From Gammaproteobacteria bacterium (GTDB taxonomy: Bacteria; Pseudomonadota; Gammaproteobacteria; Pseudomonadales; Halieaceae), in the NCBI GenBank assembly GCA_024742415.1, contig JANSYN010000013.1:1-64000 (forward strand): a DNA stretch of 64,000 nucleotides, read 5' to 3'. The stretch's first letter is position 1; every line of letters begins with the position of its first letter. A program made the position numbers and the translations under genes. The notes below the pieces were generated by a model that ran no database searches, was not told where the DNA came from, and was given only the letters and a program-made list of their open reading frames with translations. This document shows positions 1 to 64,000 of this stretch, piece after piece.

Positions 1-128
1 AATGCTATTCCAAGTGCTCGATTAATGTATAAATCTCCATCAAGAACGAGTGCTTGCAAAGGATTGGCAGCCGCCGTGGCGATTGTAGCGCCGAATAACT
101 GCAAGAATTTTCGTCGACCCAGCCCCAT
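1..128 (-). CDS. Integron cassette gene, partial; Tat-exported protein
   Basis: A leftward open frame starts at ATG 128-126 and runs off the left edge after 42 codons. The N-terminus MGLGRRKFLQLFGA has a twin-arginine motif (RRKFLQ) followed by a hydrophobic, alanine-rich stretch ending near ANPLQA, so the product looks like a Tat substrate exported folded. The start lies only 6 bases after a GTTAGGT integron core site, and the gene points away from intI, which is how the first cassette of an integron is arranged. The only ribosome binding site is the AGGTG of the core itself. The visible part does not identify a function, and the rest of the gene and its attC site lie outside the window. Confidence 0.6.
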   Translation of the reverse strand, partial: MGLGRRKFLQLFGATIATAAANPLQALVLDGDLYINRALGIA

Positions 129-133
129 ATAAC

Positions 134-140
134 ACCTAAC
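134..140 (-). other. Integron core site GTTAGGT (attI/cassette junction)
   Basis: Read on the minus strand this is GTTAGGT, matching the integron core consensus GTTRRRY. Crossover occurs after the G, so the cassette would begin TTAGGT and its start codon follows at 128. Together with a divergent intI about 330 bp away, this is best read as the attI recombination point carrying the first cassette. I could not define the partner L site of attI with confidence. Confidence 0.55.
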
Positions 141-403
141 AGCCAAGTATATATATGGGTGTATATAACACTCTGGCCTTGTATGCACGCCCCATATCAA
201 AACCCCCTCAAAATTTTCACGAGCTTTCAAAGACTTATTTTGGATGTCTGTTCAATTCGGTAGAACAATAGCCTATTTTCAAACACTTTTTCATCTTTTC
301 TAACTAGCCCACCAAAGGCCTCCGGCGATTTTATGCAATAGGTTTCAATAAGTTACTACCGCTAATAGTACCCATTCTTCTTGCGGCCCCCTGACGCAGA
401 CGG
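141..403. other. intI-cassette intergenic region (putative attI and cassette promoter)
   Basis: This AT-rich, non-coding stretch lies between the first cassette and the intI promoter and contains alternating AT runs (148-167). In integrons this interval carries attI and the promoter Pc that fires toward the cassettes. I see no leftward -35/-10 pair good enough to name as Pc. No convincing gene is present on either strand. Confidence 0.45.
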
Positions 404-445
404 TTGACGCAACACACATTTATTGTACTGTATATATAACCAGTA
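404..445 (+). promoter_or_regulatory. SOS promoter of intI with LexA box
   Basis: TTGACG (404-409) is followed after 16 bp by TACTGT (426-431). The -10 region lies inside CTGTATATATAACCAG (428-443), a CTG-N10-CAG LexA site. The 20 bp centred on it match the E. coli SOS consensus at 18 positions. LexA bound here would block RNA polymerase. SOS control of intI is established for class 1 and Vibrio integrons. Confidence 0.8.
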
Positions 446-469
446 TAGTGGATGAGGAGTGCTTCCATC

Positions 470-1459
470 ATGGACGACATACGGCCCAACATTCAGAATA
501 ATCCCCCGCGGTTTATGGATCAGGTGCGTAAGAGCCTGCGTGATAACGGCTACGCCTTTCAAACCGAGAAGACCTACCTGCACTGGATCAGACGGTTTAT
601 TCTTTTTCACAAGAAGGCGCATCCGCAGCACATGGGTGAGTTACAGATCAACGCCTTCTTGAGCCACCTGGGCAATCAACGTAATTGTTCACCTGCAACA
701 CAGCGCGTGGCGCTCAACGCGCTCATTTTTCTGTTCCGCAAGCATCTTCAAAAAGACATCGAGCCGTTGGATTTCGAAAAGGCCCGCTTCAAGCGCCGCC
801 TGCCGGTGGTACTTAGTCATATTGAGGTGCAGAAGATCCTTGCGCAGCTGCCAGACCGCTATCGTTTGATGGTGTCTTTGATCTACGGGTCCGGCGTACG
901 CCAGGCCGAACTACTCAACCTTCGTGTGAAGGATCTTGATTTTGAGATAAGCACGCTTACAGTGCGTTGTGGCAAAGGCGGTAAGGATCGCACAACACTG
1001 CTTCCGCAAAGCCTGCAGGACTCTCTGCTGGCGCAGATTGAATTCGTTAAGAAACAACATGCACGCGATACCGAAGACGGTTTTGGCGAAGTCCACATGC
1101 CCCATGCGCTGGCGCGCAAGTACCCCAACGCGGCAAGGGAGATCGGCTGGCAGTTTTTGTTTCCTGCTACTACCGTTGGCACCTGCCCACGTACCGGGGT
1201 ATTGCGGCGTCATCATTTGCACCATTCCGCACTGCGTAAACATGTAACTCGCGCCCGCCGTGCCGCAGGCATCGTGAAGCCCGTGTCATCCCATACGTTT
1301 CGGCATAGTTTTGCCACACGATTATTGCAGCAGGGCTACGACCTGCGCACTATCCAGAAGCTGCTGGGGCACAGTGATGTGCGCACAACAGAAATTTATA
1401 CCCATGTTCTTGGCCGTGGGGCGATGGGCGTGATCAGCCCGGTGGATTCCTCAATTTGA
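470..1459 (+). CDS. intI: Integron integrase (IntI tyrosine recombinase)
   Basis: Site-specific tyrosine recombinase that moves gene cassettes between attC and attI sites. From the chosen ATG (470) it has 329 residues. An N-terminal SAM-like DNA-binding domain (about 15-100) is followed by the catalytic domain. Visible catalytic residues are R in GSGVRQAELL, K in GKGGKDR, the HTFRHSFAT box, H in LLGHSD and Y in EIYTH. The segment with ALARKYPNA followed by W and FLFP is the extra helix found only in IntI proteins, which separates it from XerC/D. ATG 470 is preferred over ATG 452 because GAGGAG lies 10 bases upstream. It is divergent from the cassette, and its promoter is overlapped by a LexA box. 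The frame is intact, so the enzyme is probably functional. Confidence 0.93.
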   Translation: MDDIRPNIQNNPPRFMDQVRKSLRDNGYAFQTEKTYLHWIRRFILFHKKAHPQHMGELQINAFLSHLGNQRNCSPATQRVALNALIFLFRKHLQKDIEPLDFEKARFKRRLPVVLSHIEVQKILAQLPDRYRLMVSLIYGSGVRQAELLNLRVKDLDFEISTLTVRCGKGGKDRTTLLPQSLQDSLLAQIEFVKKQHARDTEDGFGEVHMPHALARKYPNAAREIGWQFLFPATTVGTCPRTGVLRRHHLHHSALRKHVTRARRAAGIVKPVSSHTFRHSFATRLLQQGYDLRTIQKLLGHSDVRTTEIYTHVLGRGAMGVISPVDSSI

Positions 1460-1728
1460 GCCGCCACGGGTTTCGCCCGCTGACGCAGCTCACTGCCGTA
1501 ATCGATGCAGTCAAAACGGCGAAAGTCTGCCTCGTAGCCACGCAGCTTTTTCTTCCAGCGCGCCATTGCCGATGCGTTACCCCCCTTGCGTCGCAAATCC
1601 GTGTAGTGATCGATGCGTTCACGCAGCTGTTGGCACTGCGCCAGCGAAGCGGTCTGTGCACCGGCCGGTAGCACTGCTGCAGCAGTCAACAGGCAGGCGG
1701 CAAGGCGATATGCTTTGGGTGTGCTCAT
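1396..1728 (-). CDS. Small secreted protein of unknown function
   Basis: 110 residues, not recognised. It has a Sec signal peptide (about residues 1-24, cleavage near AGA/QT). The mature part is charged and helical with two cysteines (in QCQQL and FDCIDYG), which could form a periplasmic disulfide. An excellent ribosome binding site (AGGAGG, 7 bases before ATG 1728) supports translation. Its last 64 bases overlap the 3' end of intI on the opposite strand, so its C-terminal 20 residues are read from the antisense of the intI tail. This suggests the two genes were brought together end to end and that the tail may not be ancestral. It separates intI from dnaE2. Confidence 0.6.
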   Translation of the reverse strand: MSTPKAYRLAACLLTAAAVLPAGAQTASLAQCQQLRERIDHYTDLRRKGGNASAMARWKKKLRGYEADFRRFDCIDYGSELRQRAKPVAAQIEESTGLITPIAPRPRTWV

Positions 1729-1842
1729 TATTGCCCTCCTTGGGATAGCCTTAAGCTAACGCTGAACCTGCCTTCACCCAACATCCGATGTGGCTGTCTT
1801 GGCGGGATTTTCAATCATTTGCGCTCTTTCGGCTTCTGGCGT

Positions 1843-1884
1843 TTGCAATCTGCCAGATTTGTAATACTGTATAAATGTACAGTA
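1843..1884 (+). promoter_or_regulatory. SOS promoter of dnaE2 with LexA box
   Basis: TTGCAA (1843-1848), a 16-bp spacer and TACTGT (1865-1870) form a promoter of the same layout as that of intI. The perfect palindromic ends CTGT-N8-ACAG (1867-1882) form a LexA box overlapping the -10, with 18 of 20 matches to the E. coli consensus. It sits 25 bp before the dnaE2 start codon, so dnaE2 has its own SOS control. Confidence 0.85.
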
Positions 1885-1907
1885 TAATTAGATGAGCGCA
1901 ATCCAGC

Positions 1908-4900
1908 ATGTCCTACGCCGAACTCCACTGCCTGAGCTGCTACAGCTTCTTGCGCGGCGCCTCTCACCCTCATGAACTGGTGGAGCGGGCTGCCGCACTC
2001 GGTTATCGCGCCATAGCCATTACCGATGAGTGCTCACTGGCCGGTGTAGTAAAGGCGCATGTTGCGGCCAAACGCACCGGCATCAAGCTGATTGTGGGTA
2101 GCGAATTACATCTTGAAGAGGGTATACAGCTGCTGGCCCTGGCACCCAGCCGCAGCGCTTATGCAGAGCTATCCGGGCTTATCAGTATGGCACGCCGGCG
2201 CAGTCCGAAGGGCGAGTACCGCGTCACCCTGCGCGATGTGATTTTTCATCTGAAGCGCTGCCTGATCATCTGGTTACCGCAAGATGACAACACCACTACC
2301 CGCGCCTACGGCCTGCAGCTGAGCCGGCTATGCAAAGAGCGCCTGTGGCTTGGCGTTAGCCGCCTGCTGGGCAATGATGAAATCCGCCACTACCAGATGT
2401 TGGCGCAACTTGCGCAGGAACTGCGCCTGCCAATGCTCGCCTGTGGCGATGTGCGTATGCACACTGCCGCACGCAAGCCACTGCACGACGTTTTTACGGC
2501 ACTACACCACAACACCACTATCGAGCAGCTTGGGCGCAGGCGGCTGGGTAACAGCCAGCAGCATTTACGCAGCATTGGGCGCCTGAAGCGTCTTTACCCC
2601 GCCGCCCTGCTCAAAGAAACACTCCATGTTGCCCAGCAGTGCCACTTCACGCTGGACGAACTGCGCTATGAATACCCTGAAGAAGTGGTACCCAGTGAAC
2701 ACTCCGCCAATAGCTACCTGCGCACTCTCGTGGCACAGGGTGCGCAGGCGCGCTGGTCCAGCGGCACGCCTGCAGCAATTCAGTCACGTATTGATAAAGA
2801 ACTCACACTCATTGAGGAGCTGAATTACGAGTACTACTTCCTCACGGTGTATGACATCGTAAAATTTGCACGCCAGCGCAACATCCTGTGCCAGGGCCGT
2901 GGCTCTGCTGCAAACTCGGTCGTGTGTTACTGCCTGTTCATCACTGAAGTCTCACCAGAGCAAATCTCTTTGTTGTTCGAGCGCTTCATTTCCAGGGAGC
3001 GCGACGAACCGCCGGATATTGACGTTGACTTCGAGCACGAGCGTCGTGAAGAGGTTATTCAATACATTTATGAAAAGTACTCCCGCCGCCGTGCCGCACT
3101 GGCCGCCACCGTGATTACTTATCGGTCACGCAGTGCAGTGCGCGACGTTGGTAAGGCGCTGGGCCTGGATCCGGTTTTTGTTGACGACCTGGCCAAGTCA
3201 ATGGCCTGGTGGGATCGCACAGCAGATCTGGCCAAACGCTTTGAAGAACAGGGCGTTGCCGGGCACAGCCAACAGGCCGAGCTGTTTTACACCATGGTGC
3301 AGCAGATCCTCGGCTTTCCGCGCCACTTGTCGCAGCATGTTGGCGGCTTTGTGATTACCCGCAGTCCTATGTCAACGCTGGTACCGATAGAAAACGCCAG
3401 CATGCCTGACCGCACCGTTATTCAGTGGGACAAAGAAGACATAGAAGCACTGGGGCTACTCAAGGTTGATGTCCTCGCGCTGGGTATGTTGTCGGCCATT
3501 CGCAAAAGCCTGCAGATGGTTCACCGCTATTGCCCTGGCATTAAAACCATCAGCGATATTCCCAGGGAAGATGCCGCCACTTACCGCATGCTGCAAAAAG
3601 CCGACACGGTTGGGGTATTTCAGATCGAATCACGCGCGCAGATGTCCATGCTGCCAAGACTCAGGCCGGATAAGTTCTACGACCTGGTCATACAGATCGC
3701 CATCGTCCGCCCCGGCCCCATCCAGGGCGACATGGTGCACCCTTACCTGCGACGCAAACAGGGCAAGGAAGATGTCACCTACCCCAGCGAAGAAATAAAA
3801 GAAGTGCTGGAGCGCACGCTGGGCGTGCCCATATTCCAGGAGCAGGTTATTCGGCTGGCAATGGTGGCAGCGGGCTTTTCCGGTGGTGAGGCCGACCAAC
3901 TACGCCGCGCAATTACCAACTGGGGCAAAAATTCCACGCTGCTGACCTTTGAGCAGAAGCTCACCAGGGGCATGATAGAGCGCGGCTACGATGAAGACTT
4001 CGCGCGCCGCCTGTTCGAGCAAATCAAGGGGTTTGGTGGATACGGCTTTCCAGAGTCCCACTCTGCCAGCTTTGCCTTGCTGGCTTATGTGTCAGCGTGG
4101 CTGAAACGTCACCACCCGGCAGCCTTTGTTGTGGGCCTGCTCAATAGCTTACCCATGGGGTTTTACAGCCCCTCTCAGTTGATACAGGATGCGCAACGCC
4201 ACGGCGTTACGGTACTGCCCATCGACGTCAATCATTCACACTGGGATCACCAACTACTGGATGCCAGGAGCAGCGTACAGCAACAGGCACCCATCCGCCT
4301 CGGCCTTCGCCTGGTGAAGGGGCTCAGCCGCGAGGGTGCCGAACGTATCATCGAGGCGCGTGCTCATGCGCCCTTTCGCCAGATCAGCCAACTGCGCCAA
4401 CAGGCCCATCTTGATAAGCGCGACATGGAAGCACTGGCCGACGCCGATGCGCTGAAGTCATTAAGCGGCCACCGCCATCAGTCCCAGTGGCAGATTATGG
4501 CGTTGGAGCAGCCCAAACCCCTGTTGCTGCATGAGCAATCCAGGCCCTCCACCTACTTTGATGATGCCGTGCAGCTGCCCGCCCCCGGTATCGCCGAAGA
4601 AGTGCTGTCAGACTACCGCGCAACTGGTGTTACGCTGCGCGCCCACCCGATGAGCCTGTTACGAGGCCGTCCCCCCTTCAACCGCTGCAAGCGCCATACG
4701 GATCTACCCGGCCTTGGCAATAAACGGTTCGTACGCATTGCCGGCCTGGTCACCTGTCGGCAGCGGCCAGGCAGCGCTTCGGGGGTGCTGTTTCTTACCC
4801 TGGAAGACGAAACCGGCAACAGTAACGTGGTGGTATGGAAGAGCACCCAGGAGCAATTCCGCCAGGCACTGATGACGGGAAAGTTGCTGGTTGTTAACGG

Positions 4901-5006
4901 CATTGTGGAACAAAAAGACAACGTCATTCACGTAATAGCAGGAGCGCTGTATGACTATAGCTGCGAACTACAGAACCTGGCCGTCACATCACGTAACTTT
5001 CATTAA
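1908..5006 (+). CDS. dnaE2: Error-prone DNA polymerase DnaE2
   Basis: C-family DNA polymerase alpha-subunit homologue of 1032 residues, full length for DnaE2. In other bacteria it carries out SOS-induced translesion synthesis together with ImuB and ImuA. The PHP domain starts at residue 1 (AELHCLSCYSFLRGASHP), the palm has the catalytic acidic stretch EPPDIDVDFEHERREEV, and a C-terminal OB-fold region ends in SRNFH. The short linker style and lack of a long beta-binding tail separate it from DnaE1. It is transcribed alone behind its own LexA box. The imuA and imuB genes that usually precede it are absent here. The Shine-Dalgarno sequence is weak. Confidence 0.95.
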   Translation: MSYAELHCLSCYSFLRGASHPHELVERAAALGYRAIAITDECSLAGVVKAHVAAKRTGIKLIVGSELHLEEGIQLLALAPSRSAYAELSGLISMARRRSPKGEYRVTLRDVIFHLKRCLIIWLPQDDNTTTRAYGLQLSRLCKERLWLGVSRLLGNDEIRHYQMLAQLAQELRLPMLACGDVRMHTAARKPLHDVFTALHHNTTIEQLGRRRLGNSQQHLRSIGRLKRLYPAALLKETLHVAQQCHFTLDELRYEYPEEVVPSEHSANSYLRTLVAQGAQARWSSGTPAAIQSRIDKELTLIEELNYEYYFLTVYDIVKFARQRNILCQGRGSAANSVVCYCLFITEVSPEQISLLFERFISRERDEPPDIDVDFEHERREEVIQYIYEKYSRRRAALAATVITYRSRSAVRDVGKALGLDPVFVDDLAKSMAWWDRTADLAKRFEEQGVAGHSQQAELFYTMVQQILGFPRHLSQHVGGFVITRSPMSTLVPIENASMPDRTVIQWDKEDIEALGLLKVDVLALGMLSAIRKSLQMVHRYCPGIKTISDIPREDAATYRMLQKADTVGVFQIESRAQMSMLPRLRPDKFYDLVIQIAIVRPGPIQGDMVHPYLRRKQGKEDVTYPSEEIKEVLERTLGVPIFQEQVIRLAMVAAGFSGGEADQLRRAITNWGKNSTLLTFEQKLTRGMIERGYDEDFARRLFEQIKGFGGYGFPESHSASFALLAYVSAWLKRHHPAAFVVGLLNSLPMGFYSPSQLIQDAQRHGVTVLPIDVNHSHWDHQLLDARSSVQQQAPIRLGLRLVKGLSREGAERIIEARAHAPFRQISQLRQQAHLDKRDMEALADADALKSLSGHRHQSQWQIMALEQPKPLLLHEQSRPSTYFDDAVQLPAPGIAEEVLSDYRATGVTLRAHPMSLLRGRPPFNRCKRHTDLPGLGNKRFVRIAGLVTCRQRPGSASGVLFLTLEDETGNSNVVVWKSTQEQFRQALMTGKLLVVNGIVEQKDNVIHVIAGALYDYSCELQNLAVTSRNFH

Positions 5007-5058
5007 GGCGCCACCTCTACCGCACGAAAAGGGCAAGGCAACAACATACCAGGAAGCA

Positions 5059-5084
5059 CAAAAAAGCCCCCGCGACGGGGCTTT
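5059..5084 (-). terminator. Rho-independent terminator of argG
   Basis: AAAGCCCC (5063-5070) pairs with GGGGCTTT (5077-5084) around a 6-base loop. On the minus strand the stem is followed by a run of T, so it serves argG. It lies between the convergent dnaE2 and argG genes and could also slow dnaE2 read-through. Confidence 0.8.
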
Positions 5085-5205
5085 ACCAGGGCAATACCGC
5101 CGAGGGCCATGAGCCCGCCGGCGCGTAAACGGGCTGTAACAGCCAAAGGCAGGCGCACCAGCTGTAAGCAAACACAGGCTGCATAAAAACGCAGCAGGTG
5201 CCGAG

Positions 5206-6429
5206 CTATAAGGGCGAGCGCCCCTTTTTCGCGGCAATACGCAGGCGTAATGCATTAAGCTTGATAAAGCCCTCGGCATCAGCCTGGTCATAGGCGCCTG
5301 CGTCATCTTCAAAGGTCGCGATGCTTTCATCAAACAGACTATCGGCAGACTGGCGGCCAACAACAATCACATTGCCCTTGTACAACTTCAACCGCACCTT
5401 GCCATTCACCACCTGCTGCGAATCATCAATCGCCACCTGCAGCATCTTGCGCTCGGGCGACCACCAATAGCCGTTGTAAATCAGCTTGGCATAGCGCGGC
5501 ATGAGCTCATCCTTGAGATGGGCAACCTCGCGATCCAGCGTCAGCGATTCGATCGCGCGGTGGGCCTTCAACATGATGGTGCCGCCCGGGGTTTCATAGC
5601 AGCCACGCGATTTCATGCCCACATAGCGGTTCTCTACCAGGTCATCACGCCCTATACCGTTGGCACCGCCCACCTTGTTGAGCTGTTCCAACACGGTAGC
5701 CGGGCTCATGGCCTGGCCATCAATGGCCACGATGTCGCCGCGCTCAAAATCGATCTCAATGTACGTCGGCGTATCTGGCGCGGCCTCGGGGCTTACGCTC
5801 CAGCGCCACATGTCTTCTTCAGGTTCGCTCCAGGGGTTCTCCAGCATGTCGCCCTCATAGGAAATATGCAGCAGGTTGGCATCCATCGAATAGGGTGACT
5901 TCTTCTGGGCACTGGCATAATCCACCGGGATATCATGTTGCTTGCAATAGGCCATCAGCGATTCCCGCGAGCCCAGGTCCCATTCGCGCCAGGGCGCGAT
6001 GACTTTGATACCCGGCTTCAGCGCATAGGCGCCCAATTCGAACCGCACCTGGTCATTACCCTTGCCGGTGGCACCGTGCGAGATGGCATCAGCGCCGGTT
6101 TCATTGGCGATCTCAATGAGGCGCTTGGCGATCAGCGGGCGGGCGATCGAAGTGCCCAGCAGGTACTCTCCTTCGTACACGGTGTTTGCACGAAACATGG
6201 GAAACACGTAGTCACGCACGAACTCCTCGCGCAGGTCATCGATGTAGATCTCCTTGATGCCCATGGCTCTGGCCTTGGCGCGGGCGGGTTCTACTTCTTC
6301 TCCCTGGCCGATGTCGGCGGTGAAGGTCACCACCTCGCAGTTGTAGGTGTCCTGCAACCAACGGGCAATGACTGAGGTATCAAGGCCGCCTGAGTAGGCC
6401 AACACAACTTTACTGACTTCCGCGGACAT
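5206..6429 (-). CDS. argG: Argininosuccinate synthase
   Basis: Joins citrulline and aspartate with ATP to give argininosuccinate, the penultimate step of arginine synthesis, in the cytoplasm. With the start at ATG 6429 it has 407 residues, the usual length. The N-terminal ATP pyrophosphatase P-loop is [16 protein letters not shown]. Further on are [15 protein letters not shown] and the substrate-binding [12 protein letters not shown]-type region. The start MSAEVSKV was chosen over the upstream MYW codon because it fits the family N-terminus. It is a single gene, divergent from pyrC, with its own terminator. Control by arginine through ArgR is possible, but I saw no clear operator. Confidence 0.97.
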
Positions 6430-6619
6430 GGTTTCGCTGCTCCAATACAATAAACAATGAATGACACTTGCATGTCGCGCGTGTCACTGAAAGGGCGCAC
6501 ATTCTACTCTTGACGCCGTGCAAATCCCAGTGCGGCGCCACCGCGGCCTGCTTCATTTCATGCCGGGCATTTCGATGTGGTAGCATGCACCTCTGTTTTC
6601 TTTTGGCACAAGGCTGCAC

Positions 6620-7657
6620 GTGTCCCACCTGACGATTTCCCGCCCTGACGACTGGCATGTTCATCTTCGTGATGGCGATGCACTACCACACACCTGCAAG
6701 GATATGGCCCGCTACTTTGGCAGGGCCATTGTTATGCCAAACCTCACGCCACCGGTGGCAACGGTGGCCGATGCACTGGCCTACCGCGAGCGCATACTGG
6801 CAGCCATGAAAGGGCTGCCGCGCCAGTTCGACCCACTGATGACCCTCTACCTGACGCAAAACACCAGCGCCGAAGATGTACGCCAGGCGGCGCAAACGCC
6901 CCAGGTGCATGCCATCAAGCTGTATCCTGCGGGCGCAACTACCAATTCTGCCGCGGGCGTGGCGCACATCGAGGCCATCTCGCCGGTGCTGGAGGCCATG
7001 GAAGCCGTCGACCTCCCACTATTGGTGCATGGTGAGGTGACTGATCACACCGTCGACATCTTTGATCGCGAAAAAGTCTTTATCGACCAGCACCTTGCGC
7101 CCATCGCCCAGCGCTTTCCCGAGTTGCGCATTGTGCTTGAGCACATTACCACTGCTGATGCCGTCGACTTTGTCATTGACGCGTCGCCGCGCGTTGCCGC
7201 AACCATTACCGCGCACCATCTGTTGTTCAATCGCAATGACATGCTCGTTGGCGGTATTCGCCCCCACTACTACTGCCTGCCCATACTGAAGCGCAATACG
7301 CATCAGGCGGCGCTGGTCAACGCGGCGGTCTCTGGCAACCCGAAGTTTTTTCTGGGCACGGATTCAGCACCACACACCACGGGCAGCAAGGAATCAAGCT
7401 GCGGCTGTGCCGGCGTGTATACAGCGCACGGCGCTATCGAATTCTACGCCGAGGTGTTTGAAGACGCCGGCGCGCTGGACAAACTCGAAGGGTTTGCCAG
7501 CCACTTTGGCCCGGATTTTTACCGGCTACCGCGCAACCAGGACACCATCACCCTGCGCAAGGAAAGCTGGCAGGTCGATACCGCACTCCCACTGGGCGCG
7601 GAGACCCTGACTCCACTCTACGCAGGGCAGTCGCTGGGTTGGCGCGTGGATGACTGA
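6620..7657 (+). CDS. pyrC: Dihydroorotase (class II, PyrC)
   Basis: Zinc amidohydrolase that cyclises carbamoyl-aspartate to dihydroorotate in pyrimidine synthesis. 345 residues, starting at GTG 6620. Metal ligands are visible in [10 protein letters not shown], and the carbamylated lysine lies in AIKLYPAG. Further ligands are in LPLLVHGEV and LEHITT, with the catalytic aspartate in FLGTDSAPH. The length and motifs fit the E. coli PyrC type. The stop overlaps the start of rnt by 8 bases, so the two are co-translated. It opens a two-gene operon divergent from argG. Confidence 0.97.
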
Positions 7658-8300
7658 GTTTGACGATAAAGCGGTGGCGCACCACCTGCGCGACCGCTTC
7701 AGGGGCTTCCTGCCGGTGGTGGTCGATGTGGAAACCGGTGGTTTCGTATGCAGCACCGACGCCATACTGGAAGTCGCGGCCACCACGCTGCGTATGGACG
7801 ACGACGGCGTGCTCGGTGTGCATCGCACCTACAACTTCAACGTAACGCCCTTTGAGGGCGCCAACCTTGAGCAGTCCGCGCTGGATTTCACCGGCATAGA
7901 CCCTTACCACCCTTTTCGACAAGCGGTACCCGAGGAAGAGGCACTAAACGAGCTGTTTCGCGTATTGCGCAAAGAGATACGTGACCAGGGTTGCTCCCGC
8001 GCCATTCTGGTCGGGCACAATGCACATTTCGATGCGGGCTTTATCAACGCCGCCGTGGAGCGCTGCAACATCAAGCGTAACCCCTTCCACCCGTTTACCT
8101 TCTTCGACACGGCAACGCTGTCTGGTTTGGCCTATGGCCAGACGGTACTGGCCAAAGCCTGCGCCGAAGCAGGCATACCCTTCGACAATGATTCAGCCCA
8201 CTCCGCCGCCTACGATGCAGAGCGCACCGCAGAGCTTTTCTGTGAGATCGTCAATCGGTGGCGTGAATCCGGCGGCTGGATGCCGGAGTTTTCCGCCTAG
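7650..8300 (+). CDS. rnt: Ribonuclease T
   Basis: DEDD-family 3'-5' exoribonuclease that trims the 3' ends of tRNA and other stable RNAs. 216 residues. The ExoI motif [10 protein letters not shown], ExoII around [11 protein letters not shown] and ExoIII with [13 protein letters not shown] are all visible, so the four acidic residues and the histidine are in place. It overlaps the end of pyrC, a neighbour pairing I know from Pseudomonas. Length and motifs are ordinary. Confidence 0.96.
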
Positions 8301-8326
8301 CGGTACCCTGGCGATGGCGGCTGCAT

Positions 8327-8926
8327 TTATGCCTCGCCGCTGACCTGCGAGAGCATCATATCCACCTCTTGCATCAGTTCATCCAGTTCATCAATTCCCA
8401 GCAACTCGTACTTCAGCGCTTCATCAAAGGGCAGCAGTTGAATCAGGGTATAGGCCACTTGCCACGCCTGATTGTAATCGACCGGCAGGTTCAGGCTTCG
8501 CACATGAGGATGCGCCTCCAGGCCCTGCAGTACCTCAAGCACTGGCTGCCAAACCTCCAGCATACGCGCCGATGGCGGCGGCTCGCGTAACGCAACCTGG
8601 CCAACAATAAGGCCATTGGCACGCGTCTCAATCGACGCAAGGTCAAAGCGCTGAACGCCCTCTATCGTGACCCCCAGCAAACCGTTGGATAGCTGGTCCC
8701 AATCTACGATCTTCGCCGTGCTGCCGTAATCGCCCAGGTGCGGCGCGGCGCTACCACGCTGCGCCACTTCAGCGCCGCGCCGAATCCATACAACACCAAA
8801 CTCAATGCCATCGCGCAGACTGTCCTTGACCAGGTCGAGGTAGCGCGGCTCAAAAATCTGCAGCGGCATGCGCCCGTAGGGCAAAAGTACCGAACCCAAC
8901 GGAAACAGGGGTAATTCAGTCAACAC
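8327..8926 (-). CDS. LON peptidase substrate-binding domain protein
   Basis: 199 residues containing only the N-terminal Lon domain (ELPLFPLGSVLLPYGRMPLQIFEPRYLDLV at residues 3-32). There is no AAA or protease domain, so it is not a Lon protease. Such proteins are common and their role is not established. It is the last gene of a leftward three-gene operon (exporter, cysteine-cluster protein, this gene) and overlaps its upstream neighbour by 11 bases. Confidence 0.85.
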   Translation of the reverse strand: MLTELPLFPLGSVLLPYGRMPLQIFEPRYLDLVKDSLRDGIEFGVVWIRRGAEVAQRGSAAPHLGDYGSTAKIVDWDQLSNGLLGVTIEGVQRFDLASIETRANGLIVGQVALREPPPSARMLEVWQPVLEVLQGLEAHPHVRSLNLPVDYNQAWQVAYTLIQLLPFDEALKYELLGIDELDELMQEVDMMLSQVSGEA

Positions 8927-9200
8927 GGTGCTCTGGCCTCCGGTGCGTCGGCAAGGTGGCTTGTTCCAGTTCAGACAAAATGAGCAAGGCTTCGTCGCGG
9001 TCCCGGCCGCAGTAGTTCACTTCAGCCTGAAACTGCGTACACGCTGCAGGACGGCGCGCATCGCCAAACAATCCGCAGGCTTTTTCAGCACTCAAATGCA
9101 CGCAGGCCACACCCGCAGGTTTACCCTGCGGCATGCCGTAAAAGGGCTGCACAATAGACGGCGCGATACAGCAGGCACCACAGCCGGTGCGACATTCCAT
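8916..9200 (-). CDS. YkgJ-family cysteine cluster protein
   Basis: 94 residues with a start at ATG 9200 (MECRTGCGACC). The longer upstream frame would run back into the exporter gene. Conserved cysteines are C3, C7, C10 and C11, then the CVHL, CGLF and AACTQF groups, matching the UPF0153/YkgJ zinc- or iron-binding cluster family. The biochemical function is unknown. It begins 14 bases after the exporter stop and overlaps the LON-domain gene, so all three are probably one transcript. Confidence 0.85.
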   Translation of the reverse strand: MECRTGCGACCIAPSIVQPFYGMPQGKPAGVACVHLSAEKACGLFGDARRPAACTQFQAEVNYCGRDRDEALLILSELEQATLPTHRRPEHRVD

Positions 9201-9214
9201 GGCAGCCCCCGGCG

Positions 9215-11857
9215 CTACTGCGCCAACGCAGAACCGGCGGGCGGCTCTGCCGCCTCCGGGCCCAGCGGCCTGAACAGGATGATCAGGCGCGGCATCAATA
9301 ACAGCGCGCCCACAACAGCAGCGGCCATCGCCAACACGGTCAACAAGCCAAAATAAATGCTCGGGGTAAAGTTCGACCACATCAGCATGCAGAAGCCGAT
9401 CACCACCGTGATGGTGGTGTAGTACAGCGCGCGGCCAATACTGGCGTGACAGCGGTACATGGCCGCGAGGTAATTGCGGTCCTTGGGAAACTCACGCATA
9501 AAGCGATGTACATAGTGGATGCAATCATCCACGCCGATGCCGAGCACGATAGCCGTGATCGTAATGTTCATAATGTCCAGCGGAATACCCGCCAGCCCCA
9601 TCACGCCCAGCACGATACCCGCCGCCAACATATTCGGTGCAAGGGCGATCAGCGCCAGCGGCAAGGAACGAAACAGAATCAGGAACATGGCCAGGATGGC
9701 CAGGAACACAACGCCCAACGTGAGTATCTGCGAGCGGAACAGGCTTTGCAGCACGTTGTTATACAACACCAGCATCCCGGTCAACTGCAGGTTCTCTTCC
9801 TTGATGCCCACGTCTTCGACCAGGCTGCGGCGCAGTTCCACCAGGAACTCGTTGCGGCGCAGCGTCTCACTGGTTTCCTTCACGCGCACGCTCAGCCTGG
9901 CCTGTTCTTTGTCGGCCGAGAAATAGGGATCGATCATCATCTGGGCAATGTCACCTGACAGGCTTTTCTGCACCAGGGCCAGCTCGACGCCGCTGATGTC
10001 TTCACCCATTAAATCCTTGACCACCTCGAACACGGTGGAGAGCGACAGTACCTTGCCGGTCTCTTCCAGCGAATCAACGTGCTGGTGCACGGCATCGAGC
10101 TTGCGCATGCCCTGCATACTGAACCAGTAACTGGGCTGGAAGCTTTCCTCCGGGCTGGCAAATTCATCAAAACCACCGCCAAACTCGTCATCCCAATCAT
10201 CGGCGGGCGTTGCGCTGAACGCCTCGTCGCCGGCACCGAAGTCATCGTCTTCCAGGAAGGGATCGTCCTTCGCAATGGGATCATCGCTGGGCTCAAAGTC
10301 TTCAAGACCTTCCAGGCCGGGCAAGGGTTCTTCGTTTTCCGAGGCCGTAATAATAATGTCCAGTGGGATCGTGCCGCCCAATTGCGCATCAAGCAGTTCC
10401 ATACCCTGGTAGATCTCGGTGTCTTCGTGGAAGTAATCAATAAATCGGTTCTCAACTTCCAGGCGCGAGATACCCAGAGCGGTCAACGCCACCAGTGCCA
10501 CACTTACCACCAGAATGGTCACACCGAAACGATCGGCAACACGGGCAAAGTAAACGCTCAGGGGGATGTTGTCCGGGCGTGGCTTGGCAACGCGGCCTTT
10601 ATCGCCCCATACCAGCATCAGGCACGGCACCAGGACAAACGACAGCACCAGTGCAACCACAATACCGATAGTCATCATCCAGCCAAAATCTATGACCGGC
10701 TGAATGCCCGACACCACCAGTGACACAAAGGCCACCATCGTTGTAATGGCCGTATAGAAGCACGGCACGATCATCAACCTGACGGTATCAAGTACACGTT
10801 TGTGGAGCGCGCCCTCGGGATTTTCCGCGTGCAGCTCGCGATAGCGCACGATCAAATGGATACACAGCGCGAGCGAGATAATCAGCAGTACAGAGACAAA
10901 GTTTGACGAAATCACGGTCATTCGCCAGTCCAGCGCGCCCAGCAGGCCCAGCATGACCACCACGCTCGCACTGCAAGTGATCAGAGGAATCATCACCCAG
11001 GGCAGGCTGCGGAAGATCACCGCCAGCACCACCAGCATGATGCCCAGAATAGCGCTGCCAAACACTACCAGGTCACTTTGCACAAAGCTGACCATGTCTG
11101 CCGCGATCATGGGCACGCCTCCCACAAACAGTTCGGCACTGTCGCGGTAGCGGTCTGAAATCTCGCGCACCTGGGCTACGAGCTTACTCTGGCTGTCCAG
11201 CGTTTTCGCGGTGTGCGCCTTGAAGGCTTTTTCAACGCGTGACAATTCGACAGCCTGGGCTGCGTCGAGCGTGCCGTCGCGCTCCAGTTTGCGCAGGGCC
11301 TCGCGCTGCTGCAGCAGGTCATTGTAGGTTTCGTCGCGCTCGAGATTGATTTGCACCGCAGTTAGCGCGCCATCGCGGCTGGCAAGCAGATCCGCATAAA
11401 TCGGACTGGTGGTTAGCTCCTGCAGCACCAGGTCAAGGTCAATGCCCGGTTGGCTCAAGTCCGGTAAAGGCTCGGCAGAGGTAATGTCGGACAAGCTCAG
11501 CGGCGGGCTTTCGAGCAGGGGCACATCCCACACAGTGACTACCGAGGAAACACCCGGCAATTCACGCAGCTCGTCGGCCATCTGCCGCAGTGGCAGCAAT
11601 GACTCCGGCGCCAGCAGATCGCCCCTGGGCTTCCAGGTGATGAGCACAAACTCTTCAGCGCTGTACTCGCGCCCTACTTCGCGAAACAATTCCAGCGATG
11701 GGTCGCCCTGCAGCATCAGGCTGTCGGCAGACGCGTCCAGCGTGATCTTGGGCAACTGCGTGGCGAAGCCCGCAACCAGCGCAGCTACCAGCATGATCGA
11801 CAGCAGGGGCCTGCCCAGGACCAGCCTGTCGTAAACGCGGATCATTGTGTCAAACAT
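9215..11857 (-). CDS. MMPL/RND-family exporter with acidic periplasmic insert
   Basis: Large inner-membrane protein (880 residues) with the two-fold RND/MMPL design. One transmembrane segment near residue 18-34 is followed by a periplasmic loop and a membrane bundle (about 260-450), then a second loop and bundle (about 700-870). The motif GIGVDDCIHYVHRF is typical of the HpnN-like/MMPL branch thought to move lipids or hydrophobic compounds. The substrate cannot be told from sequence. The second loop holds a strongly acidic, low-complexity stretch (about residues 508-570, rich in D, E, G and F). This lengthens the protein beyond the usual size of about 780. No membrane-fusion partner is nearby. 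Confidence 0.85.
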   Translation of the reverse strand: MFDTMIRVYDRLVLGRPLLSIMLVAALVAGFATQLPKITLDASADSLMLQGDPSLELFREVGREYSAEEFVLITWKPRGDLLAPESLLPLRQMADELRELPGVSSVVTVWDVPLLESPPLSLSDITSAEPLPDLSQPGIDLDLVLQELTTSPIYADLLASRDGALTAVQINLERDETYNDLLQQREALRKLERDGTLDAAQAVELSRVEKAFKAHTAKTLDSQSKLVAQVREISDRYRDSAELFVGGVPMIAADMVSFVQSDLVVFGSAILGIMLVVLAVIFRSLPWVMIPLITCSASVVVMLGLLGALDWRMTVISSNFVSVLLIISLALCIHLIVRYRELHAENPEGALHKRVLDTVRLMIVPCFYTAITTMVAFVSLVVSGIQPVIDFGWMMTIGIVVALVLSFVLVPCLMLVWGDKGRVAKPRPDNIPLSVYFARVADRFGVTILVVSVALVALTALGISRLEVENRFIDYFHEDTEIYQGMELLDAQLGGTIPLDIIITASENEEPLPGLEGLEDFEPSDDPIAKDDPFLEDDDFGAGDEAFSATPADDWDDEFGGGFDEFASPEESFQPSYWFSMQGMRKLDAVHQHVDSLEETGKVLSLSTVFEVVKDLMGEDISGVELALVQKSLSGDIAQMMIDPYFSADKEQARLSVRVKETSETLRRNEFLVELRRSLVEDVGIKEENLQLTGMLVLYNNVLQSLFRSQILTLGVVFLAILAMFLILFRSLPLALIALAPNMLAAGIVLGVMGLAGIPLDIMNITITAIVLGIGVDDCIHYVHRFMREFPKDRNYLAAMYRCHASIGRALYYTTITVVIGFCMLMWSNFTPSIYFGLLTVLAMAAAVVGALLLMPRLIILFRPLGPEAAEPPAGSALAQ

Positions 11858-11967
11858 AGTTCGGAGCTCATCCTGTTCGTCCGTGAAACTCTGGTTTTCT
11901 CAAGGCAGCGCAAACAGCCTGCATCAAACCTTACGTGGTAAATACGTGGTCAAGAAGCCGCTTGCCG

Positions 11968-13371
11968 TCACTGCGGTGCTGCCAGCGCTGACAACAACTG
12001 CTGGTGAATACCGCCAAAACTGCCGTTACTCATAATCACCACCTGATCGCCCGGTTGTGCATCAATGCATACCTGCTGCACCAGTTCGGTAATATCAACA
12101 TGCAACTGCGCCGGCGCTGCACTGCTGGCCACCACGTCATCGAGCGACCAGTCGATGCCCTCGGGCTGGTACCAATAAACGGTATCGGCGTCCGAGGTGC
12201 TCGCTGCCAGCTGATCGCGGTGCGTACCCATACGCATGGTGTTCGAGCGCGGCTCAATCAACGCCAGCACACGGCCGCTTGTACCAGCCCGCGCCCGCAG
12301 TCCGTGCAGCGTGGTCGCTATGGCCGTTGGGTGATGGGCGAAATCATCAAACACCGCAATATCATTGACCGTTCCGAGCAACTCAAGCCTGCGCTTCACG
12401 CCCTTGAACGTCGCCAGCCCTGCCACTGCCTGATGCAGGGTGACCCCAACGTGACGCGCTGCGGCACAGGCCGCCAGGGCATTCTCCACATTGTGCCGCC
12501 CGCAATGCGCCCATTGCACAGGGACTTCCGGCGCGCCATCGTGGCAAATAGTAAAGGCGGAGCCATCCTCGCGCGTAAGCTGCGCAAGCCACGGTGCGTT
12601 ACTGTCGTCACCATCGCTAACACCATCAGCACCGCCAACGCCGAATGACTGCGTGGGCGTCCAACACCCCATGGCGAGGGTGTCGTTGATTGCGGGCACA
12701 TTGGCACGGTGCACAATCAGGCCCTGCGCGGGTACACAGCGGATCAGGTGGTGAAACTGCCGCTGTATCGCTGCCAGATCGTCAAAAATATCGGCGTGGT
12801 CAAATTCCAGGTTGTTGATCGCCAGTGTTCGCGGCCGGTAGTGTACGAACTTGGAGCGCTTGTCGAAGAACGCCGTGTCGTACTCGTCCGCCTCCACGAC
12901 GAAAAAGTCCGTCTCTCCCAACCGCGCCGAGACGCCAAAATTGCCAGGCACCCCGCCGATCAGGAAGCCCGGCGACATACCGGCATGCTCGAGCAACCAG
13001 GCCAGCAGACTGCTGGTGGTGGTTTTGCCATGGGTACCAGACACCGCCAATACCCACTTGTTCCGCAAGACGTTTTCCGCCAGCCACTGTGGCCCCGAGG
13101 TATAACTCATACCGCTGTTGAGCAGGTGCTCCACCAGCGGATTGCCGCGCGCCATCGCATTGCCCACTACCACGCAGTCCGGCTGCTCATCGAGGTGCTC
13201 AGGCAGATAGCCGTGCATCAATTCAATACCGGCCGCTTCGAGCTGCGTGCTCATGGGCGGGTAGACATTGGCGTCTGAGCCGGTCACCCGATAGCCCAGC
13301 TCACGCGCAAGCAGTGCTATGCCTCCCATAAATGTGCCGCAAATGCCCAGGATATGGATGTGTGTGCTCAA
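11968..13371 (-). CDS. mpl: UDP-MurNAc:L-Ala-gamma-D-Glu-meso-DAP ligase (Mpl)
   Basis: Mur-ligase family enzyme that attaches recycled murein tripeptide to UDP-MurNAc. The N-terminal Rossmann motif is ILGICGTFMGGIALLARELG. The ATP loop is VSGTHGKTTTSSLL, and the C-terminal domain carries DDFAHHPTAI, typical of Mpl and MurC. The short MGG after GICGTF and the overall length separate it from MurC. I place the start at TTG 13371 (467 residues) because AAGGGGG lies 7 bases upstream and the family begins LxxHIHILGICGTF. The ATG at 13407 would add 12 atypical residues. It is divergent from pfp. Confidence 0.93.
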   Translation of the reverse strand: MSTHIHILGICGTFMGGIALLARELGYRVTGSDANVYPPMSTQLEAAGIELMHGYLPEHLDEQPDCVVVGNAMARGNPLVEHLLNSGMSYTSGPQWLAENVLRNKWVLAVSGTHGKTTTSSLLAWLLEHAGMSPGFLIGGVPGNFGVSARLGETDFFVVEADEYDTAFFDKRSKFVHYRPRTLAINNLEFDHADIFDDLAAIQRQFHHLIRCVPAQGLIVHRANVPAINDTLAMGCWTPTQSFGVGGADGVSDGDDSNAPWLAQLTREDGSAFTICHDGAPEVPVQWAHCGRHNVENALAACAAARHVGVTLHQAVAGLATFKGVKRRLELLGTVNDIAVFDDFAHHPTAIATTLHGLRARAGTSGRVLALIEPRSNTMRMGTHRDQLAASTSDADTVYWYQPEGIDWSLDDVVASSAAPAQLHVDITELVQQVCIDAQPGDQVVIMSNGSFGGIHQQLLSALAAPQ

Positions 13372-13548
13372 GCGCTGCCCCCTTGTACGGTGCACGCATA
13401 GTAGCATGCAGCCGAGTGTCCACTACAACCTGACAACCGCTGTGCGCACTGTGCAGGGCTTGCCGTGTGAAGTATGATTGACACATCCCGTACACTTTGT
13501 AACGGCCTCGGCGCCGCGCACCGCCATTTGCAAGGAAACGCACCTATC

Positions 13549-14811
13549 ATGCCAAGAAAAAATGCCTTCTATGCCCAGTCTGGCGGCGTCACTGCGGTCA
13601 TCAACGCCTCTGCCTGCGGCGTCATCGAAACCGCGCGTAAACACCGCGACAAGATCGGTAAAGTCTATGCGGGGCGCAACGGTATCATTGGCGCACTGCG
13701 TGAAGAACTCATCGACACCAGCAAGGAAAGCAAGTCAGCCATACACGGCCTGCTCACTACGCCCTCGGGCGCATTTGGCTCCTGTCGCCACAAACTCAAG
13801 TCCGTCAGCGAAAACCGCGCCGAGTACGAACGCCTCATCGACGTCTTCAAGGCGCATAACATCGGTTACTTTTTCTACAACGGCGGCGGCGACTCCGCCG
13901 ACACCTGCCTGAAGGTCTCTCAACTCAGCGAATCCCTGGGCTACCCGATACAGGCCATCCACGTACCGAAAACCATCGACAATGACCTCCCACTGACCGA
14001 CAACTGCCCGGGCTTCGGCTCTGTGGCAAAGTACATCGCAATCTCGACGCGCGAGGCAGCACTGGACGTGGCCTCGATGTGCGAAACCTCCACCAAGGTC
14101 TTTATTCTGGAAGTCATGGGCCGGCACGCCGGCTGGATTGCCGCCGCGGGTGGCCTGGCCGCCGAAAAAGAAGGCGACGCACCGCATATCATCCTGTTCC
14201 CGGAAATCCCCTTCGATCGCAAAAAGTTCATCGCCCGCGCCAGGCGTGCAGTCAAGCAACATGGCTACTGCGTTGTCGTGGCCTCTGAAGGCACGCAGAC
14301 CAAAGACGGGCGCTTTCTCGCCGAGTCCGGCCTCAAGGACGCCTTCGGACACTCACAACTGGGCGGCCTGGCGCCCTTGCTCGCGCAGATGATCAAGGAC
14401 GAAACCGGCTACAAGTACCACTGGGCCGTGGCCGATTACCTGCAGCGCTCAGCGCGACACATCGCTTCACAGACGGACGTTGACCAGGCCTATGCCCTGG
14501 GCGAGGCCGCTGTGGAGCTGGCCGTGAAGGGCGAGAACGCCGTCATGCCCTGCATCGTGCGCGGCAAGGGCAAACGCTACCGCTGGTCCATCGGCACCGC
14601 TCCGCTGGACGCCGTTGCCAACGTCGAGAAAATGATGCCGCGCAACTACATCACCCGCGATGGCTTCGGCATCACCGACCTGGGGCGCGCCTACCTTGCG
14701 CCCCTGATCCAGGGCGAGGCCTATCCAGACTACAAAAATGGCATGCCGCGCTATACAACCCTGAAAAATGAAATGGTCCCGAAGAAGCTGAAAAAAACTT
14801 TCAAGGTCTAG
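13549..14811 (+). CDS. pfp: PPi-dependent 6-phosphofructokinase
   Basis: Interconverts fructose 6-phosphate and fructose 1,6-bisphosphate using pyrophosphate. 420 residues from ATG 13549 (MPRKNAFYAQSGG). The phosphoryl-donor site reads GGGDSADT and the catalytic loop PKTIDND. In this family, Asp in place of the second Gly (ATP enzymes have GGDGS) together with PKTIDND in place of PGTIDND predicts pyrophosphate rather than ATP. MGRHAGWIAA is also present. The reaction is reversible, so it can work in glycolysis or gluconeogenesis. The next gene is a pyrophosphatase that competes for the same substrate. Confidence 0.93.
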   Translation: MPRKNAFYAQSGGVTAVINASACGVIETARKHRDKIGKVYAGRNGIIGALREELIDTSKESKSAIHGLLTTPSGAFGSCRHKLKSVSENRAEYERLIDVFKAHNIGYFFYNGGGDSADTCLKVSQLSESLGYPIQAIHVPKTIDNDLPLTDNCPGFGSVAKYIAISTREAALDVASMCETSTKVFILEVMGRHAGWIAAAGGLAAEKEGDAPHIILFPEIPFDRKKFIARARRAVKQHGYCVVVASEGTQTKDGRFLAESGLKDAFGHSQLGGLAPLLAQMIKDETGYKYHWAVADYLQRSARHIASQTDVDQAYALGEAAVELAVKGENAVMPCIVRGKGKRYRWSIGTAPLDAVANVEKMMPRNYITRDGFGITDLGRAYLAPLIQGEAYPDYKNGMPRYTTLKNEMVPKKLKKTFKV

Positions 14812-14959
14812 CTGACCCTCGCGCCAGCCCGACCCGCCCGGCATCAGTACTGTGAACGGGTTAGAGATTTGTCCATCAAGGCGAGATTTCGTCAGCCAAC
14901 CTCTGTACAATGCGCGCCTCAAAACATACCACCCCACAGCACTTATTTTGAGGTAGCGC

Positions 14960-15604
14960 ATGTACAACAACTCCAATTTTAATCGCTGGCGACGGCACCC
15001 CTGGCACGGTCTGCATACCCGATCAGACGGTATGCCCGATGACATCGTCCAGGTGTATATCGAGATGACCACCGACGACGTGGTCAAGTATGAATTGGAT
15101 AAGTCATCCGGCTTTCTTATGGTTGACCGCCCCCAGCGCACCACCTCAAGCCCCCCCGCTCTGTATGGTTTTATTCCACGCACCTACTGCGCGGAAGAAG
15201 TCGCCAAGCGCTGCGCCGATGTCGACGTCGCTGACGGCGACCCGCTGGACATCTGCGTCTGGTCAGAACGACACATTACCCGTGCTGATATCGTCCTCAA
15301 GGCGCGCGTGGTGGGCGGTATCCAGATGATCGACGACGGCGAGGCGGACGACAAAATTGTCGCGGTACTCGAGGGCGACAACATCTGGGGCGATGTCCAC
15401 GATATTGCCGACCTGCCGAGCATCAAGGTGGAACGCCTGCAGCATTACTTCTCGACCTACAAGCTTGTGCCGGGCAAAGAAGTCAACATCAAGGTGGATT
15501 ACGTCTATGGCCGCGATGAAGCATTGAAAGTCATCGCCGCTGCACAAAAAGACTACGACAATCACTTTGGGCACCTGCATACCCAGGCAAAAGCCAAGGA
15601 ATAA
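14960..15604 (+). CDS. ppa: Inorganic pyrophosphatase (family I)
   Basis: Hydrolyses pyrophosphate to phosphate in the cytoplasm. 214 residues. The acidic metal-binding signature DGDPLDIC is present, with the upstream Lys/Glu residues in KYELDKSSGF and Tyr in FIPRTYC. The longer C-terminal part and the GFIPRTYC region resemble the subgroup seen in marine gammaproteobacteria and Chlamydia rather than compact E. coli Ppa. It follows pfp after 148 bp on the same strand, and a possible -10 (TACAAT near 14908) suggests its own promoter. Confidence 0.93.
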   Translation: MYNNSNFNRWRRHPWHGLHTRSDGMPDDIVQVYIEMTTDDVVKYELDKSSGFLMVDRPQRTTSSPPALYGFIPRTYCAEEVAKRCADVDVADGDPLDICVWSERHITRADIVLKARVVGGIQMIDDGEADDKIVAVLEGDNIWGDVHDIADLPSIKVERLQHYFSTYKLVPGKEVNIKVDYVYGRDEALKVIAAAQKDYDNHFGHLHTQAKAKE

Positions 15605-15614
15605 CCCTTACGGC

Positions 15615-15638
15615 TTGCGCCGCAATCATGCGGCGCAA
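15615..15638. terminator. Hairpin between convergent ppa and M15 peptidase
   Basis: TTGCGCCGCA (15615-15624) and TGCGGCGCAA (15629-15638) form a perfect 10-bp stem with a 4-base loop between two convergent genes. No T-run follows on either side, so it may act only as a weak bidirectional terminator or as an RNA 3'-end protector. Confidence 0.55.
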
Positions 15639-15642
15639 CTGC

Positions 15643-16356
15643 TTATCTTGCGCACCAGTTGTCGGGCACTTTGATGTAACGCTCAAAGATGTCTGGCAGC
15701 CGTTGCTCAATGGCTTCGCGCAGCAGCAAGTCCTCAACTGGTGCGTGCTGGTCCCACACCTGCTGCAGCAACTCACTACCAAGCATTGACTCGCAGGACT
15801 GCGACAACGGCGCAAAACTCAGGTGCCAGCGCTCCGGCGAGACACCCCCACGATCATCGGCATACGGCCGGTAAAAGTCGTGTGACCTGCCGCGCGCCAT
15901 GCGCTCATCCAGCCAACAGTGCAGGGCATCAAACAAGCCGCCGGGCGCGACCTCTTGCGGGGATAGCTGCAGTTCATAGCCCTTGGGCAGGCAGCGCTCA
16001 TCGTACACATCAAGATCAGTGCCCCAGTGATGCCGCGACGCGCCGGGCAGCGCCGAGAACCGCAGGATCGCTTCGATAAGCTGCTGCTGGGACAAGGTCT
16101 CAATCGGCACAACAGCGCCGTTGTCATCATAGATCAACCGGCGCCCGCGAACTTTGCCATTCCATATGCCCAACTGCCGCTTGTACGAGCGAAAGCTGCT
16201 GGCAATGGCGAGCTTGAAGCCGGCGTTTCTGGCATCCTGCTTGAGATCCTTGAAAGCGCGGGCGGCGGCGGCATGCAGGCGATGGCCGCTACTGAGGGTG
16301 ATCAGGTGTGATTCATCCAGCCCGGTGATCTGTTTCGGTGTCAGTTTAGCGGCCAT
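15643..16356 (-). CDS. M15-family D-alanyl-D-alanine carboxypeptidase
   Basis: Zinc peptidase of the VanY/DdcY type, predicted to trim D-Ala from peptidoglycan stem peptides. 237 residues from ATG 16356 (MAAKLTPKQ). The zinc motif SRHHWGTDLDV (H-x6-D) and the later PERWHLSF (catalytic Glu, zinc His) are in place, with the substrate arginine in SSFRSYKRQ. No signal peptide is evident from this start, which is odd for a wall enzyme. Upstream in-frame Met codons (16407, 16425) do not create one either. It is divergent from the Rieske gene. Confidence 0.85.
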   Translation of the reverse strand: MAAKLTPKQITGLDESHLITLSSGHRLHAAAARAFKDLKQDARNAGFKLAIASSFRSYKRQLGIWNGKVRGRRLIYDDNGAVVPIETLSQQQLIEAILRFSALPGASRHHWGTDLDVYDERCLPKGYELQLSPQEVAPGGLFDALHCWLDERMARGRSHDFYRPYADDRGGVSPERWHLSFAPLSQSCESMLGSELLQQVWDQHAPVEDLLLREAIEQRLPDIFERYIKVPDNWCAR

Positions 16357-16520
16357 GCGTGTTCCACGGGTGTTCAACCAGGCTTTGGGCCATCCAGGGC
16401 AGCGCATGATGGGCTGCCGCTTCATTTTCTGCTGAAATACACACTGTCGGTGGCTTGACGGCTGCAACCGACGGCGCTTGCAAGCATACTCCACCCTGAT
16501 AGAAAGAGAAGTGAGGTCGA

Positions 16521-16835
16521 ATGTCTGAAATTGGCACTCTTGCGGATTTTCCCCACAACGGCAGTTACAGCACCACGGTAGAGGGCAGATCGCTGCTGGT
16601 TGTGCGCCAGGGCGAAACGTTTTTCGTGTATGAAAACAGCTGTCCGCATACCCGTGAGACCCTGGATCCGATGGGCGGCTCAGTCCTGAGCGACGACGGC
16701 CTGCTACTGCATTGCCAGCGCCATGCGGCACAGTTCCATCCACAGACCGGTGAGTGCATTGGGGGGCCGTGCCTGGGGGAGTTCCTGACCGCACTGCCAG
16801 TCGTCGTCAGCCGCGACGTGCTCTATCTCGATTAG
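16521..16835 (+). CDS. Rieske [2Fe-2S] domain protein
   Basis: 104-residue single-domain Rieske protein. The cluster ligands are in CPHT (residue 41) and CQRHAAQFHPQTG (C65, H68), which gives the CxH-x(n)-CxxH pattern. This type resembles small soluble ferredoxins of the NirD/assimilatory class, but no oxygenase or reductase partner is adjacent, so its electron partner is unknown. AAGTGAGG lies just upstream of the ATG. Confidence 0.88.
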   Translation: MSEIGTLADFPHNGSYSTTVEGRSLLVVRQGETFFVYENSCPHTRETLDPMGGSVLSDDGLLLHCQRHAAQFHPQTGECIGGPCLGEFLTALPVVVSRDVLYLD

Positions 16836-16870
16836 GCGCTGCTACTGGCTGCTTGCGTCACTTGTCTGCC

Positions 16871-17000
16871 TCTATCCGCAACTATCCGCAACTATCCGCA
16901 ACTATCCGCAACTATCCGCAACTATCCGCAACTATCCGCAACTATCCGCAGCTGTCCGCAGCTGTCCGCAGCTATCCCCAGCTATCCCCAGCTATCCGCA
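16871..17000. repeat. 10-bp tandem repeat, 13 copies
   Basis: Thirteen consecutive 10-bp units. One TCTATCCGCA and seven identical ACTATCCGCA units (16881-16950) are followed by two GCTGTCCGCA, two GCTATCCCCA and one GCTATCCGCA. Weaker 10-bp periodicity continues to about 17040 (ACTAGACGTA twice). It fills the space between the Rieske gene and sfsA. Every unit presents the same face of the helix. No gene is supported here. Confidence 0.97.
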
Positions 17001-17124
17001 AATAGACATAACTAGACGTAACTAGACGTAACTACAGCAACTACACACCACTACCCGCGCAACTACACACTACTCACACGCGAGCACCTTGATCAGGGCA
17101 GCAACGGCCACGGGCGATTGCAGC

Positions 17125-17841
17125 TCAGCAGGCGCCGACCGGATCCAGGGTAAAGGGAAGTGCGTGCGTCAGTTCAATGCCGCCAGTGCTGACCAGGGCC
17201 CGCCAGGCCTGCACCTCAACACCTTCCTCCATGGCCTGCGCCAGCGCCTGCCGATACAGCGGATCGATCTCTCCCGCCGCGCTTACACGCTCAATGCCGT
17301 TGTGAAACACACAAAACAGCAGCACAGCACGGGCATCCGCTTCACGAGCTACCTGTTGCAGTTCTACAATGTGCTTGCGCCCTCGTTCACTGACCGCATC
17401 GGGAAACAGCCCCGTGCCCGCGCCAACTGCGAGGGTGACGCACTTCACCTCAATAAAAACACTACCGGGCTCGCCCTCCAGCAGCAGATCAATCCGGCTG
17501 CCCTGGCCATACTTCACCTCAGTACGCAGCTGCGGATAGGCCTCGTAGCCCGCAATATGGCCGGCGCGAAAAGCCTCGGCAACAACCTTGTTGGCGCGGG
17601 CCGAATGAATACAGGCCAATCCACTGTCCGTTTGCACCAGCTCCCAGGTATGGGGATATTTGCGGGTCTTCGACGCGCTCACTGAAAGCCAGACCGGCGA
17701 GCCCGGCTCCGCGCAGCCGGTCATGGCCCCTGTATTTGGGCAATGTGCGGTAATGACACTGCCGTCGGCCAGCTCCACATCGGCCAGGAAACGCTTGTAA
17801 CGCTTGAGCAGGCGCCCCTCTACCAGTTCATCAAACTGCAT
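17125..17841 (-). CDS. sfsA: Sugar fermentation stimulation protein homologue SfsA
   Basis: 238 residues, full length for SfsA. The N-terminal OB-like part has LVEGRLLKRYKRFLADV and HCPNTGAMTGC. The C-terminal part has the nuclease-like PD-(D/E)xK pattern with SRIDLLLEG and FIEVKCVTL. In E. coli SfsA affects maltose genes, and its molecular role is unsettled. The ATG follows the stop of the upstream aminotransferase directly (TAA then ATG), so it is translationally coupled to it. The pair precedes dksA as in Pseudomonas. Confidence 0.94.
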   Translation of the reverse strand: MQFDELVEGRLLKRYKRFLADVELADGSVITAHCPNTGAMTGCAEPGSPVWLSVSASKTRKYPHTWELVQTDSGLACIHSARANKVVAEAFRAGHIAGYEAYPQLRTEVKYGQGSRIDLLLEGEPGSVFIEVKCVTLAVGAGTGLFPDAVSERGRKHIVELQQVAREADARAVLLFCVFHNGIERVSAAGEIDPLYRQALAQAMEEGVEVQAWRALVSTGGIELTHALPFTLDPVGAC

Positions 17842-19017
17842 TTATGACAGCACCCTGGACAGCCGCTCCACGGCTGCCTCGAGGCGATCCATGCCGGTCG
17901 TGTAAGAAAAGCGCAGGTGCTCGTTCGCCCGGGCATGGCCGAAATCAAGCCCCGGCGTGAGCGCCACACCGTGCTGCTCCAGCAGGCTCAGGCAAAACGC
18001 CTGGCTGTCCTGGGTGAAGCGGCTGGCATCGGCATAAATATAAAAGGCACCCTCCGGCTGACAGGGCACATCGAAGCCCAGCGACTGCACCGCCGGCAGC
18101 AAAAAGTCCCGGCGTTGCCGAAAAATAGCGCGCCGCTCTTCCAGTATCTCCAGGGTTTGCGGCTCGAACCCCGCCAGCGCTGCATGCTGTGCCATGGTCG
18201 ACATGGAGATGAAGAAATTCTGCGCCATCTTCTCCATCTCAGCCACAGCGGCCTCTGGCGCTACCAGCCAGCCCAACCGCCAGCCCGTCATACCGAAGTA
18301 CTTGGAAAAACTGTTGATGACAAAGGCGTCCGGGTCAACTTCCAGTACCGACGGGGCGTCAAAGTCGTAGCAAAGTCCGTGGTAGATCTCATCAACCAGC
18401 AAGTGGCCGCCGCGCGCGCGAACAGCAGCCGACAAGGCCGTCAACTCTGCGCGCGACAACGCAGTGCCGGTAGGATTGGCCGGCGATGCCACCATCGCAC
18501 CAATGGTATTTGGCTGCCAGTGTGCATCCACCAGTGCGCCGCTGAGCTGGTAACGCGAGGCTGCCCCAACCGGTACCAGCTGACCCTGCCCCTCTACCAG
18601 CCGCATAAAATGCCGATTACAGGGGTAGCCAGGGTCTGTCATTAACATGCCATCGCCGGGGTTCATCAACAGCGCCGCAATCAGGAGCAGGGCACCGGAG
18701 GCACCAGGCGTCACCATAATGCGCGCCGGAGGCACCTCGAGCCCGTAGCGCTCGGCATAGTGTTGAGAGAGGGCCTCTCGCAGTTGGGGAATGCCGGCCG
18801 CCTGCGAGTACTGTGTCTCACCGCGTGCCAGCGCCGCCCTGCCGGCCTCTATAATCGGCGCTGCGGTAGCGAAATCCGGCTCCCCGGCGGCCATATGCAC
18901 GACATCCACACCCGCCGCCGACAACTGTGTGGCGCGCTCCAGCACCTCTACCACACGAAAGGGTTCAATATCATTCACCCGTGCGGCAAACCCACGCGGC
19001 CGTGCATCCAACGACAT
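17842..19017 (-). CDS. PLP-dependent aminotransferase (class I/II)
   Basis: 391 residues from ATG 19017 (MSLDARPRGFAARVNDI). A fold-type I aminotransferase of the AspC/AlaC group. The PLP lysine is in NSFSKYFGMTGWRLGW, the ring-stacking region is PGASGAL, ASPANPTGT binds substrate, and the C-terminal arginine is in HLRFSYTTG. The amino donor cannot be fixed from sequence. An aminotransferase occupies the same place next to dksA in P. aeruginosa. The preceding 324 bases are open in frame but lack family features and were left out. Confidence 0.9.
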   Translation of the reverse strand: MSLDARPRGFAARVNDIEPFRVVEVLERATQLSAAGVDVVHMAAGEPDFATAAPIIEAGRAALARGETQYSQAAGIPQLREALSQHYAERYGLEVPPARIMVTPGASGALLLIAALLMNPGDGMLMTDPGYPCNRHFMRLVEGQGQLVPVGAASRYQLSGALVDAHWQPNTIGAMVASPANPTGTALSRAELTALSAAVRARGGHLLVDEIYHGLCYDFDAPSVLEVDPDAFVINSFSKYFGMTGWRLGWLVAPEAAVAEMEKMAQNFFISMSTMAQHAALAGFEPQTLEILEERRAIFRQRRDFLLPAVQSLGFDVPCQPEGAFYIYADASRFTQDSQAFCLSLLEQHGVALTPGLDFGHARANEHLRFSYTTGMDRLEAAVERLSRVLS

Positions 19018-19394
19018 AAAGTTAACCCCGAACCAAGAAGCGCGACATTCTAGCAATAGCAGGCTTGCCAGCGATAGGCGCTGGCGTTCAGGTCGCACCG
19101 GGTAACAGGCTTCAGGGTCTGGACGACCGCGCGGGCGGTAAGCCCATCGGGCGGTGGCGAGAATGACCATGGAATATTTGACGATCGGCCCCTCCATCGC
19201 ACAATGGCGACGGCGTGCGGCCCCGCCGGGAGGCAGCGCCAGAGCCAAAAAAACTGGCGTCAAACAGTGGCTTTGGTAAATCGAATCTGGTAGTTTCTCC
19301 GCCCTCGGATTTGGGCGGCCCTGGTCGTTCGCTTCCACCACTGAATATCACTGTGAGTATTGTCGAACTAACTTTGCAGTATGGGAATCTAGCC
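19018..19394. other. Intergenic region between aminotransferase and dksA
   Basis: 377 bp between divergent genes. It must hold the promoters of both, but I saw no strong -35/-10 pair. One hairpin (CGCCAG at about 19219 with CTGGCG about 11 bases later) and GC-rich stretches are present. Open frames here lack family features and a ribosome binding site. Confidence 0.5.
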
Positions 19395-19883
19395 ATGCCA
19401 AGAGCAGCCAAAAAAGCAGCGCCCAAAAAGGCCCCGGCCAAGAAGGCGGCCGCCAAAAAACCCGCCAGTACTGAATTCAAGAACTTCGAGCCGTACAAGC
19501 CAAAACGCGGTGAAAAGTACATGAGTGAAAAGCAGCAAGAGCACTTCCGCAGCATTCTCAAGAACTGGAAGAGCGAGCTCATGCAGGAAGTTGACCGCAC
19601 CGTCAGCCACATGAAGGACGAAGCCGCGAACTTTCCCGACCCTGCAGACCGTGCAACCCAGGAAGAGGAATTCAGCCTGGAACTGCGCACGCGTGACCGG
19701 GAACGCAAGCTGATCAAGAAAATTGATTCCACACTGGAGCTGATCGACCAGGACGACTACGGCTACTGTGAAGCGTGCGGTATTGAGATAGGCATCCAGC
19801 GTCTGGAAGCTCGCCCCACTGCCACCCAGTGCATCGACTGCAAAACACTGGCAGAAATCAAAGAGCGCCAGGAGATGGGCTAA
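19395..19883 (+). CDS. dksA: RNA polymerase-binding transcription factor DksA
   Basis: Binds the RNA polymerase secondary channel and acts with ppGpp to redirect transcription. 162 residues from ATG 19395. The coiled-coil is followed by the tip acidic pair in FPDPADRA and the zinc finger CEACG...CIDC near the C-terminus. The first 25 residues are almost entirely Ala, Lys and Pro (repeats of [16 protein letters not shown]), like a histone-H1 tail and longer than in E. coli. It is followed by gluQ after 6 bases, the conserved dksA-gluQ operon. Confidence 0.96.
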
Positions 19884-19889
19884 AGACGC

Positions 19890-20801
19890 TTGAGCGTCAG
19901 CACCACGCAGTACCGGGGGCGCTTCGCCCCCTCCCCCACCGGCCCACTGCACATGGGCTCCCTCATCGCGGCCCTGGCCAGTTACCTGGACGCGCGCAGC
20001 AACAACGGCAGCTGGCTGCTGCGCATTGACGACATCGACCCGCCCCGCGAGGCGCCCGGCGCCACTGACTCCATACTCGCCAGCCTCGCCCAGCACGGCC
20101 TGTACTGGGACAACGACATCATTTTCCAGAGCCACAATACCCATCGCTACGCAGCCGCACTGCAGCACTTACGCGGCCTTGCTGACGGCACAGCGGTTTT
20201 CGCCTGTGTGTGCAGCCGGGCTGCAATGGGACCCGGCGGCGTCTGCTGCGGCACGTGTCGTGAACAGCCGCCGGCTGGCGACAGACCCCATGCGCTGCGC
20301 ATCGCCGTACCGGCCAGCCAGTTGATCCGATGTGAAGACGCACTGCAGGGGCCGCAATGCTGGGAGTTGGGCCATATCGCGGCAGATTTCGTACTGCGGC
20401 GCAAAGATGGCCTGTGGGCCTACCAGCTTGCCGCGGCGGTCGATGACACCGAGAATGGCATTACCCATGTCGTGCGCGGCAGCGACCTGCTGGACTCAAC
20501 GCCCAGGCAACTGTTCCTGCAAGCACTGCTGGGCAAAACAGCTCCGCAGTATTGCCACCTGCCGGTGATCGTAAACAGCAACGGCCAGAAGCTCAGCAAG
20601 CAGAATCACGCTGCACCGCTGGATAACACCAACGCGGTGCGCAATCTCAGGGTTGCCCTGCAGTTTCTTGGGCAGCTGCCGCCACCTGCGTCGCTCACGG
20701 CGGTCGATGCGCTGCTGCACTTTGCCACCCAGGCGTGGCAGCTCGCACGGGTTCCCGCGCAACTGGCCCGGCCTGCAGCAGAGGTCGGGTGGCCGGGCTG
20801 A
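19890..20801 (+). CDS. gluQ: Glutamyl-Q tRNA(Asp) synthetase
   Basis: Truncated glutamyl-tRNA synthetase paralogue that glutamylates queuosine in tRNA-Asp. 303 residues with a TTG start (19890). The class I HIGH-type site is FAPSPTGPLHMGSL. A zinc site is formed by CVCSRA...CCGTC, and KLSKQN replaces KMSKS. It lacks the anticodon-binding domain, as expected for GluQ. It is transcribed with dksA. In other bacteria read-through from dksA is the main source of gluQ mRNA. Confidence 0.94.
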   Translation: MSVSTTQYRGRFAPSPTGPLHMGSLIAALASYLDARSNNGSWLLRIDDIDPPREAPGATDSILASLAQHGLYWDNDIIFQSHNTHRYAAALQHLRGLADGTAVFACVCSRAAMGPGGVCCGTCREQPPAGDRPHALRIAVPASQLIRCEDALQGPQCWELGHIAADFVLRRKDGLWAYQLAAAVDDTENGITHVVRGSDLLDSTPRQLFLQALLGKTAPQYCHLPVIVNSNGQKLSKQNHAAPLDNTNAVRNLRVALQFLGQLPPPASLTAVDALLHFATQAWQLARVPAQLARPAAEVGWPG

Positions 20802-20879
20802 GCTTTACCGCCTCGGCACGCTTGCGTAGTATCCGAGCTTCCGCTCCTTCGCGCGAACAGGGCTTGAAACTCCAAGAGC

Positions 20880-21056
20880 ATGTATATCCACCGAGCACTC
20901 CTGCTGGCCATCGGCATTATTCTGGTTTTCCTGCCCAGCATCGCCCAGTGGCTCACCGACTCGGATACCGCCTGGTATCGACCGTTTCAGCTCTGGTTCC
21001 TGCTGGTGCTGGCGGCCTACTGGAACCAGCGCTCCGGCTTTTCCGATGAGCTATAG
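20880..21056 (+). CDS. cbrX: Small membrane protein CbrX-like, coupled to cbrA
   Basis: 58 residues (MYIHRALLLAIGIILVFLP...) with two hydrophobic segments, about residues 5-20 and 33-46, and a short polar tail. Its last 11 bases overlap the start of cbrA, so cbrA translation is probably coupled to it. P. putida has a small overlapping gene in the same place (cbrX). The match rests on position, size and hydrophobicity. Function beyond coupling is not known. Confidence 0.75.
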   Translation: MYIHRALLLAIGIILVFLPSIAQWLTDSDTAWYRPFQLWFLLVLAAYWNQRSGFSDEL

Positions 21057-24018
21057 CCTGACACAGATCATGGTCTTCGTGATCGCCTACCTCAGCGGGC
21101 TGTTCGCGGTTGCCCACCTTGCCGACAGCGGTGCCATCTCCCGCCGGATCACTCATCACCCTGCTGTTTATGTGCTCTCGCTCGGGGTTTTTGCCGGGGC
21201 CATGGCGACCAATGGCGTGATCGCGCTGGCACAGCAATACGGTTATAACTTCCTGCTGTATTACATGGGTGCCGTGGTGATGTTCGCTGCCGCAGCGCTG
21301 GTGCTCATGCCCCTGTTACGCCTGTGCCGCGTCTATCAACTGGCTTCGCTGGCCGATGTGCTGACGTTCAGGTTTCGCAGCCCCTGGGTGGGAGCGGCTA
21401 TCACCATCGCCATGTGCGTCACCCTGTTGCCGCTGCTGGCGCTGCAAATCCAGGCGGTGGCCGGCACTGTCAATTTGCTCGCTGGCGACAGCACCGTTGT
21501 GACGACCGGACCAGAGCGGCACAACCAGCTCGCCCTGTTCTTCTGCATCATCATCACCGCTTTTTCTATCCTGTTTGGCACGCGCCACCGTTCCTACCAG
21601 GAGCGCAACACCGGCCTGGTGACGGCCATTGCGTTTGAGTCGGTGGTCAAACTCAGTGCACTGTTGATACTCATGTTCGTTGCACTCTACCAGGTCTTTG
21701 GTGGTTTCGGAGGCCTGGAACACTGGCTGACTGACAACCCGCATCTGGGCAGACAACTGCGCGAGAGCGTCGACGGCGATGTCGCGCGCACGCTGTTGCT
21801 GGTGTTTTTTGCCGGTGCCGTGTGTATGCCGCACATCTTTCACATGGCCTTTGCAGAAAATCACGACAGTGCCGAAATGCGCGCTGCGACCTGGGGCCTG
21901 CCACTGTACCTGCTGCTGCTGGCGCTGCCGGTATTGCCGATCGCCTGGGCCTGCCTGAAACTGGGGCATTCGGTGCCGGCAGAATTCAGCAGCCTCGCGC
22001 TGGGCCTGGCACTGGAATCGACCGCCTTGAGCGCCCTGGCGTTTGTGGCCAGTCTGTCGGCGGCAAGTGCCACCATCATCGTTACCACGCTGGCCCTGGC
22101 AAACATGTGCCTTACGCACCTGGTCGTTCCCTTCCGGCTGCCAAAAACAGCCATGAACCAGAGCCTGTACACCCAGTTGCTGTGGGGGCGCAGGATCCTT
22201 ATTCCCGTGCTTATACTGGGCGGCTACAGCTTCTACTCGGCACTGGGTAACGAACAGCAACTGACCGAGCTGGCACTGGTGGCGTTCGCCGGGACGCTGC
22301 ATTTTCTGCCGGGCCTGATCGCTACGCCTTACTGGCCCAAGGCCAACCGCCTGGGTTTATTGGCGGGACTGGCCGGCGGACTGTCGATCTGGTTTATCGC
22401 ATTGCTCATGCCGCTGATCAGCAATTTTCAGGCAGATGCCCTGCACCCGCTCTTTGGCGCGCTGTCGGGCGTCACACAGAACGCCTGGGCGGCGGCAACG
22501 CTGGTCTCCATTTTCGTCAACAGTGGTTTGTTCGTACTGGTATCGCTGGTAACGCGCACGACCAAGAGTGAGCGCGTTGCCGCCGAGATCTGCTCGATGG
22601 ATGCCCGTGCCAGGCCCACCAAACAGTCCCTGGCCGTGGTCAGGGCGGCAGATTTCAGCACCCAGCTGGCACCCGCACTGGGCGCAAAAACGGCCAAATC
22701 GGAAGTTGACCTTGCGCTGGAGGAGCTGCAGTTTTCTGCCGATGAGGATCGACCCTATGCCCTGCGCCGGTTGCGGGCGCGCATCGAGGCGAACCTGTCC
22801 GGGTTACTGGGGCCGGCCGCAGCGAACCGGATCATTGAGTCAGGGCTACCCTTTCAGCCGGGTATCGACGACGACGGCGACGACCTGTACTCCATGGAAC
22901 GGGACATCGACCAGGCTCAACCGAGGTTCACCGGGCTTGCGGCTGATCTCGACGACCTGCGAAGACACCACCGCGAGACGCTCGACAAACTGCCTATCGG
23001 CGCCTGCTCGATCGGTGCCAACGGTGAGTTGCTTATGTGGAATCGCAGTATGGAGCAGATCACGCAGATCGAAGCCGATCGCGTCCTGGGCTCTTTGCTG
23101 GGTTCCATACCCGCGCCCTGGAACCAGATACTGGCGGGCTTCCACGCAGCGGATGAAGACACCGCCCCCAAAACCGAGGTAACCACCAACAGCACCGTGC
23201 GTTGGATAAGCCTGCACAAAGCCGCGATCGAGGAAGGCGGCAAAGGCGACACCATCATACTGGTGGAAGATATCACCGACTACGAGGTGCTCGAATCCGA
23301 ACTGCTGCACAGCGAGCGACTGGCATCCATAGGCAGGCTGGCCGCCGGCGTCGCGCACGAGATAGGCAATCCCGTCACCGGCATCGCATGTCTGGCACAA
23401 AACCTGGAGTACGAGACGGACCCAGGCGAAATTCGCCACATGGCGCAGGACATTCTCAAGCAAACGGCGCGGGTAACGCGCATCGTTGAGTCACTGATGA
23501 ACTTTTCCCACACTGGGTCCAGCGCCGGCGAGGTAGAACTGCTACCGGCCAACCTTGCCGACTGCGTGGACGAAGCTATTCACCTCCTCAGCCTGGATCG
23601 CGACGCGAAGCCGGTGAGTTTCAACAATCACTGCGACCGCGAGCTGCTGGTCAGCGCAGACAGCCAGCGACTGCTGCAGGTGTTCGTCAACCTGCTGGGC
23701 AATGCGCGCGACGCCTGCGACGAGTACGGCGAAATTCACATTCGGGCGCGCGCCGACGCGAATCACATCAACATCGATGTCGAGGACAACGGCTGTGGTA
23801 TCCCCGCCGAACTCCAGCAGCAGGTGTTTGAGCCGTTTTTTACCACCAAGGATCCGGGCGTGGGCACGGGGCTTGGCCTGTCCCTGGTCTACAGCATCAT
23901 GGAAGACATGCAGGGCAAGGTCATGGTTGCCAGCCCGATTCTGGATGGCCCGCAGCCCGGCACACGGGTCAGCCTGCAGTTAGACCGCGCCAGCTACGGC
24001 ACTTCATTTCAAACGTAA
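21046..24018 (+). CDS. cbrA: Sensor histidine kinase CbrA with SSS-type transporter domain
   Basis: 990-residue hybrid of a sodium/solute symporter (SSSF) domain and a histidine kinase. About 13 transmembrane segments lie in residues 5-500. A STAC-like linker (about 520-620) and a PAS domain (about 650-740, [18 protein letters not shown]) come next. The HisKA H-box is [16 protein letters not shown], and the ATPase has N-box [20 protein letters not shown] and GTGLGLSLV. In Pseudomonas CbrA takes up histidine and phosphorylates CbrB in response to the carbon/nitrogen balance. All catalytic motifs are intact. Confidence 0.95.
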
Positions 24019-24098
24019 CCCAAAGAAACACCTCTGCGTCTGGAAAATTCCCGGCTTGCGGTGTATTTTGGGTAGTAATTACACAGAGGTAACAGCAC

Positions 24099-25538
24099 AT
24101 GGATAAAATTCTGGTTGTCGAGGATGAGTCGGTTATCCGTGTGGCGTTACGCCGCTTACTGGAGCGCAATGGCTACGATGTCAGCGAGGCCGGCTCAGTA
24201 CCCGAGGCAGAAAAAAACTTCGAATTGGGCAGCTTTGACCTGGTCATCAGCGATTTGCGCCTGCCAGGAGCGCCCGGCACCGACCTGATCAGAAAAGCCG
24301 GGGACGTTCCCGTGTTGATTATGACCAGCTACGCCAGCCTGCGTTCTGCGGTTGACTCCATGCGCATGGGTGCGGTGGACTATATCGCCAAGCCCTTTGA
24401 TCATGCCGACATGGTCAGCGCCGTGCAGCGCATTATTGCAGAACACCCCACGGCACTGGCTGCGCGTGCGAAAGACGGCCTTGAACCGCCGGCACCAGGC
24501 CCCGACATCAGCGGCATCGTGGGCAACTGCCCCTCCATGCAAACGCTGTTCGATCACATTGAAAAAATCGCCCCGACGGATTCCACCGTGCTGGTTTTGG
24601 GCGAGACCGGTACCGGCAAGGAACTGGTGGCGCGCAGCGTACACCAGCGCAGTATTCGCGCCGGCAAGACGCTGATTTCCGTCAACTGCGCCGCCATTCC
24701 CGAGACGCTGATCGAATCAGAGCTGTTCGGGTATGAAAAAGGTGCCTTTACCGGCGCCAACGCCAGCCGCATGGGCCTGATTGAAGCAGCCGACGGCGGC
24801 ACCCTGTTCCTCGACGAAATTGGTGAACTGCCCATGGAAGCGCAGGCGCGCCTGTTGCGCTTTATCCAGGAAGGAGAGATCCGCCGCATTGGCTCAGTGC
24901 ACTCGCGCAAGGTCGATGTGCGCCTGATTTGCGCGACCCACCGCAACTTGCAGGTGCTCTCTGCCGAGGGTCAGTTCCGCCAGGATCTGTTCTACCGCAT
25001 CAATGTGCTGCGCCTGGACCTGCCACCCCTGCGCGAACGCGGCAAGGATATCCTGCAACTGGCAGAGATCATGCTGGAATCGCAAACCCAGAAGCTGGGC
25101 AAAAGTCCGATGCGGCTGTCTCCGCGCGCGATCCAGGCAATCACGACCTACCAGTGGCCGGGCAACGTGCGCGAACTGGAGCACGCCATCGAACGCGCGG
25201 TGGTGCTCAGTAATGGTGATGAGATCGATAACGAAGCCCTTGGTATCGACCTTGAACTGGTCAATATCAATCGCATTCGCGGTGCGCAGGGTATCAGCAG
25301 CCCCCCAACAGCGCACCACAGTGGTATCGGGCACGAACCCCAGGAGGACCTCTCCCTGGAGGACTACTTCCAGCGCTTTGTCCTGGAGCATCAGGACTCC
25401 ATGAGCGAGACCGAGTTGGCCCAAAAGCTCGGCGTCAGTCGCAAGTGCCTGTGGGAAAGACGCCAACGGCTGGGTATCCCACGCAACAAGAATACGGCAG
25501 TGGCCCGTCGCAAAGGCGCCTCATCACAATCCAAATAG
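24099..25538 (+). CDS. cbrB: NtrC-family response regulator CbrB
   Basis: Sigma-54 enhancer-binding activator, 479 residues. Receiver domain (1-120) with phospho-acceptor D in DLVISDLRLPG. The AAA+ domain has Walker A GETGTGKEL, the sigma-54 contact loop GAFTGA and Walker B GTLFLDEIGEL. The C-terminal helix-turn-helix is ETELAQKLGVSRKCLWERRQRLG. It sits 80 bp after cbrA with an AGAGG ribosome site. A sigma-54 promoter and a CrcZ-like RNA follow directly, the known main target of CbrB. Confidence 0.96.
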   Translation: MDKILVVEDESVIRVALRRLLERNGYDVSEAGSVPEAEKNFELGSFDLVISDLRLPGAPGTDLIRKAGDVPVLIMTSYASLRSAVDSMRMGAVDYIAKPFDHADMVSAVQRIIAEHPTALAARAKDGLEPPAPGPDISGIVGNCPSMQTLFDHIEKIAPTDSTVLVLGETGTGKELVARSVHQRSIRAGKTLISVNCAAIPETLIESELFGYEKGAFTGANASRMGLIEAADGGTLFLDEIGELPMEAQARLLRFIQEGEIRRIGSVHSRKVDVRLICATHRNLQVLSAEGQFRQDLFYRINVLRLDLPPLRERGKDILQLAEIMLESQTQKLGKSPMRLSPRAIQAITTYQWPGNVRELEHAIERAVVLSNGDEIDNEALGIDLELVNINRIRGAQGISSPPTAHHSGIGHEPQEDLSLEDYFQRFVLEHQDSMSETELAQKLGVSRKCLWERRQRLGIPRNKNTAVARRKGASSQSK

Positions 25539-25540
25539 GC

Positions 25541-25610
25541 GTTACCGGCGGGCTGTCACCGCCACAATTACAGAGTATTTAGGTAACACTCAATGTAATA
25601 TCTCTGTAAC
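25541..25610. promoter_or_regulatory. Candidate CbrB binding sites upstream of CrcZ-like RNA
   Basis: Three GTAAC/GTTAC elements (25541-25545, 25583-25587, 25606-25610) lie about 80-150 bp upstream of the predicted sRNA start, the normal range for sigma-54 enhancer sites. That CbrB binds them is inferred from repetition and position only. Confidence 0.5.
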
Positions 25611-25663
25611 CTTTCATCGGCAGTAATATATAACCTATTGTATTTTAATATTTTTTATGGAAT

Positions 25664-25679
25664 TGGCACGCTGCCTGCT
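25664..25679 (+). promoter_or_regulatory. Sigma-54 promoter of CrcZ-like RNA
   Basis: TGGCACGCTGCCTGCT matches the sigma-54 consensus TGGCACG-N4-TTGCW except for one base. The GG (25665-25666) and GC (25677-25678) are exactly 12 bp apart as required. The predicted transcription start is about 25690. It sits directly behind cbrB, which encodes a sigma-54 activator. Confidence 0.85.
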
Positions 25680-25752
25680 TTCCCTTGGGGGCGCAAACAA
25701 TAACAATAATTGCCGCATCAATAAAAATAACAGACTCGCTATGGACCTGGAT

Positions 25753-25782
25753 GGGGAAGTTTACTTCCCCTCAATTTCTTTT
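25753..25782 (+). terminator. First hairpin of CrcZ-like RNA (possible internal terminator)
   Basis: GGGGAAG (25753-25759-type stem arm) pairs with CTTCCCC around TTTA, followed by TCAATTTCTTTT, a T-rich tail. It could end an RNA of about 80 nt containing the first two A-rich clusters, or be partly read through. Confidence 0.55.
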
Positions 25783-25938
25783 GACGCTCGCAACATGCAC
25801 GGCAAAAGAACTGTAGCCTTGCTGATCGCCTGACAGCGTACAGCCACTGTGAGGGAGCAACTGCGCCCCGTGATTTCACGCAGCAATAACAATAACAACG
25901 CCCAGAAATAACAATAACTCCGAAAGTGAGACCTGGAT

Positions 25939-25959
25939 GGGGAAAACACTGTTTTCCCC
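25939..25959 (+). terminator. Second hairpin of CrcZ-like RNA
   Basis: GGGGAAAAC pairs with GTTTTCCCC around ACT, a 9-bp stem preceded by the same CCTGGAT sequence as the first hairpin. The following ATAATTC is only weakly T-rich, so the exact 3' end of the RNA is uncertain. Confidence 0.55.
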
Positions 25960-26050
25960 ATAATTCAGCTCACCCCCTGTCCGGCTCGCCCAGACTCACA
26001 ACTGTGCTAGACTGCGCGCCTGCACATCACCGCGAAAGAGCAACGAACGT

Positions 26051-27337
26051 TTGAATGTCATTCCCCGGGACCAGCACTGCATCTCCCGCCAAAATATCAG
26101 CGACAGCGCACTCAAGGTCATGTCGCGCCTGCGCAAAGAGGGCTTTCAGGCCTACCTGGTAGGCGGCGCCGTCCGCGACCTCCTGCTGGGTGAAAGACCC
26201 AAAGATTTCGATATCGCCACAGACGCCACCCCCGAAGACGTCCGGGAATTGTTCAGGAATTCGCGCATCATCGGTCGACGCTTTCGCATTGTGCATGTGC
26301 GCTTCGGGCGAGAAATCATCGAAGTGACAACATTTCGCGGTCATCATGACAACGACGCAGCGGGTGCATCAGACAGCAACGGATCCAAACAGTCCAATAA
26401 AGGGCTGCTGCTACGCGATAACGTTTTTGGCACACTGGAAGAAGATGCCGTGCGCCGCGATCTGACAGTGAACGCGCTATACTACGATGCCGGCAATTTT
26501 GAAGTGTTTGACCACGTCGGTGGCACCCGGGATCTGGAAAACAGGCTGGTGCGGATCATTGGTGATCCAGAGCAGCGCTACACCGAGGATCCAGTACGGA
26601 TGCTGCGCGTGCTGCGTTTTGCAGCAAAGCTGGATTTCTCCATTGAAGCCGAGACCGCGCGCGGCATCGGCCTGTGCGCACACTTGCTGCTGGAGATTCC
26701 CGCCGCCCGACTGTTTGACGAGTTTATCAAGCTGTTTATGGGCGGCTGCGCCGAAGCCACACTGGACAAGCTGCTCGAACACGATTTGCTGCGCTACCTC
26801 TTCCCCGAAACATGTGCCGAGATGGATGTTGACGAGCTCGCACTGCCCTTGATCCGCGCGGCAATGCGCAGCACCGATCTGCGCATTGGCCAGGACAAAC
26901 CCGTCACTCCGGCGTTTATTCTGGCCGCTCTGTTGTGGCCAGTCGCGCGCGCGCAGGCGGATCAACTGGAGGAGCGCGGCGATGCCCCGATTGCTGCCAT
27001 GCACAGCGCAGCACAGCTGACCATCAGCGAAGCCGCGCAACACCTGTCGATCCCGCGTCGCTTCAGCCAGCCCATGCGCGAGATATGGGAGTACCAGTTG
27101 CGCCTGACCAACAGGCGCGGGCGCAAAGCAGCTGAACTGGTCGAGCAGCGCCGCTTCAGGGCCGCCTACGACTTCCTTCTGCTGCGCGAAGAGGCCGGTG
27201 AATATACCGGGGATCTCGGCGCATGGTGGACAACCTTCCAGGAATTACCCATGGAGCAGCGCCTCAAAGAGGCCGGCGGCGGCGGACGCAGTGGACGCAG
27301 CAAACCGCGACGGCGGCGGGCCAAACCAGAGGCATGA
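26051..27337 (+). CDS. pcnB: Poly(A) polymerase I
   Basis: Adds poly(A) tails to RNA 3' ends and so promotes decay. 428 residues with a TTG start giving MNVIPRDQHCISRQNISD, the family N-terminus. The nucleotidyltransferase head has LVGGAVRDLLLGERPKDFDIAT (catalytic aspartates), then RRDLTVNALYY and a C-terminal RNA-binding arm ending in an arginine-rich tail (GRSKPRRRRAKP). These features, with the genomic place beside folK, fit PcnB rather than a CCA-adding enzyme. The stop overlaps the folK start (ATGA). Confidence 0.95.
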   Translation: MNVIPRDQHCISRQNISDSALKVMSRLRKEGFQAYLVGGAVRDLLLGERPKDFDIATDATPEDVRELFRNSRIIGRRFRIVHVRFGREIIEVTTFRGHHDNDAAGASDSNGSKQSNKGLLLRDNVFGTLEEDAVRRDLTVNALYYDAGNFEVFDHVGGTRDLENRLVRIIGDPEQRYTEDPVRMLRVLRFAAKLDFSIEAETARGIGLCAHLLLEIPAARLFDEFIKLFMGGCAEATLDKLLEHDLLRYLFPETCAEMDVDELALPLIRAAMRSTDLRIGQDKPVTPAFILAALLWPVARAQADQLEERGDAPIAAMHSAAQLTISEAAQHLSIPRRFSQPMREIWEYQLRLTNRRGRKAAELVEQRRFRAAYDFLLLREEAGEYTGDLGAWWTTFQELPMEQRLKEAGGGGRSGRSKPRRRRAKPEA

Positions 27338-27831
27338 GCCTGGCCTATATCGGCTTGGGCAGTAATCTGGACGATCCGCTGCAACAAATTCGCAGTGCCG
27401 TGACAGCCATCGCGTCACTACCCCAAAGCAGCATCGAACAGTTATCCAGCGTCTATCAAAGCACCCCTGTCGGCCCGAGCGATCAACCGGATTTTCTCAA
27501 CGCAGCATTGCGCCTGCGCACTGCGCTTGACCCTTTCACCTTGCTTGATCACCTGCAGCAAATTGAAGACCACCACGGACGCGAGCGCCATCAGCGCTGG
27601 GGCCCAAGAACCCTGGACCTCGACATCCTGCTGTTCGACAACACAGTAATCAGTACCCCGCGCCTCACGGTGCCCCACAGGGAACTGCACAACCGGGATT
27701 TCGTGCTGCATCCCCTACAGGAAGTGCTGACTGAAAATCAACTGCTGCCTAATCAGATTGATCTTGCTACATTACTGGCAAGCTGCGAAGACAACGATCT
27801 GCTGCGTACAGATTATCGACTGACGGACTGA
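27334..27831 (+). CDS. folK: 6-hydroxymethyl-7,8-dihydropterin pyrophosphokinase
   Basis: Transfers pyrophosphate from ATP to hydroxymethyl-dihydropterin in folate synthesis. Its product feeds FolP, encoded further on. 165 residues from ATG 27334, which overlaps the pcnB stop by 4 bases. Typical motifs are YIGLGSNLDDP and the signature RWGPRTLDLDILLFD with its magnesium aspartates, then VPHRELHNRDFVLHPL. The length is normal. Confidence 0.96.
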   Translation: MSLAYIGLGSNLDDPLQQIRSAVTAIASLPQSSIEQLSSVYQSTPVGPSDQPDFLNAALRLRTALDPFTLLDHLQQIEDHHGRERHQRWGPRTLDLDILLFDNTVISTPRLTVPHRELHNRDFVLHPLQEVLTENQLLPNQIDLATLLASCEDNDLLRTDYRLTD

Positions 27832-27913
27832 CACCCAGGGACATACAGCATGACGTTTCCATACGCCGCCCACCGCGTGCACACATGGAGTAGCGACGTT
27901 TGGAGCAAAGACG

Positions 27914-28597
27914 TTGACGCCTGATACCGAGGCCATCACCATCGACCTCAAGGGCCGTCAGCCTCCGCAATACATTGCGATAGAGGGCCCAATTGGCGTC
28001 GGCAAAACCACTTTGGCAAAAAAAATTGCGGCGAGCTTCAACTACGCCACGCTGCTGGAGGACGCTGAAGAAAACCCCTTCCTGGACAAGTTCTATCGCA
28101 ACCCTGAACAGGCGGCGCTGGCCACCCAGCTTTTTTTCCTGTTCCAACGCGCACAGAAAATTCAGGACTTGCGCCAGGCGGATTTTTTCCAGGCGGTGCG
28201 TGTCGCCGACTTCCTCATTGAAAAGGACCCTTTGTTCGCTCGCATCAATCTGGAAATTGACGAGTTTCACCTGTATGAGAAGGTCTACGAGCAGCTTACC
28301 ATCGACGCGCCCAAGCCGGACCTGGTCATATACCTGCAAGCCTCAACAGATGTGTTGTTATCGCGCATCGAGCAGCGCGGACTTTCCTACGAGCGCAACA
28401 TCGACAGAAAATATCTCGAACAACTGAACGAAGTGTACAGTGAATTCTTTCTATATTACGATGATGCGCCTCTGTTGATCGTCAACGCCAGTGAAATTGA
28501 CCTGGCCAACAGTCTGCACGATTATCGCCATTTGGTGGATTACCTGTTGGATATCCGCAGTGGCCGGCACTATTTCAATCCAACGTTTTTCGGGTAA
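27914..28597 (+). CDS. Deoxynucleoside kinase family protein
   Basis: 227 residues, TTG start (27914) with GGAG 12 bases upstream. The P-loop is IEGPIGVGKTTLAKKI. The lid and substrate helices resemble the deoxyadenosine/deoxyguanosine kinase family (dNK), which salvages deoxynucleosides. The nucleoside preference cannot be read from the sequence. It is inserted between folK and panB, a difference from P. aeruginosa, where these two genes are neighbours. Confidence 0.85.
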   Translation: MTPDTEAITIDLKGRQPPQYIAIEGPIGVGKTTLAKKIAASFNYATLLEDAEENPFLDKFYRNPEQAALATQLFFLFQRAQKIQDLRQADFFQAVRVADFLIEKDPLFARINLEIDEFHLYEKVYEQLTIDAPKPDLVIYLQASTDVLLSRIEQRGLSYERNIDRKYLEQLNEVYSEFFLYYDDAPLLIVNASEIDLANSLHDYRHLVDYLLDIRSGRHYFNPTFFG

Positions 28598-28638
28598 TCT
28601 GCCCGACACGATCGCCCCTTCTATACAGGACTGGCACC

Positions 28639-29430
28639 ATGGGCAAATTTACCATCAGCACCCTGGACAAAATGAAAGCCGCCGGGGACAAGTTTGTTTG
28701 CATCACCGCCTATGATGCCACCTTCGCCCGACTGATCAGTGAAGTAGGCGCCGAAGCCATTCTGGTGGGGGATTCGCTGGGCATGGTGCTGCAGGGCCAC
28801 GACAGCACCATTCCGGTCACCATCGACGACATGGCCTACCATACGGCGTGCGTCTGTCGCGCTGACCCGCAGCCGCTGGTTATCGCGGATATGCCGTTTA
28901 TGTCCTATCCCACTCCCGAAGAGACCATGCGCAACGCCATGCGACTGATGCAGGCGGGCGCCCAGATGGTCAAACTCGAGGGCGGCGTATGGTTGAGCGA
29001 GTCTATCAGCATGCTGGTGGAGCGCGGCATTCCTGTGTGTGCACACCTGGGCTTGACGCCGCAGTCGGTAAACACCTTTGGCGGTTTCAAAGTGCAGGGG
29101 CGCACCCCCAAGGAAGCCAAGTCTATTCTCGCGGACGCAGTTGAGATACAGGATGCGGGCGCCAGCCTGTTGGTATTGGAGTGTATACCGTCTCACCTGG
29201 CCGCTGATATCAGTGACAAACTTGATATACCCGTCATAGGAATCGGCGCCGGCGCCGGCACCGATGGCCAGGTTCTGGTGATGCACGACTTGCTGGGTCT
29301 GATCGATAAAACACCGCGTTTTGTGCAGAACTTCATGGAGGGCCAGCCTTCCGTGAAAGCCGGCTTGCAGGCCTTCGTTGACGCTGTCAAGAATGGCAGC
29401 TTCCCCCGCGAAGAGCACACCTACTCCTGA
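28639..29430 (+). CDS. panB: Ketopantoate hydroxymethyltransferase
   Basis: First committed step of pantothenate synthesis, adding a hydroxymethyl group to alpha-ketoisovalerate from methylene-tetrahydrofolate. 263 residues, standard length. Visible motifs are ITAYDATFARL, the metal-binding GDSLGMVLQG, LEGG, the catalytic Glu region LLVLECIP and GIGAGAGTDGQVLV. It works with PanC, whose gene follows after an unusually long gap. Confidence 0.97.
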   Translation: MGKFTISTLDKMKAAGDKFVCITAYDATFARLISEVGAEAILVGDSLGMVLQGHDSTIPVTIDDMAYHTACVCRADPQPLVIADMPFMSYPTPEETMRNAMRLMQAGAQMVKLEGGVWLSESISMLVERGIPVCAHLGLTPQSVNTFGGFKVQGRTPKEAKSILADAVEIQDAGASLLVLECIPSHLAADISDKLDIPVIGIGAGAGTDGQVLVMHDLLGLIDKTPRFVQNFMEGQPSVKAGLQAFVDAVKNGSFPREEHTYS

Positions 29431-29903
29431 TCGCAGTTGCCAGCGACAGGCCGCCTGCACAAGGCTGCAGACCTTCACGATCTCCACCGCTGGCGTTCGA
29501 CGGGCACCCGGGGCAGAGCCCTGGCGGTAGACCAATCCGATACCTTAGGTGCTATCCCGGCCATAACGCTACCCACGCAGATGCAACGCCCTCCCGTGCT
29601 TGATTTGGGCGCTATTCATTGCTCAGGCCAGCGTTTGCAGGCATTACACGGCACGGTGGAAACTATTCCATAGTGAGCACTCACTACGGAAGCCTGTCAC
29701 AGAACTGCAAGATTCGCTCCCAATGTGCTTCTTTTGGTAACAATCAGTGTGAATTTTTCCTAAAAAGCCATTGCCGGACAACTCCAGCTTGGGGCATACT
29801 CAGCCACCGATTCGATGGCAGCACCTGTTTTGCAGCCGACGAACCCAACCGCCAGCAGGCCGTTTCAGCGTTACCATTGCGCCACATCAGGGGGCCGGTA
29901 GAT
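29431..29903. other. Long panB-panC gap with possible panC promoter
   Basis: 473 bp without a supported gene, although panB and panC are usually adjacent. Short open frames in this stretch lack start signals and family features. TTGCCG (29771-29776), an 18-bp spacer and CATACT (29795-29800) form a fair sigma-70 promoter for panC. A decayed or inserted sequence is possible, but I cannot identify any remnant. Confidence 0.45.
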
Positions 29904-30791
29904 ATGCGAACTTACAGCCACAACGCAACCTTGAACGCCGCACTTCGTGCATTCCGCCAAAGCGACCAGACCATCGCTTTTGTACCCACCATGGGCAACC
30001 TGCACGAAGGTCACCTTGATCTTGTAAGAAAAGCCAGGCAACTGTGCGACATCGTCGTCGTCAGCATCTTCGTCAACCCACTGCAGTTTGGCGCCAACGA
30101 AGACCTCGACGCCTATCCGCGTACCATGGCCGCCGACAAGGAAAAGCTCTTCAGCGAGGGCGTGCAGGTCCTTTACACGCCAGACGTCGAGGAAATCTAC
30201 CCCGAGGGAATGGCCGCCCAAACACTGGTGCACGTACCTGAGCTCGGCGACACACTGTGTGGCAGTGCACGCCCCGGGCACTTTGATGGCGTCACCACCG
30301 TCGTCAGCAAGCTCTTCAATATCGTTCAACCCGACATCGCCGTTTTTGGCGAGAAAGACTTTCAGCAGCTCTCGATCGTACGCAAGATGGTTGCCGATCT
30401 GTGCATGCCTATCAAGATCGTCGGAGTAGCAACGGGCAGAGATCAGGACGGCCTGGCGCTCAGCTCACGCAATGGCTATTTGTCGCTGGATGAGCGCAGG
30501 ATTGCGCCGGTATTGCATGCCACACTCAACACCTGTCGCGAAGCGATCGCCTGCGGCTTTGATAATTTCTTGCAGCTGGAATCACACGCGCGCATGAAGT
30601 TGCTCGAAGCGGGCTTTGAGCCTGATTACTTCTCTATCTGCGACGCACGCACGCTGCGGTCGGTCACTGAGGCCACCGAGGAAATCGCCATTCTCGCCGC
30701 CGCGCGCCTGGGTAGCACGCGCCTCATTGATAACGTTCGCCTCACCCTCAACCCGGTTTCGGACTGGGGGATGCTGGCAGACGGTCGCTAA
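29904..30791 (+). CDS. panC: Pantothenate synthetase
   Basis: Joins pantoate and beta-alanine with ATP to give pantothenate. 295 residues from ATG 29904 (MRTYSHNATLNAALRAF). The nucleotidyl-transfer site is FVPTMGNLHEGHLDLVR, then VSIFVNPLQFGANEDLDAYPR and FGEKDFQQLS, with the KMSKS-like LALSSRNGYL. Upstream in-frame codons extend into the gap but have no family similarity. panD, usually next in Pseudomonas, is absent here. A strong terminator follows. Confidence 0.96.
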   Translation: MRTYSHNATLNAALRAFRQSDQTIAFVPTMGNLHEGHLDLVRKARQLCDIVVVSIFVNPLQFGANEDLDAYPRTMAADKEKLFSEGVQVLYTPDVEEIYPEGMAAQTLVHVPELGDTLCGSARPGHFDGVTTVVSKLFNIVQPDIAVFGEKDFQQLSIVRKMVADLCMPIKIVGVATGRDQDGLALSSRNGYLSLDERRIAPVLHATLNTCREAIACGFDNFLQLESHARMKLLEAGFEPDYFSICDARTLRSVTEATEEIAILAAARLGSTRLIDNVRLTLNPVSDWGMLADGR

Positions 30792-30820
30792 CACCAGCCA
30801 TCTGTGCCACCACCATCAAC

Positions 30821-30849
30821 AAAAAGGGGGCTCCGCAGCCCCTTTTTTT
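30821..30849 (+). terminator. Rho-independent terminator after panC
   Basis: AAAAAGGGGGCT, loop CCGC, AGCCCCTTTTTTT: a GC-rich stem with one unpaired G and a seven-base T-run, 30 bases past the panC stop. Confidence 0.9.
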
Positions 30850-31040
30850 ATTCACCAGGTGTTTTGTGATGCCCTGTTGCCAGAGCCCGGTCGCAGCGAG
30901 CAGCGGATGCTCATGCAGTCCACACGGGCCGCACGCATCTTTTGACCTACTGAATCGACAAGATACCGCACCAGAGTTTTCTATCGCCATCTGGAACAGT
31001 ATTATCTTCTACCCTGGCCAATAACATTAAAGAGCACAGA

Positions 31041-32972
31041 ATGTCTGACTTCCCGGTGCACCGCGTTCCTGAGAACTTTCAGGACGCCCATATCGACCGC
31101 GCGCAGTATCACGCCCTGTATGAACGCTCAATCAACGATCCAGAGGGTTTTTGGGCCGAGATGGCCAGTTCATTCCTGTCCTGGGACAAACCCTGGCACA
31201 CCGTGGTGGATTACGATTTCAGCACGGGCGACGCCCAGTGGTTCGCCGGGGGCCAGCTGAACGTGAGCTACAACTGCATCGACCGGCATTTACCCGCCAG
31301 AGCACAGCAGACGGCATTTATCTGGGAGGGAGACGACCCCTCTGAAAGCCGGCACATCAGCTACGCAGAACTCATGGACAATGTCTGCCGGTTAGCCAAC
31401 ACACTCAAGGCGCGTGGCGTCAGAAAAGGGGACCGCGTCTGCATCTACATGCCGATGATTCCCGAGGCCGCCTACGCAATGCTCGCCTGCACGCGTATTG
31501 GGGCCGTGCACTCGGTGGTTTTCGGGGGTTTCTCGCCGGAGGCGCTCAAGGACCGCATCCTGGACTCTGACTGCCAAACGCTGATCACCGCCGATGAGGG
31601 CGTGCGCGGCGGCAAAACCGTGCCACTCAAAGCCAATGCCGATACCGCGCTGGCGGCCTGTCCGAATGTGCATACCTGCCTGGTTGTGCAGCGCACCGGC
31701 GGCGACATTGCATGGGACGCCAGCCGTGATATCTGGTATCACGAGACCGTCGATGCGGCCAGCACAGACTGCGCGCCAGAACCCATGGATGCCGAAGACC
31801 CCCTGTTCATTCTGTACACCTCCGGCTCCACCGGTAAGCCCAAAGGCGTCATGCACACAACCGGAGGCTACCTGCTGGCGGCAGCAATGACCTTTAAATA
31901 TACATTCGATTACCGCGAGGGCGACATCTACTGGTGTACGGCGGACGTCGGCTGGGTGACCGGGCACACCTATATCGTGTATGGCCCCCTGGCGAACGGG
32001 GCAGTATCACTCATGTTCGAGGGGGTGCCGACATATCCGGATGCCGGCCGCTGCTGGGAAATCGTCGACAAACACGCGGTGAACACGTTTTACACCGCAC
32101 CCACCGCGATTCGAGCACTGCAAGCGGTAGGCGATGAGCCGGTGACACGCAGCTCGCGCAAAAGTCTGAAGCTGCTGGGCACCGTTGGCGAGCCGATCAA
32201 TCCGGAAGCCTGGGAATGGTATTACAACGTCGTCGGTGATGGCCGCTGCCCTATCGTCGATACCTGGTGGCAGACCGAAACGGGCGCCCACATGATTACC
32301 CCGCTTCCCGGCGCCACAGACCTCAAGCCGGGCTCGGCCACACTGCCCTTCTTTGGCGTACAACTGGCGCTGCTCGATGACAGCGGCGCAGAGATCGAAG
32401 GCGCCGGCGCCGGATACCTGGCAATCAAGGCCTCCTGGCCCAGCCAGATCCGCACCGTCTACGGTGATCACCAACGCATGATTGACACCTATTTCAGCAC
32501 CTACAAGGGCTATTACTTCACGGGCGATGGTGCGACCCGCGACGCAGACGGCTACTACTGGATCACCGGGCGCGTCGATGACGTGCTCAACGTTTCCGGC
32601 CACCGCATGGGAACCGCCGAGGTGGAGAGCGCACTGGTGCTGCACGACAACATCGCAGAGGCGGCCGTGGTGGGTTTTCCGCATGACATCAAGGGCCAGG
32701 GCATCTACGCCTATGTCACCCCCATGCAGGGAGTAGAACCCGATGAAGCGCTGCGCAGGGAACTGATTGACCTGTGCGTGCAGGAAATCGGGCCCATCGC
32801 CAAGCCAGACATCATCCAGTGGGCGCCCGGGTTACCCAAAACACGATCAGGCAAAATCATGCGACGCATACTGCGCAAGATTGCCGAGAACGAGCTTGAG
32901 AACCTGGGTGACACCAGCACACTGGCCGACCCTTCAGTCGTGGAGAGCCTGATCGACAATCGGCCAACGTAG
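31041..32972 (+). CDS. acs: Acetyl-CoA synthetase (AMP-forming)
   Basis: Activates acetate to acetyl-CoA through an acetyl-adenylate. 643 residues, full length. The P-loop-like motif is [14 protein letters not shown], with [12 protein letters not shown] for adenylate binding and [21 protein letters not shown]. The C-terminal [15 protein letters not shown] carries the lysine that is acetylated to switch the enzyme off in relatives. It has its own transcription unit between two terminators. The leader has an AATAACATTAA stretch about 20 bases before the ATG, resembling an Hfq/Crc A-rich site. Confidence 0.96.
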
Positions 32973-33075
32973 CCCAACACCAGATCAGCTGCGAAGAACA
33001 AGTGCCAAATGGAATAGACCAGCCGTTTTCTGCTATCCATCACTATTTGGTTAGCGCTCAGCGACAATGCCTATC

Positions 33076-33285
33076 CTACTGAGCCGGGCACGGTTTTGAA
33101 CCCGCACATGGTAACGCTGATTCATGAATGCCAGCGATGTTCACGAACTCGACGAACAGCGACTGAAATGCTGTGATGTCGCCAGCGCTCAGCACCCCGT
33201 TCACATCAAAATCAACTGCGAGCGAAGTAACCGTGAGGCATGCGGGCGCAGTTGAACTTCTGGCAAAAAGCTGAACTTCGGGCAA
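33076..33285 (-). pseudogene. Possible remnant with dockerin-like repeat
   Basis: A leftward open stretch encodes VDFDVNGVLSAGDITAFQSLFVEF, which resembles the calcium-binding dockerin/EF-hand repeat of secreted proteins. It lacks a convincing start, signal peptide or other domains, and lies downstream of the pnp terminator. The adjacent bases carry a short imperfect direct repeat (GAACTTC.GGCAAAAA, 33255-33288). I read it as the tail of a decayed surface-protein gene. It occupies most of the 361-bp acs-pnp gap, where I see nothing else. Confidence 0.35.
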
Positions 33286-33319
33286 AAAAAAGGCGCAACC
33301 TCGAGGTTGCGCCTTTTTT
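33284..33319. terminator. Bidirectional terminator of pnp
   Basis: A perfect inverted repeat, AAAAAAAGGCGCAACC / GGTTGCGCCTTTTTT, centred on TCGA, with a T-run on the minus strand just past the pnp stop. It also faces acs from the other side. Confidence 0.92.
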
Positions 33320-33333
33320 AACTGCTGCAGGTT

Positions 33334-35457
33334 TTAGTCCGCGGCTTGCTGCTCTGGCGCAGGTTCGTCGGCTTCATCTTCCAGCAATTCTTTGATGGAA
33401 AGCTTGATACGGCCGCGTTGGTCAACGTCCAGCACCTTCACACGCACTTCTTCCCCTTCCTTGAGATGGTCAGAAACACTTTCAACCCGCTCGTTGGCAA
33501 TCTGGGAAATATGCACAAGACCGTCCTTGCCAGGCAGGATGTTGACGAACGCACCAAAGTCGACGATACGCGCCACCGTTCCGGTATACACCGCACCCAC
33601 TTCTGCTTCTGCAGTAATCTCTTCAACCAGTGCAACAGCCGCGTCGCGTGAATCCTGGTCCTGGCCGAAGATGCGTACAGTGCCATCGTCGTCAATATCC
33701 ACCGTTGCACCTGACTGCTCGGTAATCGAGCGGATAGTCGCCCCGCCTTTACCAATGATGTCACGGATTTTGTCGGAGTCGACCTTCAGGGTCACCATGC
33801 TCGGCGCGTTCTTGGACGTGACTGTGCGCGATTCTGGCAACACGGCATTCATCTGGCCAAGAATATGCAGGCGAGCCTGCTGAGCCTGTTCCAGCGCAGT
33901 TTCCATGATCTGGGCTGTGATGCCCTCGATCTTGATATCCATCTGCAGCGCGGTAATACCTTCTGCAGTGCCGGCAACTTTAAAGTCCATGTCGCCCAGA
34001 TGATCTTCGTCGCCAAGAATATCGGTTAACACGGCAAACTGGTTGCCATCTTTCACCAGACCCATAGCGATACCGGCTACAGGTGCCTTCAACGGAATGC
34101 CTGCGGCCATCATTGCCAGCGAGCCAACGCAGACTGACGCCATTGAGCTGGAGCCGTTGGATTCAGTGATTTCAGAGACCACGCGAATCGTGTACGGAAA
34201 ATCTTCATTGTTCGGCAACACAGCCGCCAGACTGCGACGCGCCAAACGCCCGTGACCTACTTCACGACGACCGGTAAAACCAACGCGGCCAGCCTCGCCC
34301 ACCGAGTAGGGAGGGAAGTTGTAGTGCAGCATAAACGGATCACGACGCTCACCTTCAAGCGCATCAATGATTTGCGCATCGCGGGTCGAACCCAGCGTGA
34401 CCGCGCCAATTGCCTGGGTCTCGCCACGGGTAAACAGGGCACTGCCGTGCGCCTTGGCCAGCACGTCGACTTCGCAGGCAATGGCACGCACGGTACGACC
34501 GTCCCGGCCATCAATGCGCGCTTCGCCTGCCAAAATACGCTTGCGCACCAGGTTCTTCTCGATACCCTTGAAGATGTCCTTGATGTCGTCGGCAGTGGGG
34601 CCGCCTTCGCTAGCCAGTGCGGCTACTGCTGCGTCCCTGATCTCACCCACGCGCTCATAGCGCGCGGCTTTTTCGGTGATGCGATACGCTTCACCCAGCT
34701 CAGCTTTCACTTGTGCTTCAACTGCGGCTACCAGCGCCTCATCAACGGCTGGCGCTTCCCATTCCCAGCGCGGCTTGCCCGCTTCAGCAACCAGTTCATT
34801 GATGGCCTGGATCACCGCTTGCATTTCCTGATGAGCAAACAAGACAGCGCCCAGCATCTGGTCTTCTGACAGTTCAGCAGCTTCTGATTCCACCATGAGT
34901 ACCGCATCAGAGGTGCCCGCTACAACCATGTCCAACTTGCTCTGCGCGAGTTCGTCGTAGGTGGGATTCAGAATATATCCGCGTGCTTCGTTGAAGCCGA
35001 CACGGGCGCCGCCAATGGGGCCGTTGAAAGGGCAGCCTGAAATCGCCAGTGCCGCCGAAGTGCCGATCATCGCGGGGATGTCCGGATCAATGTTCTTGTC
35101 TGCTGACATCACGGTACAGATGACCTGTACCTCATTCATGAAGCCATTGGGGAACAACGGGCGAATCGGACGATCAATCAAGCGCGATGTGAGCGTTTCT
35201 TTCTCGCTGGGACGGGCTTCTCGCTTGAAAAATCCGCCGGGAATCTTACCGACTGCGTAGGCTTTCTCAGTGTAATGCACGGCCAGCGGGAAAAAATCCC
35301 TGCCGGGGCGCTGCGTTTTTTCTGCAACGACAGTACACAGTACTGACGTGTTCTCTACGGTAACCATCACCGCGCCGGAAGCCTGTCGGGCTATACGGCC
35401 GGTTTCCAGCGTGACGGTCTGACCGCCGTACTGGAACGTTTTAGTTATGGGATTCAC
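33334..35457 (-). CDS. pnp: Polynucleotide phosphorylase
   Basis: Phosphorolytic 3'-5' exoribonuclease and degradosome component, 707 residues. Two RNase PH domains (with [14 protein letters not shown] in the first and the active second copy with [15 protein letters not shown]) are separated by a helical linker. A KH domain ([18 protein letters not shown]) and a C-terminal S1 domain ([26 protein letters not shown]) follow. It comes after rpsO, and the intervening hairpins resemble the E. coli rpsO-pnp layout, where RNase III cleavage allows PNPase to repress itself. Confidence 0.97.
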
Positions 35458-35484
35458 AATTTTTCTCCAATTCTTTTTCCGATA

Positions 35485-35525
35485 GCGGGTTTTCCCGCAA
35501 AACGCGCCTCACATCGCAAGGCGCG
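35485..35525 (-). terminator. rpsO-pnp intergenic hairpins
   Basis: CGCGCCT (about 35503-35509) and AGGCGCG (35519-35525) form a stem followed on the minus strand by TTTT, a weak rpsO terminator. A second stem, GCGGG-TTTT-CCCGC (35485-35498), lies just before pnp and could be its RNase III-type leader structure. The functions are inferred from the E. coli arrangement. Confidence 0.5.
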
Positions 35526-35542
35526 AGATAGTGGGACTTAGC

Positions 35543-35812
35543 CTAGCGACGCAAGCCCAAACGCTTGATCAGCTCTGCGTAGCGCGCAACATTCTTGCGC
35601 TTGAGGTAATCCAGCAGTTTACGACGCTGATTCACCATACGAATCAGGCCACGTCGTGAGTGGTGGTCATGCTTGTGTGACTTGAAGTGGCCTTGCAGTT
35701 GCTCGATGTTGGCAGTGAGCAATGCCACCTGCACTTCGGGTGACCCAGTGTCGCCATCACCTGTTTGGTACTCTTTTACGATTTCAGCTTTTCGATCGGC
35801 ATTCAACGCCAT
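35543..35812 (-). CDS. rpsO: 30S ribosomal protein S15
   Basis: 89 residues from ATG 35812 ([16 protein letters not shown]), the exact family length. It binds 16S rRNA early in 30S assembly. Conserved RNA-binding parts are [32 protein letters not shown] and the basic DYLKRKN. AGAGGAAA precedes the start. The longer upstream frame is not supported. Confidence 0.98.
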
Positions 35813-35913
35813 GGTAGTTTCCTCTTGTTTAATCTGCCCGGTGCCAGCAATACACTTCGCCAACACGCGTTAAAAAAAGAGCCTGTCCGTGCAGATTTAC
35901 AGACAGGTTCGCA

Positions 35914-36843
35914 TCACCCTCCGGTGACAATCAGCCGACGCGGCGCAACGCGCCCATCGTCCAATATTTCTCCTACGCCCAGAAACTCACCACTTTCCAG
36001 AGCGACGCGCACCATACCATTACAGGGCGCATTTCGCACCTGCACCGGCTGGCCCTGGCGCATGTAAAAGCCACCGGATTCGCTGAGCTCAACCAGCGGC
36101 AAACCGCGTAGCGCAGCATCTGCCGGCTGGATAAAGGCGTCCATTTGCTGCAGCTGGTCGTTCGCCTTGAGGGATTCCAGCGTGCTCAGGCTGACGCTGT
36201 TCTCCAGTGTAAACGGGCCAGCCTGCGTACGCCGCAGCGCGCTTACGTGCGCACCACACCCCAGTGCCTGGCCGAGATCTTCGGCCACAGCGCGCACATA
36301 GGTGCCCTTGCTGCATTCCATGAAGACATCAACCTCAGGGTGTTCTCCGCCTCGAAACGCCCGCAGTTCCAGTGTCTTGATCTCTACGGAGCGCGCCTCA
36401 CGCTCCACTTGCTGACCCAAACGGGCCAGCTTGTACAGGGGCTGTCCATCTCGCTTGATCGCCGAGTACATGGGCGGGGTCTGCTCGATATGCCCGCGAA
36501 AAGCCGCCAGGGCATGCTCAACCTGCGCCTGGGTCAATGCGCTGGCATCCGCCGTTGCGACCACTTCCCCCTCTGCATCGCCGGTGGCTGTTGCTATCCC
36601 GAAGGCAAAGGTGCTTTCATAGGCTTTGTCGGCATCCAGCAGGTACTGGGAAAACTTTGTTGCCTCACCAAAACACAGCGGTAGCACACCTGTCGCCAAC
36701 GGGTCCAGACTGCCGGTATGGCCAGCCTTGGCCGCAAAATACAGGCGCTTAACCACCTGCAGCGCCTGGTTTGAACTAAACCCAACAGGTTTGTCGAGCA
36801 CCAGAATTCCGCTTATCGGCCGACCACGCCTGCGCCTGGACAC
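35914..36843 (-). CDS. truB: tRNA pseudouridine-55 synthase
   Basis: Makes pseudouridine 55 in the T-loop of tRNAs. 309 residues. It has the active-site motif [16 protein letters not shown] with the catalytic aspartate, [15 protein letters not shown] and [16 protein letters not shown], plus a C-terminal PUA-like region. It lies 2 bases after rbfA in the leftward operon. Confidence 0.97.
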
Positions 36844-36845
36844 GC

Positions 36846-37247
36846 TTACTCTGACTCAGCGGCGTTAGCGCCGCGAATGCCCAGCGCTTTGTCCGAGTCA
36901 GTGGCGCGATCGATAAGGTCTTCGAGCGCCCGGCCGCGCCCCACACTACTGTCAAAATAGAAGCGCAACTGGGGGACGCTGCGCATGGTGCTGCTTCGCG
37001 ACAGCTGGCTGCGCAAAAAACCCGCCGCCTTGTTCAGTGCTGTGATGGCTTCTTCGGCTTCTTCACTGGATTCAGATCCAAGGCGCGTCAGATACACTCG
37101 CGCGTAGCCCATATCACGACTGACATCCACAGCAGTGATACTGACCATACCGACCCTGGGGTCCCGTATTTCCTGCTGGATCAGCGTGGCAAGCTCGCGC
37201 TGCAAGTGATCAGCCACGCGCTGCGTTCTGGCGTACTCTTTTGCCAC
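36846..37247 (-). CDS. rbfA: Ribosome-binding factor A
   Basis: Small KH-fold factor for late 30S maturation and cold adaptation, 133 residues. Typical start [20 protein letters not shown], then [20 protein letters not shown] and [15 protein letters not shown]. It sits between infB and truB, 24 bases after infB. Confidence 0.96.
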
Positions 37248-37271
37248 AACTACACTCCCGGGAACTACCGC

Positions 37272-39896
37272 TTACAAAGAGCGGGCGATCTCCTTAACGT
37301 CGAAGACTTCGATCAAGTCTCCCACTTTGACATCGGTGTAGTTCTTCACGCCGATACCACACTCAGTACCGTTACGAACTTCATTGACATCGTCTTTGTG
37401 ACGTCGCAATGACTCCAGTTCGCCTTCATAAATCACTACGTTATCACGCAGCACACGAATGGGTTTGGCGCGATGCACCGCCCCCTCGATCACCATGCAG
37501 CCTGCGATCTGGCCAAACTTGGGCGACCGGAACACATCGCGTACTTCGGCGATGCCGACAATCTCTTCGCGCAGTTCCGGTGCCAGCATGCCTGAAAGGG
37601 CCTGCTTCACGTCATCGATGAGGTCATAGATGACGTTGTAATAGCGCAGGTCCACCCCTTCGGCCTCTACCAGGCTGCGCGCGGCGTTGTCTGCCCGCAC
37701 ATTGAAACCGAAGACCACCGCGCTTGAGGTGACCGCAAGGTTGATGTCTGTCTCGGTGATGCCACCAACGCCGCCAGACACGATATTGACCTGAACCTCT
37801 TCGTTGCCCAGATCCATAAGCGCTGTTTGCAGGGCCTCCAGGGAACCGCGAACATCTGCCTTGACTACAATATTCAGCGTTTTCTTCTCGCCTGCGGTCA
37901 TGCTCTCGAACATGTTGTCGAGTTTTGCCGCCTGCTGGCGCTGCAGTTTGGTGTCGCGGGTTTTCTCCTGGCGGAAATCAGCTACTTCACGCGCACGTTT
38001 CTCATTCTCTACCACCGCGAAAATATCGCCCGCCGCCGGTGTGCCATCAAGACCGAGAATTTCTACCGGGATACTGGGGCCGGCTTCGTCGATAGGCTGT
38101 CCGTTCTCATCCAGCATAGCCCTGACACGCCCAAACTGCAGGCCAGCCAGGACAATATCGCCCTGGCGCAGCGTGCCACTTTGCACCAGTAAGGACGCCA
38201 CCGAACCCCTGCCTTTATCGAGGCGCGATTCGATCACAATGCCCTGCGCGGGCACATCGACAGGCGCTTTCAATTCCAGCAGTTCAGCCTGCAATAACAC
38301 CGCATCCAACAGTTCGTTGATGCCTTCACCGGTTTGCGCTGAGACGTGCACGAACTGTGTGTCACCGCCCCATTCCTCGGGAATAACTTCCTTGGCAGAC
38401 AACTCGTTCTTCACGCGCTCCGGATCTGCACCTTCCTTGTCCATCTTGTTGACAGCCACAATCAATGGCACGTTTGCGGCCTTGGCATGAGCCACCGCCT
38501 CTTCCGTTTGCGGCATGACGCCATCATCGGCAGCAACAACCAGAATGACGATATCGGTACTCTTGGCACCGCGCGCACGCATGGCGGTAAACGCGGCGTG
38601 ACCGGGCGTATCCAGGAATGAAATCATGCCGTGGTCGGTTTCTACGTGATAGGCACCAATATGTTGTGTGATGCCGCCCGCCTCGCCTTCCGCCACCTGG
38701 CTCTTGCGAATGTAATCCAGCAACGATGTCTTGCCGTGATCAACGTGGCCCATCACGGTAACCACGGGCGCCCTGGGCACATCGGTACCCTCATGCTGGG
38801 ACAGCGTCTCTTCCAGACGTTCCTCGAGCGCGTCGGCGCTGATCAACTTCACTTCATGGCCGAATTCTTCTACCACCAGTGTGGCGGTATCCTGGTCGAT
38901 CATCTGGTTGATCGTGGCCATTACGCCCAGTTTCATCAATTCCTTGATAACTGCGCCCGACTTCACCGCCATCTGTTGCGCCAGCCCTGACACAGAAATC
39001 ATGTCGGCAATTTCTACGTGGTGCACGATACGCTCTGTGGGCTGTTCAAAACCATGCTTGGAATGCTCGGCGTGATTTGCCTTGATTTTCTTGCGACCGC
39101 CACGACGTCTGCCGGCGCCGCTCTCACCCTCAAGGTCAGCCAGCGACAGATTGTGACCACGCTGCTTGCCGCGCCCACCCGGAGCGGTTCGGGCCAGTCG
39201 GCTGCGCGGCTTGCGCGGACTGTCTTCTCGCGGGGAGGCGGCGGGAGCTTCATGCAAACGCTTGGGCTTGCGCGGTGCATCCTTGCCCTTGTCCTGAGAC
39301 TTGGCAGCTTCGTCTGCTTTGGCCTGCTCTTCCGCAGCCCTGCGTGCCTCGAGCGCGGTCTGGCGCGCAGCCGCTTCTTCAAGTTCTTTTTGCTGGCGGC
39401 GCGCTGCGGCGCGCTGGCGCAGGATTTCCGGATCGAGGTCAGCCGGGTCTTCCTCTTCCACTTCCACGTAGGTCGGTTCAACCTCGGGCGTGGGAGTCGC
39501 TTCAGCCGGAGTCTCGATCTCGGGAGCCGCTTCCGGCTCAGCTGCGACGGCCTCAGCCTCTTGCTGCAGAACCTCCTCACTGGCGGCCAGTTCTTCCTGG
39601 TCACGCTTCACGTAGGTGCGTTTTTTGCGCACCTCAACGTTGACTGTTTTCTTACCTTGCGACCCTGATGTGCGCAAGGTGCTGATGGTCTTGCGCTTGA
39701 GCGTAATGCGCTTGGGCGCATCGGTAGATTCACCGTGACTACGTTTCAAGAACTTCAGTAGTGTTTGCTTGTCCTCATCGGACACAGCCTCTTCGGCTGA
39801 GGAATGGGGCAAGCCCGCTTCCTTCATCTGCGAAAGCAGTCGTTCCGAGGTCGCTCCCACTACTTCTGCGAGCTGCTGTACGGTCACCTGCGCCAT
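37272..39896 (-). CDS. infB: Translation initiation factor IF-2
   Basis: GTPase that brings initiator tRNA to the 30S subunit, 874 residues. An IF2-N domain is followed by a long charged linker (about 80-330, rich in Glu, Ala, Arg) and a second IF2-N-like segment. The G domain has [20 protein letters not shown] and [11 protein letters not shown]. Domains II-IV follow, ending in the C2 fMet-tRNA-binding fold. The initiator tRNA it recognises is encoded in the same operon. Confidence 0.97.
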
Positions 39897-39950
39897 TCGA
39901 TATTCTCCTTGCTACCCTGTTCCATTGCGTTCAAGTACCAGCTATACGGG

Positions 39951-41444
39951 TTACTCTTCCGCCTCCGCAAACCAGGGCGCTCGCGCGGTCATTATCAATT
40001 CGCCGGCGCGTTCTTCTGTCATATCGGGTATATCCATCAAGTCATCAACACCCTGTTCAGCAAGATCTTCCATTGTCACAATTTGTCGGCTGGCCAGAAT
40101 AAAGGCCAGGTGACGATCCATACCTTCCATGGTGAGCAAGTCTTCCGCGGGCTCATTGGCACCCAGCTGCTCCTCTGATGCAATCGCCTGGGTTAACAGC
40201 GCGTCTTTTGCCCTGGCTCTCAACTCTTCTGCGATATCTTCATCAAAACCTTCGATGGCGGTCATTTCCTCGAGGGGAACGTAGGCAACTTCCTCAAGCG
40301 TGGTGAAGCCCTCTTCCACCAGTATTTCGGCGACGTCTTCGTCAACATCCAGGCTCTCAACAAAGACTGAAATCACCTGGCCGGCCTCGGCTTCGTGCTT
40401 CTCTGCCGCCTCGTCCAGGCTCATCACGTTGATCGTCCAGCCGGTCAACTGCGCCGCAAGACGAACGTTCTGGCCGGAACGGCCAATGGCCTGCGCGAGG
40501 TTGTCTTCGGACACGGCAACATCCATTGTGCCGCTGTCTTCGTCAACAACAATGGATTCGACTTCCGCGGGCGACATGGCGTTGATGACCAGTTGTGCGG
40601 GGTTGTCGTCCCACAGAACAATGTCGACGCGCTCGTTATCCAGTTCATTAGACACGGCCTGAACGCGCGAGCCACGCATACCGACACAGGCGCCGACCGG
40701 ATCAATACGCTGGTCATTGGTTTTTACCGCTATTTTTGCGCGAGAGCCGGGGTCGCGTGCGGCGGCCTTAATCTGGATGACTTCCTCGGCGATTTCGGGC
40801 ACCTCGATCTTGAACAACTCGATGACCATCTCAGGGCATGCACGGCTGAGCATCAACTGAGGCCCGCGTGCTTCGGTGCTGATCTCCTGCAAGATGGCAC
40901 GCACGCGATCGTTCACGCGAAAGGTTTCGCGACCCACCAGTTGCTCGCGTGGCAACAGGCCCTCGGCGTTGTTGCCAAGGTCCACGATGACGTTGTCGCG
41001 CGTCACCTTCTTTACCGTGCCGGCGACAAGTTCGCCCACACGCTCGGAATACTGCTCTACCACCTGGGCGCGCTCGGCATCGCGCACACGCTGCACGATC
41101 ACCTGCTTGGCCGTTTGTGCTGCTATGCGGCCGAATTCCACATTCTCCACGCTTTCGACATGGTAATCACCGGGCACCAGGTTGGCGTCCTGTTCGATCG
41201 CTTCCTCGGTTGTGAACTGCGTGCCCAGCAAGGCCAGTTCTTCATCGGGCACGACCAGCCAACGGCGCACGGTTTCGTAGTCACCGGTGGCCCTGTCTAT
41301 CGTCACCTGTATGTCGGCTTCTTCGTCGTAGCGTTTTTTTGTTGCCGTTGCCAACGCCAGTTCCATCGCTTCAAAGATGATATCCTGGGACACACCCTTC
41401 TCATTCGATACCGCTTCAGCAATTTCCAAAATTTCTTTAGCCAT
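39951..41444 (-). CDS. nusA: Transcription termination/antitermination factor NusA
   Basis: RNA polymerase-binding elongation factor, 497 residues. N-terminal polymerase-binding domain, S1 domain (about 135-200, [23 protein letters not shown]), two KH domains ([20 protein letters not shown] and the following repeat with [15 protein letters not shown]) and two acidic C-terminal repeats, as in gammaproteobacteria. It follows rimP after 29 bases and precedes infB, the universal order. Confidence 0.97.
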
Positions 41445-41473
41445 TCAAAGCCTCGCCAGTTTACAAACCGCAG

Positions 41474-41926
41474 CTAGATGCGGAGTTGAACACGCGCCTT
41501 TTCAATCGTGTCATAGGGCAGCAAATACTCGTGGTCATCCACCTGGATCACCACGTCGTCGCCTTCGAGCCCTGTCAATACACCCTTGAACTTGCGCTTG
41601 CCGTCAAAGGCACTGCGCAAGCGCAACTCAATGGTCTCGCCAACATAGGCCGGATACTGCCCAAGCCTGAACAACGGCCTGTCTACACCCGGCGAAGACA
41701 CTTCCAGCGTGTATTCACCGCTGATAGGGTCTTCTACGTCGAGAACGCCACTGACCTGCTCACTGACACTGGCGCAGTCGTCCACGCTGATGCCATTGGG
41801 ATGCTCGATGTACACACGAATCAGGCTGTGCCTGCCCTGCGACAGGTACTCAACACCCCATAAATCGAAGCCAAGCGCCTCGACCGTGGGCGCCAGGAGC
41901 GCTGCGATCTTCTGATCCCTCGCCAT
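41474..41926 (-). CDS. rimP: Ribosome maturation factor RimP
   Basis: Assists 30S assembly, 150 residues from ATG 41926 (MARDQKIAALLAPTVEALGF). Motifs GFDLWGVEYLSQG, CASVSEQVSGVLDVEDPI and YTLEVSSPGVDRPL are typical. A GTG 18 bases earlier is in frame but would overlap the end of the upstream terminator, so the ATG is preferred. It is the first protein gene after the initiator tRNA. Confidence 0.95.
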   Translation of the reverse strand: MARDQKIAALLAPTVEALGFDLWGVEYLSQGRHSLIRVYIEHPNGISVDDCASVSEQVSGVLDVEDPISGEYTLEVSSPGVDRPLFRLGQYPAYVGETIELRLRSAFDGKRKFKGVLTGLEGDDVVIQVDDHEYLLPYDTIEKARVQLRI

Positions 41927-41949
41927 CGGCGACGTTTTCTCCACGTACG

Positions 41950-41972
41950 AAAAAGCCCCTAAAAAGGGGCTT
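41950..41972 (-). terminator. Terminator/attenuator between tRNA-fMet and rimP
   Basis: On the minus strand AAGCCCC, a T-rich loop and GGGGCTT are followed by TTT. It lies 24 bases before rimP. It probably ends tRNA transcripts while letting some polymerase read into rimP-nusA-infB. NusA-dependent feedback here would be inference. Confidence 0.8.
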
Positions 41973-42014
41973 CCTCATTTGTGCACTGTCAATGTAGGAG
42001 CGGACAGTGCCAAT

Positions 42015-42091
<77 letters not shown>

Positions 42092-42170
42092 TCAAAACTT
42101 CCTCGAAAGTGGCTAGCCCCTCGGCACGCCACAATGAACCCTATCCAGCCGGTCCCAAACGAGGGAGAGC

Positions 42171-42199
42171 ATTATAGGGATGCCCCTTGGCAGGGTCAA
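42171..42199 (-). promoter_or_regulatory. Strong sigma-70 promoter for tRNA-fMet/rimP operon
   Basis: On the minus strand TTGACC (42199-42194), a 17-bp spacer and TATAAT (42176-42171) form a near-perfect promoter reading toward tRNA-fMet, rimP, nusA and infB. Confidence 0.88.
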
Positions 42200-42335
42200 C
42201 CGAATTACCGCTTTTAGACTATCGATCTGAGCACGCGATCTGGTCATCACTGGAGGGGATCTTACTCACCGTAGACCGGATCAATACAGGGCCTGGAATG
42301 GCGGGCCAAAGTTGCCCGCAGGGTCTTGCTAACGA

Positions 42336-42421
42336 TGGTGCCGAAGGCGGGACTTGAACCCGCACGAGCATAGCTCACTACCCCCTCAAGATAGCGTGTC
42401 TACCAATTCCACCACTTCGGC
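42336..42421 (-). tRNA. tRNA-Leu (GAG)
   Basis: 86 nt including CCA. The acceptor stem is GCCGAAG/CTTCGGC, the anticodon GAG sits in CTTGAGG, and a long variable arm (GGTAGTGAGCTATGCTCGT region) marks it as a leucine tRNA. The T-arm has GGTTCAAGTCC. It lies 9 bases downstream of secG and is probably cut from the secG transcript. Confidence 0.95.
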
Positions 42422-42430
42422 ATTGAAGCG

Positions 42431-42808
42431 TTAATTCAGTTCGGGCAACTCGTCCTCGCCCATGCCCGTTGCCTGTGGAATATCATCTTCCACAATGGGC
42501 AATTCCTCTTCCAGCATCGGGGCGGCTTGTTGCGTGGTTGACGGGATCAACAGGTCCAGGTCATCAACAACGTCGGTCTTCTGGTGCGCGAGTATCGCCA
42601 GCCCAAAACTGGAGGCAAAAAACAGTACGACCATCCATGCGGTTGCCTTGGTCAATGCATTGCCGCTGCCGTCGGAACCGAACAAAGTCTGGGATGCACC
42701 GGCTCCGAAAGAGGCTCCCATGTCTGCGCCCTTGCCCTGCTGCAGCATGATCAGGCCGATGATCACAAGCGCCACTAACAGGTGTACGACAAGAATAATC
42801 TGTTCCAT
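42431..42808 (-). CDS. secG: Preprotein translocase subunit SecG
   Basis: Small inner-membrane partner of SecYE, 125 residues from ATG 42808 (MEQIILVVHLLVALVIIGLIMLQQGKGADMG). Two transmembrane helices (about 3-21 and 54-72) flank the conserved GASFGAGASQTLFGSDGSGN loop. The C-terminal tail is long and acidic (LEEELPIVEDDIPQ), beyond the usual end. It follows tpiA, and a tRNA-Leu comes next. Confidence 0.94.
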   Translation of the reverse strand: MEQIILVVHLLVALVIIGLIMLQQGKGADMGASFGAGASQTLFGSDGSGNALTKATAWMVVLFFASSFGLAILAHQKTDVVDDLDLLIPSTTQQAAPMLEEELPIVEDDIPQATGMGEDELPELN

Positions 42809-42834
42809 TGTATCTGGTCCCTCCGTGGGACGCT

Positions 42835-43587
42835 TTAACGCTGGCGTGCAGCGCACTCCAGAATAGCCCTGAAATCGTCTGCGACCAGCGAGGCACCGCC
42901 AACAAGCGCCCCATCGATGTCTTCGCCCGCGAAAAGCTCCGAAGCGTTACCGGGCTTAACGCTTCCTCCATAGAGGATGCGTGTTGTCTGGGCGTCTACG
43001 TTCGCTATGCCTTCCAGCAAGCTACGAATATAAGCGTGCATCTGCTGCGCCTGCTCCGGACTGGCGGTCAGTCCAGTACCAATTGCCCAAACGGGCTCAT
43101 AGGCGATGACCAGGCCAGCCAGGTCTTCTTGCGCTTGCAGCGCGCCCTGAATTTGCGCCGCCACCACCGCCTCGGCTTCGTTAGCCTCGCGCTGGGCACG
43201 GGTCTCACCGACGCAGATAATGGGCTGCAACCCCACCGACACTGCCGCACTTGCCTTGGCAGCGACGAGCGCGTCGCTTTCACCGTAATACTGGCGTCTT
43301 TCTGAGTGCCCCACAATCACCCATCGACAGCCCAGATCGGCGAGCATTGCCGCGGCAACATCGCCTGTATAGGCGCCTTCCTCAGCATGGCTGCAATCCT
43401 GGCCGCCCACCGCAATTTGTGTCCCGGCGCAGCGCTCGACCGCCTGTGCGATATGCACATGGCTGGGACACACCGCCACCTCGGCTCCGGACAGACGCTG
43501 CGCCGCCACCAGGCTGTCCAGCAAGGACGCCACACTGGCGCGGGAGCCATGCATTTTCCAGTTCCCAACGACAAGCGGCTGGCGCAT
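42835..43587 (-). CDS. tpiA: Triosephosphate isomerase
   Basis: Interconverts dihydroxyacetone phosphate and glyceraldehyde 3-phosphate. 250 residues from ATG 43587 (MRQPLVVGNWKMHGS). Catalytic Lys in NWKMHG, His in VGHSERRQYYGE and Glu in VIAYEPVWAIGTG, with the phosphate loop LYGGSVKPGNA. It lies between glmM and secG in a leftward operon. Confidence 0.97.
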   Translation of the reverse strand: MRQPLVVGNWKMHGSRASVASLLDSLVAAQRLSGAEVAVCPSHVHIAQAVERCAGTQIAVGGQDCSHAEEGAYTGDVAAAMLADLGCRWVIVGHSERRQYYGESDALVAAKASAAVSVGLQPIICVGETRAQREANEAEAVVAAQIQGALQAQEDLAGLVIAYEPVWAIGTGLTASPEQAQQMHAYIRSLLEGIANVDAQTTRILYGGSVKPGNASELFAGEDIDGALVGGASLVADDFRAILECAARQR

Positions 43588-43687
43588 TCGGCGTTTCCGG
43601 TTCAAAAAAGCGGCGGCAATGGTAACCAAGTTGCCACAGACTGACAAGGCGTATACGCATGGCCGGACTGGCCCGGTCGCAGCTGGC

Positions 43688-45034
43688 TCAGGACAGCGCG
43701 CGCTCCACGCTGGCTGCGAGGTCGGAGCACAACGCGTGGACGGTCTCGGCGTCTTCACCCTCGACCATCACCCGTACTTTGGGCTCCGTTCCCGACGGCC
43801 GCAGCAGAACGCGGCCTTTATCACCGAGTTTCGCCTCCACCCCGGCAACGGCCCGGGCGATGTCAGGGACGTCAAGGTCCACACGGCCATTGACACTGAC
43901 GTTGATCATGGTTTGCGGGAACATCTTTATGCCCGAGCGCAGGCCGTCAAAGTCGCCATTGGCTGCTTTGAGCGCCATCAATACCTGCAAGGACGCGACG
44001 ATGCCATCACCGGTGGTCGTGACGTCAGAACAAATGATGTGACCCGAAGATTCACCACCCAACACCCAGCCGTGAGCCTCCATCAATTCCTTCACATAGC
44101 GATCTCCCACCTGCGCCCGGACAAACTCCAGCCCGTGTTCGCGTAGCGCCAGTTCCAGCCCCAGGTTCGACATCTGGGTGCCAACAACGCCCGCATCGGA
44201 TTTACCGCGAGCCAATCGATGCATGGCGATGATATAAAGAAGCTCGTCGCCATCAACCGTGGCGCCGTGACTGTCAACCATGAGCACGCGATCACCGTCG
44301 CCGTCGTAGGCAATACCCAGATGCGCGCCCTCCTGACGCACCAGCCGGGACAGCTCACCAATATCCGTAGAGCCTACACCCTGGTTGATATTGAACCCGT
44401 CCGGCTGGACACCCATGGTCACCACATCGGCGCCGAGTTCTCTCAGAACGCTAGGTGCGATCTGGTAAGTGGCACCGTGGGCGCAATCAACGGCAATACG
44501 CAGGCCGCGCAGGTTAAAGCCCTCGGGCACCGTCGCTTTGCAAAATTCTGTGTAGCGCCCCGCTGCGTCATCAACGCGCACCACTTTGCCAATATCGCGG
44601 GAGTGGGCGGTGACGAGATCGAGGTCAATCTCAGCTTCTATGGCCAGCTCCGTGGCATCGGACAGCTTGGAGCCGTCGGGCCCGAAAAACTTGATGCCGT
44701 TGTCGTAAAACGGATTGTGGGAGGCGCTGATCACAATCCCTGCATCGGCATTCTGCTTACGGGTCATCAACGCCACCGCCGGAGTTGGCATGGGGCCAAG
44801 GAGTTTGACGTTCACGCCCGCGGCAACCAATCCTGCTTCCAGCGCTGACTCGAACATATAGCCTGAAACGCGGGTGTCCTTGCCGATAATCACGCTGCAC
44901 CGCCCTGACGTTTCTGCGGCACGTGCAAACACCCGGCCGCTGGCCCAGCCCAGCTTGAGCATGAAATCCGGCGTAATGGGGAATTCACCCACGGTGCCCC
45001 TTATGCCGTCTGTTCCAAAGTAACGTTTTGTCAT
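43688..45034 (-). CDS. glmM: Phosphoglucosamine mutase
   Basis: Converts glucosamine 6-phosphate to the 1-phosphate for UDP-GlcNAc and wall synthesis. 448 residues from ATG 45034 ([21 protein letters not shown]). The phosphoserine is in [16 protein letters not shown], the magnesium loop is [12 protein letters not shown], and the sugar loop is GGESSGHII. Its start shares one base with the folP stop (TAATG), so the two are coupled as in E. coli. Confidence 0.97.
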
Positions 45035-45882
45035 TAGCAATCTCGCTGTTCCATCGCCCGCCATATTCTTATTGCATCAAGCGTTGGCGCGACGTCGTGC
45101 GTTCGTATGATGGCAGCGCCGCGCTCGGCGGCCAACAGCGCCAGTGCAATGCTGGCCGGCAGGCGCTCGTGCACTGCCCTGCCCAGCAATTTGCCGATCA
45201 TCGACTTGCGCGAAAGACCCACCAGAATGGGCAGGCCAAGAGCCGAAAAATTCGCCAGCTGCGCCAGCAATTGCAAGTTGTGATCTACGGTCTTGCCAAA
45301 GCCAAATCCCGGATCAACCAACAGGCGGCTGCGCTCGATACCTTCGGACTCACAGGCTGCCACACGCGCCGCGAGAAAATCCACAACTTCGTCAACTACG
45401 TGCCCGTAATGTGGACTCTGTTGCATATCACCGGGCTCGCCCTGCATGTGCATCAGGCAGATCGGCAAGCCGCTCGCCGCGGCGGCCTGCACAGCACCGG
45501 CGCGTTGCAGGGCGCGTACGTCGTTGATCATGCCGGCCCCCGCAGCGGCTGCGGCCGACATCAGCCCCGGAGAACTGGTATCTACAGAAACAACGACATC
45601 CAGTTCTGCACTGATGCGCTCAACCAGGGGCAGCACCCGGTCCATTTCCTGCTGCAGCGAAACGGGGGCCGCGCCCGGGCGCGTGGACTCACCGCCGATG
45701 TCGAGTATCGCGGCGCCCTCATCGACCATGCTGCGGGCGCGCGCCAGTGCCGCATCAAGGTCAAGGCGCTGGTTGCGGTAGAGGGTTCCGCCATCGGAAA
45801 AGGAATCGGGCGTTGTGTTAATGACGCCCATTATTGCAGGTGTTGAGAGATCGAGGTGCCGGTCGGCACATTGCACTCTCAT
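45034..45882 (-). CDS. folP: Dihydropteroate synthase
   Basis: Condenses the FolK product with p-aminobenzoate in folate synthesis and is the sulfonamide target. 282 residues. The TIM-barrel motifs are [53 protein letters not shown] and [13 protein letters not shown]. The start [12 protein letters not shown] fits the E. coli N-terminus. This ATG is the last of three evenly spaced ATGs created by an 11-bp repeat. Each of the first two opens a four-codon frame whose TGA overlaps the next ATG. Confidence 0.97.
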
Positions 45883-45994
45883 TGCACTCTCATTGCACTC
45901 TCATGGCGCATTCAATGCAGGTTCAGCGCGTTGCACGACCAATGCCTTGCACTATCAATGACTTGCACTATCAATACGTCGCACTGTGAATGCA
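45871..45994. repeat. Two linked tandem repeats upstream of folP
   Basis: Three exact copies of an 11-bp unit TTGCACTCTCA (45871-45903) span the folP start. After a gap come four degenerate 16-bp units (45931, 45947, 45963, 45979) sharing the TTGCACTATCAAT core. Both arrays share the TTGCACT element. They fill the ftsH-folP gap. On the minus strand the 11-bp units supply repeated GAGAG-like ribosome sites and ATG codons. Confidence 0.9.
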
Positions 45995-46060
45995 CTTTCA
46001 ATACGTTACCGTTGCGCTATGACAGGCGCAGGCCCGGTGCCAGCGATCGGGCAGCCCCGG

Positions 46061-47989
46061 TCAGTGCTCGCCGGCCGGGCCGCCGATCGGGCTGCTGGGC
46101 TCGGCATCCGCTGGCGCTTCAGAGTCCGTCGGTGCGGCGTCGCCATCGCTTGGGCCGCCCCAATCCTTGGGCTCGCGTGGCTCTCGACCCGCCATGATGT
46201 CGTCGATCTGGTCGGCATCGATCGTTTCATAGGTCATCAAGGCCTCGGCCATCACATGCAGCTTTTCGACGTTCTCCTTCAGGATACCTTCCGCGGTTGA
46301 ATAGCACTCATCAATAATACGGCGCACTTCTTCGTCGATCTCACGGGCGGTCACGCCGGAACGGCTCTTGGACTGGCTGGCCGCCGAGCGGCCCAAAAAG
46401 ACTTCTTCTTCGCCGTCATCGTACATCAGGGGGCCCATTTTTTCGGACAAGCCCCACTTCGTCACCATGTTGCGGGCAATCTCGGAGGCGCGCTGGATAT
46501 CATTAGAGGCACCGGTGGTAACGCCATCGGGGCCCAGTGTCATCTCTTCCGCGATACGGCCGCCGTACAGTGAACAGATCTGGCTGATGATGTGCCGGCG
46601 ACTATGGCTGTAGCGATCTTCTTCCGGCAGAAACATGGTGACGCCCAAAGCCCGGCCACGCGGAATAATGCTGACCTTGTACACCGGGTCGTGCTCCGGC
46701 ACGAGGCGACCAACAATCGCGTGCCCTGCTTCGTGGTAAGCGGTGTTGCGCTTCTCGGCCTCTGACATCACCATGGACTTGCGCTCAGCGCCCATCATGA
46801 TTTTGTCCTTGGCCAGTTCGAACTGCTGCATGCCGACCGTGCGCACCGCGGCCCGAGCGGCGAAGAGTGCGGCCTCGTTGACCAGGTTGGCCAGATCGGC
46901 ACCGGAAAATCCGGGCGTACCGCGCGCGATCTTTGACGGCTCCACATCTTCTGCCAACGGCACCTTGCGCATGTGCACTTTCAAAATCTGTTCACGACCG
47001 CGAATATCCGGCAAGCCCACAACGACCTGGCGGTCAAAACGCCCGGGGCGCAGCAAGGCTGGGTCGAGCACGTCAGGCCGGTTGGTGGCGGCAATCACGA
47101 TGACGCCATCGTTCACCTCAAAGCCGTCCATCTCCACCAGCAACTGGTTGAGCGTTTGCTCGCGCTCATCGTGACCGCCGCCAAGGCCTGCGCCACGGTG
47201 TCTGCCGACCGCGTCGATCTCATCGATAAAGATGATGCAGGGCGCCTGCTTCTTGGCCTGGTCGAACATATCGCGCACGCGCGATGCACCCACGCCGACG
47301 AACATTTCGACGAAATCGGAACCCGAAATCGAGAAGAAAGGCACTTTTGCTTCGCCGGCGATCGCCTTGGCCAGCAATGTCTTACCGGTACCGGGTTGCC
47401 CCACCATCAATACGCCGCGAGGGATCCTGCCACCGAGCTTCTGGAAGCGACTTGGGTCACGCAGAAACTCCACCAGTTCCTGCACATCTTCCTTGGCCTC
47501 ATCAACGCCGGCCACATCGGCGAAGGTCGTTGTAATCTGGTCTTCGCCCAGCAGGCGCGCCTTGCTCTTGCCAAAGCTCATGGGGCCGCCCCGGCCGCCG
47601 GCTCCGCCCTGCATCTGGCGCATGAAAAACATAAACACGGCGATGATAATCAGGATAGGAAAGCTGGCCACCAGCAGTTGCGTCCATACGCTCTGCTGTT
47701 CCGGCTTGCGGCCGATCACTTCTACATTGTGGGTGAGCAAATCGTCGATCAGCTTGGGATCCTCTACCATCGGGCGGATGGTTTCAAAAGTGCTGCCATC
47801 GACACGCTCCCCCGAGATCGTGAGGCCATCGACGACCACTTTCTGTACGCGATCTGACTGGATCTCCTGAATCAATTCCGAGTAGCCCACCTGCTCGGGT
47901 GCACTCTGCATATTGAAATTCTGAAAAACAGATAACAGGACGGCGGCGATAACCAGCCATAACAGAAGATTTTTTACCATATCATTCAC
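46061..47989 (-). CDS. ftsH: ATP-dependent zinc metalloprotease FtsH
   Basis: Inner-membrane AAA+ protease for quality control, 642 residues. Two transmembrane segments (about 5-22 and 108-128) enclose a periplasmic domain. The ATPase has [25 protein letters not shown] and the second region of homology [19 protein letters not shown]. The zinc site is [10 protein letters not shown]. The tail is rich in Ala, Pro, Asp and Glu. It follows rlmE, the usual order. Confidence 0.97.
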
Positions 47990-48224
47990 TATGCTTACCT
48001 CTCACGCAGGCCTTTCGAGCCTCCGAAACTCCCCTCGCTGGACAGGGTTCTTGTGGGCAGCGCTCTGCTCCTTGGACGATAGCCGCGATGCATGAAAAGC
48101 GGCTGATTGGGACGTTACTTCGGCCTCCTGCCAGAGGCCACGACCGACAATTGTTGCACACCCCTTCAATTTACTACACTTGGGGCGCTCGCTCCATGTT
48201 TCAAGTTACGCAACGCGAGCGCTT

Positions 48225-48851
48225 TCAGACCTCTTTGAAGCCTTTGGCCACCAGGTAGACTTCCCTGGATCGCGCACGCGAGGCCGCCGGTTTGCGGGTC
48301 GCAACGGACGTAAACACGCCACGCGCATCGCGCATCAGCGCTTCAAACCCCTCGCCATGAAACACCTTGGTCGCAAATGCGCCACCGGGACTGAGCACCT
48401 GGCGCGCGAGATCCAGCGCCAGCTCAACCAGGTACATAGACCGCGGCTGGTCGACCGCGTTCAGGCCGCTCATGTTGGGCGCCATGTCAGAGAGCACCAG
48501 ATCGACCGGGGCCGCACCTATGACGTCCCGCAGTTGCTCAAAAACTGCGGTTTCAGTGAAATCCCCCTGTACGAAGTCCACACCTGCAATACTGTCCATC
48601 GGCAGGATGTCCGAGGCAATCACCCGCCCGCGGTGTCCGACTTGCTGCACCGCCACCTGCGACCACCCGCCCGGCGCGCTGCCCAGGTCCAGCACCGTCA
48701 TTCCAGGGCGAATGAGCCTGTCTTTTTCCTGTATTTCCAACAACTTATAGCAGGCGCGCGAGCGGTAGCCATCACGCTGGGCCTGCTGCACGTAGGGATC
48801 GTCACGGTGCTCTTTAAGCCAGGCTTTACTGGAGGAGCGTTTTTTGGCCAT
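48225..48851 (-). CDS. rlmE: 23S rRNA (uridine-2552-2'-O)-methyltransferase RlmE
   Basis: Methylates the A-loop of 23S rRNA late in 50S assembly. 208 residues from ATG 48851 ([21 protein letters not shown]). The SAM-binding motif is [15 protein letters not shown], with the catalytic K-D-K-E set in [28 protein letters not shown] and [10 protein letters not shown]. It is divergent from yhbY and upstream of ftsH, as in E. coli. Confidence 0.96.
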
Positions 48852-48939
48852 GAAAGTCCGAGCCTGTGGTTTCTTGCACAACGGCGCTTGTGTAGAATGG
48901 CGCGCCCGCAAATCAGCGGCCTATTGTAACGGAATCACC

Positions 48940-49251
48940 ATGGGCAAGAACGCAAAACCTGATACAAAGCAACTGCGCGCCATCGGCCACAAACTCAAAC
49001 CCGTGGTCACCGTTGCCGGCAACGGATTATCGGATGCCGTGGTAGCCGAGATCGATGCGGCGCTCACGCGGCACGAACTGATCAAGGTAAAACTTGCCGT
49101 TGGCAGCCGCGACAACCGCGATGCCGTGGCGCAGGACATTCACGAACGCACCGGATGCGACATCGTACAGCAAGTCGGTAACATCGTCTTGGTGCTGCGC
49201 CGCAGCGCAAAGCCAGACCCCAAACTATCCAACCTCATACGCATCGTATAG
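48940..49251 (+). CDS. yhbY: YhbY/CRM-domain RNA-binding protein
   Basis: 103 residues from ATG 48940 (MGKNAKPDTKQLRAIGHKLKPVV). A single CRM domain with the GxxG-like loop KLAVGSRDNRDAVA and the basic tail, thought to act in 50S assembly. It is divergent from rlmE with an 88-bp gap. The conserved pairing supports the call. Confidence 0.93.
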   Translation: MGKNAKPDTKQLRAIGHKLKPVVTVAGNGLSDAVVAEIDAALTRHELIKVKLAVGSRDNRDAVAQDIHERTGCDIVQQVGNIVLVLRRSAKPDPKLSNLIRIV

Positions 49252-49315
49252 AACGATTGTTGCTCACGATCGCCTTGGTTATCATCGGCTGAACCGAGCA
49301 AGATGCGCATGCAAT

Positions 49316-49660
49316 ATGGCCGATGTTCTGCAGTTTCCCTCACCGCAGGCCCAGGGCTTTGCCTACCTGGAGAGAGAGCTACGCCGACTCCTGCACAGCA
49401 AAGGCGCCGATGACGCGCTGGTCGCCTATGCCATAGACCAGTTGACCCACATTTATCGCAACGTCAGCGAGGCCGAAAAACAGCACTTCAACGTGCCACT
49501 TCCACCGGGGCTGACCCCGGCCCAGCGCAAGCAACTCGAGAAAGACATCAACAGCGGCGTCAATCAGCTATTACAGCATAACCACCGCCTCACTCTGGAG
49601 CTGGTTGCACAACTGCTGCTGACCAGGGTGCGGCTGTTTCAGCTGGAACGACAGGACTGA
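49316..49660 (+). CDS. Conserved hypothetical protein
   Basis: 114 residues, ATG 49316. Predicted all-helical and soluble, with no cysteine and no signal peptide. It contains NVPLPPGLTPAQRKQLEKDINSGVNQLLQHNHRL. I do not recognise a domain. P. aeruginosa also has a small hypothetical gene between yhbY and greA, but I cannot say they are related. It ends directly at the convergent nrsF-like gene (stop codons adjacent). Confidence 0.7.
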   Translation: MADVLQFPSPQAQGFAYLERELRRLLHSKGADDALVAYAIDQLTHIYRNVSEAEKQHFNVPLPPGLTPAQRKQLEKDINSGVNQLLQHNHRLTLELVAQLLLTRVRLFQLERQD

Positions 49661-50305
49661 CTACGGCCTGGGTTGCAACACCACCAGCCCCACGAGCATG
49701 GCAACGACCGCGACAGACAATCCAGGCAGCATGTGAAAAGCCAGGCTGTGCTGGGGGTCGTACATGCACGCGACCTGCATAATCCACGCTGGCATCATTC
49801 CCGCACACAGTCCTGCCAGCCCGGCGCTGCGCGCCGGGCGCAGCGGGTACAGTCGGCGCTGCAGCAGCAGTGCAATACCCAGCGGCGGCAATGCGATCAG
49901 CAGGGTTTCATACAGACAGTGGGGGCGCTTACCCAACATCGCAGGCGGCAACGCCGGGCTGACCAGGCTGGCCAGCTGGCTGCCCAACCACAGGCACACC
50001 AGCCCAATCGCCAGCCAGTGCAGGTGTCGGCCCAATGCGCCCGGAACTGCCGAGCGAAACAGCGCCAGGGCAACAGCTGTAATAGCCGCCAGGCCCAGCA
50101 GCATCTCCCCTGCAAAGCGTGGGTGCGCCAGGAGTTGTCCGGTAAAACCAGGGCGGTATGCCCCGAGCATTAATGTCACAAGCACCACGTACACTAGGCT
50201 GCAGGCCAACCAGGTGAATGCCATCGGATTCAACGCCGGCCGCCTTGCAGTGGGCGCGAGGTCAGACACGAGCGCATTGATGAGCTGGTCCGGGGGTTTC
50301 CTCAT
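49661..50305 (-). CDS. NrsF/DUF1109-family anti-sigma factor
   Basis: 214 residues with six hydrophobic segments and a short cytoplasmic N-terminus (MRKPPDQLINALVSDLAPTARRP). This fits the DUF1109/NrsF family, membrane anti-sigma factors for SigF-type ECF sigma factors. Two cysteines in the membrane part (HCLYE, ACMYD) may take part in signal sensing, as reported for NrsF in Caulobacter. Its start overlaps the sigma gene stop by 4 bases. The cognate sigma is therefore the gene just upstream. Confidence 0.8.
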   Translation of the reverse strand: MRKPPDQLINALVSDLAPTARRPALNPMAFTWLACSLVYVVLVTLMLGAYRPGFTGQLLAHPRFAGEMLLGLAAITAVALALFRSAVPGALGRHLHWLAIGLVCLWLGSQLASLVSPALPPAMLGKRPHCLYETLLIALPPLGIALLLQRRLYPLRPARSAGLAGLCAGMMPAWIMQVACMYDPQHSLAFHMLPGLSVAVVAMLVGLVVLQPRP

Positions 50306-50901
50306 GCCTCTGCCTCCAACATTTTACGCAACCGCCCGATGCCACGGTGCACCCGGACCTTCAATGCGCTTTCTGAAATGGCCAATCTGGCCGCCGCCTC
50401 GGCACTACTCAACCCGTGCAGTTTCGTCAGCGTGATTGCTTCCCGGAAAGGTTCTGCAAGCGCGCTTACCAATTGGCCGCCGATCAGTTGGCTTTCCGCA
50501 TTTTCCCGCACATCGACCGCGTCGTGAGCGCCGGACTCCAGCGATTCCTCAAGGCCGCGGCGCTTGCCCGCGCGCATCATGTCAATGGCCTTGTGGCGAG
50601 CAATCGCAAATAGCCAGGGGCGAAATTTACGCGCCGGGTCATAGGTATGTCGAGCCTGGTGCACAGCAATCAAAACCTCTTGTACGCAGTCCTCCACAAA
50701 CTCCTGGCCACCGATTCGCTGTGCCAGGTAGCCCGACAGCACTGCAGAAATCTCACCCAGCAGCTGGCGATAGTCTGCCTCATGACCGCACTGTGCACTG
50801 GCCATCAACGCACTCCAGCGAACATCGTCATCGGCATAGGGCTCGGCAGGTGACTGCCGCTCGGCCACGTTGGGCATAGGGTATCCGGGCACCGGGCGCA
50901 C
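50302..50901 (-). CDS. ECF-family RNA polymerase sigma factor
   Basis: 199 residues from GTG 50901, or 191 from ATG 50877; the start is unclear. Region 2 has QEFVEDCVQEVLIAVHQARHTYDPARKFRPWLFAIARHKAID, and region 4 has GLSSAEAAARLAISESALKVRVHRGIGRLRK. Its partner is the DUF1109-type gene downstream, so it belongs with the SigF-like ECF group. It lies 23 bases after the spondin-domain gene, whose upstream region has a matching candidate promoter, suggesting autoregulation. Confidence 0.9.
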   Translation of the reverse strand: MRPVPGYPMPNVAERQSPAEPYADDDVRWSALMASAQCGHEADYRQLLGEISAVLSGYLAQRIGGQEFVEDCVQEVLIAVHQARHTYDPARKFRPWLFAIARHKAIDMMRAGKRRGLEESLESGAHDAVDVRENAESQLIGGQLVSALAEPFREAITLTKLHGLSSAEAAARLAISESALKVRVHRGIGRLRKMLEAEA

Positions 50902-50924
50902 GTGGCCCCCGGTGCATTGTTACT

Positions 50925-51602
50925 TCAGTTAACCTTTGTGACAGTCACAAGCGCTACAGGGTTCCGCCAGTCGTAGGTCAGCGGGCCCAGTACTTCCGCA
51001 ACCCCGTCATTGGGCAGCTCGTGAAAGCCGTTGCTGATGTAGATGTAACCTTCACCGTTGGCCTCGTTGAATCCCTCACCGCCGCAGCGCGGTCCGGGCA
51101 TGTTTGCGCAATCCTGATCATTTACCTCTGTTCCCGCGTCATAGGCCACTGCGGTATAGGTGCGCGTTCCCGATTGCGGCAGAAAAGCCCCTGTCAAACC
51201 CACAAACGTATCGTTGGTGGGAATAAGCATCGCAGCAATGGATATCTGATCGGCCATCGGATCACCGCTGATCGACACCGTAGTGCTCGCACCGGGCGCC
51301 AGAAGCCCACCCATCGTAACCGCCTCTGTTGTGATATTGGCCACCTCATCCGTCAACTCACTGGTATCGCCGCCCTCTGCCAGGATCTCCAGACCAAGGC
51401 TGGCTTCAGTGGCCAGCGCAAACAGGGGGGTTCCCAGGTCATGCGTTACCACCAATTGTGGGGTGAACGTCTGGGCGCGGGTAATGTTGGTAATGGTGAC
51501 CTCGTACTGATGGATGTCTTGCGCGCTGGCTGCCGTGCTGAAAACTGTAGCCGCCAGTGCCAGTGGTGCCAGAGCGCGTGTGCCGAAGGATGAAAATGCC
51601 AT
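50925..51602 (-). CDS. Secreted spondin-domain protein
   Basis: 225 residues. The signal peptide spans residues 1-27 (cleavage at ASA/QD). The mature part is a beta-rich spondin_N domain (YEVTITNITRAQTFTPQLVVTHD, LAPGASTTVSISG, AMLIPTNDTFVGL, YDAGTEVNDQDC). Such proteins are found in bacteria near SigF-type ECF genes, and their role is unknown. Two cysteines could form a disulfide. It is the first gene of the operon with the sigma factor and its inhibitor. Confidence 0.85.
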   Translation of the reverse strand: MAFSSFGTRALAPLALAATVFSTAASAQDIHQYEVTITNITRAQTFTPQLVVTHDLGTPLFALATEASLGLEILAEGGDTSELTDEVANITTEAVTMGGLLAPGASTTVSISGDPMADQISIAAMLIPTNDTFVGLTGAFLPQSGTRTYTAVAYDAGTEVNDQDCANMPGPRCGGEGFNEANGEGYIYISNGFHELPNDGVAEVLGPLTYDWRNPVALVTVTKVN

Positions 51603-51638
51603 GATCGTGCCTCGTTGCGGTTATTGGGTTCAACAACG

Positions 51639-51667
51639 AATACGATTGGCCGCTTGCAAAAGTTACA
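51639..51667 (-). promoter_or_regulatory. Candidate ECF (SigF-type) promoter of spondin operon
   Basis: On the minus strand TGTAAC (51667-51662), a 17-bp spacer and CGTATT (51644-51639) resemble ECF promoters with a GTAAC -35. It lies 37 bp before the spondin-gene ATG and would make the operon autoregulated. This is inference from the motif. Confidence 0.55.
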
Positions 51668-51700
51668 GGCAGATAAAAATAAATCGGCGAGGATGCAAGA

Positions 51701-53539
51701 CTAGCCGGTAAACAGGCTCACTATATTGAACGTCAACAGCGCTGCAACGTAGGCAAACAGGAAGTAGCCCACAAACATTTTTATCGCCAACGCACGGGAT
51801 TCTGCCTCTTTGGCCAGTATTGCCAGCGTGGATACGCACTGCAAGGCAATGGCGAAAAACACCAGCAACGCCAGGCCAGAGCCCAGCCCCATACCACTGG
51901 CCTGAATATGATCCACCAGTGGCACCATATTTTCATCGGCACCTTCAATGCCAAAGATTGTGCCCAGCGTTCCCACAAAAACTTCACGCGCAAGGAAAGA
52001 GGTAAAGATCGCAACACCGTAGCGCCAATCGAGGCCCAGCGGGGTAAACAACGGCTCAATGAGGCGGCCCATGTGCCCCAGCCAGGACTCGCCCAGGTCT
52101 GCACCGTAATTGGGGAAATAGCCCAGCACCCAGATCACCACCGTGACTGTAAAGATAATCTTCCCGGCCTTGACCACAAAATGCCTGGAGCGATTCCAGG
52201 AATTGCGCAGCAGCGGCTCAAGGCCGGGCACGCGGTACGGCGGCAGTTCCAATACAAAGGGAAGATCGGTGTAGTGGTCTTTGCTCGTACGCGAGATAAG
52301 CCCCGTCACCAGCAGCGCGCACACCATGCCAAAGAAATAGATGCCAAACATCGCCAGGCCCTGCATGCCTACCAGCCCACCGAGTGTGGTGGTTGCGGGA
52401 ATGAACGCGGCAATGAGCAGGGAATACACCGGCAAACGCGCGGAACAGGGCATCAACGGTATCGCCATGTAGGTCAGCAGGCGCTTGCGCGGAGAGTCAA
52501 TCGCGCGCGCCGCATAGATGCCGGGAATGGCGCAGGCAACGCCAGACAGCATCGGCACGAAGCTCTTTCCCGTCAGCCCGAAAATCCTCAATGGCTTGTG
52601 GCAGATCAGCGCCGCGCGCGCCATATACCCGGAATCTTCCAGCAGGCCAACAATAAATGTCAGCACAAAAATCTGCGGCACAAACACCAGGAAAGCGCCG
52701 ATACCACCAAACAGGGCGTCGGCCGTAAAATCGCTCACCAGGCCCTGCCCAAGGTGCGGCACAATCAAGTCTGCAAGCCAGCCAAGGGCAGCTTCCACGG
52801 CATCCATTGCCGGTGCCGACCAGGTAAAAATGGACTGGAACAGCAAGAACATGATGATGAAAAACGCAATGCCGCCCGTCAGGGAGTGCAGGAAAAAACC
52901 ATCCAGGCGCGTTTGCGAACGCACGAGCACATCCCCTTTGGGGCCAAACCTGTGCGCCAGTTGATGCGCCGTACCGCGCAATAGCTCATCGGGGCTGTCC
53001 AGGTAACGATTGCCCGGCACCCTGCCGGCGTCGGTGCGATGATGCCGCACAACATCGACGATGGCCTGCACGCCCTTGCCAGAGCGCGCCGACACTGGCA
53101 GTACGGGCACGCCCACTGCTTCTGACAAGCCCGCCGTATCAAACGCCAGATCATGGCGATCCAGCACGTCGATCATATTGGCCAGTACCGCGACCGGCTT
53201 GCCGTGCTTTTCACAGTCGCGAATCACCTGCAGGGTAAAATACAGGCTTTTTTCCAGGCGCGTGGCATCGATTACGCACAACACCTGCTCAACGTTATCG
53301 TCCTCCAGCGCCTTTTCAAACTGCGCCACGGCGACCTGCTCTTCCGCCGAAATGGGCTGTAATGAATAAGTGCCCGGAAAGTCGACCAGTTGTGTGTCGG
53401 GCACGTCCAACAGTTTGCCGACGCCGACATCCACCGTGATTCCCGGAAAGTTGGCGACTTTCTGGGAGAGGCCTGTAAGGCGATTGAACAGCAGGCTTTT
53501 GCCCGAGTTTGGACTACCGATAAGTAGAATTCTAGACAT
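51701..53539 (-). CDS. feoB: Ferrous iron transporter FeoB
   Basis: Fe2+ uptake protein with a cytosolic G domain fused to a membrane permease, 612 residues. G1 GSPNSGKSLLF, G2/G3 with FPGITVDVG and DFPGTYSL, and G4 as NMID. The membrane part carries the Gate motif around VACAIPGIYAAR. It is shorter than E. coli FeoB (773), mainly through compact loops and no C-terminal extension. FeoC is absent. It overlaps feoA by 8 bases. Confidence 0.95.
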   Translation of the reverse strand: MSRILLIGSPNSGKSLLFNRLTGLSQKVANFPGITVDVGVGKLLDVPDTQLVDFPGTYSLQPISAEEQVAVAQFEKALEDDNVEQVLCVIDATRLEKSLYFTLQVIRDCEKHGKPVAVLANMIDVLDRHDLAFDTAGLSEAVGVPVLPVSARSGKGVQAIVDVVRHHRTDAGRVPGNRYLDSPDELLRGTAHQLAHRFGPKGDVLVRSQTRLDGFFLHSLTGGIAFFIIMFLLFQSIFTWSAPAMDAVEAALGWLADLIVPHLGQGLVSDFTADALFGGIGAFLVFVPQIFVLTFIVGLLEDSGYMARAALICHKPLRIFGLTGKSFVPMLSGVACAIPGIYAARAIDSPRKRLLTYMAIPLMPCSARLPVYSLLIAAFIPATTTLGGLVGMQGLAMFGIYFFGMVCALLVTGLISRTSKDHYTDLPFVLELPPYRVPGLEPLLRNSWNRSRHFVVKAGKIIFTVTVVIWVLGYFPNYGADLGESWLGHMGRLIEPLFTPLGLDWRYGVAIFTSFLAREVFVGTLGTIFGIEGADENMVPLVDHIQASGMGLGSGLALLVFFAIALQCVSTLAILAKEAESRALAIKMFVGYFLFAYVAALLTFNIVSLFTG

Positions 53540-53777
53540 GACGCTTTACCCGGACATGCGCGGCAACTTCATCATCGAGGGAGTAGATGGTATTGCTGAC
53601 ACGGTAGACCTTGGGGGCGCCAAAGGACGGCGACTGCAGACAGGTGACGTGCTCGCCCGGGTGGAAGCCCAACTCCATCAAGCGCACACGGTAGCGCTCG
53701 GCCAGCGCATCGTCGAATTCGATAATTTCACAGACATCGCCACTGCCCAGTGACCAAAGCGTTTGCACTACGCGCAC
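53532..53777 (-). CDS. feoA: Ferrous iron transport protein FeoA
   Basis: 81-residue SH3-like protein needed for FeoB activity, GTG start at 53777. Contains RLMELGFHPGEHVTCLQSPSFGAPKVYRV, the conserved family pattern. It is first in the operon, and a Fur-like box lies about 40 bp upstream, so it should be induced by iron limitation. Confidence 0.9.
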   Translation of the reverse strand: MRVVQTLWSLGSGDVCEIIEFDDALAERYRVRLMELGFHPGEHVTCLQSPSFGAPKVYRVSNTIYSLDDEVAAHVRVKRHV

Positions 53778-53816
53778 CCCACCCGATGGATCGCAAAAAC
53801 CGGCGAGATCATATCA

Positions 53817-53835
53817 CTAATGAGAATTATTTGCG
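53817..53835 (-). promoter_or_regulatory. Fur-like box upstream of feoA
   Basis: TAATGAGAATTATT (53818-53831) matches 12 of 14 bases of the core TAATGATAATCATT of the Fur box. It is 40 bp before the feoA start, a suitable place to cover the promoter. Confidence 0.7.
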
Positions 53836-54013
53836 TATAGGATTGCGCGTTCCCTTTGCCTCAGGCGGGCGCGCCGGATTTTGACGGGCTCTGGCATTTC
53901 ACGGGGTAATGGAGTCCTGCACGTCGGGCGCCGGATCGCAAACAGCGAGTACCGGGCCGAAACCAGAAACACACGCCACCGGGCAACCGAACATGCGCGC
54001 CGAGGCGCATCCT

Positions 54014-54486
54014 CTAAAGGTGGTGCACCTGATCAATCTCGTATTCAATATCACCGCCTGGGGCCTTCACCACTGCGACCTCGCCCTCTTCCTTGCCGAT
54101 CAAGGCGCGGGCGATGGGGGAAGCAATCGAGATCAGGTTGGCCGCTACATCTGATTCGTCTTCACCCACGATGCGATACGTTACTGTCTGGTCGTTTTCC
54201 AGGTTAATCAGGTCGACCGTCACACCGAAAATCACCTTGCCCGTCTTGGGGATCGCGGTCACATCGATGACCTGGGCATTACTGAGCTTGCCCTCGATCT
54301 CCAGAATGCGACCCTCGGTAAAGCTCTGCTGCTCGCGGGCAGCGTGGTACTCGGCATTTTCTTTCAGGTCGCCATGTTCTCTGGCCTCTGCGATTGCATT
54401 CGAGATGCGCGGCCTTTCCACCTTTTTCAACTGATCCAGTTCGGCGCGCAGCGCGGCTTCACCCGCAACGGTCATCGGAAACTTGT

Positions 54487-54490
<4 letters not shown>
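54014..54490 (-). CDS. greA: Transcription elongation factor GreA
   Basis: Rescues backtracked RNA polymerase by stimulating transcript cleavage. 158 residues with the N-terminal coiled-coil ([22 protein letters not shown]) whose tip acidic residues lie in [15 protein letters not shown], and the FKBP-like C-terminus ([17 protein letters not shown]). Its ATG overlaps the carB stop (ATGA), so it is translated after carB. Confidence 0.97.
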
Positions 54491-57708
<3,218 letters not shown>

Positions 57709-57711
57709 AGC

Positions 57712-58851
57712 TCAGGTCGTCTCCACGTGCGCGCTGATCAGCTCGATAAAATGGTCAAACAGGGGCGCGGCATCGTGCGGACCGGGGCTGGCCTCGGGGT
57801 GGCCCTGAAAACTGAAAGCGGCTTTGTCGGTGCGGTGGATACCCTGCAAAGAGCCGTCAAACAACGATTTATGGGTCACGCGCAAGGTCTCGGGCAGCGT
57901 CTGTTCGTCCACTGCAAACCCATGGTTCTGGCTGGTAATCAGCACCGTGCCGTCATCGAGGTTCTGCACCGGGTGATTGGCACCGTGGTGGCCGAACTTC
58001 ATTTTCACGGTCGACGCACCAGAGGCCAGGCCCAGCAGTTGATGACCCAGGCATATTCCGAACACGGGAATGTCTGTTTCCAGGATGGCCTGGATCGCGG
58101 CAATCGCGTACGTACAGGGCTCCGGATCACCGGGGCCATTGGACAAAAAGATGCCGTCCGGCTGTAACGCCAGCACCTCTGCTGCCGGCGTCTGGGCGGG
58201 CACGACAGTCAGCCGGCAGCCACGGTCCACCAGCATGCGCAGGATATTGCGCTTTACACCAAAGTCGTAGGCCACCACGTGGTAGGGTAGCGCTTGCTCG
58301 GGGCGTTCTGTGTGGCCTTCGTTCCAGACCCAGCTACCTTCACGCCACGAGTAGGACGTCTGCGCCGACACCTCTTTGGCAAGGTCCAGGCCCTTGAGGC
58401 CGCCAAAGGCCCGCGCTTTTTCCAGGGCCGCTGCTTCGTCGATATCGCCGGCCATCAGGCAGCCGCTCTGCGCGCCCTTCTCACGCAGGATGCGCGTCAG
58501 GCGGCGGGTATCGATCTCGGCGATGGCCACAATGTTATGGCGCTGCAGGTAAGCGGAGAGGTCTTCTTCATTGCGGTAGTTGCTGGCCATGAGTGGCAAG
58601 TCGCGGATGACCAGGCCAGACGCCCATACCGCGCCGGACTCTTCATCTTCGGCGTTGGTGCCGGTATTGCCAATATGGGGGTAGGTTAAAGTGACTATTT
58701 GGCGGGCATAGGACGGATCAGTGAGAATCTCCTGGTAACCGCTCATCGCGGTATTGAAAACCACTTCACCGACGGATGTACCGCTGGCCCCAATAGCCAC
58801 GCCTTTGAAAACACTGCCGTCTTCAAGGGCAAGTATGGCCGGAAGTGACAA
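57712..58851 (-). CDS. carA: Carbamoyl-phosphate synthase small chain
   Basis: Glutaminase subunit that feeds ammonia to CarB, 379 residues. TTG start (58851) with GAGG 8 bases upstream. The class I glutamine amidotransferase triad is visible as Cys in [13 protein letters not shown] and His/Glu in [11 protein letters not shown]. The N-terminal CPSase domain has [13 protein letters not shown]. dapB, which precedes carA in Pseudomonas, is not here. The leader contains a terminator-like hairpin. Confidence 0.97.
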
Positions 58852-58918
58852 TCAAACCTCCAATTATGCTTAACACGGGGCAGATTCCGCTGTACCACCG
58901 TTTCACCGGGCGCGCTCG

Positions 58919-58952
58919 CAAAAAGGCGAGATGGGTAGCCTCATCTCGCCTG
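58919..58952 (-). terminator. Hairpin with T-run in the carA leader (possible attenuator)
   Basis: On the minus strand AGGCGAGATG pairs with CATCTCGCC around AGGCTACC and is followed by TTTTT, a proper intrinsic terminator. It lies about 70 bp before carA and downstream of the candidate promoter, so it could attenuate carAB transcription. Confidence 0.7.
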
Positions 58953-59032
58953 ATCCAAGTCTGCAACACTGGTTATTCAAGGGAACACACCGCTTCGACA
59001 GCAACGAGAGGGCGTGTTAAATCTGGCGTGAG

Positions 59033-59062
59033 ATTGTAGGTGATCAGTCGGCCTACTGTCCA
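59033..59062 (-). promoter_or_regulatory. Candidate carA promoter
   Basis: TGGACA (59062-59057), an 18-bp spacer and TACAAT (59038-59033) on the minus strand, each one base from consensus. It predicts a leader of about 175 nt. The region 58852-59230 holds no supported gene. Open frames there have no start or family signal. Confidence 0.55.
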
Positions 59063-59230
59063 CAGTTGTGGCCTTTCCCGGCCCGTTTATCTGGCCCCTG
59101 GATCACTTGGCCGGAGCGGCTGGGACGCCTTTGCAGTCCACGGCAACCACGCGCGCAACGTCCGGCTCGTGTCCAGCCGAGTGATCGTGCAGCGTATAAA
59201 GCAGTTGCTTTAAATGAGGGTTTCCTTATC

Positions 59231-60091
59231 ATGACGCCAGCCACCCACGATCAGGATCACTCTATGGCGTACTCCGCAGGCAAAACTGCCGTTATTACCG
59301 GTGCCGGGTCCGGTATTGGACGCGCGCTGGCACAACAGCTCAACCGCGAAGGCTGCGCCCTGTTCCTGAGCGACATCAATGCACAGTCCCTGCAGGCCAC
59401 CGTGGACGCGTTTGAACGGCCCGAGATCACTACACAGCAGACGGTGCTGGATGTTGCTGACAAAGCGGCGGTCTATGCCTGGGCAAGCGAGGTCGAGGAC
59501 CGCACTGGCCATGTGGATATCGTCATCAACAATGCTGGCGTCGCCCTGCTGGAACTGGTCGAAGATTGCAACTACGACAACATCGAATGGCTCATGGGCA
59601 TCAATTACTGGGGCGTCGTCTACGGCACCCAGGCTTTCCTGCCTCTGCTGCGCCGCTCCGAGCAGGGCCACCTGGTAAATATCTCTTCGATTTTCGGCGT
59701 GATCGCGGTACCGACCCAGTCCGCCTACAACTCTGCCAAGTTTGCCGTGCGCGGCTACACCGAAGCCCTGCGCCAGGAAATGGCGGGCACCAACGTTCAT
59801 GTGTGCTGCGTGCACCCTGGCGGCATACGCACCAATATTGCTAAGGCGGCTCGCGGTGGCGACCCGGCACAAAGCGCCGATGAGCGCGGCAAGCAGTTTG
59901 AACAAATGGCGCGAACCACACCGGAGTCTGCGGCGCAGCAGATCATTCGTGCGGTAGAGAAGCGCAAGAAACGCCTGCTGATCGGCAAGGATGCCAAGCT
60001 CATTGACATCATCCAGCGACTTTTCCCGGTGTCCTATCCGCGCTTTATGCTGGCCCTGGCGCGGCCAGAAAACCTCGGAAAAACACCTTGA
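59231..60091 (+). CDS. Short-chain dehydrogenase/reductase
   Basis: 286 residues from ATG 59231; ATG 59264 (MAYSAGK) has a better-spaced AGGA and may be the true start. The NAD(P)-binding motif is TGAGSGIGRALAQ, the active site has NNAG, the catalytic Ser is in VNISSIFG and YNSAKFAV gives Tyr and Lys. The substrate is unknown. An overlap of 4 bases with the TetR-family gene and the acyl-CoA dehydrogenases beyond suggest a role in lipid or fatty-acid metabolism. Confidence 0.88.
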   Translation: MTPATHDQDHSMAYSAGKTAVITGAGSGIGRALAQQLNREGCALFLSDINAQSLQATVDAFERPEITTQQTVLDVADKAAVYAWASEVEDRTGHVDIVINNAGVALLELVEDCNYDNIEWLMGINYWGVVYGTQAFLPLLRRSEQGHLVNISSIFGVIAVPTQSAYNSAKFAVRGYTEALRQEMAGTNVHVCCVHPGGIRTNIAKAARGGDPAQSADERGKQFEQMARTTPESAAQQIIRAVEKRKKRLLIGKDAKLIDIIQRLFPVSYPRFMLALARPENLGKTP

Positions 60092-60744
60092 CCGCGGCCG
60101 TCGACACCAAAAGCACCCACCATCTGGAGACCCGCGACAGACTGTTGCTCACAGCCCTGCGCCTGTATGCGGCCCACGGCCTGCATGCGGTGTCACTGAG
60201 GCGCATCAGCGCCGAGGCGGGGTCAAAAAATTCAGCGGCAATGCACTATCACTTTCACAACAAGCAGGGCGTTCTGGAAGCGCTGATGGCAATGATAGGC
60301 CGGGAATTGGGCCGCATCGCAAAGTCGCTGCGCAGCGATCAGCCCAGGGAGCGTTCATTGCGCCAGGCCTGTCGCGCTACCCTGCAACCGCTGGTGCTGC
60401 TGCGTTCATCGCAACCCTGGGGTGACGATGCCACCCGTTTTCTTTCGCGCCTGGCCAGCGAAGAAAGCGCCGAGATTGCCACGCTGGTCAACAGCGCCTA
60501 TGCCCCCTTCTGGCAGCGCATGGACAAGGCACTATCACGCGAGCTGCCTCAATTGCCCGCACCGGTAAGACGCCTTCGGGTGATGTTCATTACCACCAAT
60601 GTGGTGCACGGCGTTGCCGAGGCAGGCTGGCTGGGTCATTCACCGCTGGGCGATTTGAGCCATTTCGACCAGGATACCCTGGTTGATCACCTGGTGGACT
60701 TTGTGATCGGCGGGCTGGTTGCCCCCAGCCACGCGAACGCCTGA
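60088..60744 (+). CDS. TetR-family transcriptional regulator
   Basis: 218 residues with a TTG start overlapping the SDR stop. The N-terminal helix-turn-helix is LRLYAAHGLHAVSLRRISAEAGSKNSAAMHYHFHNKQGVLEAL. The C-terminal part is a ligand-binding bundle. By position it probably controls the SDR and acyl-CoA dehydrogenase genes. The effector would be an acyl-CoA or similar compound by analogy only. Confidence 0.88.
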   Translation: MTAAVDTKSTHHLETRDRLLLTALRLYAAHGLHAVSLRRISAEAGSKNSAAMHYHFHNKQGVLEALMAMIGRELGRIAKSLRSDQPRERSLRQACRATLQPLVLLRSSQPWGDDATRFLSRLASEESAEIATLVNSAYAPFWQRMDKALSRELPQLPAPVRRLRVMFITTNVVHGVAEAGWLGHSPLGDLSHFDQDTLVDHLVDFVIGGLVAPSHANA

Positions 60745-60849
60745 CGCGCCATATTCAATGCAGCCAGATACTCATCATCACAAGCACTTCACCGTAAAAC
60801 CTGAAGGCGGCACCAACAGGCTGTCGCTACCACTGGAAGAGACCGCACT

Positions 60850-61965
60850 ATGAGCATTAACCCAGACAATCTTTTATTCGACCTGACACTCAGCGATGAG
60901 CAGCGCATGAACCGCGACACCATGCAGCGCTTTGCCGCTCAGGAAATGCGCGACATTGCGCAGGCCGTCGACAGCGGAGACAGCCCTGCCGCGGAGTTCT
61001 TCCCCAAAACTGCAGAACTGGGCTTGAGCCTGCTGCCCATCCCCGAGGCACTAGGCGGTGCGGGAATGGAACGCTCGCCTGTCTCAAACGCACTGATCAT
61101 GGAAGACCTGGCCAATGGCGACATGGCCATGGCATTGGGCGCCATTGCCCCGTTGGGTTTCGTCAACACGTTGCTCGACCAGGGCTCCAACGCACAGCGA
61201 GAGCGCTATTTGCCGCGCTTTTGCGCAGGGGATTTTGTGGCGGCAACCACAGCGCTAGTAGAACCGCGCGCGACCTTTGAGCCCACCGAACCGCAGATGA
61301 CCGCAACGACCACCGGCAAGGGCTATACACTCAGTGGTACCAAAGTGATGGTTCCGCTGGGCATGGACGCACAACTGGTCATGGTCATCGCGCAGCTCGA
61401 TGAAAGCGGCCCGGCGGCGTTTATCGTCGAGGGCACGCCTGAGGGATTGACGCGCACCGCCGAGGAAAACATGGGCCTGGGCGGCGCGCAGCTGGCGACG
61501 CTGGCGTTCGACAATGTCCACCTCAGTGCAGACGCCAAGGTCGGCGATGGTGATTTTGACCTGCAGCGGTTTATCGATTTATCACAACTGGGCGTGTGCG
61601 CGCTGGCCGTTGGTACCTGCCAGGCCGTGCTGGACTACGTGAAAGTCTACTGTAACGAGCGCGTCGCCTTTGGCGAGCCCATCACCAATCGTCAATCGGT
61701 CGCCTTCATGATCGCCGACATCGCCATCGAACTGGAATGCATGCGCCTGATGCTGTGGCGCGCGGCCGCGCTGGCAGAGCGCGGTGAGGATTTTCACCAG
61801 CATGCCTACCTGGCAAAGCAGTTCTGCGCTGAACACGGCATGAAGATCGGCACCGACGGCGTGCAGTTGTTGGGCGGACACGGCTTCACCAAAGAACACC
61901 CGGTTGAACTGTGGTACCGCAACCTGCGCGCCATCGCCGTATTGGAAGGCGTGGCGAGCACGTAA
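60850..61965 (+). CDS. Acyl-CoA dehydrogenase
   Basis: 371-residue flavoenzyme introducing a C2-C3 double bond in acyl-CoA. N-terminal helical domain, beta domain (about 120-220, without the usual long GS loop) and C-terminal helical bundle with VQLLGGHGFTKEHPVELWYRNLRAIAVLEGV. The Glu in LEGV occupies the catalytic-base position. It is on the same strand as a second, different acyl-CoA dehydrogenase 63 bp on. Confidence 0.9.
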   Translation: MSINPDNLLFDLTLSDEQRMNRDTMQRFAAQEMRDIAQAVDSGDSPAAEFFPKTAELGLSLLPIPEALGGAGMERSPVSNALIMEDLANGDMAMALGAIAPLGFVNTLLDQGSNAQRERYLPRFCAGDFVAATTALVEPRATFEPTEPQMTATTTGKGYTLSGTKVMVPLGMDAQLVMVIAQLDESGPAAFIVEGTPEGLTRTAEENMGLGGAQLATLAFDNVHLSADAKVGDGDFDLQRFIDLSQLGVCALAVGTCQAVLDYVKVYCNERVAFGEPITNRQSVAFMIADIAIELECMRLMLWRAAALAERGEDFHQHAYLAKQFCAEHGMKIGTDGVQLLGGHGFTKEHPVELWYRNLRAIAVLEGVAST

Positions 61966-62028
61966 CCGGATTTTGCAGACGACCATTCATCGACTTTAGA
62001 TTTCACTACCGCATTCAGGATACCGACA

Positions 62029-63246
62029 ATGATCAATCTGGAACTGGGAAAGAAGCATCAGGAAACCTTTGAACAGACCATGATGCTGGCAGAGCACATG
62101 ATGCGCCCCTTCTCGCGCAAGTACGACAAGGAGGAGCACACGTATCCAAAAGAAATGGAGCAGGTGGTCGAACTGATCAGTGCTGGCCGGTCCGAAGCCA
62201 TGGGTGGCGGTGGCAAAAAAGATGAGAAAAAGAAAGCCGAACCCGAAGGTGTGGTGAACGGCGGCAATATGGGTGCGGTCGTGGGCCTGTTCGGCTTGTG
62301 CTGGGGCGATGTCGGTTTGTTCCTGGGAATGCCAGGTTCCGGCCTGGGCAACGCCGCTATCAACGCGGTAGGCACGCCCGAGCAGCGCAAAAAGTACGGT
62401 AGCAGCTACGCTGCCATGTGTATTACCGAGCCGGGCACCGGCTCAGACTCTGCCAACATCAGTACCACGGCCGTTGCCGATGGTGATGAGTGGGTGCTCA
62501 ACGGTGAGAAAATCTACGTTACCGACGGCGATCGCTGCGACACGCTGGTGGTCTGGGCAACGCTGGACAAATCCCTGGGCAAAGCCGCGATCAAATCTTT
62601 TATCGTAGAAAAAGGCACGCCGGGCTGCGAAGTCACGCGCCTGGAACACAAACTGGGTATTCGCGCCTCTGACACGGCAGCGATCAGTTTTTCAGACTGC
62701 AGAATTCCAAAAGAAAATATTCTTGGCAGCGCCGAGGTCGCCACCGATGCAGAGGGCCGCAAAAAAGCCTTCGGCGGCGTGATGCAAACCTTTGACAACA
62801 CTCGCCCGCCGGTGGCTGCCATGGCTATTGGTACGGCGCGCGCCGCGCTGGACATGACGCAAGACATCCTCAAGGAAGAAGGCATCCAGCTGAAGTTTGA
62901 CAGGAAGCCCATCAACCTCAGCGCCATTGAGGCGGAGTTGGTGCGCATGGAATCGGAGTGGAGCGCCGCTCGCCTGATGGTACTCAAAGCCGCCTGGATG
63001 GCTGACAACAAGCAGCCCAATTCCATGGAGGCGTCCATGTGCAAGGCCAAGGCAGGACGCGTGGGCAATGATATTACCCTGCGCTGCGTGGCACTGTGCC
63101 AGAGCCTGGGCTACAGCGAAAATCACCTGCTGGAGAAGTTCGCGCGCGACTCAAAAATCCTCGACATTTTTGAAGGCACGCAGCAGATACAGCAGTTGAT
63201 TGTTGCGCGCCGCGTACTGGAAAAATCATCCTCCGAGCTGAAGTAG
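62029..63246 (+). CDS. Acyl-CoA dehydrogenase with Lys/Glu-rich insert
   Basis: 405 residues. The FAD/substrate loop ITEPGTGSDSANI and the C-terminal KILDIFEGTQQIQQL, with the catalytic Glu in FEGT, are intact. A charged insert (GGGGKKDEKKKAEPEG, about residues 61-76) interrupts the N-terminal helical domain, which is unusual. The gene is adjacent to another acyl-CoA dehydrogenase, so a hetero-oligomer is conceivable. The substrate is unknown. Confidence 0.9.
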   Translation: MINLELGKKHQETFEQTMMLAEHMMRPFSRKYDKEEHTYPKEMEQVVELISAGRSEAMGGGGKKDEKKKAEPEGVVNGGNMGAVVGLFGLCWGDVGLFLGMPGSGLGNAAINAVGTPEQRKKYGSSYAAMCITEPGTGSDSANISTTAVADGDEWVLNGEKIYVTDGDRCDTLVVWATLDKSLGKAAIKSFIVEKGTPGCEVTRLEHKLGIRASDTAAISFSDCRIPKENILGSAEVATDAEGRKKAFGGVMQTFDNTRPPVAAMAIGTARAALDMTQDILKEEGIQLKFDRKPINLSAIEAELVRMESEWSAARLMVLKAAWMADNKQPNSMEASMCKAKAGRVGNDITLRCVALCQSLGYSENHLLEKFARDSKILDIFEGTQQIQQLIVARRVLEKSSSELK

Positions 63247-63252
63247 GTCTCT

Positions 63253-64000
63253 ATGGAGCCCACATCGGGCGCCAGGCTCACAACACGGCAGCAAACTGTC
63301 CTGATCCTCAGCCTGATGGCCACGGGGATCGGGCAATCACTGGTGTTTGCCATTCTCGCGCCACTGGGTCGCGAAGTGCAGTTGAGCGAGCCACAGATCA
63401 CGTCGATCATTGCTGTGTCGGCACTGATCTTTGGCCTGGCCTCACCTTACTGGGGTCGTTACAGTGATCGCGTGGGGCGCAAGCCTGTCATCATCACGGG
63501 GCTGGTCGGCTACGCACTCGGCACCCTGCTTTTTACCAGCACGTTCTATGCCGGCATGGCCGGGCTACTCACAGGTACGGTGTTTTACATCACGGTATTG
63601 GCGACGCGCGTTTGCCAGGCGCTGATCATGTCGGCAACCAGCCCGGCCGCGACCGCCTACGCGGCTGATCATTCAAGCCCCGAGATGCGCACAAAAACCA
63701 TGGCGCGACTGGGCACGGCAAACAGCCTGGGCACTATTTTGGGGCCCGCTGTCAGCGGCGTACTGGTCGTTTTCGGATTGTTGGCACCGCTGTACTTCGC
63801 TGCCGCTCTTGCGGTGTTTGCCGCGTGGTTTGTGTGGAAGCATCTACCGGCAACACCGCTGGACCAACTCAGGGAGCGCAAGACCTCAGTACGTCTGCGT
63901 TACCGCGATCCGCGCATTTCACTGTTCCTGTTCGCTGCGGTGGGTCTTTTTATAGGCTTCTCCGGAATTCAGCAGACGCTGGGCTTTCAGCTACAGGACA
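63253..64000 (+). CDS. MFS transporter, partial
   Basis: Starts at ATG 63253, 6 bases after the previous stop, and runs off the right edge after 249 codons. Hydrophobic segments from about residue 15 and the MFS loop motif GRYSDRVGRKPVI (about residues 68-80) identify a major facilitator. Six to seven transmembrane helices are visible. The substrate cannot be told. Close spacing suggests co-transcription with the acyl-CoA dehydrogenases. Confidence 0.88.
   Translation, partial: MEPTSGARLTTRQQTVLILSLMATGIGQSLVFAILAPLGREVQLSEPQITSIIAVSALIFGLASPYWGRYSDRVGRKPVIITGLVGYALGTLLFTSTFYAGMAGLLTGTVFYITVLATRVCQALIMSATSPAATAYAADHSSPEMRTKTMARLGTANSLGTILGPAVSGVLVVFGLLAPLYFAAALAVFAAWFVWKHLPATPLDQLRERKTSVRLRYRDPRISLFLFAAVGLFIGFSGIQQTLGFQLQD

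Follow-up and report, generated by a model that had tools for sequence, protein, structure and literature searches.

Protein sponges made of RNA and placed under a two-component system are familiar from the RsmZ/CsrB type, which carries GGA motifs for CsrA/RsmA. A-rich AAN runs, or CA motifs, bind the distal face of Hfq, and CrcY and CrcX of Pseudomonas, CA-motif RNAs reported to act with CrcZ, come from loci separate from crcZ. CrcZ is described as sequestering Hfq/Crc in Pseudomonas (PMC9272787); CbrB sites have been assigned to crcY, and the CbrB subsites have been given the consensus F = TGTTAC and R = GTAACA (both PMC6296734). In this literature the system has narrow bounds: CbrAB is called exclusive of Pseudomonads (PMC6296734, 2018), and the cbrA-cbrB-crcZ organisation is presented in a 2022 review as described only in Pseudomonas and Azotobacter and as unique to the Pseudomonadaceae (PMC8871633). 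Among the matches listed in the open-licence literature, covered as titles and excerpts, no title describes a CrcZ outside the Pseudomonadaceae, in agreement with the suggestion of an initial annotation that the RNA considered here was probably undescribed.

The DNA that we analysed is a stretch of 64,000 nucleotides (the window) from a Halioglobus-like genome of the Halieaceae, in which cbrA, cbrB and pcnB lie on one strand in the order known from Pseudomonas; all coordinates are window positions on the plus strand unless noted otherwise. The cbrA orthologue (21046–24018) is an open reading frame for a sensor kinase of 990 aa with HisKA and HATPase_c domains (Pfam), the cbrB orthologue (24099–25538) encodes a sigma-54 response regulator of 479 aa with Response_reg and Sigma54_activat domains (Pfam) and a GAFTGA motif, and pcnB (26051–27337), the poly(A) polymerase gene that serves as downstream marker, scores 504.6 bits against TIGR01942 (cut-off 305.65). 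Compared with five named Pseudomonas loci, CbrA is 47–49% identical over nearly its full length, CbrB 62–66% and PcnB 53–57%; these orthologues confirm the CrcZ-type place, directly after cbrB and before pcnB, that the annotation had given the RNA. A Pfam search of the window CbrA at E <= 0.001, made without Pseudomonas CbrA as a control, found no SSS/SLC5 transporter domain. Among named records, from which those of the genome itself may be absent, the CbrA product is best matched by an unclassified gammaproteobacterium MAG, by two Halioglobus MAGs and by isolates of Seongchinamella, Pseudohalioglobus, Parahaliea and Pseudohaliea, all of which genera we take, like Halioglobus, to be Halieaceae; two further relatives (L050 and L064) are labelled Halieaceae. 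The marine gammaproteobacterium suspected from the sequence is by these relatives of Halieaceae type.

What, then, lies in the 512 bp between cbrB and pcnB? Judging from the sequence and its conservation, we consider it very probable that this interval encodes an Hfq(/Crc) sponge driven by CbrB and sigma-54, a compact variant of CrcZ. Reading on from the cbrB stop codon, one meets CGTTAC, GTAACA, GTAACC, a sigma-54 promoter and two modules. CGTTAC (25540–25545, with GTTAC from 25541) is a putative CbrB subsite F with one mismatch to the consensus, and GTAACA (25583–25588) is a putative subsite R that matches exactly; in the gaps of the same genus both are kept throughout, the former as invariant CGTTACC and the latter as GTAAC (17/17 each). 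An extra GTAAC site (GTAACC, 25606–25611) is not kept in the genus alignment, and no counterpart of the middle GTAAC subsite of Pseudomonas, there called R1, was seen in the window.

The promoter (TGGCACGCTGCCTGCT, 25664–25679) has the exact GG-N10-GC spacing claimed for it and matches 10 of 11 positions of the sigma-54 consensus; its TGGCA and TGC are invariant in the genus, it stands upstream of the AAN runs in 17/17 gaps, and the RNA would be expected to start near 25690. Its outer geometry is kept relative to Pseudomonas, since the distances between sites agree: the last GTAAC is followed by the sigma-54 site after 81–82 bp in the five named Pseudomonas loci and after 81 bp in the window (from GTAACA at 25583), and GTTAC precedes the last GTAAC by 41 bp in four of those five loci (31 in L117) and GTAACA by 42 bp in the window. 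Taken alone, the pattern is common; with at most one mismatch it occurs 4 times in the 64 kb against 4.4 expected, i.e. at chance level, which is what one would see if the gap were a chance A-rich spacer bearing a chance sigma-54 match. What is unusual is the place of this promoter and its company.

Part of that company is a set of four AAN runs: CA motif 1 (AACAATAACAATAA, 25696–25709), CA motif 2 (AATAAAAATAA, 25720–25730), CA motif 3 (AATAACAATAACAA, 25885–25898) and CA motif 4 (AATAACAATAA, 25907–25917). All four A-rich clusters of the initial annotation are thus located, and they supply the several AANAANAA (CA) motifs that mark an RNA of CrcZ type. The pattern AAYAAYAAYAA has five matches in the 64 kb where 0.15 would be expected, and all five fall in this gap, in three of its four runs. 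Sixteen gaps of the genus carry four runs in the 500 nt after the promoter and one carries three; the loss of the clusters in close relatives, named beforehand as one of the findings that would speak against the RNA, is therefore not seen, with at least three runs in 17/17 gaps, the window's own included.

How far does the arrangement extend beyond the genus? At E <= 1e-100, 113 of the 120 genomes searched in the family and 125 of the 145 in the order have cbrB, and we extracted the sequence downstream of the gene from 73 and 109 of these, respectively (176 genomes, six being shared). A gap without a pcnB match was read over a maximum of 1300 nt, and if the end of cbrB could not be located, reading began 60 nt into the extracted sequence. 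A gap of 200 nt or more was counted as positive when a promoter matching at least 9/11 positions was followed by at least two AAN runs within 500 nt, and 153 of 173 qualified, compared with 0.35% of dinucleotide shuffles; the other 20 are negative by these thresholds. Of the 153 positive gaps, 151 carry at least two GTTAC/GTAAC sites in the 180 nt upstream of the promoter (shuffles, 5.5–12%). Because shuffles ignore the kinship of genomes, the more honest number is the count of families, of which 33 of the 40 examined include at least one positive gap. There was none in f8, f10, f18, f41 or f42, the single gap of f31 has three runs and a promoter of 8/11, and the gap of f27 is ended by the contig end; in f19, f24 and f44 no cbrB match was found among the sampled genomes. 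This conservation in place over 33 families, together with the shuffle controls, contradicts the chance spacer, to which we give almost no credence.

Positive gaps make up 71 of 73 in the Halieaceae, the two misses being L174, which is cut by a contig end, and L183, in which the module model described below still finds a match, and 74 of 80 among the named loci, which include Spongiibacter, Zhongshania, Oceanicoccus, Bacterioplanes, Marinimicrobium and Bermanella. Of the named misses, L070 ends inside cbrB, L083 and L104 may be false negatives, since their scripted cbrB end lies about 195 nt beyond that of many other Pseudomonas loci, and L099, L108 and L112 have no promoter of at least 9/11. 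Outside the order the picture is different: from a draw of 140 genomes of the class, 18 had a cbrB match at the same E-value limit, 16 of them outside the order, and 0/16 had a promoter with two runs within 500 nt, nor was there a pcnB match in the stretches examined for these 16; one same-order genome in that draw (G057) likewise showed neither a pcnB match nor promoter and runs. The arrangement therefore looks particular to the order, within which it reaches far wider than the Pseudomonadaceae. The description of the RNA as lying outside classic Pseudomonas holds for its Halieaceae host, but the locus is widespread in the order and no isolated case.

The second part of the company, absent from the list of features first drawn up, is a tandem repeat: the RNA is built of two modules of about 90 nt, each with two runs followed by GACCTGGATGGGG and a hairpin. 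We made a covariance model of the module, also named R1, from 14 sequences of equal hairpin length, because MAFFT mis-set the 3′ arm when hairpin lengths were mixed; the remaining module sequences were aligned by the model. Module 1 (25697–25783; 92.2 bits, E 4.5e-16) matches by construction, as it is among the 14, whereas module 2 (25883–25972; 48.2 bits, E 2.1e-7) was found although only first-module or single-module sequences had gone into the model; all R1 E-values are rough. The stretch 25690–25975 folds better than its own shuffles (z −3.98).

In the genus, 17 of 18 genomes, its own included, have cbrB at E <= 1e-100, and the same 17 have two R1 matches each at E <= 0.1; the exception, G010, has neither a cbrB match nor a module match. 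The alignment of these 17 gaps keeps CGTTACC, GTAAC, TGGCA...TGC, the AATAAnAATAA cores, the CTGG and GGG-hairpins of both modules and a TG.TA block ahead of pcnB, and varies in the stretch between the modules. Over 73 Halieaceae stretches, R1 gave 124 matches at E <= 0.01, two in 52 stretches and one in 20, with no match in the truncated L174. A first look at the window's own genome turned up 767 candidates, and among the 150 scored R1 reported no third copy of the module.

Hairpin 1 (25753–25770) has 7 bp, a 4-nt loop and the tail TCAATTTCTT, and is terminator-like; hairpin 2 (25937–25961) is a perfect inverted repeat with 12-nt arms and the predicted 3′ end of a long RNA. Covariation supports the hairpin as an RNA structure: over 111 distinct rows, in an alignment that is fitted to the model and includes the 14 rows that built it, 99.5% of cells are paired and 5 of 7 pairs change on both sides, and none of 500 shuffles reached any of five measures. 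When the alignment was slid, at most one pair changed on both sides, and a slide of one column still left 98.2% of cells paired.

The two hairpins raise the question of how many products the gap yields. Most transcripts might end at hairpin 1, giving a mini-sponge of about 94 nt with two runs, and the rest read through to about 280 nt and four runs, in which case the number of Hfq sites per transcript would be set by termination. In keeping with such a pair of products, no terminator-like site but hairpin 1 was called in 25500–26100, and gaps with one copy of the conserved element described below are found in families f4, f11, f13 and f23 and, within the Halieaceae, in g99. Furthermore, each module has its own sigma-54 promoter in f45 and f29, from which one module seems able to stand alone. 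A clear second-module site (9–10/11) is present in four f45 gaps, the f29 gap and L054 (Oceanicoccus), with 9/11 in L049, L144, L147 and L150 and 8/11 in L152. Most two-module Halieaceae gaps, however, have no such site (none or 4–7/11 in the remaining two-copy gaps of the Halieaceae and named loci), and a second promoter for module 2 of the window was considered and rejected at 5/11. The U tracts after both hairpins are also weak, averaging 5.2 and 4.5 T per 10 nt, and shuffled sequence yields about as many terminator-like sites (0.9) as the single one called here. We regard two products as possible, if somewhat short of an even chance. A conserved hairpin just before module 2 was likewise rejected: some relatives fold strongly there, but the window has z −0.8 and the mean over 52 stretches, a set that includes L054 with its own promoter and a few stretches shortened by hairpin 1, is −1.25 against mononucleotide shuffles, with 37% below −1.5.

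The nine bases before the hairpin, GAYCUGGRU, are unpaired in the R1 model and yet strongly conserved. They read GACCUGGAU in module 1 (25744–25752) and again GACCUGGAU in module 2 (25930–25938), there inside an exact second copy of a 15-mer, and none of the 17 genus gaps, which were picked independently of the element, departs from their CTGG in either module. The element is also kept in 55 module sequences from 35 picked loci (57 were extracted and two poor second copies, from L019 and L167, dropped), a conservation that is partly selection, since these modules were themselves located by the element with at most 4/16 mismatches. In a three-mismatch scan it appeared in the gaps of f1, f4, f11, f13, f23, f29, f31 and f45 and in part of those of f30 (one of two) and f9 (one of five); the remaining 30 families, among them f21 (Pseudomonas-type, five gaps), lack it throughout. 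In the Halieaceae, L048 (Pseudohalioglobus sediminis) and L047 (Seongchinamella sediminis) have it twice. Could the RNA then be a base-pairing sRNA with GAYCUGGRU as its seed, in which the AAN runs merely load Hfq? The invariance of an unpaired CUGG would suit a seed, as would the finding that the 15-mer pattern GAYCTGGRTGGGGRA occurs in its own genome at these two places only. But the five f21 gaps share promoter and runs and do without the element, and the runs are themselves conserved; a base-pairing sRNA thus seems improbable to us beside a sponge.

A further question is whether the gap is transcribed for its own sake or as the 5′ leader of pcnB, with the AAN runs as Hfq sites that control pcnB translation. 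The leader has in its favour that pcnB lies on the same strand, at most 90 nt past hairpin 2. The first runs, however, are separated from pcnB by two hairpins and the last run by one, and from this last run to the start of pcnB it is more than 130 nt; the length of the gap, moreover, differs widely among genomes. An extended −10-like sequence (TGTGCTAGACT, 26003–26013), whose TG.TA block is kept in the 17 genus gaps, suggests that pcnB likely has a separate promoter of its own. We consider a pcnB leader very improbable, and continue with the sponge.

How closely does this sponge resemble CrcZ? At the gathering cut-off, Rfam reports only two tRNAs in the window. CrcZ (RF01675) is the only Rfam family at E <= 1 in the gap (E 2.9e-4), with 23.6 bits where the gathering threshold is 95 and with model positions 278–377 alone. 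Over 37 genomes, 26 have an RF01675 row at E <= 1, and one (G024, of family f2, 110.8 bits) is above the cut-off; f2 differs from f21, whose gap nearly equals that of the named P. nitroreducens. Sub-threshold rows were not used as sole evidence, as they also occur at E <= 1 in 6 of 14 control genomes. The RNA of the Halieaceae shares with CrcZ of Pseudomonas and Azotobacter its place between cbrB and pcnB, the GTTAC/GTAAC sites, a sigma-54 promoter 81–82 bp past R, several runs and an alignable 3′ part (two runs, then a GGGG hairpin); conversely, R1 weakly finds the 3′ end in both f21 gaps searched (E 0.006 and 0.015). It differs in an expected length of about 94–280 nt, compared with 398 model positions, in its usual build of two tandem modules and in the GAYCUGGRUGGGG element, which was not found in the Pseudomonas gaps. 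In other words, the RNA is the positional counterpart of CrcZ and stands outside RF01675 by the family's own cut-off; the label CrcZ-like holds for place, promoter, activator sites and runs, but not at the Rfam threshold or for the two-module anatomy, which is its own. With CrcY and CrcX the repeated CA motifs are in common, but in the Halieaceae the repeat is inside one interval, and in f45 and f29 two promoter-run units occupy the crcZ place. The RsmZ/CsrB-type RNAs follow the same logic, in which repeated binding motifs titrate an RNA-binding protein under two-component control, with GGA motifs and CsrA/RsmA where the Halieaceae RNA would use AAN runs and Hfq.

The initial annotation had asked for crc and hfq to be sought in the genome, and both are encoded there, as is rpoN; crc lies outside the window. 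The Hfq core is near-identical to PDB 1u1s, which we take to be Hfq of P. aeruginosa. The Crc orthologue is a 254-aa ExoIII-like protein between pyrE and rph, with Catabolite repression control protein as its best PDB match (221.6 bits; the next, an ExoIII entry, has 213.4); for XthA of the same genome the best matches are ExoIII entries (321.6, against 275 for Crc). Because bit scores are ambiguous, the Pseudomonas-type Crc proteins scoring much like XthA, we judged Crc by its neighbours, its active-site residues and a tree of 64 loci. The ExoIII active site is lost in this Crc, which keeps one of six residues (XthA keeps 6/6), and two f21 Crc proteins keep 2/6. Midpoint rooting of the tree sets ten XthA-like rows apart as one supported group (100/99). 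The genome's own Crc, the f21 Crc proteins and all other rows fall outside this group; the genome's own Crc and those of f21 are not nearest kin.

Crc is not equally recognisable everywhere. In nine of the 64 loci, from f22, f25, f28, f32, f35, f39 and f43, the best Crc match keeps 6/6 residues and thus looks like plain ExoIII; all seven families include positive gaps, in the same genome for G044, G047, G050, G054, G114 and G065. A positive gap is found with no Crc match at E <= 1e-20 in G055 (f33) and the f28 genomes G083, G111 and G135. We treat the absence of Crc as a lead and not a result, since only the best match per genome was taken and a second, weak match exists in some f43 genomes. 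As a separate observation, the best Crc match is an intact ExoIII at L342, L343, L345 and L346 (f22, f25, f28 and f32), and the gaps of the same genomes (L263, L227, L220 and L240) have promoter and runs; these genomes are possible Hfq-only systems.

By homology with Pseudomonas, the locus might work as follows. On a poor carbon source, CbrA/CbrB would activate the sigma-54 RNA polymerase at 25664–25679 by way of the GTTAC/GTAAC sites, and an RNA would be made from about 25690, about 94 nt long if it stops at hairpin 1 and about 280 nt if it reaches hairpin 2. Together with Crc, Hfq would attach by its distal face to the four AAN runs and so be drawn off mRNAs that carry similar runs close to their start codons, which would relieve catabolite repression. 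A bolder combination joins to this a tandem of two self-contained mini-sponges, with partial termination at hairpin 1 tuning the Hfq sites per transcript, a second function of GAYCUGGRU (as base-pairing seed or protein docking site) that has no counterpart in Pseudomonas CrcZ, and a CbrAB-sponge locus ancestral to the order that works in some families without a recognisable Crc; as a whole we find this combination doubtful. With this locus in 33 of 40 families, catabolite control by an Hfq sponge becomes a candidate rule that would hold for a large set of marine gammaproteobacteria, several of the named genera being marine. Nature also offers the variation with which to test the model: promoter units number one to three, the runs counted over 500 nt range from 2 to 12, and Crc is clear in some genomes and not in others.

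A few further observations deserve mention. Tandem units follow cbrB in the f38 loci L212, L219, L223 and L230, in L115 (BD1-7 clade) and in L119 (Bermanella); there are two or three of them, each a sigma-54 site of at least 8/11 followed by a CA run. Run-rich stretches are found in L220 (21 CA runs, part of which may fall beyond the gap, as no pcnB was found there), L032 (13) and L036 (12), which suggests that sponge capacity varies several-fold between lineages. Elsewhere in the window, ARAGORN calls a tRNA-Ser(tga) on the minus strand (8482–8571) that is absent from the Rfam gathering-level list, and an overlapping 11-bp tandem repeat, TTGCACTCTCA, lies at 45871–45897.
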